Shown in pieces: positions 1-64,000 of a stretch of 64,000 bases of DNA (position 1 is the first letter of the stretch; each line of letters opens with the position of its first letter). The notes below the pieces were generated by a model, which saw nothing but the letters and a program-made list of their open reading frames with translations, searched no databases and was not told where the DNA came from. The translations under genes and the position numbers were made by a program. The stretch spans positions 124,001-188,000 of the forward strand of contig NZ_JAUDEA010000002.1 of the NCBI RefSeq assembly GCF_030372065.1. Reading direction: 5' to 3'. The stretch comes from Thermophilibacter provencensis. GTDB taxonomy: Bacteria > Actinomycetota > Coriobacteriia > Coriobacteriales > Atopobiaceae.

Positions 1-527
1 AAGTACGGAAGAAAATGTGCGCTACGGCTGAGCGCGAGGACATCCGTCTGATCGCGGATGACGGTCGCAGCAATGCTTATCAGCGCCGCGAAAACAAGGC
101 CAGGGGCAGGCTTGAGCCGTGCGAAGAACGGGACGAGCAGATACCAGGTCGCGAGCGAAACGAGATACCAGGGGGCCGAGGGAAGGTCGAGAACTCGCAG
201 GAGGGTGAGGCTCTGTCCGGCAAAGAGCCGGAGCGCAACGTTAAACGCAATGCCCAGCGCAGCGTAGGTGAGCACCCGATCCACCCGCTGGCGCCCCTCC
301 CCGTCCACGGCATGCTTGGCGAAAAAGCCCGAGACGAAGATGAACAGCGGCATGTGAAAGAGGTAGATGAGGTCATACACGCCAGAGACGTAGGGCCTCT
401 CGGTGTGTATCGGCAAGAGAACATGGCCGATGACAACCAGAAGGATGAGGATGCCCTTGAGAGCGTCCATCCACTCGATTCGACGTCCCGGAGCGCTTGT
501 GGGCGCCACCATGCCCCTCTCCGCCAT
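1..527 (-). CDS. membrane acyltransferase, C-terminus cut by window edge
   Basis: Partial gene whose first 175 codons lie in the window and whose 3' end runs off the left edge. The product begins with a short cytoplasmic stretch, then MDALKGILILLVVIGHV and, further on, FHMPLFIFVSGFFAK. Both are hallmarks of the fucose 4-O-acetylase/acyltransferase-3 family of multi-pass enzymes that O-acylate surface polysaccharides. Several hydrophobic segments follow, as expected. The start chosen is the ATG ending at 527, preceded on the minus strand by AAGAAGG about 9 bases upstream; in-frame ATGs at 512 and 470 are alternatives. It is divergent from the glycerophosphotransferase at 669, so a role in decorating the same surface polymer is plausible. 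Family call is confident; the substrate is unknown. Confidence 0.8.
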   Translation of the reverse strand, partial: MAERGMVAPTSAPGRRIEWMDALKGILILLVVIGHVLLPIHTERPYVSGVYDLIYLFHMPLFIFVSGFFAKHAVDGEGRQRVDRVLTYAALGIAFNVALRLFAGQSLTLLRVLDLPSAPWYLVSLATWYLLVPFFARLKPAPGLVFAALISIAATVIRDQTDVLALSRSAHFLPY

Positions 528-668
528 TGACCACCGCCTTCTTTTGGCCTTGACCAGCGTAGGTGATTATAGCCACCAAGGGGAAGGGCCACTACCTTGC
601 GGAGCACAGCATATCGGCTAATATTAAAACTTGTTTGATACGCTCCCCCATCATATGAGGTGTAACAC

Positions 669-1940
669 GTGGCACTATCCAGAGCCGCCCTTAAGAAAAG
701 GGTCAAGAGCCTTGCGAAGACGTCGTACTTCGCACGCTCAACGTTCAACTCGCTGCAGGATTACCGTCGCCGGCGCTACTTCAGAAGCGTGGCAAAGGAC
801 ATTCCCATAGACGACAAGCTCGTGATTTTTGAGTCCTTCCTCGGAAGGCAGTATGCCTGCAGCCCCCGTGCCATCTACGAGGCGATGAGGTCAGACCCCC
901 GCTTTGATGACTACCGCTTCATCTGGGTTTCTCGCAAGCCCGATGACCTGAGAAAGCGCATAGGGGACGAGCGGACCACCGTCGTAAAGTACCTCACCAG
1001 AAGCTATCTCAGAGCCTACGCGCGCGCCAAGTTCTGGGTCACCAACTGGCGCCTGCCCGCGGGGCTCTGCAAGCGAGAGGGACAGGTCGTCATTCAGACC
1101 TGGCACGGAACGCCCCTCAAAAAGATCGGCATGGATCTCACCATCGAGGGCAACGCCACGACCTCGCAGCGCAAGGGCCACCGCTCCTACCTCAACGACG
1201 CCAAGAAGTACGACTTCTTCGTCTCCCCCTCGGCGTTCTGCACCAGGGTCTTTGCGAGTGCGTTTGGCCTCACGCAGCTCGGCAAGGAGAACGTGCTCGT
1301 GGAGACGGGCTACCCGCGCAACGACCGCCTCTTCTCGTTTAGCCGGGAAGACGTTGACGACATCAAGCAGCGGTTGGGCATCGAGCCGGGCAAGCGCGTC
1401 ATTCTCTATGCCCCCACGTGGCGCGACAACCAGCACACCCTGGGCGTCGGGTACACCTTTGACCCCGTCGAGCACCTCGAGCGCTTCCTCGACAGCGTGC
1501 CCGACGACTCCATGGTCATCGTTCGCCTGCACTACCTGGTTGCAAACAAGGTCAATCTGAGCGCTTATCGCGGCAAGGTCATCGACTGCTCGCGCTGGGA
1601 GGACATCAACGACCTCTACATTGTGAGCGACGTTCTCATAACGGACTACTCGAGCGTCTTCTTTGACTACGCCAACCTGCGCAGGCCCATCCTCTTCTAT
1701 ATGTACGACCTCCAGGAGTACAGCTCTTCCGTGCGTGACTTCTACATTGATCTTGACGAGCTCCCGGGCCCCATCATCGAGACCCAGGAGGAGCTCATCG
1801 ACGCTCTTGCCAACACAGAGAAGATTGCCCGGCAATATGCCGACAAGTACCAGACCTTCATTGACACCTATGACTACCTCGACGACGCCCATGCCGGTCT
1901 GCGCGTCGCGGAGCGCTGTATTTTGGGAATCGAGGGATAG
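669..1940 (+). CDS. CDP-glycerol glycerophosphotransferase family protein (TagB/TagF-type)
   Basis: 423 aa. The family transfers glycerol phosphate (or ribitol phosphate) from the CDP form to a lipid-linked or growing wall polymer at the inner membrane face. Diagnostic motifs are present: QTWHGTPLKKIG near residue 144, GYPRNDRL, LYAPTWRDN near 245, and TDYSSVFFDYANLRRP near 324, which together form the Glyphos_transf catalytic fold. No transmembrane helix is evident. The start is GTG at 669 with GAGG 8 bases upstream. The next gene follows after 3 bases, so the two are almost certainly co-transcribed. It closely resembles the product at 5594-6892. Whether it acts as primase, polymerase or a sugar-polymer modifier cannot be told from sequence. 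Confidence 0.9.
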   Translation: MALSRAALKKRVKSLAKTSYFARSTFNSLQDYRRRRYFRSVAKDIPIDDKLVIFESFLGRQYACSPRAIYEAMRSDPRFDDYRFIWVSRKPDDLRKRIGDERTTVVKYLTRSYLRAYARAKFWVTNWRLPAGLCKREGQVVIQTWHGTPLKKIGMDLTIEGNATTSQRKGHRSYLNDAKKYDFFVSPSAFCTRVFASAFGLTQLGKENVLVETGYPRNDRLFSFSREDVDDIKQRLGIEPGKRVILYAPTWRDNQHTLGVGYTFDPVEHLERFLDSVPDDSMVIVRLHYLVANKVNLSAYRGKVIDCSRWEDINDLYIVSDVLITDYSSVFFDYANLRRPILFYMYDLQEYSSSVRDFYIDLDELPGPIIETQEELIDALANTEKIARQYADKYQTFIDTYDYLDDAHAGLRVAERCILGIEG

Positions 1941-1943
1941 CTC

Positions 1944-4757
1944 ATGTTTGACGTCTCTGTAATCGTTCCGGTTTACAACGGCGAGAAAACCGTTCGCGAG
2001 GCCCTGAATGCGCTTCTTGGCCAGACCCTTGGCGACCGCCTGCAGATCGTCGTTGTGGACGATGGAAGCACTGATTCGTCGCTCGAGATCATCAGCTCCT
2101 TTGCAGCGCGCTACCCCACTCGCATCCAGGCGCTTCACATTGAGAACTCCGGCGCGGCCCACGCGAGAAACGTTGGACTTGAACATGCCGAGGGCGAATA
2201 CGTGGGGTTTCTCGACTGTGATGACTCCGTTGACACGACCATGTTCCAGAAGCTCCTCGAGCTGGCCCGCAGCGAGGAATCTGACATCGCAACGTGTGGC
2301 TACCTGCGCGTTGAGGGCGATGACGTCCAGCGCAGGGACTATGCTCGCAGGCCCTGCTTTGGCTACCCTCTCGTTCAGGCGCCCTCGCTCATACGCCGAA
2401 ACGTCCCCTACATCTGGAACAAGCTCTTCAGGCGAGACTTCCTTTTGGAAAACGAGCTCCGCTTTGATGAGACCCTCAGAATCTACGAGGACCTGCTCTT
2501 CACCTATACCGCCTTTGCCTGTGCAAACAAGGTTGTGCGCGTCCACGAGACGCTCTATGTCTACAACTTTGCCCGAGAGAACTCGCTTACCGTCGATTTC
2601 TCCGAGAAGCGCCTGGACATTGTTCCCGCCTTCACCAAGCTCATTGAGACGTACCAGCGTCGCGGCCTGTTCCTCCACGTTGAGGAGGAGCTTCTCCGCT
2701 GCTTCCTCACGCACTTTTACGTGGTCCTCGAAAACAGCTCGCTCAGCTCCCTCAGAAGTCCCGAGGCGAGGCTCTTTACGACGGAGTGCTTTGACTTTCT
2801 TGACGAGCACTTCCCCTGGTGGAGGCACTTCGACGTCTTCTTCAAGCAGACAAAGCGCCCCCAGACGCTCTATGGGAGCCGCCTGTTTATCAAGGCCCTG
2901 CTCAACGCCCCCGAAGGAGCCCGTTTTCGGATTCTCAAGCAAAGGAAGGCACGCCGGCGCTGGGCCGGTCGCTCGCGCGCGGGTCGCGTCTTTGTCGAGA
3001 CCATGCAGACGCAGGAGATCGACCAGACGAAGGTCGTACTCGACTCCCAGCGTGGTGACAACCTCAACGGCAATATGTTCTACCTGCTCCGCTACTTCCT
3101 TGAGGAAGAGCGCTCCCTAGAATGGACCATCTGCGTCACCTATCGAACCGCGGCGTCGAGGCGTGCCTTCGTGGCGCTCATCAACGCGTCCGGCCTCGAT
3201 CTGAGCCGCATCAAGCTGCAGAAGTACAACAGCGTGACCTACGCCCAGAACCTCGCCACCGCACGCCTCGTCTTCACGGATACAAGCCTTCCGGTCTACT
3301 ACCTCAAGAGGGCTGGCCAGACCTATCTCAACACGTGGCACGGTACCCCGCTCAAGTGCCTGGGCCGAGACATGGAAGAGGGCTTTGCGGGCACCGCCAA
3401 CCTCACCAAGAACTTCATGGCCGCGGACTACCTCGCGTTCCAGAGCCCCTACATGAGCGAGTGCATGAAGAGCGCCTACATGTACGACGGCTTCACGCAC
3501 GCAACGACGCTGCTCGAGGGGTACCCGAGAAACGAGCCATTTGCCGATCCATCACGTGTGTCAGACGAGGTAAGGGAAGCGTTCCTCTCGCTCGAAGGCG
3601 AAGCTGGCGACGGCCCCTCCGACCTCCAGCGCATCGCGTACCTTCCCACGTGGCGCGGATCTGCCGCAACCAACGTTGCCGAGAAGACCGACGTCGCCGA
3701 GCTTCTTCGGGAGATTGACGAGCGCCTTGACGACCATCAGGTCATGTACGTCAAGCTTCACCCCTACGACGGCTCGCGCGTCTCCTTTGCCTCCTACCGC
3801 CACGTTCGCCCCTTCCCCAAATGTGGGGAGACGTACGCCGTGCTTTCCCTGTGCGACGTGCTCGTGACAGACTATTCGAGCGTGTTTTTCGACTTTGCCG
3901 TCACCGGGAAGCCCATCGCCCTCTATACGTACGACCGCGAGGAGTACCTGCGCGAGCGCGGCCTCTACCTTGACATTGACGACCTCGGGCTCCCCTGCGC
4001 CAACACGGCCGAAGAGCTTGTCGAGCTTCTCTCCAGCTGCGGCGAGCGCTCGGAAGAGGCCGCTGCCCTTGCGGGGCGCTTCTCGCCCTATGAGTCTTCC
4101 TCTTGCTCAAGGAGGCTCGTTGGGGCATGTCTTGGCCAAGAGCGTGGTCTGCGAGCCGAGGTGCCCGCCGCCCCTGTGGAGAACGCTACGGTTCTGTTCT
4201 GCGGAGACCTAAGGTCATCCCTCACCGCACGGGCCGTGCGCAGCATGCTCGATGAGGTGCCGGCGAGCGAGACGCTCTGCCTTACCTACGACGTCAACGT
4301 CTCGTGCAACCTCTCGCTGCTCAAGGACGTTGACCGCTCCGTCAGGCTGTTCGGCAGATCCTACCCGCTCACCGCCACCACACAGAAGGAGCGCGCGCTT
4401 CTCGCAGACTTGGAGCTTAGCCCCAGTCTCTCGGAAAGGCACATCGACGAGCTCTGCGGGATTGCGCGTCGCGAGGCACAGCGCTCCTGGCCAAACGTGT
4501 CCTTTGAAAGGGCGATCGTCTACGGCCCGGACTCGCTCAACAACCTCATCCTTGCAACATGCGTGGCAGACAGCTGCGTTCTTGCCTTCGACACGATTCA
4601 CGACCCGAGTCTCATCGAGCACATCCCTCGGTGGCTGCTCAATCGCTTCTCGACAATCGTGCTCCCCCAGAACTGCGGCATTCCCGAGGGGATAACCGCA
4701 CAGGTGCGGCACTGGCGAGGCGCCGAGAAGGACGGTCTCTCCGCACTTCTCGCCTAA
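1944..4757 (+). CDS. bifunctional glycosyltransferase 2 / CDP-glycerol glycerophosphotransferase
   Basis: 937 aa fusion. Residues about 3-230 form a GT-A family 2 glycosyltransferase: VSVIVPVYNG at the start, VVDDGSTDS near 40, and the metal-binding DCDDS near 92. Residues about 350-700 form a CDP-glycerol glycerophosphotransferase with WHGTPLKCLG near 464, YPRNEP, YLPTWRGS near 566 and TDYSSVFFDFAVTGKP near 641. One protein could therefore add a sugar and a glycerol phosphate to the same acceptor. The last roughly 220 residues match neither domain and I do not recognise them; they contain FCGDLRSSLTARAV and a Cys/Leu-rich segment. It lies 3 bases after the preceding transferase and is probably its operon partner. 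A hairpin follows at 4786-4821. Confidence 0.88.
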   Translation: MFDVSVIVPVYNGEKTVREALNALLGQTLGDRLQIVVVDDGSTDSSLEIISSFAARYPTRIQALHIENSGAAHARNVGLEHAEGEYVGFLDCDDSVDTTMFQKLLELARSEESDIATCGYLRVEGDDVQRRDYARRPCFGYPLVQAPSLIRRNVPYIWNKLFRRDFLLENELRFDETLRIYEDLLFTYTAFACANKVVRVHETLYVYNFARENSLTVDFSEKRLDIVPAFTKLIETYQRRGLFLHVEEELLRCFLTHFYVVLENSSLSSLRSPEARLFTTECFDFLDEHFPWWRHFDVFFKQTKRPQTLYGSRLFIKALLNAPEGARFRILKQRKARRRWAGRSRAGRVFVETMQTQEIDQTKVVLDSQRGDNLNGNMFYLLRYFLEEERSLEWTICVTYRTAASRRAFVALINASGLDLSRIKLQKYNSVTYAQNLATARLVFTDTSLPVYYLKRAGQTYLNTWHGTPLKCLGRDMEEGFAGTANLTKNFMAADYLAFQSPYMSECMKSAYMYDGFTHATTLLEGYPRNEPFADPSRVSDEVREAFLSLEGEAGDGPSDLQRIAYLPTWRGSAATNVAEKTDVAELLREIDERLDDHQVMYVKLHPYDGSRVSFASYRHVRPFPKCGETYAVLSLCDVLVTDYSSVFFDFAVTGKPIALYTYDREEYLRERGLYLDIDDLGLPCANTAEELVELLSSCGERSEEAAALAGRFSPYESSSCSRRLVGACLGQERGLRAEVPAAPVENATVLFCGDLRSSLTARAVRSMLDEVPASETLCLTYDVNVSCNLSLLKDVDRSVRLFGRSYPLTATTQKERALLADLELSPSLSERHIDELCGIARREAQRSWPNVSFERAIVYGPDSLNNLILATCVADSCVLAFDTIHDPSLIEHIPRWLLNRFSTIVLPQNCGIPEGITAQVRHWRGAEKDGLSALLA

Positions 4758-4785
4758 CGAATGCACTGCAGGCTTCTCACGAAGA

Positions 4786-4821
4786 AGGCGGGGCGAGGCC
4801 ACGTTGCGCCTTGCCCCGCCT
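4786..4821. terminator. hairpin between convergent genes
   Basis: AGGCGGGGCGAGGC (4786-4799) pairs with GCCTTGCCCCGCCT (4808-4821) with one G-T wobble and a loop of eight. It lies between the converging glycosyltransferase and tagD genes, so it can serve both strands. The T-runs on either side are weak. Confidence 0.6.
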
Positions 4822-4845
4822 CTTGGTAAGCGCACCAAGCCCGAG

Positions 4846-5289
4846 CTACTCCTTGAGCTCCTTCTTCACGTCCGTGGTGGAGATGCCGTCCGTGCGGTCG
4901 AGGAAGACGAGGTTGCAGTAGTCCTTGAGGTAGTCAAAGCGGGGGCTGTCCGCCCAGTCGGCGCCCATGACCACAGTGTCGATGTGGTAGGTCTGGATGT
5001 CGGAGATTTTCTGCTCCCAGCTCTCCTCGGGAATCACGAGGTCAACGTAGCGGATGGCCTCAAGCATCTCCTTGCGCACGCCGTAGGAGTAGAAGCTCTG
5101 CTTGCCCTTGGAGGCGTTGAACTCGTCGGTCGAGAGGGCCACCACGAGGTAGTCCCCCAGCGCGGCCGCGCGGCGCAGCAGCCGGATGTGCCCGTAGTGC
5201 AGCAGGTCAAAGGTGCCGTACGTGAGCACGCGGCGAATGCCCTTGTAGTCATCGCCGGAGGAAAAGTGAACGTTTGGAATGTCAGCCAT
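4846..5289 (-). CDS. tagD: glycerol-3-phosphate cytidylyltransferase
   Basis: About 147 aa. Makes CDP-glycerol from CTP and glycerol 3-phosphate, the donor used by the glycerophosphotransferases on both sides. The nucleotidyltransferase signature YGTFDLLHYGHI (HxGH) is present, followed by LSTDEFN, the IPEESWEQKI segment and the C-terminal RTDGISTTD that resembles the TagD RTEGISTT motif. The whole family length is covered. The start chosen is ATG at 5289, with GGGGGAG very close upstream; an in-frame GTG at 5301 is the alternative. A TACAAT -10-like box for this strand lies at about 5326-5331. The gene stands alone between two repeat- or hairpin-containing gaps. Confidence 0.93.
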   Translation of the reverse strand: MADIPNVHFSSGDDYKGIRRVLTYGTFDLLHYGHIRLLRRAAALGDYLVVALSTDEFNASKGKQSFYSYGVRKEMLEAIRYVDLVIPEESWEQKISDIQTYHIDTVVMGADWADSPRFDYLKDYCNLVFLDRTDGISTTDVKKELKE

Positions 5290-5366
5290 GCGCTCCCCCA
5301 CTCGGGTCTCTTACAGACGAATTACATTGTACTTATGAGGGGATGATTTGCACATGGCACCGTGTG

Positions 5367-5593
5367 AGAAACCGTCGGCGCGGGTCCACGGTCCCGAAAT
5401 AGGGGACGCTGGCCGACGGTTCTTCTCGCCAAAGTGTCGGAATCGGTCCCCAGCTTATTCGGGGACCGCAACCGACGGTTTCTCAGCCGAGAATGACGGT
5501 GCAGGTCCCCAAACCCGGACTCGTGGACCACTGGCGACACCAATAAAGCCAGAAGCGTCGGCGCGGGTCCACGGAACTGCCGGCCCTTCTCGC
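5367..5593. repeat. intergenic repeat cluster, family D
   Basis: The gap between tagD and the next gene is filled with short repeats. GTCGGCGCGGGTCCACGG occurs twice as a direct repeat (5374-5391 and 5557-5574), each time preceded by AGAA. AACCGTCGG (5370-5378) is inverted at CCGACGGTT (5413-5421) and again at 5472-5480. A separate perfect stem CGGTCCCC/GGGGACCG occupies 5444-5468. TTCTCGCC follows the inverted copy at 5423-5430, GCCGAGAA lies at 5486-5493, and a further TTCTCGCC abuts the stop codon of the downstream gene at about 5588. No open frame here resembles a protein. Confidence 0.75.
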
Positions 5594-6892
5594 CTAGCCC
5601 CAGATGCGATCGATCACGCGCTCGGCGGCGTGGCCGTCGTCCTTGGGGCAGAACCGCTGCACGTACGCGTCGTACGCCTCTCCGTAGCGGGCCCAGTACC
5701 CCTCCGGGTCCTTGAGCGTGCGCACGAGCTCCGCCGTCTCGCGGCAGTGCGGGCCAGGAATCTCCGCAAGGTCAAAGTAGAAGCCGCGAATGTCGTTGGC
5801 ATAGGTCTCGTAGTCCGGGACGAAGAGCATGATGGGTCGGCGCAGGATGGCATAGTCAAACATCACGCTGGAGTAGTCCGTCACCAGGGCGTCCGCGGCA
5901 ATATAGAGGTCGTTCACGTTGTTCCAGGCAGAGACGTCAATGACAAAGCCCTCGTACGCCGTGAAGTCAAAGTGGTTGGCGATGTAGTAGTGCGGGCGGA
6001 AGAGCACCACCCACTCCTCCCCCAGCTCGCGGCGCAGGAGATCAAAGTCGATGAGGTAGTCAAAGGTGTAGCCAACGCCCGCCTGGTAGGAGTCGTCGCG
6101 CCATGTGGGGGCATAGAGCAGCGCACGCTTGCCCCCCGGGATGCCGAGAAGCTTTCGCACCTGGGCCCTTCTCGCCTGCGTGGGATCGGCCGCCGCAAGG
6201 GCTATCTCGTCATTTCTGGGATAGCCTTCCTCGAGAATGACCTCGGCGCGTCGCTCCTTGGGAAGGCCAAAGGCGTCCGCCAGGTGCTGCGAGGTGTACG
6301 GCGAGGGAGAGAGCAGGTAGGTCCACTTGGCGGCGTCCATGCCAAAGCGGTCGGCAAGCTCGGAGGTGGTGTTGAGGGCGTTGGTGGTCTCAATCTCAAC
6401 GTCATAGCCAAGGCGCTTGAGGGGCGTCCCGTGCCAACACTGGACAAAGACCTGCTCGGGCTTGGGCGTCACGTACTCGGGAAGGCGCGTGTTGAGCACG
6501 AGGACCTTGGCGGCGGCAAGCGCGCGAAAGTACTCCTCGGAGCCGCGCTGAACGACCGAGACGCGCGGGTCCGCGAGCGCCTCGGCCGAGCGCATCTCCG
6601 CGGTCTTCTCGGCACCCTTGAAGCTCCACACAAAGCGATAGCCCACAAAGCGCTCCTGGCCGAGCATGGCCAGGTAGATCGCGCACGGCGAGCACGAGAG
6701 GGAGCGCCCGCCAAAGGACTCAAAGAACACGAGCCGCTCGTCAACCTCAACGTTGGCGGCAAGGCGCTGGTAGCTCCTCCCCTGACGGGCCCAGTAGGCC
6801 TTGCGGACGAGCAGGCGCGTGCGCGGCAGGTGCCTGAGCACGCCAAGCCCCGCGGAGCGAACGAGCCTTCGTGCGGAACCTATGGTCTTCAT
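5594..6892 (-). CDS. CDP-glycerol glycerophosphotransferase family protein
   Basis: 432 aa. It has the same architecture as the product at 669-1940, including the N-terminal segment FFESFGGRSLSCSPCAIY that precedes the catalytic fold. Motifs: QCWHGTPLKRLGYD near residue 152, EGYPRNDE, LYAPTWRDDSYQAG near 259 and TDYSSVMFDYAILRRP near 335. The expected activity is transfer of a polyol phosphate from its CDP derivative onto a wall-associated acceptor. Its first four bases overlap the end of the upstream gene (ATGA at 6889-6892), so the two are translationally coupled. The stop codon lies next to a TTCTCGCC copy. Acceptor and donor cannot be deduced. Confidence 0.9.
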   Translation of the reverse strand: MKTIGSARRLVRSAGLGVLRHLPRTRLLVRKAYWARQGRSYQRLAANVEVDERLVFFESFGGRSLSCSPCAIYLAMLGQERFVGYRFVWSFKGAEKTAEMRSAEALADPRVSVVQRGSEEYFRALAAAKVLVLNTRLPEYVTPKPEQVFVQCWHGTPLKRLGYDVEIETTNALNTTSELADRFGMDAAKWTYLLSPSPYTSQHLADAFGLPKERRAEVILEEGYPRNDEIALAAADPTQARRAQVRKLLGIPGGKRALLYAPTWRDDSYQAGVGYTFDYLIDFDLLRRELGEEWVVLFRPHYYIANHFDFTAYEGFVIDVSAWNNVNDLYIAADALVTDYSSVMFDYAILRRPIMLFVPDYETYANDIRGFYFDLAEIPGPHCRETAELVRTLKDPEGYWARYGEAYDAYVQRFCPKDDGHAAERVIDRIWG

Positions 6893-8058
6893 GCGGACTC
6901 CAGCATCTTGGGGCGAGCAAGCGCGTCCTCAAGGGCGTCGACGATCCGGGTGATTGAGCCCTCGCGAACGCCCTGGGAGCTCGCGTCCATGAAGGCAGAA
7001 AACGCCTCTGCGTCATAGGGCCGCGCGCCGAGAAGGACCTCGGCAAGCTCGTGCGCGTCGGTAAAGGAGATCGTGGACAGCTCGCGCAGAGGATCGATGT
7101 TAAGGCCGGGAGATACGCGGTACTCCTCGATGTCCGGGACGTAGAAGAGCGTTGGTCTGCCAGCAAAGCCCGCCTCAAAGGCAACGGTCGAGTAGTCCGT
7201 AATGACGTAATCCGCAGTGTGGAGCAGGTCAATCGTGGGCACGCCGCGCATGAAGGCAACGGGCGTCCCGAGCGCGCGGGCGCACTCGTGGACGCCGTCG
7301 AGCGGGTGCTCGGCAACGACGAGCCTCGTTGAGGTGCCCGAGAGGGCACTGCACAGGGCCAGGACCGCGTGCTCGAGCCACTGGGGGTCGTCGTTTCCCT
7401 TACGGAAGGTGGGCGCGTAAAGCACGGTGCGCGCGCACGAGGAAGCGTCGGGGTACGTGAAGAACGCCTCCTTGAGCGCCTTATCGGCTCGGGCGAAGCG
7501 GCGGGCTCGCGCGGAGGCGAGCGCATCAGAGCAGAGGTAGTCAATGCGCGGCAGGCCGAGTGGAACGATCTTCTCCCGGGGCACGTCAAAGGCCTCGGAG
7601 AACGCCTCGACCGCACCGGGCATGCCCGCAATCACAAAGTCGTAGCCGCGGTGCATCCTGAGCGCGCTCGCCGCGTGCGTCGAGCGCCCGGCCGCGGTGT
7701 CCAGGGACTGATAGCCAAACTTCTTGATGGCCCCGAGGGCGTGCCACTCCTGGACCACGAGCGCGCGATGGCGTCGTGGCAGCGAGACGGCGGGAACGTA
7801 GCCGTCCACCAGGCAGAGGTCTGCCGTGGCAACGTGCCACAGCTGCTGGAGCATGAGCGGGACGCTCATCTCGCCGATGGTGGCAACGCAGGACCACACG
7901 ATGCGATGGTTGGGAAAGCGACGAGCGAGCTCGGGCTCGATGAGCGAGAAGTCAAAGGGGCGCGCCGCCTGGCGAGAGAGCAGGACGATCTTCCGCTGCT
8001 GCGGAAAGAGGCTCAGGGCGCGGAACAACACGCGAATCAGCCACGCTACGAGCTCCAT
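6889..8058 (-). CDS. divergent CDP-glycerol glycerophosphotransferase family protein
   Basis: About 389 aa. It is a more distant member of the same family. The WHGTP motif is replaced by QEWHALGAIKKFG, which keeps Trp-His. The remaining motifs are recognisable: LGLPRIDYL, LYAPTFRKGND and TDYSTVAFEAGFAGRPTLFY. The N-terminal 20 residues are hydrophobic and may anchor the protein to the membrane. The start is ATG at 8058 with a G-rich but poor ribosome site; GTG at 8064 is possible. It is the first gene of a two-gene operon with the transferase at 5594-6892. The changed motif suggests a different acceptor or donor, for example a TagB-like priming step, but this is inference. Confidence 0.8.
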   Translation of the reverse strand: MELVAWLIRVLFRALSLFPQQRKIVLLSRQAARPFDFSLIEPELARRFPNHRIVWSCVATIGEMSVPLMLQQLWHVATADLCLVDGYVPAVSLPRRHRALVVQEWHALGAIKKFGYQSLDTAAGRSTHAASALRMHRGYDFVIAGMPGAVEAFSEAFDVPREKIVPLGLPRIDYLCSDALASARARRFARADKALKEAFFTYPDASSCARTVLYAPTFRKGNDDPQWLEHAVLALCSALSGTSTRLVVAEHPLDGVHECARALGTPVAFMRGVPTIDLLHTADYVITDYSTVAFEAGFAGRPTLFYVPDIEEYRVSPGLNIDPLRELSTISFTDAHELAEVLLGARPYDAEAFSAFMDASSQGVREGSITRIVDALEDALARPKMLESA

Positions 8059-8380
8059 CCCCACCCCCGTCAGATAACATTCAGCAATTCCAAGAGTTTA
8101 TAGCTCCTTACGCATTCGTGACAGCGAGATGACAAAAATGCGAGATATGTCCTCGAACCACAAAGGAGGGGGGGCAGAACGCCTCGGTTCAGGGTAATTT
8201 GCAAGCTACTCCCCAATTAGACCGCTCATTGGCGACTTTCCATCCGTTTGCCGGTGCTTCTCAATAGTTCAGTCCCATCTAGCTGCGCGTGAAGACAAGT
8301 GGAAGATGACGGCAAAGCAAGGAATATTCCCTCCGACTAGCATGTGCTCACCCCTTAATAGGTCAATACGCCTTGGGGCA
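8059..8380. other. gene-free spacer upstream of hicAB
   Basis: About 320 bases with no supported gene. It is less GC-rich than the flanking genes, lacks the TTCTCG-type repeats found in most other gaps, and shows no long inverted repeat. It separates the divergent transferase operon from the toxin-antitoxin pair and may mark the edge of an acquired segment. Confidence 0.5.
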
Positions 8381-8409
8381 TTGAATTACCTATAAAGTGA
8401 CTTTATACT
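8381..8409 (+). promoter_or_regulatory. hicAB promoter with palindromic operator
   Basis: TTGAAT (8381-8386) and TATACT (8404-8409) are separated by 17 bases. The perfect palindrome TATAAAGTGACTTTATA (8391-8407) fills most of the spacer and enters the -10 box, so a dimeric repressor bound there would block RNA polymerase. HicB proteins with DNA-binding domains commonly repress their own operon, so this is the likely HicB operator. Confidence 0.75.
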
Positions 8410-8421
8410 TTGGGAGAGCTC

Positions 8422-8610
8422 ATGGTAAAGCGAAGAGAGGTCGTAAAGCTACTAGAGATACATGGTTTTGAAAGCGCAGGCGGAACAAATCACGAGAAGT
8501 ATATTCATAAGGATGGTAGGTCAACGATTGTTCCGCGACATCGAGAAATCAAGGAGCTCACGTTTAGGCTCATCATGCAGCAATCTCACATTCATCTTCC
8601 TCGGAGGTAA
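8422..8610 (+). CDS. hicA: HicA-type mRNA interferase toxin
   Basis: 62 aa, starting at ATG 8422 with GGGAG six bases upstream; an in-frame TTG at 8410 falls inside the promoter region and is unlikely. The product MVKRREVVKLLEIHGFE then GGTNHEKYIHKDGRSTIVPRH matches the small dsRBD-like HicA toxins, with the catalytic His in the G-x-x-x-H segment and the conserved PRHxEIK. HicA cleaves mRNA without needing ribosomes when its partner is degraded. The toxin is first and the antitoxin second, separated by two bases. No phage or conjugation genes are nearby. Confidence 0.87.
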   Translation: MVKRREVVKLLEIHGFESAGGTNHEKYIHKDGRSTIVPRHREIKELTFRLIMQQSHIHLPRR

Positions 8611-8612
8611 CC

Positions 8613-9071
8613 GTGTTGCTTGGAGTCTTTGAATTTGAAATCGTGAAAGACGATAGCGGCTACGTCGCCATTCCGTACGATCTTGGGGGCGCCACACAGG
8701 GCGACAGCATGGACGAGCTGTGCCATATGGTTGTCGACTGGCTCAAGATGACCCTTGAGGACTATGACATGAAGGGGCTTTCCCTTCCAACGGCAACCTT
8801 TGGCAACGCGCCGCGCTACGGAGGATTTAACATGGTCTTTGCCGTTCAGGCGGGCAGGGAAACCGTTGAGAAGATAACGGCAACAGAGGCTGCGAGACTT
8901 CTAGGGATATCGAGGGCTCGAATTACCCAGCTGCTTGGAGCATCCCTTCTTGAGGGCTACCGAGAAGGTCGAAACACCTATGTCACGATGGCCTCTGTGA
9001 AAGCGCGCCTTAGGGACAGAGGGAACCGTGATGAGATGAGCCAGGTAGAGGTGCCGGCAGCCGCTGAGTGA
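8613..9071 (+). CDS. hicB: HicB-type antitoxin with C-terminal helix-turn-helix
   Basis: About 152 aa, initiated at GTG 8613 (or TTG 8616) with GGAGG at 8603-8607. Residues 1-75 form the partially degraded RNase H fold of HicB: FEFEIVKDDSGYVAIPYDLGG, then GDSMDELCHMVVDWLKM. From about residue 85 an excisionase/MerR-like helix-turn-helix appears, ITATEAARLLGISRARITQL. It would neutralise HicA and bind the palindrome at 8391-8407. The length fits the long HicB class with a DNA-binding tail. Its stop is seven bases from the convergent neighbour. Confidence 0.85.
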   Translation: MLLGVFEFEIVKDDSGYVAIPYDLGGATQGDSMDELCHMVVDWLKMTLEDYDMKGLSLPTATFGNAPRYGGFNMVFAVQAGRETVEKITATEAARLLGISRARITQLLGASLLEGYREGRNTYVTMASVKARLRDRGNRDEMSQVEVPAAAE

Positions 9072-9078
9072 AGTCAGC

Positions 9079-9471
9079 CTATGAAGAAAGCTCCGCGTCG
9101 AGCGAGACGAGCTCCTCGGGAACGCTCGCGGGATCGCAGCCAAAGGACTCCCCAACGGCGCGGGCCTGCAGGTGCCTAAGGCCGGCAAGGTCCTCATTGC
9201 CCTCGCGCTCATAGAGCACGGCCAGGCGCTCGAGCGCATAGCACACGTAGGCGGCAACGGAGTCCCCCATGCCGGAGAGCACCATCATCGTGACGAGCGA
9301 GTCTGGCGAGAGCGCAAGCGCCGTGGTGGGCTCGAGCTCAAGGAGGTCGGCAATCTCATGCTCCGCGTCAGCGTAGCCGGATTGATCTCCCCTCAGCGCA
9401 CGGCCAAGGGCATCGGTAATCCCGCCCACAAACTCGCCGATAATCTCCAGGATGTAGTCACGCTGCAGCAT
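9079..9471 (-). CDS. conserved hypothetical protein (DUF6483-like)
   Basis: 130 aa starting at MLQRDYILEIIGEF, with an excellent GGAGGATCC ribosome site immediately upstream. The protein is acidic and appears all-helical, with no signal peptide or membrane segment. Its beginning resembles a small uncharacterised family seen in Firmicutes and Coriobacteria, but I would not assign a function. It lies 40 bases downstream of the giant permease gene on the same strand and may be the last cistron of that operon, which then ends facing hicB. Confidence 0.6.
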   Translation of the reverse strand: MLQRDYILEIIGEFVGGITDALGRALRGDQSGYADAEHEIADLLELEPTTALALSPDSLVTMMVLSGMGDSVAAYVCYALERLAVLYEREGNEDLAGLRHLQARAVGESFGCDPASVPEELVSLDAELSS

Positions 9472-9511
9472 GGATCCTCCCATCTCCTGCGCCCAGTATA
9501 GCCCTCGAACG

Positions 9512-12500
9512 CTAATCCACTGACTTGAGGCTCTCCACCATGTCAATGCGGTCGAGCTTGCGGCGCATCATCAGCATCACAAGCACGGAGAAGACCAGCG
9601 TGAGGACAAACGCGTAGACGTAGCTGGCAGGGTGAATCACGCGACCAAACATCACCACGTCCACCTCGGCGGTCACGATGACAAAGCCCTCGAGCCACGT
9701 GCCCAGGACAAGACCCACGACGTCACCCAGGAGCGTGAGAATGAGCACCTCGCGGAAGATATAGGCATAGACCTCGCCGCGCTTGAAGCCAAGCACCTTG
9801 AGCGAGGCAATCTCACGAACGCGCTCGCCGATATTGATGTTCGTCAGGTTGTAGAGCACCACCGCCGCGAGCGCCGCTGCAGAGACGATGAGCACCACCA
9901 CGATGAGGTCAACGGCGGAGAGCATGTCGCGATACATCTCAACGGTCTCGTCCGTGAAGACGACCGTCGAGACGGCGCCCGTCGCCTCAAGCTCCTCGGC
10001 AAGCTCGTCACGGAGCCCCGCGTCCTCGCTCACGTTGAGATAGAGCGTCGAGAAGGACGGGGCGTCATCGTCAAAGACACCGGCGCGCGCCAGGACGTCC
10101 CAGCACGCGGGAGAGAGATAGGCGACGTTGCCCACGTAGTTCTCGACCACGCCGTCAACGCGCAGGGCAACGCCGTCGCCCGTTGCGTTGCCAATCGCAT
10201 CCTGGGCGTAGAGCACGAGCTCGTCACCAACGCCGACCCCAAGCTTGCCCGCAGCCTTCTCGGAAAGGAGGATGCCGTCCCCCTCAAGCGAGAGGGGCTT
10301 CTGGGAAACACGCTCCCGCAGCGAGAGGGCCCGACCAAACTCTGTGGCGTCCTCTGGCACCACGACCTGAATGGAGAGCGTCTCCCCAGAGAAGTCCGAG
10401 CCCGCGCGCAAGTTCAGAAGGCTCGCACGCGAAAGCAGGTCCACGCCGGCATCGTCGAGCAGGCCCTCGACGAGCTCGCCGTCCTTCTCGCCAGCGTCAT
10501 CTGCGAGAGTGACAGTGGTGTTGTAGTGCATGATGGGGCCAAACTGGTTGTCGATGATGTCCCAGATGGCATCATGAAGGCCAAAGCCCACCAGAAGGAG
10601 CGCGGTGCATCCGGACACACCAATGACGGTCATGAGCAGGCGCTTCTTGTAACGGAAGAGGTTTCGGGCGGCAACCTTGCGCAAGAACGAGAGGCGACTC
10701 CAGAGCGGGCGCACGCGCTCCAAAAGGATGCGACGGCCCGCCTTGGGCGCGCGCGGCTGCATGAGCTGGGCGGGAGTCTCCCGGAGCGCGGATCCAACGG
10801 CGGCAAGCGTGGCAAAGAGCGTCACGCCCACGCCAAGGCCGCCCGAGGTGAGCGCGATGAGCGGGTCAACGGTCAGCGGGAGCGGAAGCTGGGGAACGGC
10901 GTAGATGATTGCGTAGGCATACATCACCACGTACGGGAGCACCTGGGAGAGCACGGCAATGCCCAGGACGGCCCCCGTTATGGAAGCCAGCGCGGCATAC
11001 GCGAGGTAGCGGCCAGCGATACGGCCCGCGCTGTAACCAAGAGCCTTGTATGTGCCCATCTGGACGCGCTCGTCCTCGACCATGCGCGTCATCGTGGTGA
11101 GCGCAACAAGCGCGGCCACGAGGAAGAGCATGAACGGAAAGACCGTCGAGATGGTGTCCATGCGCTCGGAGTCCGCCTGATAGGTTGCTGCGCCCTCACT
11201 CTGCGAGCGGTCCAGCACGTAGAGGCTCGGCGCCTCAAGGGAGTTAATCTCGGACTGGGCGTCGTTGAGCTCTGCCTCCGCCTCGGCAAAGCGCTCGTCG
11301 GCCTCCTCCCGCGCGTCCTCCCACGCGTCGAGGCCCTCCTCGTACTCGGAGCGAGAGGATGAGAGCTGCGAGCGTCCCTGCTCGAGCTCCGCCTCGGCAG
11401 CGTCAAGCTGCGCCTGCGCCTCGTCAAGCTGGGACTCGGCAGACGAGCGCTGCTCGGCGAGCTCCTGACGGGCTGCGTCAATCTGTGCCTGCGCCGCCTT
11501 GACCTGTGTCACGCCCTCATCGTAGGCGCTCACCGCATCGCGCGCGGAGACGAGCTGAGAGGCCTGCTCGCGCGCGGAGGAGAGCCGCGGCAGCGTGGTG
11601 TCCAAGCAGACGAGCTGGAACCGCGCGGACTCAAGCTGGGTAGCCTGCTCGTCCGTGAGCGCGCCGGCGGTCTCGAGCGCGGCAAGCTGCTCCACAGCAG
11701 AGACGAGCTGCTCCTTGGCCGCCCGCTGCTCTGAGATGGCGGCGTCGAGTGCCTGGACGGCAGCGTCGAGGTTCCCCGCCTCGATCCCCTGCTCAGAGAG
11801 TGCGACGAGAAGCACGCTCACTCCGCTCTCGCAAGAGGAGCGAGCCTGCTCGACCTGCGATGCCTGTGCCTCAAGCTCGGAGCGCCTTGCATCAAGCTCG
11901 CTCTGGGAGGAGTCAATGGCTGCCAGCGCCGCAGCGAGTTCGTCCTCGGCCTGCTGACGTCGTGATGCGAGCTCGGACCTGCCCGACTCGAGTTCCGCCC
12001 CCGCCGCGGCGACCTCCTCCTCTGCCGCAGAGATCTGTGACGCGGCCTCGTCAAGCTGGTCACGAGACGTCTCAAGCTCCTCCTCCGCGTCTGCGCGCTC
12101 GCGCTCGTACTCCGCGCGGGACTCGTCCAGCTCGTCCTGCGCCTCCAAGCGCAGATCATCCAGGCGAGCCTCGGACAGGCCCTCAGCATCAGCCTCAATG
12201 CGACCCCTAACCTCGTCCACCACGTCCCAGTACTCGTCGGACCCGCTCAGCGCGTCCTCGGCAGTGGCAACGCTCAGGTGTATCTCCGAGAAGGGCGTGC
12301 CCTCAACAAAGGTGTCCTCAGAGACGTAAAGGTACTGGTCGAGCATGCCCGAGCCGAGCGTGGTGGATCCAAAGCTGATGGTATAGGGGTAGTTCGAGGA
12401 GCTCACGGTACCCACGACGGTGAGCTCGTGCACGGAGAGCGCGTCATTCTCGCCAGACTCGTAGAGCACCTCGATGGTGTCACCGGGCTTGAGCCCCAGC

Positions 12501-12934
12501 CCGGGGGCGTCGGCGGAGACAACGCACTCCCCCGCTGCGCTGGGGTAGCGCCCCTCGCGCAGGATGAGCTGGTCGAGCGAGGGTTCCTCCCCGCTCAGGT
12601 ACTCATCAGGGAGCGATGCCACGCGCGCGGCAACCTGCTCGGTGTCAACGCGCACCATTGCGTCAACGGACATGACCCCAGCCGCAGCGTCAACGCCGTC
12701 AACGGAGGCGAGGCGCCCCACGTCCTTCTCGCCAAATCCAAGGGTTGAGATGACGCGCAGGTCCCAGAGGCCCGTGTTGTCGTAGTAGGCATCCGCCGCG
12801 GCGCGCATGTCCGGGCCGCTCATGCTCAGGCCCGCGAAGAAGCCGCATCCCAGCGCCACGATCACCATGATGGCAAGAAAGCGCCCGAGCGACGATCGGA
12901 CGCTTCTCACGATTCCTGTGGCGAAGGCGCTCAT
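9512..12934 (-). CDS. FtsX-like ABC permease with long extracytoplasmic coiled coil
   Basis: 1140 aa, starting at ATG 12934 with GGAGG six bases upstream. One membrane helix near residues 20-42 is followed by an outer domain. Residues about 235-560 form a very long Glu/Ala/Ser/Gln-rich heptad region (for example DELDESRAEYERERADAEEE) that should be a coiled-coil hairpin outside the cell. Then come three helices of an FtsX domain, a fourth helix (MTVIGVSGCTALLLVGFG), a second outer domain and a C-terminal FtsX domain of three helices. The upstream gene, 14 bases away, supplies an ATPase and its own permease. Such FtsX systems couple ATP hydrolysis to work outside the membrane, such as lipoprotein or peptide handling or hydrolase activation. 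The exact role is unknown. Confidence 0.87.
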   Translation of the reverse strand: MSAFATGIVRSVRSSLGRFLAIMVIVALGCGFFAGLSMSGPDMRAAADAYYDNTGLWDLRVISTLGFGEKDVGRLASVDGVDAAAGVMSVDAMVRVDTEQVAARVASLPDEYLSGEEPSLDQLILREGRYPSAAGECVVSADAPGLGLKPGDTIEVLYESGENDALSVHELTVVGTVSSSNYPYTISFGSTTLGSGMLDQYLYVSEDTFVEGTPFSEIHLSVATAEDALSGSDEYWDVVDEVRGRIEADAEGLSEARLDDLRLEAQDELDESRAEYERERADAEEELETSRDQLDEAASQISAAEEEVAAAGAELESGRSELASRRQQAEDELAAALAAIDSSQSELDARRSELEAQASQVEQARSSCESGVSVLLVALSEQGIEAGNLDAAVQALDAAISEQRAAKEQLVSAVEQLAALETAGALTDEQATQLESARFQLVCLDTTLPRLSSAREQASQLVSARDAVSAYDEGVTQVKAAQAQIDAARQELAEQRSSAESQLDEAQAQLDAAEAELEQGRSQLSSSRSEYEEGLDAWEDAREEADERFAEAEAELNDAQSEINSLEAPSLYVLDRSQSEGAATYQADSERMDTISTVFPFMLFLVAALVALTTMTRMVEDERVQMGTYKALGYSAGRIAGRYLAYAALASITGAVLGIAVLSQVLPYVVMYAYAIIYAVPQLPLPLTVDPLIALTSGGLGVGVTLFATLAAVGSALRETPAQLMQPRAPKAGRRILLERVRPLWSRLSFLRKVAARNLFRYKKRLLMTVIGVSGCTALLLVGFGLHDAIWDIIDNQFGPIMHYNTTVTLADDAGEKDGELVEGLLDDAGVDLLSRASLLNLRAGSDFSGETLSIQVVVPEDATEFGRALSLRERVSQKPLSLEGDGILLSEKAAGKLGVGVGDELVLYAQDAIGNATGDGVALRVDGVVENYVGNVAYLSPACWDVLARAGVFDDDAPSFSTLYLNVSEDAGLRDELAEELEATGAVSTVVFTDETVEMYRDMLSAVDLIVVVLIVSAAALAAVVLYNLTNINIGERVREIASLKVLGFKRGEVYAYIFREVLILTLLGDVVGLVLGTWLEGFVIVTAEVDVVMFGRVIHPASYVYAFVLTLVFSVLVMLMMRRKLDRIDMVESLKSVD

Positions 12935-12948
12935 GGCCGGCCTCCGCG

Positions 12949-15900
12949 CTACTCGCTGCGCAGGGCCTCGACCGGGTCGCGTCGGCTGGCGGCGGAGCTC
13001 GGGATGAGGCCCGCCACAAGGGTGAGCACAACGGAGATGCAGATGAGAACCGCGGCGGAGGTCCACGGCAGGCTCATGATGTTCTCGACGTTAAAGTCCC
13101 TGAGCACCCAGGCGTTAACGGGAACAGAGACCGCCACCACCACGGCGATGGCAAAGACGCCCGAGATGAGGCCCTCGATGAAGGTCTCCGCGTTGAAGAC
13201 GTTGGCAACGTTACCCTTGGAGGCGCCGATGGCGCGCAGGATGCCGATCTCCTTCTTGCGCTCGAGGACGCTAATGTAGGTGATGATGCCGATCATGATT
13301 GAGCTCACCACGAGCGAGATGGAGACGAAGGCGATGAGCACGAGCGAGATCATGTTCACGATGTCCGTGACGCTGCCCATGATGACGCCCATGTAGTCCG
13401 TGTAGCTGATGACGGCGTCGTCGTTTCCGGCGGCGCGCTGCTCGTCGTTATAGACGTCAATGGCATCGACCACATGCTCCTTTGCCTCAAAGTCCTTGGG
13501 GTAGATCTGGATAGCGGCGGGGTCGTCCGCAGTGGCATAGCCGAGCGTCTGGAGGTTGTTGTCATAGGTGAGCTGGGACGCGTTGGCGTAGCTCTCCATG
13601 AGCGAGGCAAGGTCCTCGGCATCCATGTTGAAGTGGATGGAGCTCGCGAGCATGTCGGCGTTGACGCTAAAGGAGCTCTGGAGGTTGGAGAGGCTTGCCA
13701 CGGCCTGCGACGCGTACTGCTCGAGCACGCTCGCCATGGCGCTCTGGAGCTGGGAGGAGATGGCAGAGCTGATCTGCGAGGTCAGGCTCTGGAGGAAGCT
13801 CTGCAGATAGGGTGCGAGGCTGTTGGAGACGTAGTCCGAGACGATCTGCTGGACGCGGTCGCGCACGGGCTGGCCGGCGACGGCCTCCACCTGGGCAAGA
13901 ATTGCCTGGGCACCCTCCGTCTCAAGGTACTGGTCAAAGTAGCCTGCGAGCTTCTGGACAAACTCGGGGTCATCCGGGTCAATGGCTCCGGCGTTCTCTC
14001 CCCACCAGGCCACAAAGCCCTGGCTGAGCTGGCCGCCGAGCTGCGCCACCTCCTCAAGCTGCTCGGTCGTGAGCGTTGGGTCCTCCAGCTCCTGGTCGAG
14101 AATCGCCGAGAAGTCCGGGGCGGGGGCGCCCGCGACGAGCGACTCCACGTCAACCGAGTTGGCAACGCTCGTGAGGTCAACGGAGATGCCGGAGAGGTCG
14201 ATGCCCGAGGGGTCAAACCCCGCGGCAATGGCGCTCGTGTCAAACGAGAAGGCCGAGCGCATGGTGTCCTCGTCCACGCTGAAGAGGCTCTCGAGGTCAA
14301 CGCCCTTCTTGGCCTCCTCCTGGAGGGTGTCGAACGTCTTGCCGGTGAAGACGTCGACCTCGGGGTCCTCGAGCTGCTGCTGAACGATCTGGGAATTGTC
14401 GGAACGGTCCATGAGCTCAAGCGTGAGCTCGGGCGTGTAGGCGATGCCGGCCGAGAGCGCCTTGGCATCGGAGCTCTCGTTGGGGCGCACGACACCAACC
14501 ACATGCAGGTCAAGGCCATTGTTCACGGCGTCTGTCATGAACTCCTCATCGGAGGACATGTCCGTCCAACCACCCGTCTCGGCGTTCCTGCGGTAGACGT
14601 CGGCGGGGCTGATCACCTTGAAGTCAAGCGCGAGCGCGTCATCGTACGTGAAGTCAACGTCCGTCTCGGCAATCTCGGTCTCCCCCGCCGTTCCGCTCAT
14701 GGCCGAGCTCACCATCTCCGTGAGATCGGCAGGGTCGAGCACGCCGATGCCGTAGAGCGTGTAGTCGCTGATGCGACCGCTCTGCGTGAGCACGAGCACG
14801 CACTCGTCGGCCTCCGTGGCCCAGCGGCCGGCAACGACGTCGTACTGCGAGTCAAGGAGCTCCTGGTCGTCGATCATCTCGTTGAAGACGGACATGCCGC
14901 CCGTGGACATGCCGGCGGTAGCCGTCCCCGAGGCGCCGCCGGTCATGGCCGTGGAGAGCGCGTTGGGATTGAGCTGCGTGACTCCGTCGGAGGTGTCGGC
15001 AGCGTAGACGAGCGGCGTAATGCCGTAGTCGTACTGGATGGCGTTGACGTAGTCCTCGATGCCCGCCTTGCCGGACTCGAGGTAGCTCTTGAGGCCGGAG
15101 AGGTCGTTGCTGCCAACGGAGGCAAACATGTCGGTGAGCATCATGAACTCGGGGATCTGGGCGGGGTCCTCGGCATCGCCGTCCTTCTCGCGGGAAGACT
15201 GCTCGGTTGCGCCAGGGTCCTCGGAGAGCATGCCCGAGATGTCCATGCTCTGCTTGCTGATGGTGAGCGGATAGCTGGAGAGGGTGTCCTCCTCAACGCG
15301 GGCTATGTACTCGTTCACGCCGTTTGCCAGGGCGAGAATGGCCGCGATGCCGATGATGCCGATCGAGCCCGCGAAGGCCGTCATGATGGTGCGGCCCTTC
15401 TTGGTCATGAGGTTGTTGAACGAGAGGCCAAGGGCCGTGAGGAAGCTCATGGAGGTGCGCCGGGCCCGCTTGGCCTCGCGGCGCGGGGCCGTTGCGGGGT
15501 CGAAGGGGTCGGAGTCTGAGGTGATGTGGCCGTCTGAGAGCTCGACGATGCGCGTGGCGTACTGGTGCGCAAGCTCCGGGTTGTGCGTGACCATGATGAC
15601 CAGACGGTCCTGCGCGACCTCCTTGAGGAGATCCATGACCTGCACGGACGTAGCCGAGTCAAGGGCGCCCGTGGGCTCGTCGGCAAGCAGGATCTCCGGG
15701 TCGTTGATGAGGGCGCGGGCGATGGCCACGCGCTGCATCTGGCCGCCGGAGAGCTGGCTGGGCTTCTTGTTCACATGGTCAGCGAGGCCCACGCGCGCGA
15801 GGGCGTCCAGCGCGCGACGACGGCGCTCGGAGCGACCCACGCCCGAGAGCGTGAGCGCGAGCTCCACGTTGGCGAGGACGGTCTGGTGCGGAATGAGGTT

Positions 15901-16176
15901 GTAGCTCTGAAACACAAAGCCGATGCGATTGTTGCGGTAGGTGTCCCAGTCGCGGTCCTTGTACCTGCGCGTGGAGATGCCATCGATCACGAGGTCACCC
16001 TCATCAAAGTGGTCGAGGCCGCCCACGATGTTGAGCATCGTGGTCTTGCCGGAGCCCGAGGGGCCCAGAACCGCAACAAACTCATTGTCCCGAAAGGCAA
16101 CGGAGACGTGGTCGAGTGCGACCTGAGTGAAGGAGCCCGTGGTGTAGCGCTTGCAGATGTCGTTGAGCTCGAGCAT
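12949..16176 (-). CDS. MacB-like fused ABC ATPase/FtsX permease
   Basis: 1075 aa. The start is ATG 16176 ([15 protein letters not shown]) with AAGGA upstream; the frame stays open further upstream but only opposite the neighbouring gene. Residues 1-230 form a MacB/LolD-type ATPase: [10 protein letters not shown] Walker [17 protein letters not shown] signature, [12 protein letters not shown] Walker B and VTHNP switch. After a basic linker, a first helix ([19 protein letters not shown]) leads to an outer domain of about 500 residues rich in Asp/Ser/Ala, then three C-terminal FtsX helices including the [16 protein letters not shown] signature. It is probably co-transcribed with the coiled-coil permease 14 bases downstream, giving a heteromeric complex with one ATPase type and two permeases. 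Confidence 0.9.
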
Positions 16177-16369
16177 GGGATTCCTTGGATAGCGTTTTAT
16201 GACGCTTTCATGGTACCCAAACCCGTCCTCGCCAAACCCACCTCGCACAACTCGGGTACACTGCAGCACGGGCTTTGGTCGTGGAACGATGTTGGGTGCG
16301 CCTGTTGCCGTGCCTCCAAAAAACTTACGTGCCGAGGCGGGCGGTCGTTTGACCCGTAGAATGGACGCC

Positions 16370-16984
16370 ATGAAGAGAACGCTTATGGCAGGCGGACCGG
16401 GAGGAATCCCGGTGGAGGTCGAGCGCAGGCGCGTTCGGCGGCTCAACCTGCGCGTGCGCTCGGACGGAACGGCGCACCTCTCCGTCCCCCTCCGCACCTC
16501 GCTGGAAACCGCCCAGCGCTTTCTCGATGACCACGAGGACTGGCTGCGCGCGAGAATTGATTGCCGCGAGAAGCGCGCCGCGGAGCCTGAGGACGGGTTC
16601 GTTCCGCTCTGGGGAAAGCTCGTAAGCCTGCCGGAGGGAACCTCGGCCGACGAGCTCTACCGCAGGGAGCTGGCGGCGCGGCTGCCAGATGCCATCTCTC
16701 GCATGGAGGAAGCCGTCGGAGCGCACGCGAGCGGCTGGCAGCTGCGAGCGATGTCAACGCGCTGGGGCTCATGCACCCCAAAGACGGGACGCATTCGCAT
16801 CAACGTGCGTCTGGCGGCATATCCCCCCAGCTGCCTAGAGTACGTGGTGGCCCACGAGCTCACCCACCTGCTCGAGCCCAGCCACAACGCGCGCTTTCAC
16901 GATCTTCTCGCCCGCGCATACCCTCACGAGAAGCGCGCCAGGGCCATTCTCCGGACGTCCCCTCGGGACGCCTGTGTGCCGTAG
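16370..16984 (+). CDS. YgjP-like zinc metallopeptidase (DUF45/M48-like)
   Basis: About 204 aa. The zinc site HELTHLLEPSHNARFH (HExxH plus a downstream His) lies near residue 165, preceded by TRWGSCTPKTGRIRIN, which is diagnostic of the YgjP/DUF45 family. The N-terminal half contains the usual RRRVRRLNLRVRSDG strand and a helix-rich linker. Family members are cytoplasmic metalloproteins; YgjP-like proteins are often linked to DNA or nucleotide metabolism, but the substrate is not established. Start codons at 16361, 16370 and 16385 are all possible and none has a strong ribosome site. The gene is divergent from the ABC operon and followed by a family E repeat. Confidence 0.85.
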   Translation: MKRTLMAGGPGGIPVEVERRRVRRLNLRVRSDGTAHLSVPLRTSLETAQRFLDDHEDWLRARIDCREKRAAEPEDGFVPLWGKLVSLPEGTSADELYRRELAARLPDAISRMEEAVGAHASGWQLRAMSTRWGSCTPKTGRIRINVRLAAYPPSCLEYVVAHELTHLLEPSHNARFHDLLARAYPHEKRARAILRTSPRDACVP

Positions 16985-17003
16985 CGGCCCTGGGGTAAAA
17001 ATC

Positions 17004-17079
17004 GTCCGAGAGCTGCCCGTGCTTGGGAAAAGGGCGGCTCCAGGACGTTTCTGACCTGAAAAACCTCCGGGAGCCGCCC
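17004..17079. repeat. intergenic hairpin, family E
   Basis: GGGCGGCTC (17032-17040) pairs with GAGCCGCCC (17071-17079), and the pairing continues inward through CAGGACGTTT against AAACCTCCGG. A further half-unit, GTCCGAGAGCTGCCC, precedes it at 17004-17018 and could pair instead. It lies between the converging metallopeptidase and cstA genes and may act as a terminator for both. Confidence 0.65.
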
Positions 17080-17099
17080 GTGCCAGCTAAAGCGAGCAG

Positions 17100-18902
17100 C
17101 TACTTGCCGCAGTGATCACGGCCAAGCTCGGACCACTCGGGCTCCTCGTCGGGAATGGAGCCTGCGTTCTTGGTAAAGAGCTCGCGAAGGCAGTTGTATG
17201 CCACGATGAGGCCAAGAACCACCAGCAGGATTGCAAAGACGAGCTGCAGGCCGGAGGTCGCGATCACCGCCGCACCACTCGTGGCAAGCGCGTTCACGCA
17301 GCCGATGATGCTCTGGACGAGCGAAGTGAACGTGCAAACCAGCAGAAACGCCACGGGGACGTAAAGCATCCAGCCCTTGCGTCCCGTGCACTTGCAGAAG
17401 ACCGCCAGCATGATCATCGTCATGCCACCGAGCAGCTGGTTGGACGCGCCGAAGAGAGGCCAGATGTTGTTGTAGCCGCCGAAGGCGAGGGCGAGGCCCA
17501 GCGCCAGCGTAAGCACGGTGGCGACCCAGGTGTTAGAGAAGAACCTGGCCGCGCCCTCGGTGCCCGCACCCGCCTCTTCGGCAGCGTCGTTGCTCTTGGA
17601 GAAGAACTCCTGGAACGAGAGGCGCCCGATGCGCGCCACGGCGTCGACGGAGGTGAGCGCGAGCGCTGAGACGCACATCGTCATGAACACGGTGGCGAGC
17701 GTGGAGTCCACGCCAAAGGCGGTCATGCCGCGCGCAACGCCCTGCGAGAAGATCTGGAACGGCGTTGCCGCGGCGCCGTTGTTGAGCAGGCCGGTCCCGG
17801 CGGTGTTGAGGTCGGAGAACATGATCGCCGCAAAGACGATGGCGAGCACGCCCACGAAGGACTCGAGCACCATGGCGCCGTAGCCCACGGGAAGCGCGTC
17901 CCTCTCGTTGGAGAGCTGCTTGGAGGAGGTGTTGGTGGAGACAAGGCTGTGGAAGCCGGAGAGCGCGCCGCACGCCACGGAGACAAAGAGCAGCGGGAAG
18001 AGATAGCTGCCCTTGTCCGCGAGGGCGCCGAGGTCGGCCACCATGGGGGCGGTCATCTCCGCCTCACCGGCGGCACCGAGCACAAAGACGCCCACCACGG
18101 CGCACGCAATCATGACGAGCATCATGATCGAGGTGAGGTAGTCGCGCGGCTGCTTGAGCGTCTGGATGGGCATTGCGGCAGCAAAGAGCAGGTAGACGGT
18201 GATGACGGCAAACCAGCCGAGCTTGTCGAGGTACACCGGGAACTGCATGCCCACGGCGAACATCGCCACAAAGAGCACCACGGCAAGCAGAAGCTCCTTC
18301 CAGCCCTTAAGGCCAAAGCGGCGGTTGATCCAACCAAAGGCGATGGCAACAAAGGTGAAGAGAATCGAGATGGTGCCCGCCGCGCCGCCAGCGTACGAGG
18401 CGGCGGCGTCCACCGCGCCCGCGGCGTCAAAGGTGGCCTTGAACGTGCCCGCGACCATGTCCACAAATGCCGCGATAACGATGATGGTGAAAAGCCAGCT
18501 AAAGAGGAGGAAGAGCCGACGCCCGGTGCGACCGATGTACTTCTCGATAAGCTGCGCGAGCGACTTGCCGTTGTTGCGCACGGATGCGTAGAGCGCGCCA
18601 AAGTCGTGCACGGCGCCAAAGAAGATGCCGCCCACGAGAACCCACAGCAGCACCGGCAGCCAGCCGAACATCATGGCAGCGATGGTTCCCGTGACGGGGC
18701 CGGCGCCGCAGATGGAGCTGAACTGGTGCGAGAAGGTCGTGAAGCACGAGGCGGGCGAGAAGTTCTTGCCGTCCTCCATGCGGCGGGCGGGCGTGAGGGC
18801 CTGCTCGTCGATGCCCCACGTGCGCGCAAGCCAGCGACCGTAGAGCAGGTACCCGACGACCAGCACCACGGCCGCAACGAGCACGATAACGATTCCGTTC
18901 AT
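17100..18902 (-). CDS. cstA: carbon starvation protein CstA family transporter
   Basis: 600 aa, start ATG 18902 with AAGGGGG six bases upstream. The N-terminal region contains the family signature NFSPASCFTTFSHQFSSICG followed by GAGPVTGT. About sixteen hydrophobic segments span the protein, and the C-terminus is short and hydrophilic (EEPEWSELGRDHCGK). CstA-family proteins import peptides or pyruvate and are induced by nutrient limitation in other bacteria. The length is intermediate between E. coli CstA (about 700) and shorter clostridial forms. It is divergent from the response regulator gene across a 382-base gap. No btsS/btsR-type system adjoins it. Confidence 0.92.
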   Translation of the reverse strand: MNGIVIVLVAAVVLVVGYLLYGRWLARTWGIDEQALTPARRMEDGKNFSPASCFTTFSHQFSSICGAGPVTGTIAAMMFGWLPVLLWVLVGGIFFGAVHDFGALYASVRNNGKSLAQLIEKYIGRTGRRLFLLFSWLFTIIVIAAFVDMVAGTFKATFDAAGAVDAAASYAGGAAGTISILFTFVAIAFGWINRRFGLKGWKELLLAVVLFVAMFAVGMQFPVYLDKLGWFAVITVYLLFAAAMPIQTLKQPRDYLTSIMMLVMIACAVVGVFVLGAAGEAEMTAPMVADLGALADKGSYLFPLLFVSVACGALSGFHSLVSTNTSSKQLSNERDALPVGYGAMVLESFVGVLAIVFAAIMFSDLNTAGTGLLNNGAAATPFQIFSQGVARGMTAFGVDSTLATVFMTMCVSALALTSVDAVARIGRLSFQEFFSKSNDAAEEAGAGTEGAARFFSNTWVATVLTLALGLALAFGGYNNIWPLFGASNQLLGGMTMIMLAVFCKCTGRKGWMLYVPVAFLLVCTFTSLVQSIIGCVNALATSGAAVIATSGLQLVFAILLVVLGLIVAYNCLRELFTKNAGSIPDEEPEWSELGRDHCGK

Positions 18903-19213
18903 GTTTCCCCCTTTGCAGAGCTATGGAACGTCGGACATGTTGCGCGCTTAACATCTGAATCCCCTCCACAGTTCCCACATGGTTTCTGACCGCTAACCGC
19001 CAAGAAACATACCGTTCATCGACTGGGAGACTGCCGGGAAGGGCCGCGACAGGCGCGCCGAGTGACGTGGCACAACGTTGTGTGTGGATTTCCAAAGGGG
19101 GGGCAGAGCATCGGACCGCATCTGCCGAGCAAACAACGAGGTAGATAAATGTCACCAATTCGGTAGTACTAAGGCTCCCTTTAGAAAACCGCACACAACG
19201 GATCCCGCACCCC
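18903..19213. other. divergent gap between cstA and the response regulator
   Basis: No gene is supported here. The half next to cstA should hold its promoter, but no strong -35/-10 pair stands out. GTTTCT (18982-18987) is inverted at AGAAAC (19003-19008). The regulator-proximal part, 19214-19261, is listed separately. Confidence 0.5.
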
Positions 19214-19261
19214 AACGTGACCAAACCGTCACGTTATCCCGGCCGCCCCGGCACGTATACT
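19214..19261 (+). promoter_or_regulatory. promoter and dyad upstream of two-component operon
   Basis: AACGTGAC (19214-19221) is perfectly inverted at GTCACGTT (19228-19235) with six bases between. A good -10 box, TATACT, lies at 19256-19261. The -35 position 17 bases upstream (GTTATC) is poor and overlaps the right arm, which suits an activator-dependent promoter, possibly autoregulated by the response regulator. Confidence 0.55.
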
Positions 19262-19284
19262 CGGGTGTTGACGAAGGGGGCAAA

Positions 19285-19986
19285 ATGACACGGCAGAAGA
19301 TCCTGCTCGCAGAGGACGACCCGCTCATCGTGGAGGGTCTCTCCGAGCTGCTCGCAAACGAGGGTTTTGTGGTTGACTCCTCCCCCACCCAGAAGGGTGC
19401 CGTCGAGCTGGCGTGCAGGCCGGGCGCAGACTACGCGCTCGTCCTCGTTGACCTCACGCTTGCCGAGGGCAACGGCTTTGCCGTCTGCAACGCCGTCAAG
19501 CGCGTGACGCCGGACGTCCCCGTCATCTTTCTCACCGCAGCGGACGACGAGCTCAATACCGTTACCGGCCTTTCCATGGGCGCGGACGACTACGTGGCCA
19601 AGCCCTTCCGCCCGCGCGAGCTCGTGGCGCGCATCCAGGCGGCCATACGTCGCGCGCACCCGGGGCGCGCGACGCTGCGCATTGGCCGCGTTACCATAGA
19701 CCCGGACCGGGCCTACGTTGAGAAGGACGGGCGCGAGGTCCTGCTCTCCGCCCTTGAGTACCGCCTGCTGCTCCTCTTTGCAAAGAACGCCGACAAGCTC
19801 GTCACGCGCGACATGATGCGCGACGCCCTCTGGGACGACGCCGGCGCCTACGTGGAGGAGAACACCCTATCCGTCTACATCAAGCGCCTGCGCGACAAGC
19901 TCGAGGACGACCCCACGGCACCCGAGATCATCGTCACCGTGCGCGGCCTGGGCTACAAGGCGCGCAGCAAGGGAGGGGTGGCGTGA
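19285..19986 (+). CDS. OmpR/PhoB-type response regulator
   Basis: 233 aa, start ATG 19285 with AAGGGGG five bases upstream. The receiver domain (1-120) has the acidic pair in LLAEDDPLI, the phosphoacceptor Asp in VLVDLTLAEGNG, Thr in FLTAADD and Lys in VAKPFRPRELVARI. Residues about 135-230 form a winged helix, ending with YIKRLRDKLEDD and VRGLGYKA, typical of OmpR/PhoB. It overlaps the histidine kinase gene by four bases (GTGA), so the pair is co-translated. The ABC ATPase and permease downstream suggest control of that transporter, as in Bce-type modules. Confidence 0.93.
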   Translation: MTRQKILLAEDDPLIVEGLSELLANEGFVVDSSPTQKGAVELACRPGADYALVLVDLTLAEGNGFAVCNAVKRVTPDVPVIFLTAADDELNTVTGLSMGADDYVAKPFRPRELVARIQAAIRRAHPGRATLRIGRVTIDPDRAYVEKDGREVLLSALEYRLLLLFAKNADKLVTRDMMRDALWDDAGAYVEENTLSVYIKRLRDKLEDDPTAPEIIVTVRGLGYKARSKGGVA

Positions 19987-21017
19987 TTCTAAGGAACCGC
20001 GAGGTCTGGCGCACCGTGATCGCGTTTCTTGCGGTGGTCGCGATTGGGTCCGTTGCTGCCTGGCGCCTTGCGGGCACGGCTGCCGCGCTCTGCGTTGCGG
20101 GCGTGGCGGGGGCGCTGCTTGTGGTCCTTCTCGTTGTGACGTGGCACCGCTACCGGGCGATTGCCAGGATGGCGTCGCAGATCGATGACGTTTTGCACGG
20201 GTCGCGCGACGTGAGCTTCGAGCGCATGCGCGAGGGCGAGCTTGCGATTCTGGCCTCGGAGCTGGACAAGATGACCAACCGGCTGGCGCTTGCCAACGAG
20301 GAGCTTGAGCGCGAGAAGAACGCCCTGGCAGACGCCCTGGCAGACATCTCGCACCAGCTCAAGACGCCGCTCACCTCACTGGCCCTCATGACGTCGCTCG
20401 TGCGCGGTCAGCTTGCGGAGACGGGCGGCCACGAGGCGGAGCTCGCTCGCCTGCGCACGATGGAGCGGCTCGAGGACCGCGTGGAGTGGCTTGTCTCGTC
20501 CCTGCTCAAGCTCGCACGCATCGACGCGGGCGTGGTGCACTTTGTCCGCACCCACGTAAACGGGGCGGAGCTCGTGGCGCGCGCGTCCGAGCCGCTGGCG
20601 GTGGCATTTGACCTCGCTGACGTAACGCTCGAGCGCAGCGTCCAGGACGGTGCCGGCTTTGAGGGAGACCTCGCCTGGACGGCCGAGGCCCTCGAGAACG
20701 TGCTCAAGAACTGCCTCGAGCACACGCCTGCCGGCGGGACGGTGCGCGTGAGCTGCGCGGAGGACGCGCTCGCCTTCCGTCTGCGCGTTGAGGACACCGG
20801 CCCCGGCATTGCGCCGGACGACCTCCCGCACGTCTTTGAGCGCTTCTACCGCGGGGGCGAGAAGAACGTGCCCTCCGAGGTTGATCCGGGAGGCGTGGGC
20901 ATTGGCCTCGCGCTCGCAAAGAGCCTCGTCACCGCACAGGGCGGTTCCATCCGCGCCGGCAACGCCGCGGGCGGCGGAGCGCGCTTCGACATCGTCTTCT
21001 TCAAGGCCACGGTGTAG
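19983..21017 (+). CDS. sensor histidine kinase, short-loop membrane sensor
   Basis: 344 aa, GTG start overlapping the regulator stop. Two membrane helices lie close together (about 10-30 and 33-52) with only a few residues outside, then a HAMP-like linker. The dimerisation/phosphotransfer helix contains DISHQLKTPLTSL with the phospho-His. The ATPase domain has the N box LENVLKNCLEHT, G1 DTGPGI and G2 GGVGIGLALAKSL. Kinases with almost no outer loop usually sense through a partner membrane protein, and here an FtsX permease follows in the same direction, as in BceS-BceAB-type antimicrobial peptide detection. The ligand is unknown. Confidence 0.92.
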   Translation: MILRNREVWRTVIAFLAVVAIGSVAAWRLAGTAAALCVAGVAGALLVVLLVVTWHRYRAIARMASQIDDVLHGSRDVSFERMREGELAILASELDKMTNRLALANEELEREKNALADALADISHQLKTPLTSLALMTSLVRGQLAETGGHEAELARLRTMERLEDRVEWLVSSLLKLARIDAGVVHFVRTHVNGAELVARASEPLAVAFDLADVTLERSVQDGAGFEGDLAWTAEALENVLKNCLEHTPAGGTVRVSCAEDALAFRLRVEDTGPGIAPDDLPHVFERFYRGGEKNVPSEVDPGGVGIGLALAKSLVTAQGGSIRAGNAAGGGARFDIVFFKATV

Positions 21018-21044
21018 CACGCGCGTTCTTCTCGCCACGTTAGC

Positions 21045-21091
21045 CCCTCCCAAACGCACGTTTTTCTCGCCAGAACGTGGAGTTGGGAGGG
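21045..21091. repeat. intergenic hairpin, family A
   Basis: CCCTCCCAA (21045-21053) pairs with TTGGGAGGG (21083-21091), and ACGTT pairs with AACGT further in. The loop carries TTTCTCGCC. Another TTCTCGCC lies just upstream at about 21028. The element follows the kinase gene and could terminate its transcript or attenuate readthrough into the ABC genes. Confidence 0.75.
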
Positions 21092-21130
21092 TTCAAGTAG
21101 CTTAATCCCTCTCAAAAACACATTCCGTAG

Positions 21131-21158
21131 TGACAAAAGTGCCTGTCACCATTGTCAT
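21131..21158. repeat. partial REP-like element
   Basis: CCTGTCACCATTGTCAT (21142-21158) is an exact 17-base match to the complement of the right arm of the palindrome at 49073-49131. TGACA and TGTCA flank it, so a small stem is possible. It lies in the promoter region of the ABC ATPase. Confidence 0.6.
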
Positions 21159-21243
21159 AAATGACAGATTCGTCATGTGCGCGTCACGCGCACGCAGGAC
21201 GCCTCCTCCACCATAGAATTGACGATAGCCACAAGGAGGCAGC

Positions 21244-21924
21244 ATGGACATTCTGCGAATTGAACACATCACCAAGACGTACGGCTCGGGTGACACCGCC
21301 GTGCGCGCGCTCGACGACGTGAGCTTCTCGGTGGCCGCGGGCGAGTTCGTGGCGATCATCGGCAGCTCGGGATCGGGCAAGTCGACGCTCTTGCACATGA
21401 TAGGCGGCGTGGACCGCCCCACATCCGGCACGGTGTTTCTGAACGGCGAGAACGTCTTTGAGCGCTCGGACGAGCAGCTCGCGGTGTTTAGGCGCCGCGA
21501 GGTGGGGCTGGTCTACCAGTTCTACAACCTCGTGCCGGTGCTCGACGTGGTGGAGAACATGTGCCTGCCCGTGCTCATGGACGGACGCGCCGTCAACGAG
21601 AAGCGCCTCACGGGACTGCTGCACACGCTCGGCCTTGAGGGCCGCGAGCACCACCTGCCCAACCAGCTCTCCGGAGGCCAGCAGCAGCGCGTGGCAATTG
21701 GGCGCGCCCTCATGAACGCACCTGCCGTGGTGCTGGCCGACGAGCCGACCGGAAACCTCGACTCCAAGAACTCTGCCGAGATCATGGCCCTGCTGCGCAA
21801 GTCCAACCGAGAGCTCAGGCAGACGCTCATCGTGATCACGCACGACGAGGACATCGCGCTCACCGCGGACCGCGTGATCTCGCTCGAGGACGGCCGCATC
21901 GCCTCCGACACAAGGGAGAGGTAG
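21244..21924 (+). CDS. ABC transporter ATP-binding protein (LolD/BceA-type)
   Basis: 226 aa. All ATPase motifs are intact: GSSGSGKSTLLHMIGG Walker A, YQFYNLVPVLDVVENM around the Q-loop, QLSGGQQQRVAIGRAL signature, VLADEPTGNLDS Walker B and ITHDE switch. The start ATG 21244 has AAGGAGG five bases upstream, and a TAGAAT -10-like box lies at 21214-21219. It pairs with the FtsX permease that starts two bases after its stop. With the upstream two-component genes this makes a four-gene module of the kind that senses and expels or detoxifies cell-envelope-active peptides; that function is inferred from context. Confidence 0.93.
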   Translation: MDILRIEHITKTYGSGDTAVRALDDVSFSVAAGEFVAIIGSSGSGKSTLLHMIGGVDRPTSGTVFLNGENVFERSDEQLAVFRRREVGLVYQFYNLVPVLDVVENMCLPVLMDGRAVNEKRLTGLLHTLGLEGREHHLPNQLSGGQQQRVAIGRALMNAPAVVLADEPTGNLDSKNSAEIMALLRKSNRELRQTLIVITHDEDIALTADRVISLEDGRIASDTRER

Positions 21925-21926
21925 CC

Positions 21927-24900
21927 ATGGCCGCAAAGCATCTGCGTGATTCAATTGGGGACAGACCCCTTTTGAATCATCGCCCTAATGATTCAAAAGG
22001 GGTCTGTCCCCAATTGAATCACAACGTGTTCACGAGGTTCACGGTGCGCTCGCTCAGGGCAAACCGCGTGCGGACCACGGTCACGATCGTGGGCGTCGCG
22101 CTCGCGACGGGCCTGCTCATGGCCGTGCTCGCCAGCGTGACGAGCCTGCACGCCGCCATCGTGAACTACATGCGCTCCATAGACGGCGTCTGGCAGGAGT
22201 CCTTCGACTACACCGACGACGCCACGCTCGGCAACCTCCGCACGCTCGCCGGCGACCACCTCGACCGCCTTGCCACCCGCCGCGACCTCGGCGCTGTGGC
22301 GCTCTCGGAGGAGAACGCCGAGTACGCTGGCGCCTACCTTGGCATCTATGACCTGCCCGCGGAGAGCGCGAGCACCCCGCGCGCGGCGGGAGACACCGAC
22401 TACGCGGTCTACCCCGCCCCGGAGCTCGACGAGGGGCGCCTTCCCGAGAAGCCCGGAGAGATCGCGCTCCCCGCGTACCTGCGCGGCGAGACGCTCGTCT
22501 CCGGGGCGTCGCAGCTCTCCGGCGTTAACGGCGGCGCCACCTCGGCGGGCGAGATCGAGCTTGGGAGCGAGGTCACGCTTGCCGCCGGCCGGCGCGTGTG
22601 GGCGAGCGAGCCGCAGACCCCCATCAAGTCCGGTGCCCTGTTCCAAGTTGAGTACAGCTACGAGACCGGCGAGGACGGCTCCATCAACGAGGGCGAGACG
22701 GTCCTCGAGACCCTGGCCGACGTCGGCGAGGCGCGCACCTACACCGTGGTCGGCTTCGTGAGCACCAGCTATCAAGACGGCAACGTGGCCTACGTCAGCC
22801 CCGACGAGCCGGCCATGACCGCCTCCGGAAGCGCCGTGGGCAACGCGTTCTTCTCGACCACCGGATATACGAGCGAGAACGAGCTCGACCAGCTCATGGT
22901 GCGTCTCCTCGGCGAGGACGGCAGCTGGGCAACCAACTCCTCCCTGCTCACGTACCAGGGGCTCGACACGGGGCGCCAGATCACCACCTCGCTCGTTCTC
23001 TTCGCGGGCGTGCTCGCCGCGGTGATCGTGGTGGCGGCCGTCTCGCTCATCTCCAATGCGTTCAGGATCTCCATCTCGGAGCGCACGCGGCAGTTCGGCC
23101 TGCTGGCATCGCTCGGCGCCTCGCGCCGGCAGCTCAGGCGCACGGTCTACGTGGAGGCAGGCATCATCGGGCTCATCGGCATCCCGATCGGCGTGGCGCT
23201 CGGCATTGGCGGCGCGGCCGTGGCCTTTGCGCTCACCGCTGAGGGCTGGTCCATGATCGTGGGCAACGGCGTCACGGTGGGCCTCGTGCTCCGGCCGCTC
23301 GACGCGGTGGCGGCCATCGCACTCGGCATCCTCGCGCTTCTGGTGAGCGCGCTCGCGCCCTCGCTGCGCGCGAGCCGCGTCTCCGCCGTGGACGCCATCC
23401 GGCAGTCGCAGGACGTGCGACCGAGCAGGCGGCTCCTGCGCGTGTTCCGGCGCCGCCACACCGCGATGGACGACTTCTCGGCGAACGGGCGCCGCCCGCG
23501 CGGGATGGCTGCGCGCCTTGGCGGCATGCCGGCGTTTCTCGCCCGCCGCACGCTCGCCGTCTCTGCCGGCAAGTCCCGTGCGGCCGCGATGGCGCTCGCC
23601 GTCTCCGTGGCGCTGCTCGTGACGGCCGGGCTCGTGTCGGACTACCTGAGGGGCACGACGAGCTACATCGACTACGGCGGCAGCGCCGACATGCAGATGT
23701 GGGTCTCCATGTCCGAGACCTCGAGCGAGCTCGCAGACTCCCCTGCCGCCGTCAACGTGAACGACATCACGGCGGACATCGCAAAGGTGAGCGGCGTCAA
23801 GGAGGGCAGCGCGAGCGGCCTCGTGCGCACCTACGGCTCCGTGCACGTGGACCCCGCCGGCGTGAACTGGGATGCGGTGGACGCCTATGACGCGAACCCG
23901 CCCAACGGAAGCTGCTTCAAGCTCGACCGCAACGGCTATGGCAGCGCTGACTTCTATCTCGTAGACGACGCCACCTGGCGTGCGCTCGCGTCCGACCTCG
24001 GCCTCTCCGGAGACGCCACGGACCCCGAGCACGTCTCCTGCGTGGCCTTCAATCGCGTGAGCGTCAAAAACGGGAGCACGTACGGTGCCGTTGAGCCCTT
24101 CACGGGAAGCGACGGAACGCTCGATGTGCTGCTGCCCGACCTCAAGGACAACCAGTGGCTCGCCATGAGCGACGACGGCAGCGTCTACGGGCTGCTCGAG
24201 CGTGACGAGAAGACCAACGAGGTGACGTTCGTCTCGCCTGCCTCTGATCTGGGACTCAAGACGATGAGCGTGCCCGTGGTCGCCTACACCGACAACCTGG
24301 GAGAGAGCTTTCCCATCGGCAGCGCCATGATGGACCAGACCACAGGGCTCACGCTCGTGATGCCGGCGAGCGCCGTCTTTGGGAGCGAGCTCGAGGGCGC
24401 GATGAGCACGTCGATCATCCAGTACTTCGCGAGCTTCGCGGAGGGCGCTGACGAGAACGCCGTCATCGAGGGCATCCAGAAGGCGCACGGCGCGCGCGGC
24501 GACATCGACACCGTGACCATCAACAACCTGCGCGAGTCGCTGCGCGAATACAACGCGATGATCTTCACCGTGAACGTCTTCCTCTATTGCTTCATTGCGA
24601 TCACGATGGCGATTGCCGTGGCAAACGTCTTCAACACCATTGCCTCTGGCCTCATGCTGCGCACGCGCGAGTTTGCGACGCTGCAGTCCGTGGGCATGGG
24701 CAGGCGCGCGTTCCGCCGGATGATCTTCCTTGAGTGCGCGGACTTCGCGGTCAAGGGCCTTGTGGGCGGCGTGGCGCTGGCGACGCTCGTGAACTGGGGC
24801 TTCTTTGCGGCGCTCTCGAACTCCGTCTCCACGCTCGCCTTTGAGATGCCGTGGGGCCACGTGGCGCTGGCGTTTGCCGTGGTTGCCGTCGTGCTCGCCG

Positions 24901-24974
24901 CGAGCGCTGGCTACGCGCTGCACAAGACGCACGCGCTGAACCTCGTGGAGGCCTTGCGCGCTGACGTGCTGTAA
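21927..24974 (+). CDS. FtsX-like ABC permease with palindrome-encoded N-terminus
   Basis: 1015 aa, start ATG 21927 with GAGAGG just upstream. Residues about 7-32 are translated from the long palindrome at 21946-22022 and look foreign; the natural N-terminus seems to be NVFTRFTVRSLRANRVRTT. After that come one helix, a first outer domain (about 75-345), three helices with SERTRQFGLLASLGASRRQL, a basic linker, a fifth helix, a second outer domain (about 570-860) and three C-terminal helices containing TREFATLQSVGMGRRAFRRM. This is a duplicated 4+4 FtsX layout. GTG 22026 would restore the natural start but has no ribosome site. A hairpin terminator follows at 25001. Confidence 0.9.
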   Translation: MAAKHLRDSIGDRPLLNHRPNDSKGVCPQLNHNVFTRFTVRSLRANRVRTTVTIVGVALATGLLMAVLASVTSLHAAIVNYMRSIDGVWQESFDYTDDATLGNLRTLAGDHLDRLATRRDLGAVALSEENAEYAGAYLGIYDLPAESASTPRAAGDTDYAVYPAPELDEGRLPEKPGEIALPAYLRGETLVSGASQLSGVNGGATSAGEIELGSEVTLAAGRRVWASEPQTPIKSGALFQVEYSYETGEDGSINEGETVLETLADVGEARTYTVVGFVSTSYQDGNVAYVSPDEPAMTASGSAVGNAFFSTTGYTSENELDQLMVRLLGEDGSWATNSSLLTYQGLDTGRQITTSLVLFAGVLAAVIVVAAVSLISNAFRISISERTRQFGLLASLGASRRQLRRTVYVEAGIIGLIGIPIGVALGIGGAAVAFALTAEGWSMIVGNGVTVGLVLRPLDAVAAIALGILALLVSALAPSLRASRVSAVDAIRQSQDVRPSRRLLRVFRRRHTAMDDFSANGRRPRGMAARLGGMPAFLARRTLAVSAGKSRAAAMALAVSVALLVTAGLVSDYLRGTTSYIDYGGSADMQMWVSMSETSSELADSPAAVNVNDITADIAKVSGVKEGSASGLVRTYGSVHVDPAGVNWDAVDAYDANPPNGSCFKLDRNGYGSADFYLVDDATWRALASDLGLSGDATDPEHVSCVAFNRVSVKNGSTYGAVEPFTGSDGTLDVLLPDLKDNQWLAMSDDGSVYGLLERDEKTNEVTFVSPASDLGLKTMSVPVVAYTDNLGESFPIGSAMMDQTTGLTLVMPASAVFGSELEGAMSTSIIQYFASFAEGADENAVIEGIQKAHGARGDIDTVTINNLRESLREYNAMIFTVNVFLYCFIAITMAIAVANVFNTIASGLMLRTREFATLQSVGMGRRAFRRMIFLECADFAVKGLVGGVALATLVNWGFFAALSNSVSTLAFEMPWGHVALAFAVVAVVLAASAGYALHKTHALNLVEALRADVL
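21946..22022. repeat. 77-bp perfect palindrome inside a coding region
   Basis: Two perfectly complementary 35-base arms (21946-21980 and 21988-22022) flank a 7-base spacer. The arms contain AATTGGGGACAGACCCC, a core widely seen in dispersed palindromic elements of bacteria. The element begins 19 bases after the A of the permease start codon, has no stop codon in that frame and leaves the frame open. Confidence 0.95.
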
Positions 24975-25000
24975 CGTAGGGCGTTGCCCTTCCTCCTGTT

Positions 25001-25050
25001 GGGGCGCCATCCGGACGGTCTGCTGGCTGATTCCGTTCGGGCGGCGCCCC
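25001..25050 (+). terminator. intrinsic terminator after the permease gene
   Basis: GGGGCGCC (25001-25008) pairs with GGCGCCCC (25043-25050), with partial further pairing of CCGGACGG against CCGTTCGGG. The right arm is followed by TGTTTTGT. The inner part is related to the family E repeats that follow. Confidence 0.7.
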
Positions 25051-25059
25051 TGTTTTGTG

Positions 25060-25168
25060 AGCGGGCGGGTTCCGGACGGTTTGGGCCGTAGAAACGTCCT
25101 CACGCCGCCCGTCCTTCTCGTTGGGGCGTCTTTAGGACGGATTTGCCGAGAAGAACGTCCGCCCGCCG
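25060..25168. repeat. two family E hairpins
   Basis: First unit: GCGGGCGG (from 25060), GGACG, then CGTCC and CCGCCCG (to 25111). Second unit: GGGGCG (from 25123), GGACG, then CGTCC and CCCGCC (to about 25168). The loop of the second unit holds GCCGAGAAGAACG, and TTCTCG lies between the units. These match the layout at 17004-17079. Confidence 0.65.
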
Positions 25169-25231
25169 CCCGCACGCAGCAAGGCATCCGCTACAATACC
25201 CCGCCGGAAGCATCGACGGGAAAGGACGGGC

Positions 25232-25885
25232 ATGCACTCACCGCAGGCAGTGATCTTCGACATGGACGGCACGCTCATCGACACCGAGCGCGTGAGCCAG
25301 ACGGCATGGCGCCGCGCTGCCGCCGACCTGGGCATCGACGTCCCCGAGCGCATCTGGAACGCCTTTGTGGGCTGCAGCATGCCCGACGCGCACGCGATGG
25401 TCGACGAGGAGTTTGGCGACCCGGCGCTCACCGACCGCCTCTTTGCCCATCAGGTTGACCTCTACTACGAGATCCGCGAGCAGGCACTCGAGCCCTGCAC
25501 GGGTGCCCTCGACGCCCTGCGCGCGCTCGCCGAGGCGGGCGTCACCGTGGCGCTTGCGACGACCACCATCCGCGAGCACGCAATTCCGCTCATGGACCGC
25601 TTTGGCATGACGCCGTTCTTCTCGTCCATGACCTTTGGAGACGAGATCGCGCACCCCAAGCCTGCGCCGGACATCTACCTTGAGGCCGCGCGAAGGCTGG
25701 GGCTGGACCCCGTGGCCTGCGTGGCCGTTGAGGACTCGGTCAACGGCGCCCTGGCGGCGCTCACTGCGGGCATGACGACCTTCATGGTGCCCGAGTGGGC
25801 AACCCCCACCCCTGAGCTCACCAAGCGCTGCGCCGGAATGCTGGGAAGCCTGAGCGAGCTGCCCGCCCTGGTGCTGGGGCGCTAG
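25232..25885 (+). CDS. HAD-superfamily hydrolase, beta-phosphoglucomutase-like
   Basis: 217 aa. Motif I is FDMDGTLIDTE, motif II is LATTTI, motif III is HPKPAPDIYLEAARRLG and motif IV is VAVEDSVNG. The helical cap lies at residues about 15-85, as in subfamily IA phosphatases and phosphomutases. Likely a cytoplasmic sugar-phosphate phosphatase or mutase; the substrate cannot be assigned from sequence. The start ATG 25232 follows AAAGGA, and a TACAAT -10-like box lies at 25192-25197, just after the family E repeats. It appears to be a single-gene unit. Confidence 0.88.
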   Translation: MHSPQAVIFDMDGTLIDTERVSQTAWRRAAADLGIDVPERIWNAFVGCSMPDAHAMVDEEFGDPALTDRLFAHQVDLYYEIREQALEPCTGALDALRALAEAGVTVALATTTIREHAIPLMDRFGMTPFFSSMTFGDEIAHPKPAPDIYLEAARRLGLDPVACVAVEDSVNGALAALTAGMTTFMVPEWATPTPELTKRCAGMLGSLSELPALVLGR

Positions 25886-26253
25886 TCGCTCTTCTCGCCC
25901 CCGTCCTGTCCAAAAGTGGGCACTTTTGGGTTTCTCGCCCCCTCGCGCTTCTCGGCATGCCCTTTCGTGAGCCTTTTGGCAAGTTGTGGGCAAAACGTTT
26001 TATGCGCCGAGCCCTTCTCGCCCATCCCAAGAGCGCATTTCTCGCCATATGACACGTTTCTTCTTGGTTTTGGGCAAAATCATTGATGCAGACGACGCTG
26101 CTCCATCAAACGTTTTGCCCAAAACCTCCTTTAGGCGCCAGGGACAAGAAACGCGTCAGAAGCCGAGAAGAACGAGGTCAGCCGAGAACGGCAAGCGGGC
26201 CGCGCCCCACCAACAGGGCGCGACCCGCGGCCGACTCAAAAGCGCGAGGAGCG
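25886..26253. repeat. repeat-filled convergent gap with a family B hairpin
   Basis: No gene is supported. CCAAAAGTG/CACTTTTGG forms a perfect stem at 25910-25929. The family B element has arms at 26066-26088 and 26104-26126, beginning GGTTTTGGGCAAAATC and matching with three differences in 23. TTCTCGCC or TTCTCGGC occurs at about 25891, 25931, 25949, 26012 and 26038, and GCCGAGAA at about 26161 and 26180. The gap separates converging genes, so hairpins may terminate both. Confidence 0.75.
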
Positions 26254-27216
26254 CTACTTCTGCGGTTCCACCGGCGGCATCTTGGCGTCCGCGCCCGCCG
26301 AGCCCGCGGCGAGCATCTGCTCGAACATCGAGCTCGTCTGCGTGAAGTCGCTCGGGAGCACCACGGTGGAGGCCTTGCCGGCCTTGGCGAACTCCCCCAT
26401 CATCTCGGTCCACTGCGTGAACATGAAGAGCTGGTTTGCCTCGGCCGCGGAGACGCCCGTCTCCTGGATCGTGGCAAGAGAGTCGGAGATGCCCGCGGCG
26501 ATGGCCTTGCGCTGGTTGGCGATGCCCTCGCCGGACTTCTCCATGGCCTCGGCCTCGGCCTGGGCCTCGGTCACGCGACGGATGCGGTCGGCCTCGGCCA
26601 GGTCCTGAGCGGCGGCCTTGGTGCGCTGGGCGGCGTTGATCTGGTTCATCGAGTCCTCGACCTCGGCCGGCAGCGCAATCTTGGTGATGAGCGTCGAGAC
26701 GAGCGTGAAGCCGTAGGCGGTCATCTGCTCGGACACGGTGTCATTGACGTCGCGCGCGATGTCGTCCTTCTTGGCGAAGACCTCGTCGAGCGTGTAGACG
26801 GGAATCGAGGAGCGCAGCGCGTCCGTGATGAAGTCGCGCATCTGCGCCACGGGCTGCTGGAGCATGTAGTAGCTCTTGTAGACGCCGGAGTCCTGCGGGC
26901 GCTCACCGGTCTCGTAGCTCACGTGGTACTGCGCGGAGATCTCGAGGCCAATGGTGACGTTGTCCTCGGTCTTGACGTCGATGTTGAAGCCGTTCTTCAT
27001 CGTGCGCAGGGAGACCGTGGCGGCCTTGCGGTCCACGAACGGAATCTTGGCGTGGAAGCCCGCGCCCACGATGCGGTAGAACTTGCCCAGGCGCTCGATG
27101 ATGACCGCGTGCTGCTGCTTGACCACGTAGAAGAGGTTGCCGGTCACAATGCCCACAATCGCAAAGATGACGACGACAAACACGATGATGCCGAAGAGGC
27201 TGCCAAGAAAGGGCAT
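26254..27216 (-). CDS. SPFH/band 7 (stomatin-like) membrane protein
   Basis: 320 aa, start ATG 27216 with AAGGAG six bases upstream. One N-terminal helix (IIVFVVVIFAIVGIVTG) anchors the protein. The SPFH domain follows (VVKQQHAVIIERLGKFYRI, then VSLRTMKNGFNIDVKTEDN), then a long Ala/Glu/Gln-rich helical region around 180-260 typical of stomatin/paraslipin oligomers. The C-terminal tail ends with Pro/Glu residues. Such proteins scaffold membrane domains and often pair with an NfeD protease partner, which is not adjacent here. Divergent from the membrane protein at 27315. Confidence 0.9.
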   Translation of the reverse strand: MPFLGSLFGIIVFVVVIFAIVGIVTGNLFYVVKQQHAVIIERLGKFYRIVGAGFHAKIPFVDRKAATVSLRTMKNGFNIDVKTEDNVTIGLEISAQYHVSYETGERPQDSGVYKSYYMLQQPVAQMRDFITDALRSSIPVYTLDEVFAKKDDIARDVNDTVSEQMTAYGFTLVSTLITKIALPAEVEDSMNQINAAQRTKAAAQDLAEADRIRRVTEAQAEAEAMEKSGEGIANQRKAIAAGISDSLATIQETGVSAAEANQLFMFTQWTEMMGEFAKAGKASTVVLPSDFTQTSSMFEQMLAAGSAGADAKMPPVEPQK

Positions 27217-27314
27217 GGGCGCTCCTTAGAACGGCCGGTAGTTGCTCTTCAGCATACCCATATGAGGGCCCCGCGACTATACTGGGACACAAGTTTTTCT
27301 TGAGAGGGGGCCCT

Positions 27315-28400
27315 ATGTCGGTTCTAGGTTCGTATCGCCCGGAAGACGAGCAGGTAAACCCCTTCAACGCCGGGGAGCCCACGCTGCCGTGGGAAGAGCC
27401 CGAGCCCCTTGGGAGCGAGGAGCCCCCCGATGAGCACGACGCCTACGACGAGCCCGAGTACGTGGCCCACGGCGAGAAGGGCGGCACGCCCCACAAAGAC
27501 GAGGACAACTACCAGGCGCCCACGACGCGCGGTCACGACTACGACGCCCCGTCCATTGACGGCCACGCGGCGCCCGGACCAAAACGAAAGGCAGCAAGAC
27601 CGCCAAGAAGAACCGCGCGTCCCGGCGGGCAGGCGCCCGCGCCGCCCGAGGCAACGTCTGGCCAACGCGGCAGAAACCGTGGCTGCCTGATTGCCCTCAT
27701 CGTCGTTATCATTGCGTTCAGCGGGCTTGGGGGCGCCGTCGTGAGCTGCGTCTCCTCGCTGGGAGAGAGCGCCATCGATGGCGTGGGGGCCATCTTCGAG
27801 GACGATTCGGGCTACGACGACCTCGAGGACGACTCCGACTTCGACAACTACGAAATCGAGCCCGAGGAGTCCGAGGGGCAGGACGAGGCGGCTGCCGCGG
27901 CCGTTGAGGGGGCCCTTTCCTCCGCGCTCTCGTCGCCTGAGTCCGGCGCGCTCTACGAGCAGCTCGTCTCCTTCATGGACGACAAGCTCTATGAAATCGA
28001 CGGCTACACGACGAGCGAGCTCGGGATTGACGCGGGCACCTGGGCCACGTGGACCATCGAGAACACGTCCCTCTCGCTTGACGGCGCCTACACGTACGAC
28101 GACGGTACGGGCACGGTCTACGTGTGCGGGAGCGCCCCGGACGCAAACTCCTTCATGTGGGGGCTGAGCGACGCGTACTTTGAGTACCTCATCGACGAGG
28201 GCGTTGGCTACGGAGAGCCGCTCTCCGCCGAGCACGTTGCCTATGTCCAGGGCGTCTACGCTGACCTGCTGGAGAGCTACGAGCTCGGCGAGGGAGACGT
28301 CGTCTACTGCGGCATCGAGGTGACGCGCCAGGGCGACGAGTGGGTCGTTAGCGACGAGGCGCTCGCAGAGGCCTACGAGAGCATCTACTCGCTCTTCTAG
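27315..28400 (+). CDS. single-pass membrane protein of unknown function, acidic
   Basis: 361 aa, ATG 27315 with GAGGGGG upstream and a TATACT -10 box at 27278-27283. Residues 1-115 are low-complexity, Pro/Glu/Asp-rich then Arg/Pro-rich and probably disordered in the cytoplasm. One helix (CLIALIVVIIAFSGLGGAVVS) lies near 122-142. The outside part starts with a strongly acidic stretch (EDDSGYDDLEDDSDFDNYE) and continues into a folded domain of about 170 residues with many Tyr, Asp and Gly residues. I do not recognise the outer domain. The family B repeats follow the gene. Confidence 0.7.
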   Translation: MSVLGSYRPEDEQVNPFNAGEPTLPWEEPEPLGSEEPPDEHDAYDEPEYVAHGEKGGTPHKDEDNYQAPTTRGHDYDAPSIDGHAAPGPKRKAARPPRRTARPGGQAPAPPEATSGQRGRNRGCLIALIVVIIAFSGLGGAVVSCVSSLGESAIDGVGAIFEDDSGYDDLEDDSDFDNYEIEPEESEGQDEAAAAAVEGALSSALSSPESGALYEQLVSFMDDKLYEIDGYTTSELGIDAGTWATWTIENTSLSLDGAYTYDDGTGTVYVCGSAPDANSFMWGLSDAYFEYLIDEGVGYGEPLSAEHVAYVQGVYADLLESYELGEGDVVYCGIEVTRQGDEWVVSDEALAEAYESIYSLF

Positions 28401-28737
28401 GCGCGGCCCGGTCCTGCCGCAGGCGCGCGCACGAAAACGCCTAGTTTTGGGTTTTGGACGCCGTCGCGCTCTTCTCGATGCCGCTTGCGAGAAGAATCGG
28501 GTGGTTTTGGGCAACACTTTTGATATGGCTTCGAGAGCGGGCCTGACGAACCGAGACGGAACCTGCGGGTTCTTCTCGCCGTGTTGCGTTTTGCCTGGTT
28601 TTGGGCAACATCCTTGATGTCAAGAAGCTCTCTCCATCAAAGATTTTGCCCAAAACCCCTCCTTTGCCCATCGGCGCTCCAAACGGCGGGGCAAGGCGTA
28701 AAATGTCTCTCGGCTAGAACCAACGAGAGGGGAACCC
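28401..28737. repeat. gap with one and a half family B hairpins
   Basis: No gene is supported. A complete family B element has arms at 28597-28619 (GGTTTTGGGCAACATC...) and 28635-28657, matching at 21 of 23 positions. A lone left arm lies at 28503-28525. TTCTCG or CGAGAA occurs at about 28470, 28489 and 28572. TAAAAT at 28699-28704 is the likely -10 box of the next gene. Confidence 0.75.
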
Positions 28738-29901
28738 ATGGCAGCTGCACCCACCACCACGCACGTCGCACCCTTTGAGGACGCCCGCGGCAAGCTCGGC
28801 TTTGGCTGCATGCGCCTTCCCAAGCTCGAGGACGGCACCATCGACATGGCCACGTTCACACAGATGGTCGATGCCTTCCTGGACGCGGGCCTCAACTACT
28901 TTGACACGGCGCGCCCCTACCACTCCGGCGGCTCCGAGCCCGCGCTTGCCCAGGCGCTCACCTCGCGCCACGACCGCTCCGAGTTCCTGCTCGCGGACAA
29001 GCTCTCCCCCAACGGCTTTGAGCACCGCGAGGACATCCGCCCGCTCATCGAGGACCAGCTGCGCGCCTGCGGCGTGGACTACTTCGACTTCTACCTCATG
29101 CACTCCCAGGGCATGGGCAACTACGAGAAGTACCAGCGCGAGCACGCCTATGAGGAGGCCTTTGCCGCGCGCGACGCGGGGCTCGTCCGTCACGTGGGCT
29201 TCTCGTTCCACAGCAACGCGGCCTTCCTCGACCGCATCCTGACCGACCACCCGAACGTGGAGTTTGTCCAGCTGCAGGTCAACTACCTCGACTGGGAGAA
29301 CGGAGTCATCCAGAGCCGCGAGTGCTGCGAGGTTGCCGCCGCGCACGGCAAGCCCGTCATCGTGATGGAGCCCGTCAAGGGCGGGCGTCTGGTCAACCTG
29401 CCCGACGAGGCGCGTGAGGTCCTTGCCGCCGCGGGCCCCGGCTCGCCCGCGAGCTACGCGCTGCGCTTCGCGGCGGGGCTCCCCGGCGTGGAGATGGTGC
29501 TCTCGGGCATGGGCACCCCAGAGATGATCGCCGAGAACGTCGCGACCTTCTCGCCGCTCGTGCCGCTCTCCCCTGCCGAGCGAGACGCCGTTGCACGTGT
29601 GACGCAGATCCTGCGCGGTCAGAACACCATCGAGTGCACCGCCTGCCGCTACTGCGTGGACGGCTGCCCCAAGAAGATCAACATCCCCGACGTCTTCTCC
29701 TGCCTCAACGCCAAGCGCGCCTACGGCGAGAGCTCGGCCGAGTTCTACTACAAGTCCGTCCACACGGGCCACGGCCACGGACTTGCCTCCGAGTGCATCG
29801 GCTGCGGCGCCTGCGAGCGCGCGTGCCCGCAGCACCTGCCCATCCGCGAGCTGCTGCGCGAGGTTGCCGCCGAGTTTGAGACCGAGCAGCAGGACGCGTG
29901 A
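28738..29901 (+). CDS. aldo/keto reductase with C-terminal 2x[4Fe-4S] ferredoxin domain
   Basis: 387 aa. The barrel carries the aldo/keto reductase tetrad: Asp and Tyr in YFDTARPYHS, Lys in LLADKLSP and His in DFYLMHSQG. Phosphate-binding sequences fit an NADPH-dependent enzyme. After residue 295 come two cluster motifs, CTACRYCVDGCP near 299 and CIGCGACERACP near 352, the second typical of bacterial ferredoxins. This fusion is a known anaerobe-type family, suggesting electron exchange with ferredoxin or flavin partners. The start ATG 28738 has GAGAGGGG upstream. The substrate is unknown. A short inverted GTGAC/GTCAC follows the stop at about 29908, next to TTCTTCTCG. Confidence 0.9.
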   Translation: MAAAPTTTHVAPFEDARGKLGFGCMRLPKLEDGTIDMATFTQMVDAFLDAGLNYFDTARPYHSGGSEPALAQALTSRHDRSEFLLADKLSPNGFEHREDIRPLIEDQLRACGVDYFDFYLMHSQGMGNYEKYQREHAYEEAFAARDAGLVRHVGFSFHSNAAFLDRILTDHPNVEFVQLQVNYLDWENGVIQSRECCEVAAAHGKPVIVMEPVKGGRLVNLPDEAREVLAAAGPGSPASYALRFAAGLPGVEMVLSGMGTPEMIAENVATFSPLVPLSPAERDAVARVTQILRGQNTIECTACRYCVDGCPKKINIPDVFSCLNAKRAYGESSAEFYYKSVHTGHGHGLASECIGCGACERACPQHLPIRELLREVAAEFETEQQDA

Positions 29902-30002
29902 CGCGCGTGACAAATGGGTCACGTTCTTCTCGCGCGTGAATACGAGCGGGCTGAGCGGGGAACAAAAAAGTGTCTGAACAACCAGGAGACCCGGGAGGCC
30001 CG

Positions 30003-30983
30003 ATGGACGAGATGAACAACGAGAAGAGCATTGCCCCCGAGCTCAGCGGCAGCTTTCCGGCCCCCGGCATCTTTGAGGTGGGCGCCAACCATCACGAGCT
30101 GGTCCCCGCCGCCGACGGTCCCCTGCCCATAGAGGGCCGCCTTCGCAAGGCGCCGCTGCGCGTGCCCGAGAACTACGAGGAGTGCAGCGGGTTCACGCTC
30201 TTTGGACGGCGCATCCGCACGCTGCTCTACTCGACGGACGTCGCCGCCATCCGCAACTCCAACGCGGACGCCATCTTTGCCGTCTACCCCTTCACCGCGC
30301 AGCCCGCCATCACGGCGGCGCTGCTCACCGTTGCCGAGGCCCCGCTCTTTGTGGGCGTGGGGGGCGGCACCACCACGGGAAGGCGCGCGGCGGAGCTCGC
30401 CGCCGTCTCCGAGATGCAGGGCGCCGCGGGCGTTGTCCTCAACTCCCCCGCCACGGTCGAGATGGTCACCCAGGTGGTCTCCACCGTGGACATCCCCGTG
30501 GTGGCAACGATCACGCGCTTTGACAACGACGCCGCCGAGAAGGTCCAGGCCGGCGCGCGCATCATCAACGTCGCGGCCGGTCGGCGCACGCCCGAGGTCA
30601 TCGCCGAGCTGCGCACCGCCTTCCCCGCGCTGCCCATCATCGCAACGGGCGGCAAGGACGACGAGACCGCGGCCGCAACCATCGCTGCCGGGGCCAACGC
30701 GCTCATCTGGGCGCCGCCCAGCGTTGTTGAGCTGCAGCGCGACATGATGGTGCGCTACCGCGAGAAGGCGGAAGCCGCGGCAGAGGAGGCCGGCGAGGAG
30801 CGCCCCGTCGCCACCGTCGTCCCCGACATCACGGACATGCCCGTTGCCGACGTGCCCACCGGCGTTGTGGAGAGCGTGCCGCCCGAGGTCGAGAAGGCCG
30901 TGCAGATCGGCGAGGAGGACTTCGTGAGCCCGTACCGCGGCCGCCTGCCCCGCCTGCCGTTCTTCGGCCGCCGCGCGCGGTAG
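30003..30983 (+). CDS. TIM-barrel phosphate-binding-type protein, function unknown
   Basis: About 326 aa from ATG 30003 with GGGAGG four bases upstream; an in-frame GTG at 29970 is weaker. The core (about residues 70-265) alternates strands and helices as in class I aldolase/ThiG-like barrels: TDVAAIRNSNADAIFAVYPF, PLFVGVGGGTTTG, AGVVLNSPATVEM, VVATITRF, RIINVAAGRRTPEV, IIATGGKDDET and ANALIWAPPS. The glycine-rich turns near the ends of strands suggest phosphate binding. A charged C-terminal extension ends RLPRLPFFGRRAR. No pathway is evident, although it precedes the xanthine salvage gene on the same strand. Confidence 0.65.
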   Translation: MDEMNNEKSIAPELSGSFPAPGIFEVGANHHELVPAADGPLPIEGRLRKAPLRVPENYEECSGFTLFGRRIRTLLYSTDVAAIRNSNADAIFAVYPFTAQPAITAALLTVAEAPLFVGVGGGTTTGRRAAELAAVSEMQGAAGVVLNSPATVEMVTQVVSTVDIPVVATITRFDNDAAEKVQAGARIINVAAGRRTPEVIAELRTAFPALPIIATGGKDDETAAATIAAGANALIWAPPSVVELQRDMMVRYREKAEAAAEEAGEERPVATVVPDITDMPVADVPTGVVESVPPEVEKAVQIGEEDFVSPYRGRLPRLPFFGRRAR

Positions 30984-31139
30984 CGAGTGCGCGTCCTTCT
31001 CGGCACCTGAGCCCCCAGAGCCATCAAAGACCCTCCCAAGCCCAAAGAAGACGAAGGAAGTTTTCAGGCGAGCGGTACAGAATGCGCTCCGAGCATGCAT
31101 AATGGGGGGAAATACTTCCACGACGCGAGAGGGGCACGC

Positions 31140-31718
31140 ATGCAGGAGCTTGAGGACCGCATCCGCAGGGACGGAATCGTTCGCGAGGGCAATGTCCTCA
31201 AGGTCGACAACTTCCTCAATCACCAGTGCGACGTGGCACTCTACGACCACATGGGCGCCGAGTGGGCGCGCCTCTTTGCGGGCAGGCGCATCGACAAGAT
31301 CCTCACCATCGAGGCCTCCGGCATTGGCATCGCATGCGTAGCTGCCACGCACTTTGGCGGTGTGCCCGTGGTCTTTGCCCGCAAGACCGAGTCCAAGAAC
31401 ATGGACGGCGACCAGTACCGCACCAACATCACGAGCTACACCAAGGGTCGCGAGTACCAGGTCATCGTGGCCAAGCGCTTCCTCACGCCCGGCGAGCACG
31501 TGCTCATCATCGACGACTTCATGGCCATGGGCTGCGCGATGAACGGCCTCTTGGAGATCTGCGAGGAGGCCGGCGTGATCGTCGAGGGCATCGGCATCGC
31601 CATCGAGAAGGGCTTCCAGCCCGGCGGCTCCAGTCTGCGCGAGCGCGGCTACCAGGTTGAGTCGCTCGCCGTCGTGAAGTCGATGGACGCCGAGACGGGC
31701 CAGATCGAGTTCGCGTAG
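31140..31718 (+). CDS. xpt: xanthine phosphoribosyltransferase
   Basis: 192 aa, the usual length for Xpt. Converts xanthine and PRPP to XMP in purine salvage. N-terminal features are [15 protein letters not shown] and [15 protein letters not shown]; the PRPP-binding loop is [16 protein letters not shown]; and the C-terminal motif is [14 protein letters not shown]. The start ATG 31140 has GAGAGGGG six bases upstream. Unlike many Firmicutes xpt genes, I see no purine riboswitch in the leader. A possible TACAGA/CATAAT promoter pair lies about 45 bases upstream. A family A hairpin directly follows and probably terminates the transcript. Confidence 0.93.
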
Positions 31719-31740
31719 GCTCTGCGCCATCTCGTCCTGC

Positions 31741-31795
31741 TGAGCCCTCCCAAACCCACGTTCTTCTCGTTGAAACGCAGGTTTGGGAGGGCTCA
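31741..31795. repeat. intergenic hairpin, family A
   Basis: TGAGCCCTCCCAAACC (31741-31756) pairs with GGTTTGGGAGGGCTCA (31780-31795), and CACGTT pairs with AACGCA further in with one mismatch. The loop contains TTCTTCTCG. Position and strength suit a terminator for xpt, although no T-run follows. Confidence 0.8.
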
Positions 31796-31828
31796 ACTAT
31801 CTTGACGTCCCCGTTCCCATATTTTCTA

Positions 31829-31890
31829 TTGACATATGAACACATGCTCATATAATCAATCTCAGATAACACATGAGCATGTGCTCATAC
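31829..31890 (+). promoter_or_regulatory. arsR promoter with two repressor dyads
   Basis: TTGACA (31829-31834) and TATAAT (31851-31856) are 16 bases apart, the best consensus promoter in the window. An imperfect dyad, ATATGAACACATGCTCATAT (31834-31853), covers the spacer. A second, ACATGAGCATGTGCTCATAC (31871-31890), lies downstream of the start of transcription. Both match the ATATGA(A/G)CA half-site pattern of ArsR/SmtB repressors. Confidence 0.88.
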
Positions 31891-31907
31891 GTTCAGAAAG
31901 GAGCACC

Positions 31908-32231
31908 ATGGCTGACGGGCTCGCCATCGGGGAGAAACCCGACGAGATGCCGGACGAGGAGCTGCTCTACGACCTTGCGGACCTCTTCAAGGTCTTCAGC
32001 GACACCACGCGCATCAAGATCCTCTTTGCCCTCATGGGCCGCGAGCTCTGCGTGGCGGACATCGCTGAGCAGACCGGCACCACCCAGAGCGCCGTCTCCC
32101 ACCAGCTGCGCACGCTCAAGCAGTCGCACCTGGTGAAGTTTCAGCGCGACGGTCGCAACGTGGTCTACTCGCTTGCCGACGACCACGTCTACACGATGCT
32201 CAACCAGGGCCTCTCCCACATCTGCGAGTGA
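31908..32231 (+). CDS. ArsR/SmtB-family metal-sensing repressor
   Basis: 107 aa, ATG 31908 with AAAGGAG upstream. Winged-helix motifs: FKVFSDTTRIKILFAL, ELCVADIAEQTGTTQSAVSHQLRTL and VKFQRDGRNVVYSLADDHV. The last helix holds D-x-H-x10-H-x2-E (Asp and His in ADDHV, His and Glu in SHICE), the alpha-5 zinc/cobalt site of SmtB and CzrA. The alpha-3 CadC-type site keeps only one Cys (ELCVADI). It should release its two operators when zinc or a similar ion binds, inducing the HMA protein and ATPase downstream. Confidence 0.92.
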   Translation: MADGLAIGEKPDEMPDEELLYDLADLFKVFSDTTRIKILFALMGRELCVADIAEQTGTTQSAVSHQLRTLKQSHLVKFQRDGRNVVYSLADDHVYTMLNQGLSHICE

Positions 32232-32272
32232 TGAAAGGTGACCGATACGTTTCATCAGCGAAAGGACTCACG

Positions 32273-32491
32273 ATGAGAAAGTCATTCAAGCTCGACGAGA
32301 TCGACTGCGCCAACTGCGCCCGCAAGCTTCAGGACGAGCTCGCGTCGATTGACGGCGTGGACGCGGTGTCCGTTAACTTCCTGACGCAAAAGCTCACGCT
32401 CACGGCCGCCGACGACCGCTTTGACGACGTGCTCCAGCGCGTCGTTGCCCGCACGGCCCAAATCGAACCCGACTGCGACATCGTCTGCTAA
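32273..32491 (+). CDS. heavy-metal-associated (HMA) domain protein
   Basis: 72 aa, ATG 32273 with AAAGGA upstream. A free-standing metal-binding domain with the CxxC motif in IDCANCARKLQDEL near residue 11, and the ferredoxin-like fold pattern GVDAVSVNFLTQKLTL. It probably delivers metal to, or regulates, the ATPase encoded next, which lacks its own N-terminal HMA domain. It has a second Cys pair at the extreme C-terminus (PDCDIVC), possibly an extra binding site. The stop codon overlaps the first bases of a long inverted repeat. Confidence 0.9.
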   Translation: MRKSFKLDEIDCANCARKLQDELASIDGVDAVSVNFLTQKLTLTAADDRFDDVLQRVVARTAQIEPDCDIVC

Positions 32492-32609
32492 TTGGGGACG
32501 TGTTTTTTTGCTCAGAGTTTTTGGGACAGGTTACGGGCGCGCGGCGGAGCGTGCACCAGGTAGCCAAAACCTGTCCCAAATTCTCTGAGAGAAAAAACAC
32601 GTCCCAATT
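32490..32609. repeat. 120-bp inverted repeat (REP-like) within the metal operon
   Basis: The left arm begins AATTGGGGACGTGTTTTTTT and continues through CAGAG and GGGACAGGTT to 32532. The right arm (about 32568-32609) reads AACCTGTCCC, CTCTGAG and ends CACGTCCCAATT. The arms match with a few differences and enclose about 35 bases. It sits between the HMA gene and the ATPase gene and would form a strong hairpin in their shared mRNA. Confidence 0.9.
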
Positions 32610-32636
32610 TGACAGCCAACATCGAGGGAGCACGTT

Positions 32637-34544
<1,908 letters not shown>

Positions 34545-34549
34545 ATTGG

Positions 34550-34582
34550 TGTAAATAGGGGACGTGTTTTCCCCTATTTACA
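34550..34582. terminator. bidirectional hairpin at converging stops
   Basis: TGTAAATAGGGG (34550-34561) is perfectly inverted at CCCCTATTTACA (34571-34582). The loop ACGTGTTTT makes GGGGACGTGTTTT, the same core as the inverted repeat at 32490-32609. The right arm contains the nagZ stop codon. It likely terminates both converging transcripts. Confidence 0.8.
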
Positions 34583-35831
34583 GACGTTCGAACTTGGTTT
34601 TGACGATGCGGCGGACGGACTCGTCGATGCGCTCCTCGGTAAGCTCACCGGAGGCGACGGCGTCAAGCACGCCCTGGTAGGCGGCCTGAAGGTCCGCGGG
34701 CATGAGCACGATGTCGACGCCCGCCTTAAGCGGCTCCACACCGAGGCGCTCAGCGGGCAGCGAATCCGTGGCGGCACCCATGCCCATCGAGTCGGTGATG
34801 ATGAGGCCCTGGAAGCCGAGGTCGTTTCTGAGCAGGTCGGTCACAATCTCGCTGGACATTGAGGCGGGGTCGTTATCGCCCGTGATATTGGGCACGGAGA
34901 GGTGACCGACCATCACGAACGGCACGTCCTCCTCGATGGCCGCCTCAAACGGGCGCAGCTCCTCGGCGCGAATCTCGTCGAGGGTCTTCTCGGAGTAGAT
35001 GCGACCGTCGTGCGAGTCGCCCGCCGCGCCGCCAATGCCCGGGAAGTGCTTGGCCGAGCAGAGCACACCCCCGTCGGCAAAGCCGCGAACCTGCGCCGCC
35101 ACCATGGGGGCCACCACGTCCGCCGTGGCGCCAAAGGAGCGCCTGCCCATCGTTCCGTTGGGGTTGTTGGCAATGTCCGCGTCCGGCGCAAAGTCAACGT
35201 TGAAGCCAAGGTACTCGAGGTAGGTGCCAATGTGCTTGGCCACCTCGTAGGCGTACTCGGTGTCGCCGGTGGCACCCACGTCGCACATGTCGCCGACGTT
35301 GTCCACGCCAAAGCCGGGGTTGCCGCCCACGCGCGAGACGGTGCCGCCCTCCTCGTCCACGCAGAGGAACATCGGCAGGCCGCTGATCTCCTCGCCGTAG
35401 CGCATCGTGTTGGAGAGCATCTCGCGCGTCTGGTCGGTGTCCAGGAGGTTGGCGGCAAAGTAGCAGATGCCGCCCACCGGCATCTGCTCGAGTGCGGTAC
35501 GGGTGGCGTCACCCGCGGCGGTCTGAACGCTCACGCCGGTCACGGCCTCGGGGCGCACGATGAAGAGCTGCGCCACCTTCTGCTCGAGCGTCATGGACGC
35601 GACCTTCTCGTCAACCTCGGAGACGGGGGCCTCAGGGTCGGGCTGCAGCGCGCCATCGGGCTCGGCGGAGGGCGTATCCTCGGGCTCGGTCGAGGGAACG
35701 TCGCTCACGACGCCCTGATTGCTCTGCTCAGCGGGCGCCTTCTCCTGCGAGCAGCCCGCAAGGGCGAGGGCGGCGAGCGCCCCGGCGGAGATCACTGCGT
35801 CACGCCTGGTCATTGAAGCGTTTCTCAGCAT
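34578..35831 (-). CDS. nagZ: GH3 beta-N-acetylhexosaminidase, Tat-type lipoprotein
   Basis: 417 aa. The N-terminus has MTRRDAVISAGALAALALAGC: a twin-arginine-like start, a hydrophobic stretch and a lipobox Cys, so the enzyme is probably tethered outside the membrane. A Glu/Pro/Ser-rich linker runs to residue 75. The catalytic GH3 domain has CVDEEGGTVSR, NVDFAPDADI, AKHFPGIGGAAGDSHDG with the catalytic Asp-His dyad, and IITDSMGMGA with the nucleophile Asp. It would remove N-acetylglucosamine from peptidoglycan fragments during wall recycling. It follows ddl by 17 bases in one operon. Gram-positive NagZ proteins are often secreted, as here. Confidence 0.9.
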   Translation of the reverse strand: MLRNASMTRRDAVISAGALAALALAGCSQEKAPAEQSNQGVVSDVPSTEPEDTPSAEPDGALQPDPEAPVSEVDEKVASMTLEQKVAQLFIVRPEAVTGVSVQTAAGDATRTALEQMPVGGICYFAANLLDTDQTREMLSNTMRYGEEISGLPMFLCVDEEGGTVSRVGGNPGFGVDNVGDMCDVGATGDTEYAYEVAKHIGTYLEYLGFNVDFAPDADIANNPNGTMGRRSFGATADVVAPMVAAQVRGFADGGVLCSAKHFPGIGGAAGDSHDGRIYSEKTLDEIRAEELRPFEAAIEEDVPFVMVGHLSVPNITGDNDPASMSSEIVTDLLRNDLGFQGLIITDSMGMGAATDSLPAERLGVEPLKAGVDIVLMPADLQAAYQGVLDAVASGELTEERIDESVRRIVKTKFERL

Positions 35832-35848
35832 GTCTTCTCCCCTCTCCC

Positions 35849-36898
35849 CTACGCGCGGGAAAGTCGGTCGGCGATGAGCCCCGCAAGCACGTCGCCGAGC
35901 TCGTGGCCGGCAACGCTCATCATCTGGGGGAAGCGCGAGTAGTACGTGAGTCCGGGCATGGAGTTAACCTCGTTGAAGACAACCTCCCCCTCAGGCGTCA
36001 CGAAGAGGTCCACGCGCGCCAGGCCCTCGCAGCCAAGGGCCTCGTAGACGGCGGTCCCGGCCGCACGAACGCGGGCGAGAAGATCCTCGGAGAGCTCGGA
36101 GGGGCAGCGGAGCTGCGTGTTGGCGCCCGGGTCGTCCTCAAGGTGAATGCGGAAGAAGCCGTTGCCCGAGACCACGATCTCGTCGACCTCGCCCATGCGC
36201 GTTCCGCGCACCGCGTCGCCCGTGATGGCGCAGCCCACCTCAACGCCCGTGATGGCCTCCTCAACGGCGACCTTCTCGTCAAGGGCAAAGGCGACGTCAA
36301 GGGCGGCCGCGTAGGCAGCGGCATCCTCCGCGCGGGACACGCCGATCGAGGAGCCGCCACGCGCGGGCTTCACAAAGACGGGGAAGCCGCCGCAGGCGCT
36401 GACGGCCGCCTCGCGGGCCTCCGCCGTGCAGCCGCGCCTGAGCACCTCGCAGCGCGGGGAGCGCACGCCCGCCGCGGCGGCGATGCGGTGCGCGGCGTCC
36501 TTGTCCATGCAGACAGCACTCGCCATGACTCCGCAGCCCACGTACGGCACGCCGGCAACCTCGAGCGCGCCCTGCAGCGTGCCGTCCTCGCCGCCCTGAC
36601 CGTGCAGAACGGGGAAGGCAATGTCAACCGAAAGTGGACGAAGCTCGCCCTTCTCTCCCGCCACGGCAAGGCCGCGACCGGGGAGAACGACCACCGGGGA
36701 GAGGGTGGCGTCGGCCTCCCAGCCGCCCTCCGTCACGTTGGTGCCAGAGGGGCACAGGACCCAGCGCCCTTCTCGCGTGATGCCAATGAGCACGAGGTCA
36801 AAGCGGTCGTTCAGAGCATTGATGACGTTATCGGCGGACGTGCACGAGATGTCGTGCTCCGTGGAGATGCCGCCAAAGAGAAGCGCAACGCGCGTCAT
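35849..36898 (-). CDS. ddl: D-alanine--D-alanine (or D-Ala--D-X) ligase
   Basis: 349 aa, ATG 36898 (MTRVALLFGGISTEHDIS) with AAAGGA upstream. ATP-grasp ligase making the terminal dipeptide of peptidoglycan precursors. Motifs include FPVLHGQGGEDGTLQG, FVKPARGGSSIGVS, LARVDLFV and NEVNSMPGLTYYSRFP. The omega-loop reads GNGFFRIHLEDDPG, with His at about residue 250. This resembles the FRIHQE loop of VanA-type D-Ala--D-lactate ligases, as I recall it, more than the Lys-Tyr of ordinary Ddl. No vanH, vanX, vanR or vanS gene adjoins, so this looks like the housekeeping ligase with an unusual loop. First gene of the ddl-nagZ operon. Confidence 0.88.
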   Translation of the reverse strand: MTRVALLFGGISTEHDISCTSADNVINALNDRFDLVLIGITREGRWVLCPSGTNVTEGGWEADATLSPVVVLPGRGLAVAGEKGELRPLSVDIAFPVLHGQGGEDGTLQGALEVAGVPYVGCGVMASAVCMDKDAAHRIAAAAGVRSPRCEVLRRGCTAEAREAAVSACGGFPVFVKPARGGSSIGVSRAEDAAAYAAALDVAFALDEKVAVEEAITGVEVGCAITGDAVRGTRMGEVDEIVVSGNGFFRIHLEDDPGANTQLRCPSELSEDLLARVRAAGTAVYEALGCEGLARVDLFVTPEGEVVFNEVNSMPGLTYYSRFPQMMSVAGHELGDVLAGLIADRLSRA

Positions 36899-36978
36899 GG
36901 GGTTCCTTTCGACTTCAGACAGTGCCGACCCATTATACTGACGGGCCCTGGCAACGCCTCGCGCGAGCCAGCTCTCCA

Positions 36979-37081
36979 GGGTATGCGCACAGTTAAAAGT
37001 TTTTCTCGCCACGCCAGCGAGAAGAACCGCAGGTCAGAACCGTGCGCAGCTAGCATCAGACTTGCAACTGTGTACACACCC
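36979..37081. repeat. intergenic inverted repeat, family F
   Basis: GGGTATGCGCACAGTT (36979-36994) pairs with AACTGTGTACACACCC (37066-37081) at 13 of 16 positions. Inside lie TTTTTCTCGCC, GCGAGAAGAA and AACCGCAGGTCA, the last shared with the copy at 40952-41057. It lies between the ddl promoter region and the end of the phosphatase gene, touching its stop codon. Confidence 0.75.
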
Positions 37082-37890
37082 TAAAAGACGTCAGCGGCGA
37101 GAAGGTCCTCAAGGGTACCATGGACGCTCGCGCACGTGCGCAGCCGGTCATTGAGCCCCAACAGGGCGGGGTTTCCGGACTCCATGAGGTAGGGCGCGCC
37201 CACGAGGTCGAGCATCTCCGCGTCGTTGAGGTTGTCGCCAAAAGCCATCATCTCCGCGGGAGCAATGCCCAGCACCTCGCCGAGCTCGCGCATGGCCACG
37301 CCCTTGTCAACGCCGGACGCCATGACGTCCATCCAGGTGGCGCCCGAGGTCACGACCTTGCACCGCCCCGAGAAACGCCCCGAGAACGCCTTGGAAGTTG
37401 CGCGCATGACCTCGTCGCTTGCGTGATAGGAGACCTTGAGGATGGGCTCGGCCACCTCCTCGGGGCGCCGCACCGTCTCGACGTCGTTTCCCACGACGTT
37501 CACCATGTGGTCGAGAAAGGCGTCCTCCCCCTCGAGCACGTAGTGCGTCCGATCGCCGGAGACGAGCAGGTCGCAGCCGGGCACGTCCATGATCGCATGG
37601 CACACCTCAAGCGCCAGGTCACGCGGCATCTCGTGGCGGACGAGCGTCGTGCCCCGCCACACGACGAGGGCGCCGTTCTCGCAGAGGTAGCAGATGTCAT
37701 CCGCCACGGGCGCAAAGAGCCGGCGGAGGTTGGCGTGCTGCCTCCCGCTCGAGGCAAGAAAGACGACGCCGCGCGCCACGAGCTCCCTCACGCACGCAAA
37801 GACGCGCGGGTCTATCCCGGAGGGGTTCCAGTTGAAGAGCAGCGTGCCGTCTATGTCACTCGCCACAAGCCGATAGCGACCCAATGCCAT
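37081..37890 (-). CDS. Cof-type HAD phosphatase
   Basis: 269 aa, ATG 37890 with GGGAGAGGGG upstream. Subfamily IIB features: VASDIDGTLLFN motif I, LASSGRQHANL motif II, DKGVAMRELGEVLGI with the conserved Lys, and MMAFGDNLNDAEML motif IV. The alpha/beta cap lies at about residues 85-185. These enzymes dephosphorylate sugar phosphates, flavin or pyridoxal phosphates; specificity is not visible. It lies 77 bases downstream of the ECF transporter S gene on the same strand, with a strong hairpin between, so it may be transcribed separately or at reduced level. Confidence 0.9.
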   Translation of the reverse strand: MALGRYRLVASDIDGTLLFNWNPSGIDPRVFACVRELVARGVVFLASSGRQHANLRRLFAPVADDICYLCENGALVVWRGTTLVRHEMPRDLALEVCHAIMDVPGCDLLVSGDRTHYVLEGEDAFLDHMVNVVGNDVETVRRPEEVAEPILKVSYHASDEVMRATSKAFSGRFSGRCKVVTSGATWMDVMASGVDKGVAMRELGEVLGIAPAEMMAFGDNLNDAEMLDLVGAPYLMESGNPALLGLNDRLRTCASVHGTLEDLLAADVF

Positions 37891-37925
37891 CCCCTCTCCC
37901 ACGTTCTTCTCGCCGCACATTGTAG

Positions 37926-37969
37926 AGCGTCCGCTTTGCACCCGGCACAAAGCGGACAAAGCGGACGCT
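37926..37969 (-). terminator. hairpin at end of ECF operon
   Basis: AGCGTCCGCTTTG (37926-37938) pairs perfectly with CAAAGCGGACGCT (37957-37969), overlapping the S-component stop codon. ACAAAGCGG is also directly repeated in the loop side. TTCTCGCC precedes it at about 37907. No T-run follows on the minus strand, so termination may be partial. Confidence 0.65.
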
Positions 37970-38504
37970 ACTCCTCCGGGTAGCGGGGCGGAACAAGTCC
38001 AGCGCGCTCGAGGGAGACCACGATGGGCACCACCACGGCGAGCTGCAGGACGATGCCCGTGATGCAGGTGAGGAAGGAGGCGGCAAGCCACGCCTCGAGC
38101 GTATAGGCGCCCGGTGAGAAGATCAGCGCGCGCAGGACGCCGTTCACCACGCGCCCGGCAACCATGGCACCGATGAGCGAGACGTAGAGGTCGGCGTTGA
38201 CGCTGCCGGTGCGCACGACCCGCGAGAGAGCCCCCGAGACCAGGCCGTAAACGGCAAGCTCGCAGGTCATGGGCACCACCATCGCCGCAGCCGGCATGCC
38301 CGTGAGAAGACTCGAGAGCACGGGGGCAAGCACGCCGGTGGCAAGGCCCGAGGCGGGTCCGGCCACGAGCCCCGAGATCATCACCGGGATGTGCATGGGC
38401 AGCCACGTTGCGCCCGCGTTGGGCACGGAGTGAAACGCCATAGGGAGCACGATGCCGAGCGCGGCGCACACCGCGGCGATGACGACCTTCTTGACCTGGC
38501 TCAT
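37968..38504 (-). CDS. ECF transporter substrate-binding (S) component
   Basis: 178 aa, about six hydrophobic helices. It begins MSQVKKVVIAAVCAALGIVLP, with the AAVCAAL helix typical of S components, which contact EcfT through Ala/Gly-rich packing. It contains GATWLPMHIPVMISGLVAGP and ends PPRYPEE. S components bind a vitamin or trace compound and deliver it to the shared A-A'-T energy module. The complete module is encoded just upstream, so this is probably a dedicated transporter, but the ligand is unknown and no riboswitch is visible to identify it. Its start lies two bases after the T gene stop. Confidence 0.82.
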   Translation of the reverse strand: MSQVKKVVIAAVCAALGIVLPMAFHSVPNAGATWLPMHIPVMISGLVAGPASGLATGVLAPVLSSLLTGMPAAAMVVPMTCELAVYGLVSGALSRVVRTGSVNADLYVSLIGAMVAGRVVNGVLRALIFSPGAYTLEAWLAASFLTCITGIVLQLAVVVPIVVSLERAGLVPPRYPEE

Positions 38505-38506
38505 AG

Positions 38507-39229
38507 CTACTCTTCCTCTCCCCCGCGCACGGAGGCGGCCCCTCCGTCAAGGCGATACCCGCGAGCCTCCATGGCAAGGGAGAGCTCGTCGGCGCGCCGC
38601 AGCGCGGACACGAACATGGGAACCAAGAGCCGCACGTAGCTTGCGGCACGACGCACGATACCACGCGAGGCGACGTCGCCACAACGCAGCGCCTGGGCGC
38701 GCATGAGCTGCCGGCTCTCTCGCAGCAGCGTGGGAACAAACTGCACCGTCACGCCAACCGCGAGCGCAGCGGCCTCCACGGGCACGCCCAGGCGCCCCAG
38801 CGGGCGAAGGAGGCGCCGGACCCCGTCCACGAGCTCCTGCGGTCGGGTGGTGCAGGTGAGCAGCGTGCCAAGGACGACCACGAGCAGCGTGCGCACCACA
38901 ACGCGCAAACCCTGGGCGACGCCCGCCGCCGTGAGGTGCAGGGGCCCCAGCGAGAAGAGCGGGTCGGCCGCGCTGAACAGCAGCGCGTTGAACGCAAGCA
39001 CCATGGCAAGAAACCACCTGAGCCCCCATGCCGCGCGGCAGGCGGCGCGCCACCCCACGCGCGAGGCGGCAACGAGCAGGGCCACGACGAGCGCCACCGT
39101 GAGCAGCTCGAGCGGCGCGCTCGCCCAGACCACCAGCGCCACGCAGGCGAGAAGCCCGAGCAGCTTGGCGGGAACGCCCATGCGGTGCAGGGGCGAGTCC
39201 GCCCACACGTACCCGACGGGCGCCCTCAT
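38507..39229 (-). CDS. ecfT: ECF transporter transmembrane component
   Basis: 240 aa with hydrophobic helices in the N-terminal two thirds and a charged C-terminal coupling region. AMEARGYRL carries the ARG motif that docks on the ATPases, and LRRADELS precedes it. It couples the EcfA1/A2 ATPases to the S component so that the latter can topple in the membrane and release its ligand. It overlaps the ecfA2 stop by four bases (ATGA at 39226-39229), indicating coupled translation. Confidence 0.9.
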   Translation of the reverse strand: MRAPVGYVWADSPLHRMGVPAKLLGLLACVALVVWASAPLELLTVALVVALLVAASRVGWRAACRAAWGLRWFLAMVLAFNALLFSAADPLFSLGPLHLTAAGVAQGLRVVVRTLLVVVLGTLLTCTTRPQELVDGVRRLLRPLGRLGVPVEAAALAVGVTVQFVPTLLRESRQLMRAQALRCGDVASRGIVRRAASYVRLLVPMFVSALRRADELSLAMEARGYRLDGGAASVRGGEEE

Positions 39230-40068
39230 GACGACCTCCCGGCAACGATGGCGGCGGCGAGCTCCTCCGCCGTGAGCGGCGCGCCCGAAACGGCCACGCC
39301 GGCGCGGCGCAGGGCAGAGGCGGCCCGCGCGGCGCAGGCGCCCTCGAGACCGTGCTCGCGCATGAGCGCCGCGTTCCCCAGAAGCTCGCGCGTCGTGCCG
39401 TCAAGCGTCACGCGACCGTCCTCGAGCGCAACCACGCAGTCGCAGACGGCAGCGAGGGCGTTGGCGTCATGGCTCGCAACCACAACGGTCGCACCCTCTT
39501 GGGCGGCAGCGCGAATCGCCTCGAGGCACGCCCGTCGGGCGCGCGGGTCAAGGCCCGCCGTCGGCTCGTCGAGCAGCAGAAGCGAGGGGCGAAGGGCAAG
39601 CACCGAGGCGATGGCAACGCGGCGCTGCTGGCCCCCGGAGAGCGAGAAGGGCGAGCGTCCCCCCAGCTCGTCGAGGGAGAGCCCCATGAGGGCAAGCGCG
39701 CGCTCGGAGCGCCTACGCACTTCTCGCGTGCTGATTCCCCGGGCGAGCAGGCCAAAGCCCACCTCGCGCTCGACCGTCGACTCAAAGAACTGGCGCTCCG
39801 GCAGCTGCAGGACAAGCCCTACGGATGCCGCGAGCAGGCGCGCTCCCGCGCCGCCCGAGGCATCCCGCCCGTCTACGAGGACGCGCCCCGCGTCCGGCGC
39901 GAGCACCCCCGCCATCACCTCGAGCAGCGTGGACTTGCCCGATCCTGTCTGGCCCATGACGCCCGTCACGCCGCCCTCCACCGCAAGGGAGACGGCGTCG
40001 AGCGCGCGGACCTTCTCGCCCGGCGCTCCCTCGTAGGCAAGCGTCACCCCATCGAGCGTCACGCGCAC
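39226..40068 (-). CDS. ecfA2: ECF transporter ATPase 2
   Basis: About 280 aa, beginning VRVTLDGVTLAYEGAP from GTG 40068 (GTG 40062 also possible). Walker A GQTGSGKSTLLE, Q-loop LQLPERQFFEST, signature SLSGGQQRRVAIASV, Walker B LLLLDEPTAGLDP and switch ASHDANA. The C-terminal roughly 40 residues are Ala-rich. It overlaps the end of ecfA1 by ten bases and ecfT by four. It forms a heterodimer with EcfA1 on the cytoplasmic face. Confidence 0.92.
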   Translation of the reverse strand: MRVTLDGVTLAYEGAPGEKVRALDAVSLAVEGGVTGVMGQTGSGKSTLLEVMAGVLAPDAGRVLVDGRDASGGAGARLLAASVGLVLQLPERQFFESTVEREVGFGLLARGISTREVRRRSERALALMGLSLDELGGRSPFSLSGGQQRRVAIASVLALRPSLLLLDEPTAGLDPRARRACLEAIRAAAQEGATVVVASHDANALAAVCDCVVALEDGRVTLDGTTRELLGNAALMREHGLEGACAARAASALRRAGVAVSGAPLTAEELAAAIVAGRSS

Positions 40069-40883
40069 AGTGCGCTCACCAGCCCCTCCACCGTCACGGG
40101 CGCGGGGCCCAAAACGGCACCGGCAGCCTGGAGCACGCGCCACGTGCGCACCACGAGCGGCGGCTCCAGCCCCGCGCTTGAGAGGAGGTCCTCGTCCGTG
40201 AGGACGTCCTCGGGCGCACCCTGGGCCACGACCTCCCCCTCGCGCATGACGACGACGCGGTCCGCGCGGGCAGCGAGCTCCATGTCGTGCGTGATCCATA
40301 TGATGGCTGCGCCGCGCTCCGATCGCGCCGCGAGGACGGTGCGGACGAGCTCGTCCCTACCGCGCGGGTCGATCATCGAGGTGGCCTCATCAAGCACGAT
40401 GACCTGCGGGCCGCTCGCAAGGACGCCCGCGAGCGCAACGCGCTGCTGCTGCCCGCCCGAGAGCGCGTGAACGTCGCGGCGCTCAAGGCCCTCCAGGCCC
40501 ACCGCCGCCAGGGCAGATGAGGCCGCGAGACGCGCGTCCTTCTCGCCGGCGCCAAAGTTTTTGGGCCCAAACGCCACGTCCTCCCCCACCACGGAGGAGA
40601 CGAACTGGTTCTCCGGGTTCTGGAAGACCATGCCGCACAGGCGACGCAGCTCCCAGACGTTGGCGGCGTCGCGCACGTCGATGCCGACCACGCGCAGCTC
40701 GCCCTCCTGAAGGGGAATGAGGGCGTTGAGGTGACGGGCGAGCGTGGTCTTTCCGGAGCCGTTCTCGCCCACGATGGCAACGAGCTCCCCCGGCGCCACG
40801 TCCAGGGAGACGTCTTTCAGGGTGGGACGTTTGCGCACGTACGCGTGGGAGACACCGCGCGCCTCCACGACCTTCTCGCCCAT
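40059..40883 (-). CDS. ecfA1: ECF transporter ATPase 1
   Basis: 274 aa, ATG 40883 with GGGAGGGGGG upstream. Walker A GENGSGKTTLARHLN, Q-loop FQNPENQFVSS (the NPENQ typical of EcfA1), signature ALSGGQQQRVALAGV, Walker B VIVLDEATSMIDP and switch ITHDME. First gene of the A1-A2-T-S operon. Between a TACAAT -10-like box (40919-40924 on the minus strand) and the ribosome site lies ATTGAC-n6-GTCAGTAAT (about 40902-40919), an imperfect dyad that may be an operator. Confidence 0.93.
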   Translation of the reverse strand: MGEKVVEARGVSHAYVRKRPTLKDVSLDVAPGELVAIVGENGSGKTTLARHLNALIPLQEGELRVVGIDVRDAANVWELRRLCGMVFQNPENQFVSSVVGEDVAFGPKNFGAGEKDARLAASSALAAVGLEGLERRDVHALSGGQQQRVALAGVLASGPQVIVLDEATSMIDPRGRDELVRTVLAARSERGAAIIWITHDMELAARADRVVVMREGEVVAQGAPEDVLTDEDLLSSAGLEPPLVVRTWRVLQAAGAVLGPAPVTVEGLVSALCA

Positions 40884-41192
40884 CTCGCCCCCCTCCCGTT
40901 ATTGACACGGCGTCAGTAATTGTAGCGCAAACGTCCCGAGAGCTCCCTCACAAGGGTATGTACGCGATTGCAGGTTTGATGAATACACCTGACGTCAAAA
41001 CCGCAGGTCACGGCCTGCCGAGAAGAGCATCAATCATGCAACCGCGCGCATACCCTTAGAAGGGGCGCTCTCACACCGGCGCCACGCGGCGGGAACGGCG
41101 TTATTTCTTCAAAACCATAACGCGCACCACAAAACCACCTCTTACCTGCGGTATCCTTATGAGGTTAGCGACAAGTGCACAGAGGAGGACAC
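40884..41192. other. divergent gap with a family F inverted repeat
   Basis: No gene is supported. AAGGGTATGTACGCGATTGCA at 40952-40972 pairs with 41037-41057 at 18 of 21 positions. Inside are AACCGCAGGTCA (shared with 36979-37081), GGTTTGATG against CATCAATC, and GCCGAGAAGA. The ecfA1 promoter lies on the left and the hydroxylase promoter on the right, with TATCCT near 41152 as a possible -10. Confidence 0.75.
41098..41123 (+). promoter_or_regulatory. dyad upstream of the molybdenum hydroxylase genes
   Basis: GCGTTAT (41098-41104) is perfectly inverted at ATAACGC (41117-41123) with 12 AT-rich bases between. Its position about 70 bases before the start codon fits a regulator site at or upstream of a -35 box. 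No regulator gene is adjacent. Confidence 0.5.
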
Positions 41193-42002
41193 GTGCTCAC
41201 CTTTGAGAAGTACGTCTGCCCCACCACGCCGCAGGAGGCCTACGACCTCGTGCGGGAGAATCGCCTTGCCACCGTCATCGGCGGCATGATGTGGCTGCGC
41301 CTCGCCGACCGCGTGGCGCCGCTCGGCATCGACCTCTCCCGCTGCGGCCTTGACCAGATCGAGGAGACGGAGGGGGGCTTCAGGATCGGCGCCATGGTGA
41401 CGCTGGGCCAGCTCGAGAACCACGCCGGCTTTGCGGCCGCGACGGGTGGCATCTTCACCGAGGCGGTCCGCGACATCGTGGGCACCCAGTTCAGGAACAC
41501 CGCCACCGTGGGCGGCTCGGTCTTCGCCCGCATGGGCTTCTCGGACATTGTGACGGCGCTTCTGGTGCTGGACACCGAGGTCGAGCTCGTGGGCGCGGGA
41601 ACCATGCCGCTTCTTCCCTTCGTGGAGCGCGGCGCCGGGCGCGACGTCCTCACCCACGTGTTTGTTCGCAAGCACCACTACCGCGCGGCCTTTGCCTCCG
41701 TGCGCAACGCCGCGACGGACTTCTCCGCACTCAACGCGGCTGCGGGCCTCTGGCGCGGCTCCTGGCACGTTGCCGTGGGCGCGCGCCCCAAGAAGGCGGT
41801 GCTGCTCACCGGCGGCGACGAGCTCACCCCGCTGCGCAAGAACTTCTCCCCCGCCGAGCTTGACGCCGTGTGCGACCTCGCGGAGGACATCGACTACGGC
41901 TCCGACCTGCGCGGCACCGCCGAGTGGCGCCGGGCCGTGGCACCCGTGCTCATCCGCCGCGCCATCGAGAGCGCGTCTGCCAAGGAGGTCGCCGCATGCT
42001 AG
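41193..42002 (+). CDS. molybdenum hydroxylase FAD-binding subunit (XdhB/CoxM-like)
   Basis: 269 aa, GTG 41193 (VLTFEKYVCPTT) with GAGGAGG upstream. The FAD domain has ATVIGGMMWLRL and the second flavin motif NTATVGGSVFARMG in place of the usual TIGGNI. The C-terminal domain includes FSALNAAAGL and NFSPAELDAV. It passes electrons from the iron-sulfur clusters of the partner subunit to NAD or another acceptor. It overlaps the next gene by seven bases, whose ribosome site AAGGAGG lies inside this gene. Start and frame are well supported. Confidence 0.9.
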   Translation: MLTFEKYVCPTTPQEAYDLVRENRLATVIGGMMWLRLADRVAPLGIDLSRCGLDQIEETEGGFRIGAMVTLGQLENHAGFAAATGGIFTEAVRDIVGTQFRNTATVGGSVFARMGFSDIVTALLVLDTEVELVGAGTMPLLPFVERGAGRDVLTHVFVRKHHYRAAFASVRNAATDFSALNAAAGLWRGSWHVAVGARPKKAVLLTGGDELTPLRKNFSPAELDAVCDLAEDIDYGSDLRGTAEWRRAVAPVLIRRAIESASAKEVAAC

Positions 42003-44773
42003 TCACCCTCACCCTCAACGGCGCCCGCCTCTCCGAGGACGTCCGCCCCGACATGACCCTCTTCGACTTCTGCCGCGCGCACGGCTACAAGTCCGTCAAG
42101 TGCGCCTGCGAGACGAGCAACTGCGGCCTGTGCACCGTCCTGCTCGACGGCGAGCCCGTGCTCTCCTGCTCCGTCCTCATGGCGCGCGCCGACGGTCACG
42201 ACGTCACCACGCTCGAGGGCATGGGCCCCGAGCGCGAGCTGCTCTCCCAGTGCCTCGCCGAGGAGGGTGCCGAGCAGTGCGGCTTCTGCGCGCCCGGCCT
42301 TGAGATGGCGGTCCTTGCCATGGACGCCGCGCACGCGGGCACGGACGACGAGACCATCCGCCGCTACCTCTCCGGCAACCTCTGCCGCTGCTCCGGCTAC
42401 GCGAGCCAGATGCGCGCCATCCGTCGCTTCCTCGCGCGCCACAAGAACGGCGGCGAGCTGCCCCCGCGCGACGTCCCGGCCGATCCCACCACGCAGGGCG
42501 GCGAGAAGCACGAGCAGGTGGCACGCCCCGTTGCCAAGAAGGACTCGGGCGCGCTCCTTGCCGGCAAGCCGGTCTACACCGCCGACCTTGCGCCCGAGGG
42601 CGCGCTCGTGGTGAAGCTCGTGCGCTCGCGTCACGCTAACGCCCTCGTCACAGATATCGACAAGAGCCGCGCGCTCGAGGTTCCGGGCGTCGTGGCCGTC
42701 TTTGGGCCCGACGACGTGCCGCACCACCGCTTTACCCTTGCGGGCCAGAGCTTCCTCGAGCCGAGCCCCTATGACACCGTCATCCTGGACCGCCACGTGC
42801 GCTACGTGGGCGACGAGGTCGCGATGGTTGTCGCCGAGAGCGAGGCCGCGGCCGCCGCGGGCGTGCGCGCCGTCAAGGTGACCTACGAGCAGCTGCCCGC
42901 CGTCCTGGACGTGGAGGAGGCGCTCGACAACGAGGTCGTGGTCCACGACGAGGACGACTGGAAGCACGGCAGCGACACCACCGGCGACGCCGCACGCAAC
43001 CTCGTGGCGCACGGCGAGACCGTCCACGGCGACCTTGACGCCGCGTTTGCCGCCTCCGACGTGGTGATCGAGCGCACCTACCGCACGCAGGCCACGCAGC
43101 AGGCCATGATGGAGACCTTCCGCTCCTTTGCCTACACGGACGCCTTTGGCCGTCTCACCGTGGTGAGCTCCACGCAGGTGCCCTTCCACATTCGCCGACA
43201 GGTTGCCACCGCGCTCGGCCTCCCCAAGCACCAGGTGCGCGTCATCAAGCCGCGCGTGGGCGGCGGCTTTGGCGCCAAGCAGAGCGGCTGCAACGAGGCC
43301 TATGCCGCGCTCGCCGCGCTCAAGACCGGGCGCCCCTGCATCTGCTCCTACACGCGCGAGGAGACGATGAGCTGCTCCAACACGCGCCACGAGATGGTCA
43401 TGAAGGTGCGCGTGGGCGCGCGCCGCGACGGCACGATCGAGGCCATCGACCTCTACGCGCTCTCCAACGCCGGCGCCTACGGCTACCACGGCACCACCAC
43501 GGTCACGCTCGTGGGCGGGAAGACCCTACCCATCTACAACCACGCCGCCGCCAGCCGCTTTGCCTATGACGTGGTCTACACCAACACCACGCCTGGCGGC
43601 GCGTATCGCGGCTATGGCGCGACGCAGGGCTGCTTTGCCGTGGAGTCCGCGATCAACGAGCTTGCCGACGAGCTGGGCATGGACCCGTGCGAGCTGCGCC
43701 TCAAGAACCTCGTGAAGCCCGGCGAGACGCTCTGGCAGCTGGGACAGGAGCACCTCAACAGCTGCCGCCTCGACGAGTGCCTCGAGCGCGCGATGGACAT
43801 GGTGGGCTGGAAGGGCCGCCCGCTTTCCGAGGACCTCGGCGCCCGCGTGCGCGGCATCGGCGTTGCCCTCACGATGCAGGGCTCCGGCATCTCCCACCTC
43901 GACATCGCCAACGTCGACATCCGCCTCGAGGACGACGGCTTCTACGTCCTCTCCATCGGCGCCACCGACGTGGGCACGGGCGCGGACACCATCCTCGCCC
44001 AGATGGCCGCCGAGGCGCTCGGCTGCGACGTCGACCGCATCGTCACCAAGGGCGTCGACACCGACACCTCCCCCTTCGACACCGGCGCCTACGCCTCCTC
44101 CGGCACCTACATCACCGGCGGCGCCGTCCTGCGCGCGGCCGAGGACCTCATCTCCAAGATCCGCGCCCAGGCCGCGCACGTCTGGGGCGTCGAGGCCGGG
44201 GACGTGGAGTTTGACGGCGAGTGCGTCCGCTGCGGCGAGAACGAGATGACCGTCGCCGCGCTGGCCAACCAGATGATCGGCTTTGGCCTGCAGCCGGGCA
44301 TGCTCGAGGGCCACGGCTCCAACACGCAGCCCACCTCGCCGCCGCCCTACATGGCCGGCATCGCCGAGGTCGAGGTCGACAAGGCCACCGGCAAGGTGGA
44401 GGTCACGGACTACGCCGCCGTCGTGGACTGCGGCACCGTCATCAACCCGGCCCTCGCCCGCGTCCAGGCCGAGGGCGGCATCTCCCAGGGCATTGGCATG
44501 GCGCTCACCGAGGACGTGGTCCGCGACGAGCGCGGTGGCCTGCGCACGAGCAACTTCATGACCTACAAGGTGCCCACGCGCATGGACGTGCCCGAGATGC
44601 GCGTCGAGTTCATGCCGAGCTTCGAGCCCACGGGCCCCTTCGGCGCCAAGTCCATCGGCGAGGTCGTCATCAACACGCCCTCCCCCGCGGTCATGAGCGC
44701 CGTCGCCCACGCCACGGGCCGCTACGTCCGCAGCCTGCCCATCACCCCGAGTAAGGTGCTTCTCGGCGAGTAG
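41996..44773 (+). CDS. molybdenum hydroxylase, fused 2Fe-2S and molybdopterin subunits (xanthine dehydrogenase family)
   Basis: 925 aa. Residues 1-155 are the iron-sulfur part: the plant-type cluster in CACETSNCGLC plus a later Cys in VLSCSV, and the second cluster in CGFCAPG and NLCRCSGY. Residues about 170-925 are the molybdenum part: RVGGGFGAKQ, GGAYRGYGATQ, VDTDTSPFDTGAYASS, and near the end FGAKSIGEVVINTPSPA with the catalytic Glu. In many relatives these are separate genes. The substrate could be a purine or another heterocycle; key pocket residues cannot be judged safely. No cofactor maturation gene (XdhC, MocA) is adjacent. No selenocysteine codon is needed: the frame is continuous. 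Confidence 0.9.
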   Translation: MLVTLTLNGARLSEDVRPDMTLFDFCRAHGYKSVKCACETSNCGLCTVLLDGEPVLSCSVLMARADGHDVTTLEGMGPERELLSQCLAEEGAEQCGFCAPGLEMAVLAMDAAHAGTDDETIRRYLSGNLCRCSGYASQMRAIRRFLARHKNGGELPPRDVPADPTTQGGEKHEQVARPVAKKDSGALLAGKPVYTADLAPEGALVVKLVRSRHANALVTDIDKSRALEVPGVVAVFGPDDVPHHRFTLAGQSFLEPSPYDTVILDRHVRYVGDEVAMVVAESEAAAAAGVRAVKVTYEQLPAVLDVEEALDNEVVVHDEDDWKHGSDTTGDAARNLVAHGETVHGDLDAAFAASDVVIERTYRTQATQQAMMETFRSFAYTDAFGRLTVVSSTQVPFHIRRQVATALGLPKHQVRVIKPRVGGGFGAKQSGCNEAYAALAALKTGRPCICSYTREETMSCSNTRHEMVMKVRVGARRDGTIEAIDLYALSNAGAYGYHGTTTVTLVGGKTLPIYNHAAASRFAYDVVYTNTTPGGAYRGYGATQGCFAVESAINELADELGMDPCELRLKNLVKPGETLWQLGQEHLNSCRLDECLERAMDMVGWKGRPLSEDLGARVRGIGVALTMQGSGISHLDIANVDIRLEDDGFYVLSIGATDVGTGADTILAQMAAEALGCDVDRIVTKGVDTDTSPFDTGAYASSGTYITGGAVLRAAEDLISKIRAQAAHVWGVEAGDVEFDGECVRCGENEMTVAALANQMIGFGLQPGMLEGHGSNTQPTSPPPYMAGIAEVEVDKATGKVEVTDYAAVVDCGTVINPALARVQAEGGISQGIGMALTEDVVRDERGGLRTSNFMTYKVPTRMDVPEMRVEFMPSFEPTGPFGAKSIGEVVINTPSPAVMSAVAHATGRYVRSLPITPSKVLLGE

Positions 44774-44804
44774 CGCTGCTTGCGTTCTTCTCGCCCGGCT
44801 CTTA

Positions 44805-44860
44805 GACCCTCCCAAACCTACGGACCCTCCCCCTAAAACGTAGGTTTGGGAGGGTCTTCT
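44805..44860 (+). terminator. family A hairpin acting as terminator
   Basis: GACCCTCCCAAACCTACG (44805-44822) is perfectly inverted at CGTAGGTTTGGGAGGGTC (44839-44856), followed by TTCTTGTCTT. It lies just after the hydroxylase gene. It is the cleanest member of family A. Confidence 0.85.
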
Positions 44861-44869
44861 TGTCTTACG

Positions 44870-44917
44870 CCCTCCCAAACCTACGTTTCTGGCGAGAAGA
44901 TCGTGGGTTTGGGAGGG
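44870..44917. repeat. second family A hairpin in tandem
   Basis: CCCTCCCAAACCTACG (from 44870) pairs with CGTGGGTTTGGGAGGG (to 44917) with one mismatch. The loop contains GGCGAGAAGA. It follows the previous family A hairpin by 13 bases. Confidence 0.8.
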
Positions 44918-45008
44918 ATAACCTTACGCAGACCTGCCACGCCAAGAAGAACCTGCGAGCGCCGCTCGCGGTAGAATCAGGCGGTTGACCGTTTTGCCCG
45001 GAGGCCAA

Positions 45009-46736
45009 ATGTTCAAGCTCAGACGCTACCTCGCGGGCCACTACGCCGAGTGCGTGCTGGCACCGCTCTTCAAGATGCTCGAGGCGCTGCTGCAGCTCCT
45101 CGTCCCACTCGTGATGGCGCAGGTCATCGATGTGGGCATTGCCACGCGCGACGCGGGCTACGTGCTCTGGCACGGTACGCTTCTCGTGGTCATGGGCGTC
45201 TTTGCCTGGGCCGTTGCGGTGACGGCGCAGTACTTCTGCTCCAAGCTTGCCTCCGCGTTTGGCACGGCGCTGCGCGACGACCTCTTCCGCCACGTGCTCA
45301 GCCTCTCGCGCGAGGACGTGGAGCGCCTGGGCAGGGCCACGCTCGTCACGCGCATCACCAACGACTCCCAGCAGGTGCAAGACGGCCTCAACATGTTCTT
45401 CAGGCTCATCCTGCGCTCCCCCTTCGTGACCTTTGGCACCGTGGTGGCCGCCTTCCTCGTTGACGGCATCGAGGGAGCGGCGCTGCTCGTCGCGGTGCTC
45501 GTCTCGGGCGCCATTGTCATGGGCTTCATGCGCGTGACCACGAAGCGCTACCGCGAGATCCAGCGCGGGCTCGACGACGTCCTGCTCGCCACCACGGAGA
45601 ACCTCGAGGGCGTGCGCGTGCTGCGTGCCTTCCGCCGCGAGGATGCCGAGCGCGCCGCCTTCTCCAGGACGGCGGAGACCGTCCGCTCGCGCCAGGTGGC
45701 AACCGGTGACATCTCCGCCCTCGTGAACCCCCTCACCTACGTGGCCATCAACTGCGGGCTCATTGCGCTCTTATGGTTTGGCGGCTTCCAGGTGAACGTG
45801 GGCAACCTCACCCAGGGCCAGCTCGTGGCCCTCGTGAGCTACGTGAGCCAGGCGCTCGTGGAGCTCCTCAAGCTCACGAACCTCATCGTCCTGCTCTCCA
45901 AGGCCTCCGCCTGCGCCCGTCGCATCAACGAGGTCTTCGAGACGCGCCCCTCCATGGCCGACGGTCCTCGCGAGGCCATCCTCGCGCCGGGTGCGCCCGC
46001 CCTCGCCTTTGACGACGTGAGCTTCACCTACGCGGACGGCGCCGGCCACGCCCTCAGCCACGTGAGCTTTGAGCTCGCCCCCGGCAGAACGCTCGGCGTC
46101 ATCGGCGGCACGGGCTCGGGCAAGTCCACCCTCGCGAGCCTCGCGATGCGCTTCTACGACGCCACGGAGGGCGCCGTCCGCGTGGGCGGCACGGACGTGC
46201 GCGAGCTCACGCGCGCGAGTCTGCGGCACGTGGTCTCGCTCGTCGAGCAGGGTGCCACGCTCTTCTCGGGAACCATTGCCTCCAACCTGCGCTGGGGCGG
46301 CCCCAACGCGGGCGAGAAGGACCTCGAGGCCGCGCTCGCAACCGCGCAGGCCGCGGGCGTCGTTGACGGCAAGGGCGGCCTGACCGCGGAGGTCGAGCAG
46401 TTCGGGCGCAACTTCTCCGGCGGCCAGCGTCAGCGCCTCGCCATCGCGCGCACCCTCGCGCGACGCCCGGGCGTCCTCATCCTCGACGACTCCTCCTCAG
46501 CCCTCGACTTTGCCACGGACGCCGCGCTGAGGCGCGCCATCGCGCGCGACTGCGCCGGCACCGCCGTGATCACCATCTCCCAGCGCGTCACCGCCGTGCG
46601 CCACGCCGACCAGATCCTCGTGCTCGACGGCGGGCGACAGGTGGGCCTGGGCACCCATGAGGAGCTGCTCGCGGGTTGTCCCGTCTATCGTGAGATCTGC
46701 GAGTCCCAGCTCACCGCAGAGGAGGTGGCCCGATGA
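45009..46736 (+). CDS. ABC exporter half-transporter, degenerate ATPase subunit
   Basis: 575 aa, ATG 45009 with GGAGG five bases upstream and a TAGAAT -10-like box at 44972-44977. Six membrane helices precede the ATPase domain. Walker A is GGTGSGKSTLAS and the signature is NFSGGQRQRLAIA, but Walker B reads LILDDSSSALD (Asp instead of the catalytic Glu) and the switch reads TISQRVTAV (Gln instead of His). Such changes define the non-catalytic site of heterodimeric exporters such as TM287/288 and LmrCD. It overlaps the next gene by four bases. Probably exports drugs, lipids or peptides; substrate unknown. Confidence 0.92.
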   Translation: MFKLRRYLAGHYAECVLAPLFKMLEALLQLLVPLVMAQVIDVGIATRDAGYVLWHGTLLVVMGVFAWAVAVTAQYFCSKLASAFGTALRDDLFRHVLSLSREDVERLGRATLVTRITNDSQQVQDGLNMFFRLILRSPFVTFGTVVAAFLVDGIEGAALLVAVLVSGAIVMGFMRVTTKRYREIQRGLDDVLLATTENLEGVRVLRAFRREDAERAAFSRTAETVRSRQVATGDISALVNPLTYVAINCGLIALLWFGGFQVNVGNLTQGQLVALVSYVSQALVELLKLTNLIVLLSKASACARRINEVFETRPSMADGPREAILAPGAPALAFDDVSFTYADGAGHALSHVSFELAPGRTLGVIGGTGSGKSTLASLAMRFYDATEGAVRVGGTDVRELTRASLRHVVSLVEQGATLFSGTIASNLRWGGPNAGEKDLEAALATAQAAGVVDGKGGLTAEVEQFGRNFSGGQRQRLAIARTLARRPGVLILDDSSSALDFATDAALRRAIARDCAGTAVITISQRVTAVRHADQILVLDGGRQVGLGTHEELLAGCPVYREICESQLTAEEVAR

Positions 46737-48496
46737 GCGAGAAGATCGCGCGCGGCGTCGCGCCTGACGGCACCGTGCGCCGCATGATCGGCCTCTTTTC
46801 CGCCCGGCGCGGCACCCTGGTGCTCGCGGCGCTGCTCACGGTGGCGGTCGTGGTGTGCACGCTCTCGCTGCCCGTGCTCTCCGGCCAGGCGGTCGACTGC
46901 GTGGTGGGCCCCAGCGAGGTTGACTTTGGCGGTCTCACCCGCTCGCTTGCCTGGATAGCTGTCGTGCTCGTTGCCACGGCCGCCTTCCAGTGGGCGCTCA
47001 CCGCCACCACCAACCGGCTCGCCTTCGACGCGGCCCTCGACCTGCGGCGACGCTGCTTCGACCACCTGCAGGAGCTCCCGCTCTCCTACCTTGACTCCCA
47101 TGGCCACGGAGACCTTGCCAGCCGCATCGTCACCGACGCGGACATGCTCACGAACGGCCTGCTCATGGCCTTCCAGCAGCTGCCCGTTGGCGTGCTCACC
47201 ATCGTGGTGACGCTCGTCTTCATGTTTGTGCTCAACCCCGCCATCGCAGCCGTCGTGGCACTGCTCACGCCCATATCCATCTTCACGGCGCGCTTCATCG
47301 CCACGCATAGCGCCAAGCACTTCTCGGGCCAGACGCGCCTGCGCGGCGAGCTCACCTCTTACGTGGAGGAGATGGTCGGCGGGATATCCGCGGTCGAGAC
47401 CTTTGAGATGCAGGAGGACGTTGCGGCGCGCTTCGCCGAGACCGACGCCGCACTTGGGCAGGAGAGCTTCAAGGCGGTGTTCTTCTCGTCCTTGGTGAAC
47501 CCCACCACGCGCTTTGCGAACGCCCTCGTGTACGCCGCCATCGGCATCTTTGGCGCCTTCGTGGCCATGGCGGGCGGCATCACCGTGGGAGGGCTCTCGG
47601 CGTTTCTCGGCTACGCGGACCAGTACGCCAAGCCCTTCAACGACATCTCCGGCGTGGCAACGGAGCTGCAGAACTCCGTTGCGTGCGCGCGGCGCCTCTT
47701 TGCCCTGCTCGACGAGCCGGCCGAGGAGCCCGACGCCGCGGACGCCGCCGTCCTGGAAGAGCCGCGCGGCGAGGTGCGACTGGAGCACGTTGCCTTTGGC
47801 TACGAGAAGGACCGCCCGGTGCTGCGCGACGTCGATCTCTCCGTGCGGCCCGGCATGCGCATCGCCCTCGTGGGCGAGACGGGCTGCGGCAAGACCACGC
47901 TCATCAACCTCATCATGCGCTTCTATGACGTGACGTCGGGCTCCGTGCGCGTGGACGGGCGCGACGTGCGCGACTGGACGCGCGAGAGCCTGCGCGCGGG
48001 CTGGGGCATGGTGCTCCAGGACACGTGGGTGCGACGCGCCACGGTGCGCGAGAACGTGAGCATGGGCCGTCCCGACGCCACGCTCGAGGAGGTGCGCGCG
48101 GCGTGCCGCGAGGCGTACGCGGACGACTTCATCAGCCGCCTGCCGCAGGGCTACGACACGGTGCTCGACGGCTCGAGCGCCCTGTCCGCGGGCCAGCGGC
48201 AGCTGCTGTGCATCGCGCGCGTCATTCTCGCCCGACCGGCGATGCTCATCCTCGACGAGGCCACGTCGAACATCGACACCCGCACCGAGCTTCTCGTCCA
48301 GCGCGCGCTCGCCAACCTCATGCGAGGGCGCACGAGCTTTGTGGTGGCGCACCGCCTCTCCACCGTGCGCGACGCCGACCTCATCTGCGTGATGGCAGAC
48401 GGCGTCATCGCCGAGCAGGGCACCCACGACGAGCTGCTGGCCGCCGGCGGGCGCTACAAGCACATCTACGAGTCGCAATTCGCGCCGACGGAGTAG
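46733..48496 (+). CDS. ABC exporter half-transporter, catalytic ATPase subunit
   Basis: 587 aa, starting in the ATGA overlap with the preceding gene. Six helices, then an ATPase domain with GETGCGKTTLINL Walker A, LILDEATSNIDTRTE Walker B including catalytic Glu, and VVAHRLSTV switch His. Its signature is ALSAGQRQLLCIAR, with Ala replacing the second Gly of LSGGQ. In heterodimers the altered signature faces the altered Walker site of the partner, so the changes in both proteins fall in the same composite site. This strongly supports obligate pairing with the upstream product. Confidence 0.93.
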   Translation: MSEKIARGVAPDGTVRRMIGLFSARRGTLVLAALLTVAVVVCTLSLPVLSGQAVDCVVGPSEVDFGGLTRSLAWIAVVLVATAAFQWALTATTNRLAFDAALDLRRRCFDHLQELPLSYLDSHGHGDLASRIVTDADMLTNGLLMAFQQLPVGVLTIVVTLVFMFVLNPAIAAVVALLTPISIFTARFIATHSAKHFSGQTRLRGELTSYVEEMVGGISAVETFEMQEDVAARFAETDAALGQESFKAVFFSSLVNPTTRFANALVYAAIGIFGAFVAMAGGITVGGLSAFLGYADQYAKPFNDISGVATELQNSVACARRLFALLDEPAEEPDAADAAVLEEPRGEVRLEHVAFGYEKDRPVLRDVDLSVRPGMRIALVGETGCGKTTLINLIMRFYDVTSGSVRVDGRDVRDWTRESLRAGWGMVLQDTWVRRATVRENVSMGRPDATLEEVRAACREAYADDFISRLPQGYDTVLDGSSALSAGQRQLLCIARVILARPAMLILDEATSNIDTRTELLVQRALANLMRGRTSFVVAHRLSTVRDADLICVMADGVIAEQGTHDELLAAGGRYKHIYESQFAPTE

Positions 48497-48498
48497 CG

Positions 48499-48708
48499 CT
48501 ACAGCCCGCGCTCGCGCAAGCGGGCGTCGATCTCCTTGAGCGTGATGCGCGCGGCAAAGAGCTGCCGATACGTGGCCGTCTTCACCTTGCCCGCGGCCGC
48601 GAGCTCGTCCATGCGGGCAACCGCAGCGGCCAGCTCGTCGCGCACGCCCGCGGCAAACGCGTCGTAGGCGGCGAGACGAGCCTCGGCGTCCAGGTCCTTC
48701 TCGCCCAT
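48499..48708 (-). CDS. small helical hypothetical protein
   Basis: 69 aa, charged and Ala-rich, predicted wholly helical (EARLAAYDAFAAGVRDELAAA, shortened here). No cysteine, signal or membrane segment. I do not recognise it. It starts in a TAATG overlap with the stop of the tautomerase gene, so translation is coupled, and ends two bases from the converging exporter gene. The initiating sequence includes GGCGAGAAGG, another copy of the dispersed octamer. Confidence 0.6.
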   Translation of the reverse strand: MGEKDLDAEARLAAYDAFAAGVRDELAAAVARMDELAAAGKVKTATYRQLFAARITLKEIDARLRERGL

Positions 48709-49058
48709 TAGAAGTTGGCTCCGTTCCAGCCAAAGCTCGGCGTCCAGCCGTAGCGGATGTAGAGCCGGGAGGGGTCAACCCCCAGCTCGTGGTAGATCAC
48801 GGGCGTGACCTCCTCGGTGAACGCCTCCCACGCGCTCGCGGGCACCTCGGAGCGCGCGAACACGCTCACGTCGACGAGGGCGCACGGCTCGGAGTCGTCC
48901 CCGGCAAAGTAGATGTGGGCGTCGTCCTCAAAGAGGCACATGAGCCAAGCCTCGGACTTTCCCGGCACGGCCTCGATGGCACGGCCGTAGGCGGACTTGA
49001 GCACCTCGCGCGCCTCGGGCGCGATGGGCGCTGAGCAATACGTGTGCACGACGGGCAT
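48708..49058 (-). CDS. MIF/tautomerase-superfamily protein
   Basis: 116 aa, ATG 49058 with AAGGAG upstream. The second residue is Pro (MPVVHTYCSAP), which becomes the catalytic N-terminal proline after Met removal. FEDDAHIYFAGDDSEPCALVDVSVF and GVDPSRLYIRY fit the macrophage migration inhibitory factor branch of phenylpyruvate/dopachrome tautomerases, length 115-120. Cytoplasmic trimer expected. The natural substrate of bacterial members is mostly unknown. It is coupled with the small gene downstream, and a long palindrome lies immediately 5' of its ribosome site. Confidence 0.85.
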   Translation of the reverse strand: MPVVHTYCSAPIAPEAREVLKSAYGRAIEAVPGKSEAWLMCLFEDDAHIYFAGDDSEPCALVDVSVFARSEVPASAWEAFTEEVTPVIYHELGVDPSRLYIRYGWTPSFGWNGANF

Positions 49059-49072
49059 AGTGGGCTCCTTTC

Positions 49073-49131
49073 ATGACAATCTACCCTGTCACCTTTGTCA
49101 TCATGACAATGGTGACAGGGTAGATTGTCAT
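49073..49131. repeat. 59-bp REP-like palindrome
   Basis: Two 29-base arms, 49073-49101 and 49103-49131, are complementary except at one position and separated by a single base. The core is CTACCCTGTCACC. The right arm shares 17 bases with 21142-21158. It lies between the release-factor-like gene and the tautomerase gene, inside the leader of the latter. Confidence 0.92.
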
Positions 49132-49142
49132 CATTGTCAGGT

Positions 49143-49520
49143 TTACTCGCCGTCAACACGACGGCGCAGCTGCTTCAGCTGGCCTCGGGCGCGCTTGGCC
49201 TCCAGGCGACGGCGCTTCTGCGCAGCCGAGACGCGTGTCTTCTTGCGGGGTCTCGGGGGCCGACCGCGCCGCCGGCAGATCTCTCGGATCTTCTCGATGC
49301 AGCGCTCGCGGTTTCGCAGCTGGCTTCTCTCCTCGCGCGAGACCACCACGATCCCGGTGGGCACATGACGCACCCGCACCGCCGAGTCGGTGGTGTTCAC
49401 GCCCTGCCCGCCCGGTCCGCTCGCCCGAAACGCCTGCATCTCGCAGTCGCGCGCAAGCTCCTCGCTGCTCATGCGCGCAAAGGCGGCGTACTCGCGATAT
49501 GTCAGTCTTCCCACATCCAT
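49143..49520 (-). CDS. arfB: peptidyl-tRNA hydrolase ArfB-like (GGQ-domain release factor)
   Basis: 125 aa. Contains [20 protein letters not shown]: the GGQ motif that enters the ribosomal peptidyl-transferase centre, near residue 37. A basic C-terminal tail ([21 protein letters not shown]) would insert in the empty mRNA channel. The protein lacks the stop-codon-reading domains of RF1/RF2 and matches the ArfB/YaeJ/ICT1 rescue factors that free stalled ribosomes. The tail is shorter and more Arg-rich than in E. coli. The name is given by family; activity is inferred. Confidence 0.87.
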
Positions 49521-49607
49521 GTGCTCATGCTATCAGACACAAGGCGGCCAAAGGCGCGTTGCCGTATGATAAGGGGCACGTAAACCCCCTGTAACGCTAG
49601 GAGCGGC

Positions 49608-51728
49608 ATGTCGCTGCTGCAGACCTCGATTCCCCTCATCGCCCTCGTCCTGCTCGTCTGTAACGTCGTGCGCCACCTTCGCTCGGACCTCGGCGAGCGC
49701 CACCTCACCCTCCCGAGCACCTTCTGCTGGCTCGCGCTCCCGGGCGTCGCCCTTCTCGCCGCCACCTTCTGGTGCGCCGCGGGGCTCTACGGCGGCGCGG
49801 CGCTCGGCCTTCTCGCGCTCGACGCCGCATCCCTTCTCTGCGGGCACGCCGTCCTCGCAAGGCGCTCCCTTGCCGAGAAGGTCCGTGAGCTCGCGGACAC
49901 GCTCGTCCCTCCGCGCCTGCGCCATGCCGCCGTTCCCGCAACGGCGCTCCTTCTCTGCACCGTGCTCGGCTTTCTTGCCCTGGAGCTCCCCTACAACTCG
50001 TACGTGCCGTGGATGAGCCCCGGCTGCGTGGGCATCGAGCTGCTCATCATCCTCGTTGCGCTGACGCTCCTGTACTTTCTCTTCCAGCGCCGCGGCGCGG
50101 GCATCGTGCTCGGCGTGGGCGCCTGCTTCTTCATCGGCCTCGCGCAGTTCTTCGTCGCAAGCTTCAAGTACGCGGCCATTCTCCCCAATGACCTCTTCGT
50201 CCTGGGCACCGCCGCGGCAGTGAGCGGCGGCTACGTCTATGCCGTGGACGGCTGGGTGCTTCTCGGCCTCTCCTGCCTGCTGCTCGCTGAGGCCATGTAC
50301 GCGGGGGTTGTCCCCGAGCCCGCGACCTCCCCCGCAGCGCGGGCGAGAAGGACCGCGACCAACCTCGGCGTTGCCGCGCTCGCCTTTGCCCTGCTCTGGT
50401 GCGGCGTGACCATCCCCAGCTACTTTGACGACCTTGGCGTGGGCATGGAGTACTGGTACTCGCTCGACTACTACCGTAAGCAGGGGTTTCTCACCTCCTT
50501 CATAGCCGTGGCGCAGGACCTCCCCATCGAGGCGCCCGAGGGCTACAGCGAGGCCGGCGCCACGGAACTCGAGGCCTCCTACGTCGCAGCCTACGACGAG
50601 ACGCGCGGCTCCACCTCCGAGAGGGTGGCCGCCGAGGAGCAGTTTGCCGAGGAGCTGCCGAGCGTCGTGTGCATCATGAACGAAACCTTCTCCGACCTCA
50701 CGGTGCTCGATGGCGAGAGCTGGGGCTACGAGGGCCCGCGGGAGTACCGGGCCATGGTCGACACGCTCGCCGACGGCACCCTCAACGTGTCCGTCATCGG
50801 CGGCGGGACGTGCAACTCCGAGTTCGAGTTCCTCACGGGCGTCTCGCTCGCCTACGTGGGCGACGGCAAGTACCCCTACTCGCTCTACGACCTCTCCGAG
50901 GCGCCGAGCCTTGCCCGCCAGTTCTCCGGGCTCGGCTATGACACCACGGCCATGCACCCCAACTACGCCAGCAACTGGAACCGCGACCGCGTCTACGAGG
51001 CGATGGGCTTTGACGAGTTTCTCGACATCGAGGACTTTGAGGGCGCCGAGGAGTTTCACAGCGGCGTCTCGGACGAGGAGACCTACGACAAGGTCCTCGG
51101 ACTGCTCATGGGCAGCGACACCCCGCAGTTCATCTTCGACGTTACAATGCAGAACCACTCCGGCTACGACCAGGGGAACATCGGGCGCGTTGACCAGTAC
51201 GAGGTCGACGGCGTGAGCGACTACGACAACGGGCGCCTCTCGGAGTACCTGGGCTGCATCGACGAGTCCGACCGCGCGCTCGCGGAGTTTCTCGATGAGC
51301 TGCGCGAGCTCGACCAGCCCGTGATCGTGGTCTTCTTTGGCGACCACCAGCCCGCGCTCTCCTCCATCGTGAACGACGCGCTCTACCCAGACGAGCAGGA
51401 CGAGCTCGCGCACAACCTGCGCACGCACGAGACCATCTACTTCATCTGGGCAAACTACGACGTTGCCGGAAGCGCCCAGGACGGCGAGAAGGACGACGCG
51501 AGCCCCGCCTACCTTGGTGCAATGCTCGCCGAGAAGATCGGCGCGCCCCTGACGGACTTCCAGAAGTCGCAGCTTGTCGCGCGCGAGGAGATGCCGGCGG
51601 TGAGCCTTGTTGGCGTGTGTGACGCGGACGGGGCGTGGTGCACGCTCGATGACGAGGTCAACGTGCCGGGTGCCTTCGACGACCTCGCGCACATCTCCTA
51701 TCTGGAGTTTGCGAGCAAGCTGGAGTAG
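49608..51728 (+). CDS. LtaS-like phosphoglycerol transferase (sulfatase fold)
   Basis: 706 aa, ATG 49608 with AGGAG upstream. The N-terminal part has at least six hydrophobic helices. The outer domain has IMNETFSDL (metal-binding Glu), GGGTCNSEFEFLTG with the catalytic Thr near residue 400, MHPNYASNWNRD, and FFGDHQPALSS with metal-binding Asp-His near 577. This is the layout of lipoteichoic acid synthase and OpgB-type enzymes, which move glycerol phosphate from phosphatidylglycerol to a polymer outside the membrane. It complements the CDP-glycerol genes at the start of the window. A TATGAT -10-like box lies at 49565-49570. Confidence 0.9.
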   Translation: MSLLQTSIPLIALVLLVCNVVRHLRSDLGERHLTLPSTFCWLALPGVALLAATFWCAAGLYGGAALGLLALDAASLLCGHAVLARRSLAEKVRELADTLVPPRLRHAAVPATALLLCTVLGFLALELPYNSYVPWMSPGCVGIELLIILVALTLLYFLFQRRGAGIVLGVGACFFIGLAQFFVASFKYAAILPNDLFVLGTAAAVSGGYVYAVDGWVLLGLSCLLLAEAMYAGVVPEPATSPAARARRTATNLGVAALAFALLWCGVTIPSYFDDLGVGMEYWYSLDYYRKQGFLTSFIAVAQDLPIEAPEGYSEAGATELEASYVAAYDETRGSTSERVAAEEQFAEELPSVVCIMNETFSDLTVLDGESWGYEGPREYRAMVDTLADGTLNVSVIGGGTCNSEFEFLTGVSLAYVGDGKYPYSLYDLSEAPSLARQFSGLGYDTTAMHPNYASNWNRDRVYEAMGFDEFLDIEDFEGAEEFHSGVSDEETYDKVLGLLMGSDTPQFIFDVTMQNHSGYDQGNIGRVDQYEVDGVSDYDNGRLSEYLGCIDESDRALAEFLDELRELDQPVIVVFFGDHQPALSSIVNDALYPDEQDELAHNLRTHETIYFIWANYDVAGSAQDGEKDDASPAYLGAMLAEKIGAPLTDFQKSQLVAREEMPAVSLVGVCDADGAWCTLDDEVNVPGAFDDLAHISYLEFASKLE

Positions 51729-52064
51729 GCGTGCCGACGGCTGCGCGGGTCGTGCCTGCCGAGAAAGCCCAGGGTCTGTACCAGTTTTCCCGATACCCGC
51801 CGAGAGAATCCCGCCTCTGTACACGTCACGACTGCGCACGGCCGAGAGATTGCGCCATCTGTACCAGCTGCACAATCAAACCCCCGAGAAATGCCGTCTC
51901 ATGTACCAAACGCGCCGAGAAACACGGGCGGCCGAACCATCCTGAGTCCCCCTCCCCATGGGGACGCTGGTACAGAGGAGCGCTCTTCTCGGCGCGTTCC
52001 GGCAAAACTGGTACAGAGGCCGGCCTTTCTCGGCGTCGCCCATTGATGAAGCATAGGCAATACG
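51729..52064. repeat. tandem and inverted repeat array, family C
   Basis: No gene is supported here. CTGTACCAG or a close variant occurs at 51776, 51817, 51859 and 51901, a period of 41-42 bases, and in reverse (CTGGTACAG) at 51967 and 52009. CCGAGAG or CCGAGAA lies between them at 51800, 51842, 51884 and 51915, and TTCTCGG at 51986 and 52028. Forward and reverse units also share the TTTT(C/G)CCG segment after the core. The whole forms a large imperfect inverted repeat just after the LtaS-like gene. Confidence 0.85.
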
Positions 52065-52094
52065 AAAATGGGCCGTCGGGACTTCCCGACGGCC
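52065..52094 (-). terminator. tRNA-Val terminator
   Basis: On the minus strand GGCCGTCGGG pairs with CCCGACGGCC around a 4-base loop, followed by CATTTT. Ten bases after the tRNA end. Confidence 0.88.
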
Positions 52095-52104
52095 TGCGTC
52101 AAGT

Positions 52105-52179
52105 TGGTGGGCGTTACAAGATTTGAACTTGTGACCTCTTCCGTGTCAGGGAAGCGCTCTCCCCCTGAGCTAAACGCCC
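52105..52179 (-). tRNA. tRNA-Val(GAC)
   Basis: Cloverleaf with acceptor GGGCGTT/AACGCCC, D arm GCTC...GAGC, anticodon stem CTTCC/GGAAG with loop CTGACAC (anticodon GAC), T loop TTCAAAT and encoded CCA. Own promoter and terminator flank it. Confidence 0.95.
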
Positions 52180-52217
52180 TTATGTGATGCACTGCTGGGG
52201 ACCGCAGCGCGAGGGAT

Positions 52218-52247
52218 ATATTAGCAAGGAACCCACCGAAAGCGCAA
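52218..52247 (-). promoter_or_regulatory. tRNA-Val promoter
   Basis: On the minus strand TTGCGC (52242-52247) and TAATAT (52218-52223), spacer 18. Just upstream is AAGTCAAAATTGGGGC, also found before tRNA-Leu. Confidence 0.75.
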
Positions 52248-52305
52248 GCCCCAATTTTGACTTTCTTGAAATTGGGGCCCAGGGCACACGGCAGCGCGAG
52301 AGGCC

Positions 52306-53772
52306 CTACTTCCCCGCACCCTTCTCGGCCTCCCTCTTTCGGCACAGCTTGGCAAGGTTTGCCGTCGCCACCCGGGGGCTCTCGTCGCCTGCCTGCTTGG
52401 GCGCCTCAGCGGCGGCCTTCTTCGCGGCTGCCGCGGCCTTGCCCGCCGCAATGCGAGCCGCCACGTCGGAGCCATCCTTCTTGCCAGACCCGGCACCGCC
52501 GGAGACCGTGACCTTCTTCTTGGCACCCGGCTTCACCGTGACGCCACCACGTGCCGCGGCCTTCTTGCCGCTCTTGGCACCGCCCACAAAGCCGCGAACG
52601 CGCTTCCAGGCACGTTTAGCGCGGCGGTTGATGGACTCCCCGCTCGTGGAGCGAAGGCCCATGCACGGGGCGGCAATGAGGACGGGCAGCAAGTACTCGA
52701 TCGCACGCCAGATGACAAAGCCCGCCGTGAGGTGCACGCCGTACATGCCCTTGAAGAGGTAGGCAAATCCCACCTCGGCGCCGCCGGCGCCGCCGGGCAG
52801 CGGGACGGCGTTCACGAGCAGCTCGAGCATCGAGCCAGAGGCGAGGCACACCATGAAGTCCGCGGGCTCGCCGAAGGAGCGCAGCACGAAATACGGCAGC
52901 GCGTACATGCAGCCGAGCTGCAGCAGCGTCACGCCCATCGTCGCGAGCATCTCGGGCACGTTGGCCGCGGCCTTCTTGAAGGCGCGGGAGAACTCCATGA
53001 CCTGGGTGTTGACGACCTCGTAGTACTTCTCGTACTTGTCGTCCTTGATCCACTTGCGGCGGTTGGCAAAGCGCAGCGCCCAGTTGCCCACCGCCATAAC
53101 GGGCTTGGGGAGCAGGCAGAGCGCGATGAAGCCCGCCACCTGCACCACCTTGAAGCCAAAGAGGAAGAGGCCGATGAGGGTGACGTCGCCAAAGGTCTCG
53201 TAGAAGTAGCCGCCGCAGAAGATGAGCATGATGGCGGCAAAGACGCCCTCGCCCGTCTCGTAGATGATGGTGCGCGTGAAGTTGAGGGCGCTCGCGGCGC
53301 CGGCGGACATGCCCGCGCGCGTGAGGCGGAAGATCTGAGCGGGAGGGGCGCCCGCGCTGTTGGGCGTGAGACGCATGAAGAAGACGCCGGACGCCTCGAC
53401 GCTCATGAGGTCGCGAATGCCCACGGGGCAGTCCGGGTCCGCCGCAACGGAGAGCACGTAGGCCAGGATGCCAAAGACGTAGTAGAAGAGGAAGCAGACC
53501 ACGCCCGCCACGATCCAGGCCGTGTCAACGCCGGCAAGCGACGTCACAAACTCGTCAACCTGACCGGTGAAGACGAGGTAGAGCGCATAGGCGACAGCAA
53601 CAAAGCCAAGAAAGATGACGGTCTTTCTGACCTGCCCCATCGACTTCTTGTCGGCGGCGTTGTCCGCCGGGGAGACCGTGCGGACTGCAGAGACCTTGAG
53701 CGCCACCTTCTTGGGCGCCTTGGCCGCCTTCTGAGTGTCCTGCTCTTCTGCCACGCGCGCTCCATACGTCAT
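52306..53772 (-). CDS. lysylphosphatidylglycerol synthetase-type flippase domain protein with basic tail
   Basis: 488 aa. After a charged N-terminal 45 residues, about eight helices make up the UPF0104/LPG_synthase_TM domain, with RLTPNSAGAPPAQIFRLTRAG and NAVPLPGGAGGAEVGF as recognisable motifs. Proteins of this family flip or modify lipids; this one has no aminoacyl-transferase domain, so it is not a complete MprF. The last roughly 100 residues are Lys/Ala/Gly-rich (SGKKAAARGGVTVKPGAKKK), like histone H1 tails, which is unusual here. The start is ATG 53772. Its neighbours give no pathway. Confidence 0.85.
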   Translation of the reverse strand: MTYGARVAEEQDTQKAAKAPKKVALKVSAVRTVSPADNAADKKSMGQVRKTVIFLGFVAVAYALYLVFTGQVDEFVTSLAGVDTAWIVAGVVCFLFYYVFGILAYVLSVAADPDCPVGIRDLMSVEASGVFFMRLTPNSAGAPPAQIFRLTRAGMSAGAASALNFTRTIIYETGEGVFAAIMLIFCGGYFYETFGDVTLIGLFLFGFKVVQVAGFIALCLLPKPVMAVGNWALRFANRRKWIKDDKYEKYYEVVNTQVMEFSRAFKKAAANVPEMLATMGVTLLQLGCMYALPYFVLRSFGEPADFMVCLASGSMLELLVNAVPLPGGAGGAEVGFAYLFKGMYGVHLTAGFVIWRAIEYLLPVLIAAPCMGLRSTSGESINRRAKRAWKRVRGFVGGAKSGKKAAARGGVTVKPGAKKKVTVSGGAGSGKKDGSDVAARIAAGKAAAAAKKAAAEAPKQAGDESPRVATANLAKLCRKREAEKGAGK

Positions 53773-53851
53773 GCCAACGGGTCCGTCTGTCTAGTGTAGC
53801 GCGCGAGGGCGACGCTGAGGGACCGGGAGAGCGGCGAGCGGCCGCATCCCC

Positions 53852-54331
53852 TTATTCTCCGTCTCTCCATCCGCGGCCCACGACCACCCAGCCGCGGGCC
53901 CCGGAGACGCGCTCGAGCTCGTCGCAGGTGAGCTCGATGGCGGAGTTGGAGCTGCCGGCCGCCGGCCAGACCGTCTCAAAGCGCCGGAGCGACTCGTCGA
54001 GAAAGACCTCAACCCCGTCGTTCACGCCAAACGGGCACACCCCGCCCACGGCGTGGCCCACGAGCTCGGCCGCCTGCTCGGCGGAGAGCATCTTGGGCTT
54101 GGTGTGGAAGGTCGCCTTGAACGCCTGGTTGTTGATGCGGGCGTCGCCGGCAAAGAGGATGAGCGTGGGCGTCTCCCCCACCATGAAGCTGAGCGTCTTG
54201 GCAATGCGCGCGGGCTCCACGCCCACCGCCGCGGCCGCAAGCTCCACCGTGGCGCTCGACGCGTCAAACTCCCGAATGCGCTCCGCAAGCCCAAACTGCG
54301 CAAGGTGCGCGCGAGCCCTCTCTATGGACAT
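53852..54331 (-). CDS. YbaK/EbsC-type aminoacyl-tRNA deacylase
   Basis: 159 aa, ATG 54331 with AAGGAGGG upstream. Contains SSATVELAAAAVGVEPARIAKTLSFM, LILFAGDARINNQAF and GHAVGGVCPFG, the pattern of the YbaK/ProX editing fold that hydrolyses mischarged Cys- or Ala-tRNA(Pro). Ten bases separate it from mnmA upstream, so it is probably the last gene of the sulfur-transfer operon. Which misacylated tRNA it clears cannot be told. Confidence 0.9.
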   Translation of the reverse strand: MSIERARAHLAQFGLAERIREFDASSATVELAAAAVGVEPARIAKTLSFMVGETPTLILFAGDARINNQAFKATFHTKPKMLSAEQAAELVGHAVGGVCPFGVNDGVEVFLDESLRRFETVWPAAGSSNSAIELTCDELERVSGARGWVVVGRGWRDGE

Positions 54332-54341
54332 CTTGCCCTCC

Positions 54342-55415
54342 TTAACTGCGGAAGGGGGGCTGTCCCTCCTCCGCCCGTACGATGCCGCCGCCAAGGCAGT
54401 GGACGCCATCATAGAGCACGGCCGACTGCCCGGGCGCCACGCGGCGCACGGGTTTGTCAAAGCGCAACACGCTGCCGAGAAGCTCGACCTCGCGCAGCTC
54501 GCCGGTGTGGCGCGTGCGCACGAGGTAGCGCCCGTCGGCCGGGTGCTCGCCGGAGATCCACCGCATGTCCTCGAGCCGGATCTCTTGCGTGAAGAGCGCG
54601 GGGCTCATGCGGTCGGCCGTCACGTAGACCACGTTCTTCTCGACGTCCGTGGAGACGACGTAGCGCGCGGGGCCGCCACCGAGGTCAAGCCCCTTGCGCT
54701 GCCCCACCGTGAAGAGAAACGCGCCGTCGTGGTGCCCGAGCACGCGCCCGGTCTCCCACTCCACCACGTCGCCCGCGCGGCGCTCGAGCTCGTCGAGGAG
54801 AAACGTCCGGATGCCCACCTGCCCCACAAAGCAGATGCCGTCCGAGTCAGGCTTTGCCTCCACGCCGAGCCCGCGCTCGGCGCACATGCGGCGCACCTCG
54901 GCCTTGTCCGCGATCTCTCCCACGGGCAGAAGCGCGCGGGAGAGCGCCTCCTCGCTCACGCGCCACAGAAAGTAGGTCTGGTCCTTGTGCTCGTCCAAGG
55001 CGCGAAGGAGCCACGTTCGGCCCCCCTCGCGCACGATGCGGCCGTAGTGCCCCGTGGCAACGAAGTCCGCCCCGCGCTCGAGGGCGCGCTCCGCGAACGT
55101 GCCAAACTTGATCGTCTGGTTGCACATGACGTCCGGGTTGGGCGTGCGCCCGTGCGCGTAGGCGTCAACGAGGTAGTCCACCACCGTGGCCTTGTACTCC
55201 GCCTCGCAGTCCCAGACCTCAAGGTCAATGCCCAGCGTCACCGCCACGCGCTCCGCGTCCGCCAGGTCGTCCGCCCACGGGCAGCGAAAGCCTGGCAGGT
55301 CACGCGACCAGTTGCGCATGTAGACGGCCGTGACGTCATAGCCCTGCTCAACGAGAAGCGCCGCGGCGAGCGCCGAGTCAACTCCTCCGGAGAGCCCGCA
55401 GAAGACACGTGCCAT
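54342..55415 (-). CDS. mnmA: tRNA 2-thiouridylase
   Basis: 357 aa, ATG 55415 in a TGATG overlap with the cysteine desulfurase gene. PP-loop GLSGGVDSALAAALL at the N-terminus binds ATP; the first catalytic Cys lies in PDVMCNQTIKFG and the second in DSDGICFVG. Thiolates U34 of tRNAs for Lys, Glu and Gln, improving decoding. The sulfur probably comes from the adjacent dedicated desulfurase, as in Bacillus subtilis where YrvO pairs with MnmA. The C-terminal domain (residues 200-357) has the expected beta-barrel. Confidence 0.95.
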   Translation of the reverse strand: MARVFCGLSGGVDSALAAALLVEQGYDVTAVYMRNWSRDLPGFRCPWADDLADAERVAVTLGIDLEVWDCEAEYKATVVDYLVDAYAHGRTPNPDVMCNQTIKFGTFAERALERGADFVATGHYGRIVREGGRTWLLRALDEHKDQTYFLWRVSEEALSRALLPVGEIADKAEVRRMCAERGLGVEAKPDSDGICFVGQVGIRTFLLDELERRAGDVVEWETGRVLGHHDGAFLFTVGQRKGLDLGGGPARYVVSTDVEKNVVYVTADRMSPALFTQEIRLEDMRWISGEHPADGRYLVRTRHTGELREVELLGSVLRFDKPVRRVAPGQSAVLYDGVHCLGGGIVRAEEGQPPFRS

Positions 55416-56629
55416 CAGCGCCACGTCCCCATGAGTTCCGCCACGTGCGCCGCCTGGGTGGCGTCGTCGAGCCCCAAGCGTGTCATCTCGGCTCTGACGA
55501 CACGCACGATGGCAGCGGCAGCATAGTCCACGTCCGCCTCGTTAAGGCCGCGCCCCAGGGTGAGGCGCAGGCTGCCCTCGGCAAGCCGTCGCGGCATGCC
55601 GATGGCCTCGAGCACGTGGCTCACGCGCATGCGGCTCGCGGCGCAGGCGGACCCCGTGCCCACCGAGACGCCAACGCGCTCGAGGGCGATCACGAGACGG
55701 CGCGCCTCAATGCCCGCAAAGGACACGTGGAGAAGCCCCGGCAGCCGACGCTTGGCGTTTCTCGGCCCCGCAACGACAGCCCACGGCAGCTCGCTCACGA
55801 TCGCGGCGCGAAGGCGCTCGCGAAGGCCCGCAAGGCGCCGCGCCTCCTCGCCGCGGCGCTCACAGGCAAGCTCGAGGGCGCGCGCAAAGCCCACGATGCC
55901 AGCGACGTTCTCCGTGCCGGAGCGGACGCCCGCCTCCTGGCCGCCGCCGTAGACGAGCGGTCGCAGGCGCACGTCGTCGGAGGCCCACAGCAGCCCCACC
56001 TGCTTGGGGCCGTAGATCTTGGCGGCTGAGAGCGTAAGCAGGTCCACGCCGAGCGAGCTCACGTTTACCGAGAGGGTGCCCGCCGCCTGGGACGCGTCCG
56101 AGTGCAGGAGAATGGGGCGCTTCTCGCCCGCCTCGAGCCGGCGCGTGCGCTCGGCGGCCACCAGGCGAGACATCTCGCGCACGGGCTGGATGGTGCCTAT
56201 CTCGCCGTTTGCGAGCTCAATGGAGACGAGCTCGGTCTCGGGACGAATGGCGCGCGCCACCGCCGCGGGGTCCACGATGCCGTCCGTCCCCACGCGCACC
56301 GTGCGGCGCTCGTGGGTGCCCGCACAGGCAAGGACGCTCTCGTGCTCGATGGCGTCCACGACCACGTGCCCGTCCACGGCGGCAAAGGCGAGGTTGTTGG
56401 CCTCGGTGGCGCCGGCGGTAAAGACGATGCTGTCCGGCTGGGCCCCGATGAGCCGGGCCACGGTGCCGCGGGCGCGCTCGACGTCGTCGCGTACCTCACG
56501 GGCGCGGGCGTAGGGCGCGGACGGGTTCCAGAACCGCTCGGTGAGGTACGGCAGCATCGCCTCGACAACGGCGGGGTCAACGGGGGTCGCCGCCGCGTAG
56601 TCGAGGTAGACCTCGCGCTCGCATGTCAT
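55415..56629 (-). CDS. cysteine desulfurase (NifS/IscS class)
   Basis: 404 aa, ATG 56629 overlapping the upstream stop (TGATG) with GGGGGAGGG as ribosome site. PLP enzyme that takes sulfur from cysteine. Seen: YLDYAAATPVDP, TAGATEANNLAF, IEHESVL, SDASQAAGT, the PLP lysine in SAAKIYGPKQVG (the usual His before Lys is Ala), SGTENVAG, and the active Cys loop GTGSACAASRM. Gene order with mnmA strongly suggests it feeds sulfur to tRNA thiolation rather than to iron-sulfur cluster assembly; no IscU or SufU gene is present here. Confidence 0.93.
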   Translation of the reverse strand: MTCEREVYLDYAAATPVDPAVVEAMLPYLTERFWNPSAPYARAREVRDDVERARGTVARLIGAQPDSIVFTAGATEANNLAFAAVDGHVVVDAIEHESVLACAGTHERRTVRVGTDGIVDPAAVARAIRPETELVSIELANGEIGTIQPVREMSRLVAAERTRRLEAGEKRPILLHSDASQAAGTLSVNVSSLGVDLLTLSAAKIYGPKQVGLLWASDDVRLRPLVYGGGQEAGVRSGTENVAGIVGFARALELACERRGEEARRLAGLRERLRAAIVSELPWAVVAGPRNAKRRLPGLLHVSFAGIEARRLVIALERVGVSVGTGSACAASRMRVSHVLEAIGMPRRLAEGSLRLTLGRGLNEADVDYAAAAIVRVVRAEMTRLGLDDATQAAHVAELMGTWR

Positions 56630-57603
56630 CACTGGCCCTCCCCCTCCGTCATGGTGTTGCCGTTCTCGTCAAGCACGAGGTTGCCGTTCTCGTCCACCAG
56701 GTCGCGGTCCTTCCCGATCTTGAGGTTCTGGAAGCGCCCGGCGATGAACTCGTCGGAGTAGTTGGTGTCCACCCACTGCTCAAAGGCGTTGGAGGGCGGA
56801 AGCCCCGCGTCGCGCTCCGTCTTGCGGTTGAAGCACACGAGCGTCATGGCCACGTCCGCCACCAGGTACACCGCCACGAGGGTCACAAAGATCGCCTGGC
56901 GGCGCGTGGTGGGCATGCCAATCTGGTAGAGCAGGCGCGGCATGACGGCACGGCCCCACACCAGCCCCAAAAGCCCCCAGAACACGAGGAAGCGCCAGGC
57001 GACCCACTGCGTGATGTGGTCGGGCAGGTGCAGGTACGTCCAGCTCTCGGCGTCGAAGAACGTGGACATGCCCCAGCCGGCAAGCTGCTCGAGCACCCCG
57101 CCGATGAGGGCGGAGACAACGAAGATCTGCCACGCCCTTGCGCCGCGGCGGCGCAGGAAGAAGCTCAGCAGCGTAAGAAGGACGGCGCCAAAGCCATAGA
57201 GCGGCGAGAAGGGTCCCCACACCAGGCCCACGCGACTCTCCGTGAGACCGGCCGTGGCGAGCATCCAGACCTCCTCGATGAGAAGCCCCGCCATGGAGCC
57301 CACGAAGAAGATGATGATCACCTGGTACCAGCTGAGGTGAAGGTGGTCGAGGTACTCGTCGACCGCCTCGTTGGAGGCGTGCCAGCGCGCAAAGAGGCGT
57401 CCCAGGCCGCGCTGGCGCTCCGCATGCGCAAGCTCGCGCTCGAGAACGTCCTCGGACTCCTCGAGGGCCTCCTGCGCGCGCTCCACGTTCTCCTCGTCAA
57501 GGCGGTCCCCGTGCGAGAGCCACTCCCAGAAGAAGACGATCACCCGCACAAAGCCCTGGACCACAAGGAAGAGAAAGACGACAAAGATGAGCGAGAGAAA
57601 CAT
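56629..57603 (-). CDS. putative ABC-type permease (CmpB/DUF1113-like) membrane protein
   Basis: 324 aa. The N-terminal helix is followed by a charged segment (residues 35-85), then about five helices with GLLIEEVWMLATAGLTESRVG and VWGPFSPLYGFGAVLLT, the hallmark of the CmpB-type family (PF06541-like), whose function is unknown. The C-terminus has two copies of (V/L)DENGN followed by an acidic end. It is the first gene before the desulfurase and overlaps it, so it is co-transcribed with the tRNA thiolation genes, although a functional link is not obvious. Confidence 0.8.
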   Translation of the reverse strand: MFLSLIFVVFLFLVVQGFVRVIVFFWEWLSHGDRLDEENVERAQEALEESEDVLERELAHAERQRGLGRLFARWHASNEAVDEYLDHLHLSWYQVIIIFFVGSMAGLLIEEVWMLATAGLTESRVGLVWGPFSPLYGFGAVLLTLLSFFLRRRGARAWQIFVVSALIGGVLEQLAGWGMSTFFDAESWTYLHLPDHITQWVAWRFLVFWGLLGLVWGRAVMPRLLYQIGMPTTRRQAIFVTLVAVYLVADVAMTLVCFNRKTERDAGLPPSNAFEQWVDTNYSDEFIAGRFQNLKIGKDRDLVDENGNLVLDENGNTMTEGEGQ

Positions 57604-57653
57604 CGGGCGAAAACTCCTCGGAACAAAAGCGTTCGTCAGCGCCTAAGGATAGC

Positions 57654-57678
57654 AAAAGGGCCGGTCAATGACCGGCCC
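57654..57678 (-). terminator. terminator of tRNA-Gly copy 1
   Basis: GGGCCGGTC/GACCGGCCC (57658-57678), loop AAT, followed on the minus strand by TTTT. Confidence 0.92.
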
Positions 57679-57689
57679 TCGAAAGTTCA

Positions 57690-57765
57690 TGGAGCGGGCT
57701 ACGGGGTTCGAACCCGCGACCTCAACCTTGGCAAGGTTGCGCGCTACCAACTGCGCTAAGCCCGC
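57690..57765 (-). tRNA. tRNA-Gly(GCC), copy 1
   Basis: Acceptor GCGGGCT, D arm GCGC...GCGC, anticodon loop TTGCCAA (GCC), T arm GCGGGTTCGAACCCCGT, encoded CCA. Identical to the copy at 58014-58089. Confidence 0.96.
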
Positions 57766-57778
57766 GACGCAAGGAGAT

Positions 57779-57807
57779 ATATTACGGGAACCTTCCCCGG
57801 AATGCAA
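57779..57807 (-). promoter_or_regulatory. tRNA-Gly copy 1 promoter
   Basis: On the minus strand TTGCAT (57802-57807), 17-base spacer, TAATAT (57779-57784), preceded by CGAAAATTGCCCC. Confidence 0.8.
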
Positions 57808-57868
57808 GGGGCAATTTTCGCCGTTCTTCTCGCCGCCCGTCAGTTGGCGTGAGACGTCCGTTGTATGC

Positions 57869-57892
57869 AAAAGGGCGCCCCGTGGGGCGCCC
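57869..57892 (-). terminator. tRNA-Cys terminator
   Basis: GGGCGCCCC/GGGGCGCCC (57873-57892), followed on the minus strand by TTTTGC. Confidence 0.92.
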
Positions 57893-57901
57893 GTCATATC
57901 C

Positions 57902-57975
57902 TGGAGGCGAAGCCCGGATTCGAACCGGGGGTCAGGGCTTTGCAGGCCCGTGCCTTACCACTTGGCCACTTCGCC
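57902..57975 (-). tRNA. tRNA-Cys(GCA)
   Basis: Acceptor GGCGAAG/CTTCGCC, anticodon loop CTGCAAA (GCA), T arm CCCGGTTCGAATCCGGG, encoded CCA. No promoter fits in the short space before it, so it depends on readthrough from tRNA-Gly copy 2. Confidence 0.96.
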
Positions 57976-57980
57976 GTATG

Positions 57981-58003
57981 AAAAAGGCCGATCGAGACCG
58001 GCC
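57981..58003 (-). terminator. hairpin between tRNA-Gly and tRNA-Cys
   Basis: GGCCGATC (57986-57993) pairs imperfectly with GACCGGCC (57996-58003), followed on the minus strand by TTTTT. It ends only five bases before the tRNA-Cys 5' end. Confidence 0.8.
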
Positions 58004-58013
58004 CGAAGCTTCA

Positions 58014-58089
58014 TGGAGCGGGCTACGGGGTTCGAACCCGCGACCTCAACCTTGGCAAGGTTGCGCGCTACCAACTGCGCTAAGCCCGC
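58014..58089 (-). tRNA. tRNA-Gly(GCC), copy 2
   Basis: Same sequence as copy 1, including encoded CCA; part of the flank on the 3' side (TTCATGGAGC on the plus strand) is also shared. Confidence 0.96.
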
Positions 58090-58102
58090 AAAAGCAAGGG
58101 AT

Positions 58103-58131
58103 ACTATACGGGGCGAGCGTGCCGCGCGCAA
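58103..58131 (-). promoter_or_regulatory. tRNA-Gly copy 2 promoter
   Basis: On the minus strand TTGCGC (58126-58131), 17-base spacer, TATAGT (58103-58108), with TTGGGGTTCTCGC upstream. Confidence 0.78.
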
Positions 58132-58180
58132 GCGAGAACCCCAAGAGACGTGAAGAAACTGTGAAGCCCCACGAAGCAGC

Positions 58181-58954
58181 CTATGCAAGGACGGACGAGC
58201 CGGGGGCGTCGAGCGAGCCCGAAGCATCGAAGAGCTTCACGAGCCTGACCACGGTGCCCTCCCCCGTGCTCTTCTGCTCGATGCTCACCGAGTCCGCCAG
58301 GAGGCGCATCAGGCGAATCCCCCGCCCGCGCTCCGCGTCGGCCGCAACCTCGGGCGCCTCCTCGTCAGCCCCCAGCGAGAAGCCCGCCCCGCAGTCCGCC
58401 ACGTCAACGATCGCACGGTCGGGGTAGGCGGCGACCGTGACGAGGACCCCTCCCCCGCACGTGTGGTCCACGGCGTTGCCGAGCGCCTCTCCCGAGGCGA
58501 GCGTCATGTCAAACACCCCGTCCGGCGAGAAGGGCAGTGAGGAGAGCAGCGCGCCCACGCGCTCGCGCGCATCTGACAGCGCTCCCTCGTCCACGCGAAA
58601 CGTCGTGCGCCAGCTGGGGAGAACGGAGGGGTCAAGCTCCGCCACGCGCCGTCGGTCACCGGAGCGCGAGACGGGCATGTAGTCGAGCATCCGCATGCGC
58701 CGGAGCGAACGGTAGACCTGCGGAGACACGTTGACGAGGGAGATGAGGCCGCCCTCGCGCCTCATGCGCCTGAGCTCGGTGAGGATGAGCCCCATGCCGG
58801 CGGAGTCAACGTGAGAGACGCCCTCCATGTTCACGAGGATGCGCCGGCACCCGCTCTCTATGAGCCGGTCGATGCGCGCGCGAACGCCGGGGACGGTCGT
58901 CACGTCAAGGTCTCCCACCACAGAGAAGAGCACTATGTTCACCTTGGCAGCCAT
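58181..58954 (-). CDS. STAS-HATPase fusion (anti-sigma antagonist joined to anti-sigma kinase)
   Basis: 257 aa from ATG 58954; the frame is open to 59023. Residues 1-100 form a STAS domain with VVGDLDVTTVPGVRARID and HVDSAGMGLILTEL, where the Ser of DSAG is the likely phospho-site. Residues about 120-240 form an RsbW/SpoIIAB-like ATPase: GEALGNAVDHT N box, DVADCGAGFS G1 and RGRGIRLMRLLAD G2. Normally antagonist and kinase are separate partners; here they are in one chain. It lies downstream of a PP2C phosphatase gene. It probably controls a sigma factor or other target encoded elsewhere. No strong ribosome site is seen. Confidence 0.88.
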   Translation of the reverse strand: MAAKVNIVLFSVVGDLDVTTVPGVRARIDRLIESGCRRILVNMEGVSHVDSAGMGLILTELRRMRREGGLISLVNVSPQVYRSLRRMRMLDYMPVSRSGDRRRVAELDPSVLPSWRTTFRVDEGALSDARERVGALLSSLPFSPDGVFDMTLASGEALGNAVDHTCGGGVLVTVAAYPDRAIVDVADCGAGFSLGADEEAPEVAADAERGRGIRLMRLLADSVSIEQKSTGEGTVVRLVKLFDASGSLDAPGSSVLA

Positions 58955-59038
58955 GCTGGACTTATTCCCAAAACTACCGCTCTTCAACGCAGCGCGCGGC
59001 GGCCGACGCCTCACCGGGGGCACGGGACGTCCCGGGCG

Positions 59039-61270
59039 TCACCCAAGCCCGTCGTAGCGCAGGGCGACGATGGCAACGTCGTCCTCGAGGTTGTGACCGG
59101 TGAAGGCGTCGAGCGTCCCCAGGAGGCGCTCCACGAAGCCCTCAAAGGGCTTGTCGCCCGCGGACTCGCGCATGACCATGTCGCGCAGGCCCTCCTCGCC
59201 GAAGAAGGCCCCAGAGGGGTCGCGCGCCTCCGTCGTGCCGTCGGTGTAGAGCAGCAGCACGTCCCCACGCTCAAGGTGGACGTGACCGTCTCGGTACGCG
59301 ATATCATGGAAGGCGCCCACCACGCCCGACTGAACGTCAAGGATGGAGATCTCGTCCGCGCCGGGGCTCATGAGCAGCGCGGGGGGATGCCCGGCCGAGC
59401 AGTACGTGAGCGTCTCTGCCGCAAGGTCGACGATGCCCACAAAGAGCGTCGCAAAGGTCTCGAGCCGCGAGAAGCCCAGGAGAAAGTCGTTGAGCGAGCG
59501 CACCATGCGCGCGGGGGCGAGCCCCTCCCACGAGTACGCACCGAGCGCCGTCTTGACCGCTGCGGAAACCGAGGCCGCCTCGACGCCCTTGCCCGAGACG
59601 TCGCCCATGATGACGCACGCGCGCCGATCGGGCAGGCGGATGAGGTCGTAGAAGTCCCCGCCCACGGAGGCGGCCTTGGTGGCAGATGAGTAGACGGCCT
59701 GGGCGGTGATGCCCTCCACGTGCTGGAGCTCGTTTCTCATGCCCGTCTGGAGCGCCTGGGAGATGCGCTTGTCCTGTTCGCGCGCCACCGCGCCCAGCAC
59801 GATGTCACGGATGTCCTCGGCAAGGCCCACCAGAAACTCGAGCTCCAGGTCATCAAAGGGCTCCGCCCCATCCGGGCGCAGCAGCATCGCGCAGCGGCGC
59901 TCCCCCGCGAGCACGCCGAGGTCCATAAGCGCCCCGAGGCACGGCTCGCCCTTGTCGCGAAGCAGCGAGAAGAGCTCGGAATCCGGAACGATGGGCACCA
60001 CGGCTATGCCGGAGCGCTCAAGGGTGCCGGGGACGCCCCGTAGGCTCACGGGGAGCTCACTCGGCCCGGTGAGCGGAAGGTCGGCGAGAATGACCGGGGG
60101 CTGCTCCCCAACCCGCATGCGAACGACGCCCGCGTCAAGTTCGTCGCTCGCCTCGGCGAGAATCGAATAGAACCGCTCGACCGCGGCGTCCTTGTCGTCA
60201 ATGTCACCCGAGCCCATGTTGAGCAGCTCCTCGCGGAGTTCCGTTGCCAGCGAGGCAAGGCGGTCCGCGCGCCGGTCACGCAGTGTGGTGAAGGCGGCGG
60301 CGAGCTGCACCGAGAGGTAGTGGGCCACGGAGTCGAGCAGCCGCGCGTCATCCTTGAGCAGCGGATGCATCCTGCGCCAGCCCACCTCGATGATCGAGAT
60401 GATGTGCCCGCCAAACCACACGGGAACGGCGATGAAGCTCGTGAACGGCGGGAGCATGCCCGCGCGCATGCGCAGCACCTCGTGGGTGTCCTCGTCCACG
60501 ACCTCGCGCGTGGTGAGCCGGCCCTGCCTGAGGTCGTCCCCGGAGGGCGCACGCACGCGCAGGCGCACCGCCTTGCCCTCGCGCACGGCGAGGCGCTCCA
60601 CGCTGCGCCCAAAGGGCATGAAGCGCGCGATCTTCTCGCCCGCAAGGCCGCTCGAGAGGCCCCTCAGGTGAAAGCCATCGGACTCGGCAAGGTAGACGAT
60701 GGTGCCGTCGGCATCCATGGTCTCCGTGAGCTCCTCGAGCAGGCGCTCGAAGAGGGCACCGAGGTCGCTGGAGTCTATGGTGTCGAGCACGATCTTGAGC
60801 GTGCCGGAGAGACGGTGGTTGGCGCGCCTCAGGTCCTCGAGGTCGCGGGCGCGCTCGCGGTCGAGCCGACTCTCGTGCTCGGCGGCAAGGGCAACGAGCA
60901 GATAGGTCTCCCCCGGCGCGTTGACGGCGTCGCAGCGCACGCGGACAGACGAGAGGCGCCCGTCAGCGCAGAGGCAGGTGACGAGCGCCAGAGAGCCGTC
61001 CATCGGAAACGGGAGGTCGGCAACATCAAAGACGGAGAGGTCGTCAACGTCCTCCCCCGCAGGAAAGAGCGCGCGCACGTCAGAGCCAACGAGCTCCTCT
61101 CCGCCCACAAAGAGCTGCGTAGCCTCGTCATTGGCGAGAAGAACGCGCCCCAGCCCGTCAAAGACGAGCACGGCCTCCGCGGTGAGCTGAAGGAGCCGCG
61201 AGAGCGTGCCGACGAGGCTCCCCTCGCCGATGCCCTCGACGCGCCGCGTGCTGAGTCCCGCCTTGGCCAT
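59039..61270 (-). CDS. PAS-GAF sensor phosphatase (RsbU/SpoIIE type)
   Basis: 743 aa, ATG 61270 with GAGGGAG upstream. Residues about 20-130 resemble a PAS domain (AVLVFDGLGRVLLANDEAT). Residues about 165-330 form a GAF domain (SFIAVPVWFGGHIISIIEVG). A second degenerate GAF-like region lies at 370-510. Residues about 540-743 form the PP2C phosphatase: GGDFYDLIRLPD, VIMGDVSGKGVEAA, YCSAGHPPALL, LLLYTDGTTEA and HNLEDDVAIVAL. It dephosphorylates a STAS antagonist in response to a signal read by PAS/GAF. The downstream STAS-ATPase protein is the natural partner, 84 bases away. Confidence 0.92.
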   Translation of the reverse strand: MAKAGLSTRRVEGIGEGSLVGTLSRLLQLTAEAVLVFDGLGRVLLANDEATQLFVGGEELVGSDVRALFPAGEDVDDLSVFDVADLPFPMDGSLALVTCLCADGRLSSVRVRCDAVNAPGETYLLVALAAEHESRLDRERARDLEDLRRANHRLSGTLKIVLDTIDSSDLGALFERLLEELTETMDADGTIVYLAESDGFHLRGLSSGLAGEKIARFMPFGRSVERLAVREGKAVRLRVRAPSGDDLRQGRLTTREVVDEDTHEVLRMRAGMLPPFTSFIAVPVWFGGHIISIIEVGWRRMHPLLKDDARLLDSVAHYLSVQLAAAFTTLRDRRADRLASLATELREELLNMGSGDIDDKDAAVERFYSILAEASDELDAGVVRMRVGEQPPVILADLPLTGPSELPVSLRGVPGTLERSGIAVVPIVPDSELFSLLRDKGEPCLGALMDLGVLAGERRCAMLLRPDGAEPFDDLELEFLVGLAEDIRDIVLGAVAREQDKRISQALQTGMRNELQHVEGITAQAVYSSATKAASVGGDFYDLIRLPDRRACVIMGDVSGKGVEAASVSAAVKTALGAYSWEGLAPARMVRSLNDFLLGFSRLETFATLFVGIVDLAAETLTYCSAGHPPALLMSPGADEISILDVQSGVVGAFHDIAYRDGHVHLERGDVLLLYTDGTTEARDPSGAFFGEEGLRDMVMRESAGDKPFEGFVERLLGTLDAFTGHNLEDDVAIVALRYDGLG

Positions 61271-61336
61271 GTGCGCTCCCTCGCCCGGTAACACGACCAG
61301 CCTACCACGAGGCCCGGACAACAATCGACATAAAGA

Positions 61337-61365
61337 AGCGGGCCTCCCAATTTGGGAGGCCCGCT
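61337..61365 (-). terminator. tRNA-Leu terminator
   Basis: AGCGGGCCTCCCAA (61337-61350) pairs with TTGGGAGGCCCGCT (61352-61365), almost loopless as written; followed on the minus strand by TCTTTATG. Confidence 0.85.
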
Positions 61366-61374
61366 GACACCTCG

Positions 61375-61465
61375 TGGTGTCGGAGGCGGGACTTGAACCC
61401 GCACGACCTTTTAGTCAGTCACTAGCACCTCAAGCTAGCGCGTCTGCCAATTCCGCCACTCCGAC
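61375..61465 (-). tRNA. tRNA-Leu(GAG)
   Basis: 91 nt with long variable arm (class II). Acceptor GTCGGAG/CTCCGAC, anticodon loop CTTGAGG (GAG), T loop TTCAAGT, encoded CCA. Confidence 0.95.
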
Positions 61466-61491
61466 GTTCACCGCGCTTTCGCGCAAGGAGT

Positions 61492-61520
61492 AGTATGCAC
61501 TACTCGCCAAACCGATGCAA
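61492..61520 (-). promoter_or_regulatory. tRNA-Leu promoter
   Basis: On the minus strand TTGCAT (61515-61520), 17-base spacer, CATACT (61492-61497), preceded by AAGTCAAAAATGGGGC. Confidence 0.78.
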
Positions 61521-61583
61521 GCCCCATTTTTGACTTTTTTCGATCGGCACGAGACGGGCCGCCCTTGTCACCGCACATGAAGA

Positions 61584-61605
61584 GAGGCGCCCCGTGGGAC
61601 GCCTC
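61584..61605 (-). terminator. hairpin after secG
   Basis: GAGGCGCCCC pairs with GTGGGACGCCTC with one bulge or mismatch, 27 bases after the secG stop. The T-run is weak. Confidence 0.65.
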
Positions 61606-61631
61606 ACCGTCACGCTCCTATGTCGAGAAGA

Positions 61632-61883
61632 CTAGCCGAGGGTACCCGTGGGGAACGTCAGGGCCATCACCACGACGCAAAGGATGAAGACCGTGGTGGT
61701 GATCACCGTGAGGCGGTTGAGGTTCTTCTCGAGAACGCCCGAGCCAGTGCCGGAGTTGTAGAGCGAGGACGCGATCATGTCAGAGACGCCCGTGCCCTTG
61801 CCGGAGTGCATGAGAACGAGAATGACCGTCAGAATGCCGGAGAGAAACAGCAGAACGGTGAGAATGATGTTGAGCGGGCCCAC
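61632..61883 (-). CDS. secG: preprotein translocase subunit SecG
   Basis: 83 aa, GTG 61883 with AAGGAG five bases upstream. Two helices (NIILTVLLFLSGILTVILVLM and VITTTVFILCVVVMAL, first shortened) flank the conserved HSGKGTGVSDMIASSLYNSGTGSGVLEKNLNRLT cytoplasmic loop, whose SGKG and GSGVLEKNL portions are typical. Assists SecYE in protein export. It follows pgk-tpiA, as in many actinobacteria and Firmicutes, separated from tpiA by a strong hairpin. Confidence 0.93.
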   Translation of the reverse strand: MGPLNIILTVLLFLSGILTVILVLMHSGKGTGVSDMIASSLYNSGTGSGVLEKNLNRLTVITTTVFILCVVVMALTFPTGTLG

Positions 61884-61933
61884 GAGGTCTCCTTTAGGAA
61901 CAGGTGCATAACAATCGGTAATGATAACACAAA

Positions 61934-61959
61934 GGGGCCCGGACGCTCGTCCGGGCCCC
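61934..61959 (-). terminator. hairpin between tpiA and secG
   Basis: GGGGCCCGGACG/CGTCCGGGCCCC, two-base loop, followed on the minus strand by TTTGTG. It may terminate or attenuate transcription before secG. Confidence 0.82.
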
Positions 61960-61986
61960 AGTCTCCACATCTGAGAGGATGAGAGG

Positions 61987-62754
61987 CTACGCCATGGCGC
62001 TCTTGACCATGGCCGCGAAGCTGTCGGCCTTGAGGGAGGCGCCGCCCACGAGGGCACCGTCGACGTCCTCCTTCTCGAGGAAGCCGGCGATGTTCTCGGG
62101 TTTGGCGGAGCCGCCGTAGAGCACGCGGATGCCGGAGGCGATCTCCTCGCCGAAGACCTCGACGAGGGTGGCACGGATGGCGCCGCAGACCTCCTGGGCG
62201 TCGTCGGCCGTGGCGGTCTTGCCGGTGCCGATGGCCCAGATGGGCTCGTAGGCGATCACGTACTTGGACGGGTCGGTGATCTCAAGGCCCTCGGTGTCCT
62301 TCTTGATCTGGTCGACCACGAACTCGACGTGCTTGCCCGCCTCGCGGACCTCGAGGGACTCGCCGCAGCAGGAGATGGGCACGATGCCGTGAGCCATGAG
62401 GGCCTTTGCCTTCTTGTTCACGTCCTCGTCCGTCTCGCCGAAGTAGTCGCGGCGCTCGGAGTGGCCGATGATGCAGTGGGTGGCGCCCACGGCCTCGAGC
62501 ATGCTGGGAGCGGTCTCGCCGGTGTAGGCGCCGGACTCCTCCCAGTAGACGTTCTGCGCGCCGAGCGCAAACGGTGCGCTCGTCTGCTCGATGACCTCGG
62601 AGACGCCCTTGAGGTCGACGGCGGGCGGGCAGACGACGACGTCAACGTCGCCGGTGCCGTCCTTGAGCTCGTCGGCAAGGCCCTGGGCGAGGACGACGCC
62701 CTCGCTGTAGGTCTTGTTCATCTTCCAGTTGCCAGCGATCATCCTCTTACGCAT
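61987..62754 (-). CDS. tpiA: triosephosphate isomerase
   Basis: 255 aa. Interconverts dihydroxyacetone phosphate and glyceraldehyde 3-phosphate in glycolysis. N-terminal AGNWKMNKT with catalytic Lys, IIGHSERRDYFGE with catalytic His, VIAYEPIWAIGTGKTA with catalytic Glu and flexible loop, and the phosphate-binding VLYGGSAKPEN and GALVGGASL. Its start overlaps the pgk stop by eight bases, so the two are coupled. Complete, normal length. Confidence 0.97.
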   Translation of the reverse strand: MRKRMIAGNWKMNKTYSEGVVLAQGLADELKDGTGDVDVVVCPPAVDLKGVSEVIEQTSAPFALGAQNVYWEESGAYTGETAPSMLEAVGATHCIIGHSERRDYFGETDEDVNKKAKALMAHGIVPISCCGESLEVREAGKHVEFVVDQIKKDTEGLEITDPSKYVIAYEPIWAIGTGKTATADDAQEVCGAIRATLVEVFGEEIASGIRVLYGGSAKPENIAGFLEKEDVDGALVGGASLKADSFAAMVKSAMA

Positions 62755-63937
62755 CGAGAAGCGCCTCCACTCCGGGAAGGGCCTTGCCCTCGACGAGCTC
62801 CATGGAGGCGCCGCCGCCCGTGGAGATCCAGCTCATCTTGTCGGCCAGGCCAAACTTGTTGATGGCCGCGACGGAGTCGCCACCGCCGATGATCGAGGTG
62901 CAGTCGGAGTCCGCGATGGCGCGGGCGACGGCCTCGGTGCCGTGAGCGAAGTTGTCAAACTCGAAGACGCCCATCGGGCCGTTCCAGAAGACGGTCTTGG
63001 CGGCCTTGACGGCCTCGGCGTAGAGCTTCTCGGTCTCGGGGCCGATGTCCATTCCCTCGCGGTCATCGGGGATGGCGTCGGAGGCAACGATCTCGGGCAC
63101 GGCGTCCTCGCCAAAGTGATCGGCAACGCGGTTGTCGATCGGGAGGAGGATCTTGACGCCCTTCTCCTCGGCCTTCTTCAGCATCTCACCGGCGCGCTCG
63201 ACCCAGTCCTCCTCCTTGAGGGACATGCCAACGCTCATGCCCTGGGCGAGGAAGAAGGTGTAGGCCATGCCGCCACCGATGATGAGGGTGTCAGCGGAGT
63301 CGATGAGGTGATCGAGGACGCCGATCTTGGAGGACACCTTGGAGCCGCCGACGATGGCGACGAAGGGACGCTCGGGCTCGGCGAAGATCGAGGTCAGGGT
63401 GTCGACCTCCTTCTCGAGCAGGAAGCCGGCGTAGGCGGGGAGATACGCGGCGGGGCCAACGACGGAGCCCTGCGCGCGGTGCGCGGTGCCGAAGGCGTCG
63501 AGGACGAAGATGTCACCGTAGGAGGCGAGGATCTTGGCGATCTCGGGGTCGTTCTTCTTCTCGCGCTTGTCAAAGCGGACGTTCTCGAGGACGAGGATCT
63601 CGCCGTCGGCGAGGGCGTCAACGGCGGCCTTTGCCTTCTCGCCATAGGTGTCGTCGACGAACTTCACGTCATAGCCGGTGAGCTCGGCGAGCTTGTCGGC
63701 GGCCGGCTTGAGGGAGAACTGGGGCTCGGGGCCGTCGCCCTTGGGGCGGCCGAGGTGGCTCATGAGGATGATCTTGGCGCCCTTGTCCTTGAGGTACTCG
63801 ATGGTGGGGATGGCGGCGCGGACGCGGGTGTCGTCGGTCACGACGCCGTCCTTCAGGGGGACGTTGAAGTCCACGCGCATGAGAACGCGCTTGCCCGCGA
63901 CGTCGGCGTCACGGACGGTCTTCTTGGTGAAGGCCAT
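62747..63937 (-). CDS. pgk: phosphoglycerate kinase
   Basis: 396 aa, ATG 63937 with AAAGGAG six bases upstream (GTG 63943 is less likely). Makes ATP from 1,3-bisphosphoglycerate. Contains RVDFNVPLKDG, ILMSHLGRPKG, VLENVRFDKREKKND, FVAIVGGSKVSSKIGVLD and FWNGPMGVFE, plus the C-terminal TSIIGGGDSVAAINKFG and ISTGGGASMELVEGK. First gene here of pgk-tpiA-secG; a gap gene may lie just outside the right edge. The remaining 63 bases of the window hold a GC-rich hairpin-like stretch. Confidence 0.97.
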   Translation of the reverse strand: MAFTKKTVRDADVAGKRVLMRVDFNVPLKDGVVTDDTRVRAAIPTIEYLKDKGAKIILMSHLGRPKGDGPEPQFSLKPAADKLAELTGYDVKFVDDTYGEKAKAAVDALADGEILVLENVRFDKREKKNDPEIAKILASYGDIFVLDAFGTAHRAQGSVVGPAAYLPAYAGFLLEKEVDTLTSIFAEPERPFVAIVGGSKVSSKIGVLDHLIDSADTLIIGGGMAYTFFLAQGMSVGMSLKEEDWVERAGEMLKKAEEKGVKILLPIDNRVADHFGEDAVPEIVASDAIPDDREGMDIGPETEKLYAEAVKAAKTVFWNGPMGVFEFDNFAHGTEAVARAIADSDCTSIIGGGDSVAAINKFGLADKMSWISTGGGASMELVEGKALPGVEALLDA

Positions 63938-64000
63938 GTTCACTCCTTTGACGATATCTTCCGAAAAGGGGGCGCGGCCGCGGCCCCGTGAGCTGCGACC

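Follow-up and report, generated by a model that had tools for sequence, protein, structure and literature searches.

The window, a 64,000-nucleotide stretch of an Olsenella/Thermophilibacter genome (G000; 2.23 Mb in 35 contigs, 94.7% complete), carries a perfect palindrome in the first codons of an ABC transporter permease gene. Comparison across the genus suggests that the palindrome occupies one of a set of old, fixed REP slots, whose contents have probably been swapped in place in step with allele changes of the RAYT transposases, only in-frame versions surviving where a slot lies inside a gene.

The palindrome spans positions 21946–22022 of the window. According to the repeat search, it consists of two 35-nt arms that are 100% complementary, with 7 nt between them. 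The left arm (21946–21980, plus strand) represents a REP unit of the GATTCAA family with the core GGGGACAGACCCC, and the right arm (21988–22022, minus strand) is the same unit inverted, both being assigned from the repeat search and from copies in the genome. The 7-nt spacer, to which no strand is assigned, lies at 21981–21987. Each arm is a hairpin in its own right (TGATTCAA-TT-GGGG-ACAGA-CCCC-TT-TTGAATCA), a point missed by the first-pass annotation of the window. The predicted RNA fold of the region reaches −107.2 kcal/mol, compared with a mean of −64.9 kcal/mol for shuffled sequences (z = −9.6; 0 of 200 shuffles), which rules out a chance palindrome. An Rfam search of the palindrome returned no family at the gathering score, and only generic hairpin matches were seen below the threshold. 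The left arm starts 19 nt past the A of the permease ATG (21927). The sequence and the list of open reading frames indicate that the permease frame stays open through the palindrome to 24974, with NVFTRFTVRSL resuming at 22023; by inspection, only one of the three frames of the REPIN is open. The position in the first codons of the permease, the perfect arms, and the open frame, all described in the annotation, are thus confirmed by the repeat search and the ORF analysis.

The host gene encodes an FtsX-type ABC permease of 1015 aa whose reading frame runs through the palindrome (21927–24974, plus strand; Pfam FtsX, E = 8.1e-29). Pfam assignments place it downstream of genes for a histidine kinase and an ABC transporter ATPase, the latter lying immediately upstream (21244–21924, plus strand; Pfam ABC_tran, E = 1.6e-34). 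The sequence and ortholog comparison point to a Shine-Dalgarno-like GGGAGAGG (21914–21921, plus strand) just 5′ of the ATPase stop codon, and a similar purine-rich stretch precedes the permease start in most same-genus orthologs. A permease start at the GTG following the palindrome was also considered and judged less likely, because most orthologs have the purine-rich stretch ahead of the upstream ATG, none precedes that GTG, and very different inserts all keep the frame and its openness.

Because the arms are hairpins with dispersed single units, and PF01797 genes are flanked by palindromes, we classify the element on sequence grounds as a REP doublet (REPIN-like) of the RAYT-associated REPs. 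The annotation had proposed a search for further copies, and a pattern search recovered approximately 15 sites in the genome with dispersed single units (33–36 nt) related to the arms. The core GGGACWGNCMC gave 64 forward and 62 reverse matches at more than 60 sites, the reversed control giving 6 and 6. Many of these units are of the form ATGTTACGAAGGGACTGTCCCTTCGTAACAT, and further doublets with a period of ~40 nt occur elsewhere in the genome. The element resembles published REP/REPIN systems and their RAYT (TnpA-REP) genes (PMC3116915, PMC8266576) in its short palindromic units, which occur as singlets and inverted doublets and are mostly intergenic, and in REP copies that flank PF01797 transposase genes. 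As in those systems, palindromic units within the range of 20–40 nt are present in many dispersed copies, the inverted doublet has a short spacer (35+7+35 nt), and codon-model scoring puts 36 of the 38 sites examined in the window's genome outside the in-frame intragenic class. The GATTCAA family flanks a PF01797 RAYT gene in G016, G030, and G001, and not in the window's genome. Classical REPs are defined by a GTAG/GTGG or CGTC tetranucleotide (PMC3686654, PMC3733652). Unlike the classical REPs (PMC3116915, PMC8266576), the arm has no 5′ GTAG/GTGG (or CGTC) tetranucleotide, its unit starting with GTGATTC, and what is conserved is a GGGACAG-type core with exchangeable arms. Since the tetranucleotide is absent, the element is, strictly speaking, best filed as REP-like and not in the classical GTAG/CGTC classes.

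We defined the permease slot as the stretch from the ATG to the conserved VFxRF/Y motif, before the first membrane helix, and compared it in 29 species of the genus. The group includes named Thermophilibacter and Olsenella, and several of the genomes are MAGs; REP families were called by motif, some calls being completed by eye. An in-frame palindrome is present in 14 of the 29 species and belongs to at least 5 families. GATTCAA-type doublets occur in G000, G016, and G030, together with a GGTCAA version in G006 and a singlet in G009. The slot is of the GTGCAAA type in G018, G022, G012, and G017, the CTTGACA type in G015, the GTGGAAA type in G003 and G002, and the ATGAAAA type in G008 and G010. 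In the remaining 15 species the linker, for example KGEKDRALAAAVAPRG, is not palindromic, and more distant orthologs mostly show a direct start, M(G/S)IFTRF. The REPIN of G016 lies at the same codon as that of the window and is ~97% identical over the palindrome, in a permease that is only 54% identical. The permease-body tree implies 9 or more changes of slot family, and several slot contents are found among five short-branch sisters. The three nearest relatives of the window's permease (G028, G001, and G024) are all without a slot palindrome.

Tandem permease paralogs also carry slot palindromes. In two genomes (L075 and L080), both tandem copies contain the same REPIN family, with the central spacer of the second copy inverted relative to the first, and in Olsenella sp. 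An285 (L074, 5860–6010) a further palindromic insert lies in the N-terminal slot of the second permease (GTGTCCCAAAGAGGGACAGGACACTTTTGGG...). Repeats of GGCGAGAAGGAC (GEKD), a motif that is repeated in the window too, make up the linker of L081 and of other orthologs without a palindrome; these repeats are possibly another repeat family in the same slot. Outside the genus, Collinsella tanakaei ET10 (L107) has a TGACATTGGGGACTGTCCCCAATGTCA palindrome at the ATPase-permease junction, just upstream of the permease start.

A second in-frame slot lies in the gene of a U32 peptidase (with DUF3656, by Pfam), where a REP is found at residue 500 of the open frame in the window's genome. It emerged from a census that covered parts of two genomes, G000 and G022, and used an iteratively trained codon model, an earlier model with a 150-nt window having been too weak. 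Two of 38 REP sites in G000 are in frame inside genes, namely those in the permease and the U32 peptidase. An independent sample from G022 gave 1 in-frame site of 25, at the same U32 position. Across the genus, the U32 linker carries a palindrome in 19 of 30 species, from at least 6 families and in some cases degenerate, and two U32 paralogs of G013 carry two different REP families. In-frame REPs are therefore rare yet recur at the same two places.

The families found in the two slots tend to follow the RAYT genes of the same genome. A profile search identified PF01797 genes in 28 of 31 genomes of the genus. The annotation had also proposed looking for a REP-associated transposase, and the window's genome has three PF01797 RAYT genes, each flanked by palindromes of its own family (TTACGAA-type, TGACAAAGGTGACAGGG-type, and GGGACGTGTTTTT-type). 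The U32 slot holds the same family as the flanks of a RAYT in that genome in 12 of 19 cases, against 3.9 expected (shuffle p ~2e-5), and the permease slot does so in 8 of 14, against 2.9 expected (shuffle p ~4e-4); phylogeny was handled in these tests only by dropping two near-duplicate species, which left the results similar. Slots with no match to a detected RAYT family number 6 of 14 for the permease and 7 of 19 for U32. One RAYT locus adjoins glnQ in 19 genomes (L037, L211, L205, L200, L256, L260, L290, and others). Its alleles are ~50–60% identical between types and mostly have a REP family each of their own; the neighbouring glnQ genes are ~91–95% identical. In G006, GGTCAA replaces GATTCAA on every side of the slot arms, and the REPs beside the G006 RAYT likewise carry GGTCAA. 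The window's genome has the TTACGAA RAYT allele, yet many of its REPs are still of the GATTCAA family, which may place it midway between two RAYT/REP regimes. Among its PF01797 matches, none of the three detected RAYTs is flanked by GATTCAA in the 94.7%-complete assembly, and the cognate RAYT may be missing from the assembly, or loss or replacement may have removed it.

Sixteen other REP sites of the window's genome were followed to their orthologous positions in G028, G001, G003, and G016, giving 63 comparisons. A REP was present in 41 of these, against 1 of 30 at the orthologous positions of REP-free control junctions of the window (Fisher p = 4e-9). Of the 41 occupied positions, 27 held a different family by hand-completed scoring, or 30 by automatic scoring. 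The 60-nt flanks at occupied sites were alike, with an identity of 0.902 in same-family pairs and 0.907 in different-family pairs, and the change is therefore confined to the REP. This bears on the alternative that homologous recombination of whole loci alone carries slot contents between species, with no swapping in place. Such transfer would fit the mosaic tract of the window's permease, described below, and the likeness of the ATPase and linker region across species with differing permease bodies. However, it does not account for flanks that are equally alike whether or not the family differs, and transfer alone would not make slot families track the resident RAYT. We consider this alternative unlikely.

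The slots might also be preferred RAYT targets, from which a REP is precisely excised and which are later refilled by another family, an account that differs from replacement of the resident REP in the molecular step only. Relatives in the IS200/IS605 group insert site-specifically and excise cleanly, which fits this account, and the element boundaries coincide across species. By inspection, however, no shared target motif is apparent at the compared sites. Sites also tend to stay singlet or doublet when the family changes: in partly hand-scored data, 45 of 68 pairs kept their state where 35.8 were expected (p = 0.018), which we count as weak evidence. Refilling of this kind is possible but somewhat doubtful. 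Most likely, judging from the compared sequences, either RAYTs drive the replacement of REPs where one already lies, or preferred sites lose their REP precisely and are refilled. The REPIN would belong to a family putatively mobilised by RAYT transposases (Y1/HUH-type, PF01797); upon a change of RAYT allele, new REPs would take over the positions of the resident ones, either by overwriting them or by precise loss and refilling, and inside genes only stop-free, frame-keeping versions would survive.

A different reading attributes the permease slot to function, with the hairpin, which starts 15–19 nt after the AUG, acting as a selected regulator of permease translation or stability (e.g., an RNase III site) whose sequence turns over. 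It would explain why palindromes recur at the same place, tandem permease paralogs included, and it is consistent with the very stable RNA hairpin and with a Collinsella ortholog in which a GGGACTGTCCC palindrome closely precedes the start. Nevertheless, the linker is non-palindromic in 15 of 29 species, with no obvious substitute, the second slot lies in the middle of the U32 gene, and the same turnover is seen at intergenic sites. The annotation had proposed that the hairpin could strongly reduce permease translation. The predicted cost of opening the region from −20 to +12 is 13.9 kcal/mol in the window's genome versus 10.5–12.7 kcal/mol in the three palindrome-free closest relatives, a small change in start-site accessibility that suggests that the hairpin pairs mostly within itself and does little to mask the permease start. 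A regulatory role thus appears improbable, and the REPIN is probably tolerated by the permease, not required.

The last step in the history of the window copy was probably a short tract of homologous recombination. The permease body and ATPase of the window's genome are closest to those of G028, G001, and G024. A tract of ~130 bp round the REPIN (21932–22063, plus strand; boundaries approximate, set by eye), comprising an extra Ala codon, MAAKHLR, and then GTG and AGG codons, matches REPIN-bearing species, e.g., G016, and both of its flanks match the palindrome-free G001/G028. Since the neighbouring codons too are of the REPIN-bearing type, and fresh transposition would have left them as they were, recombination is the likelier event, and MAAKHLR together with the REPIN would have been brought in from a G016-like relative. 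The annotation had instead taken the perfect arms to imply a recent insertion. Its view of a mobile insertion holds in that the element is a REP of mobile type, lies in frame, is absent from the three closest relatives, and has related copies and RAYTs in the genome; it does not hold as an isolated recent event. A REPIN newly transposed into the permease start, in the window lineage only, would agree with the three empty orthologs and the perfect arms. The annotation itself had held that the same palindrome at the same place in distant species would speak against it, and a near-identical REPIN is found at the same codon in G016, with REPs of the same or other families filling the slot in 12 more species. 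Considering also the adjoining codons of REPIN-bearing type and the lack of a RAYT with GATTCAA-family flanks in this genome, we regard a recent de novo insertion as very doubtful.

In the 'orthoswitch' model of Nunvar et al. (2013), old REPs persist elsewhere and decay as new ones spread (PMC3686654). Our data resemble this model in that syntenic RAYT genes of related strains are flanked by different REP classes, and differ from it in that the new-family REPs occupy the old positions. Different REPs have been reported at about the same site in recB of X. campestris and X. oryzae (PMC3733652). Intragenic REPs and Rickettsia palindromic elements are also palindromic repeats translated in frame, as 10–30 residues (PMC3733652). 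In-frame insertion into coding genes is likewise seen here, in the permease and the U32 peptidase. Unlike those elements, the slots described here are common to 14 and 19 species and hold several families, and almost no other examined genes carry inserts; a spread over many unrelated genes was not observed among the sites of the window's genome (2 of 38 in frame). The two in-frame protein slots, and the replacement of contents at fixed positions, also set these elements apart from the classical REPs (PMC3116915, PMC8266576). A search over part of the literature found no earlier description of REPs being replaced at fixed orthologous positions.

The 2013 model predicts that old families remain and decay after a switch; if fixed slots with exchangeable contents do track the RAYT allele, then RAYTs would act where a REP is already present. 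In a broader version, these genomes share slots of ancient origin, two of which are read into protein, and the family of a new glnQ-locus RAYT allele overwrites the resident REPs genome-wide, so that a transposase and its repeats would convert an existing repeat network rather than found a new one; we judge this version evenly balanced. Close relatives would offer a natural before-and-after series for testing RAYT function, and at the two in-frame slots protein linker residues would have been replaced wholesale by mobile DNA with the frame preserved.

Several other repeats accompany the permease element. An intergenic, imperfect inverted pair, GGGGACGTGTTTTTTT...GGGACAGG, lies at 32476–32624 of the window, and its family also flanks the RAYT on contig C33 of the same genome (L038). 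An intergenic doublet, TGACAATCTACCCTGTCACC/GGTGACAGGGTAGATTGTCA, is located at 49073–49131, its family also flanking the RAYT on contig C32 (L036). A separate palindromic repeat family, CCCTCCCAAACCTACG...TTCTGGCGAGAA, is present at 44807–44917 and 21045–21075, and a direct repeat of 109 nt, 89% identical, occupies 57680–57788 and 58004–58112. Contig C3 of G022 (T. provencensis) has ~150 REP matches; among the matches listed, minus-strand REPs occur only below ~0.7 Mb, which may reflect the direction of replication.
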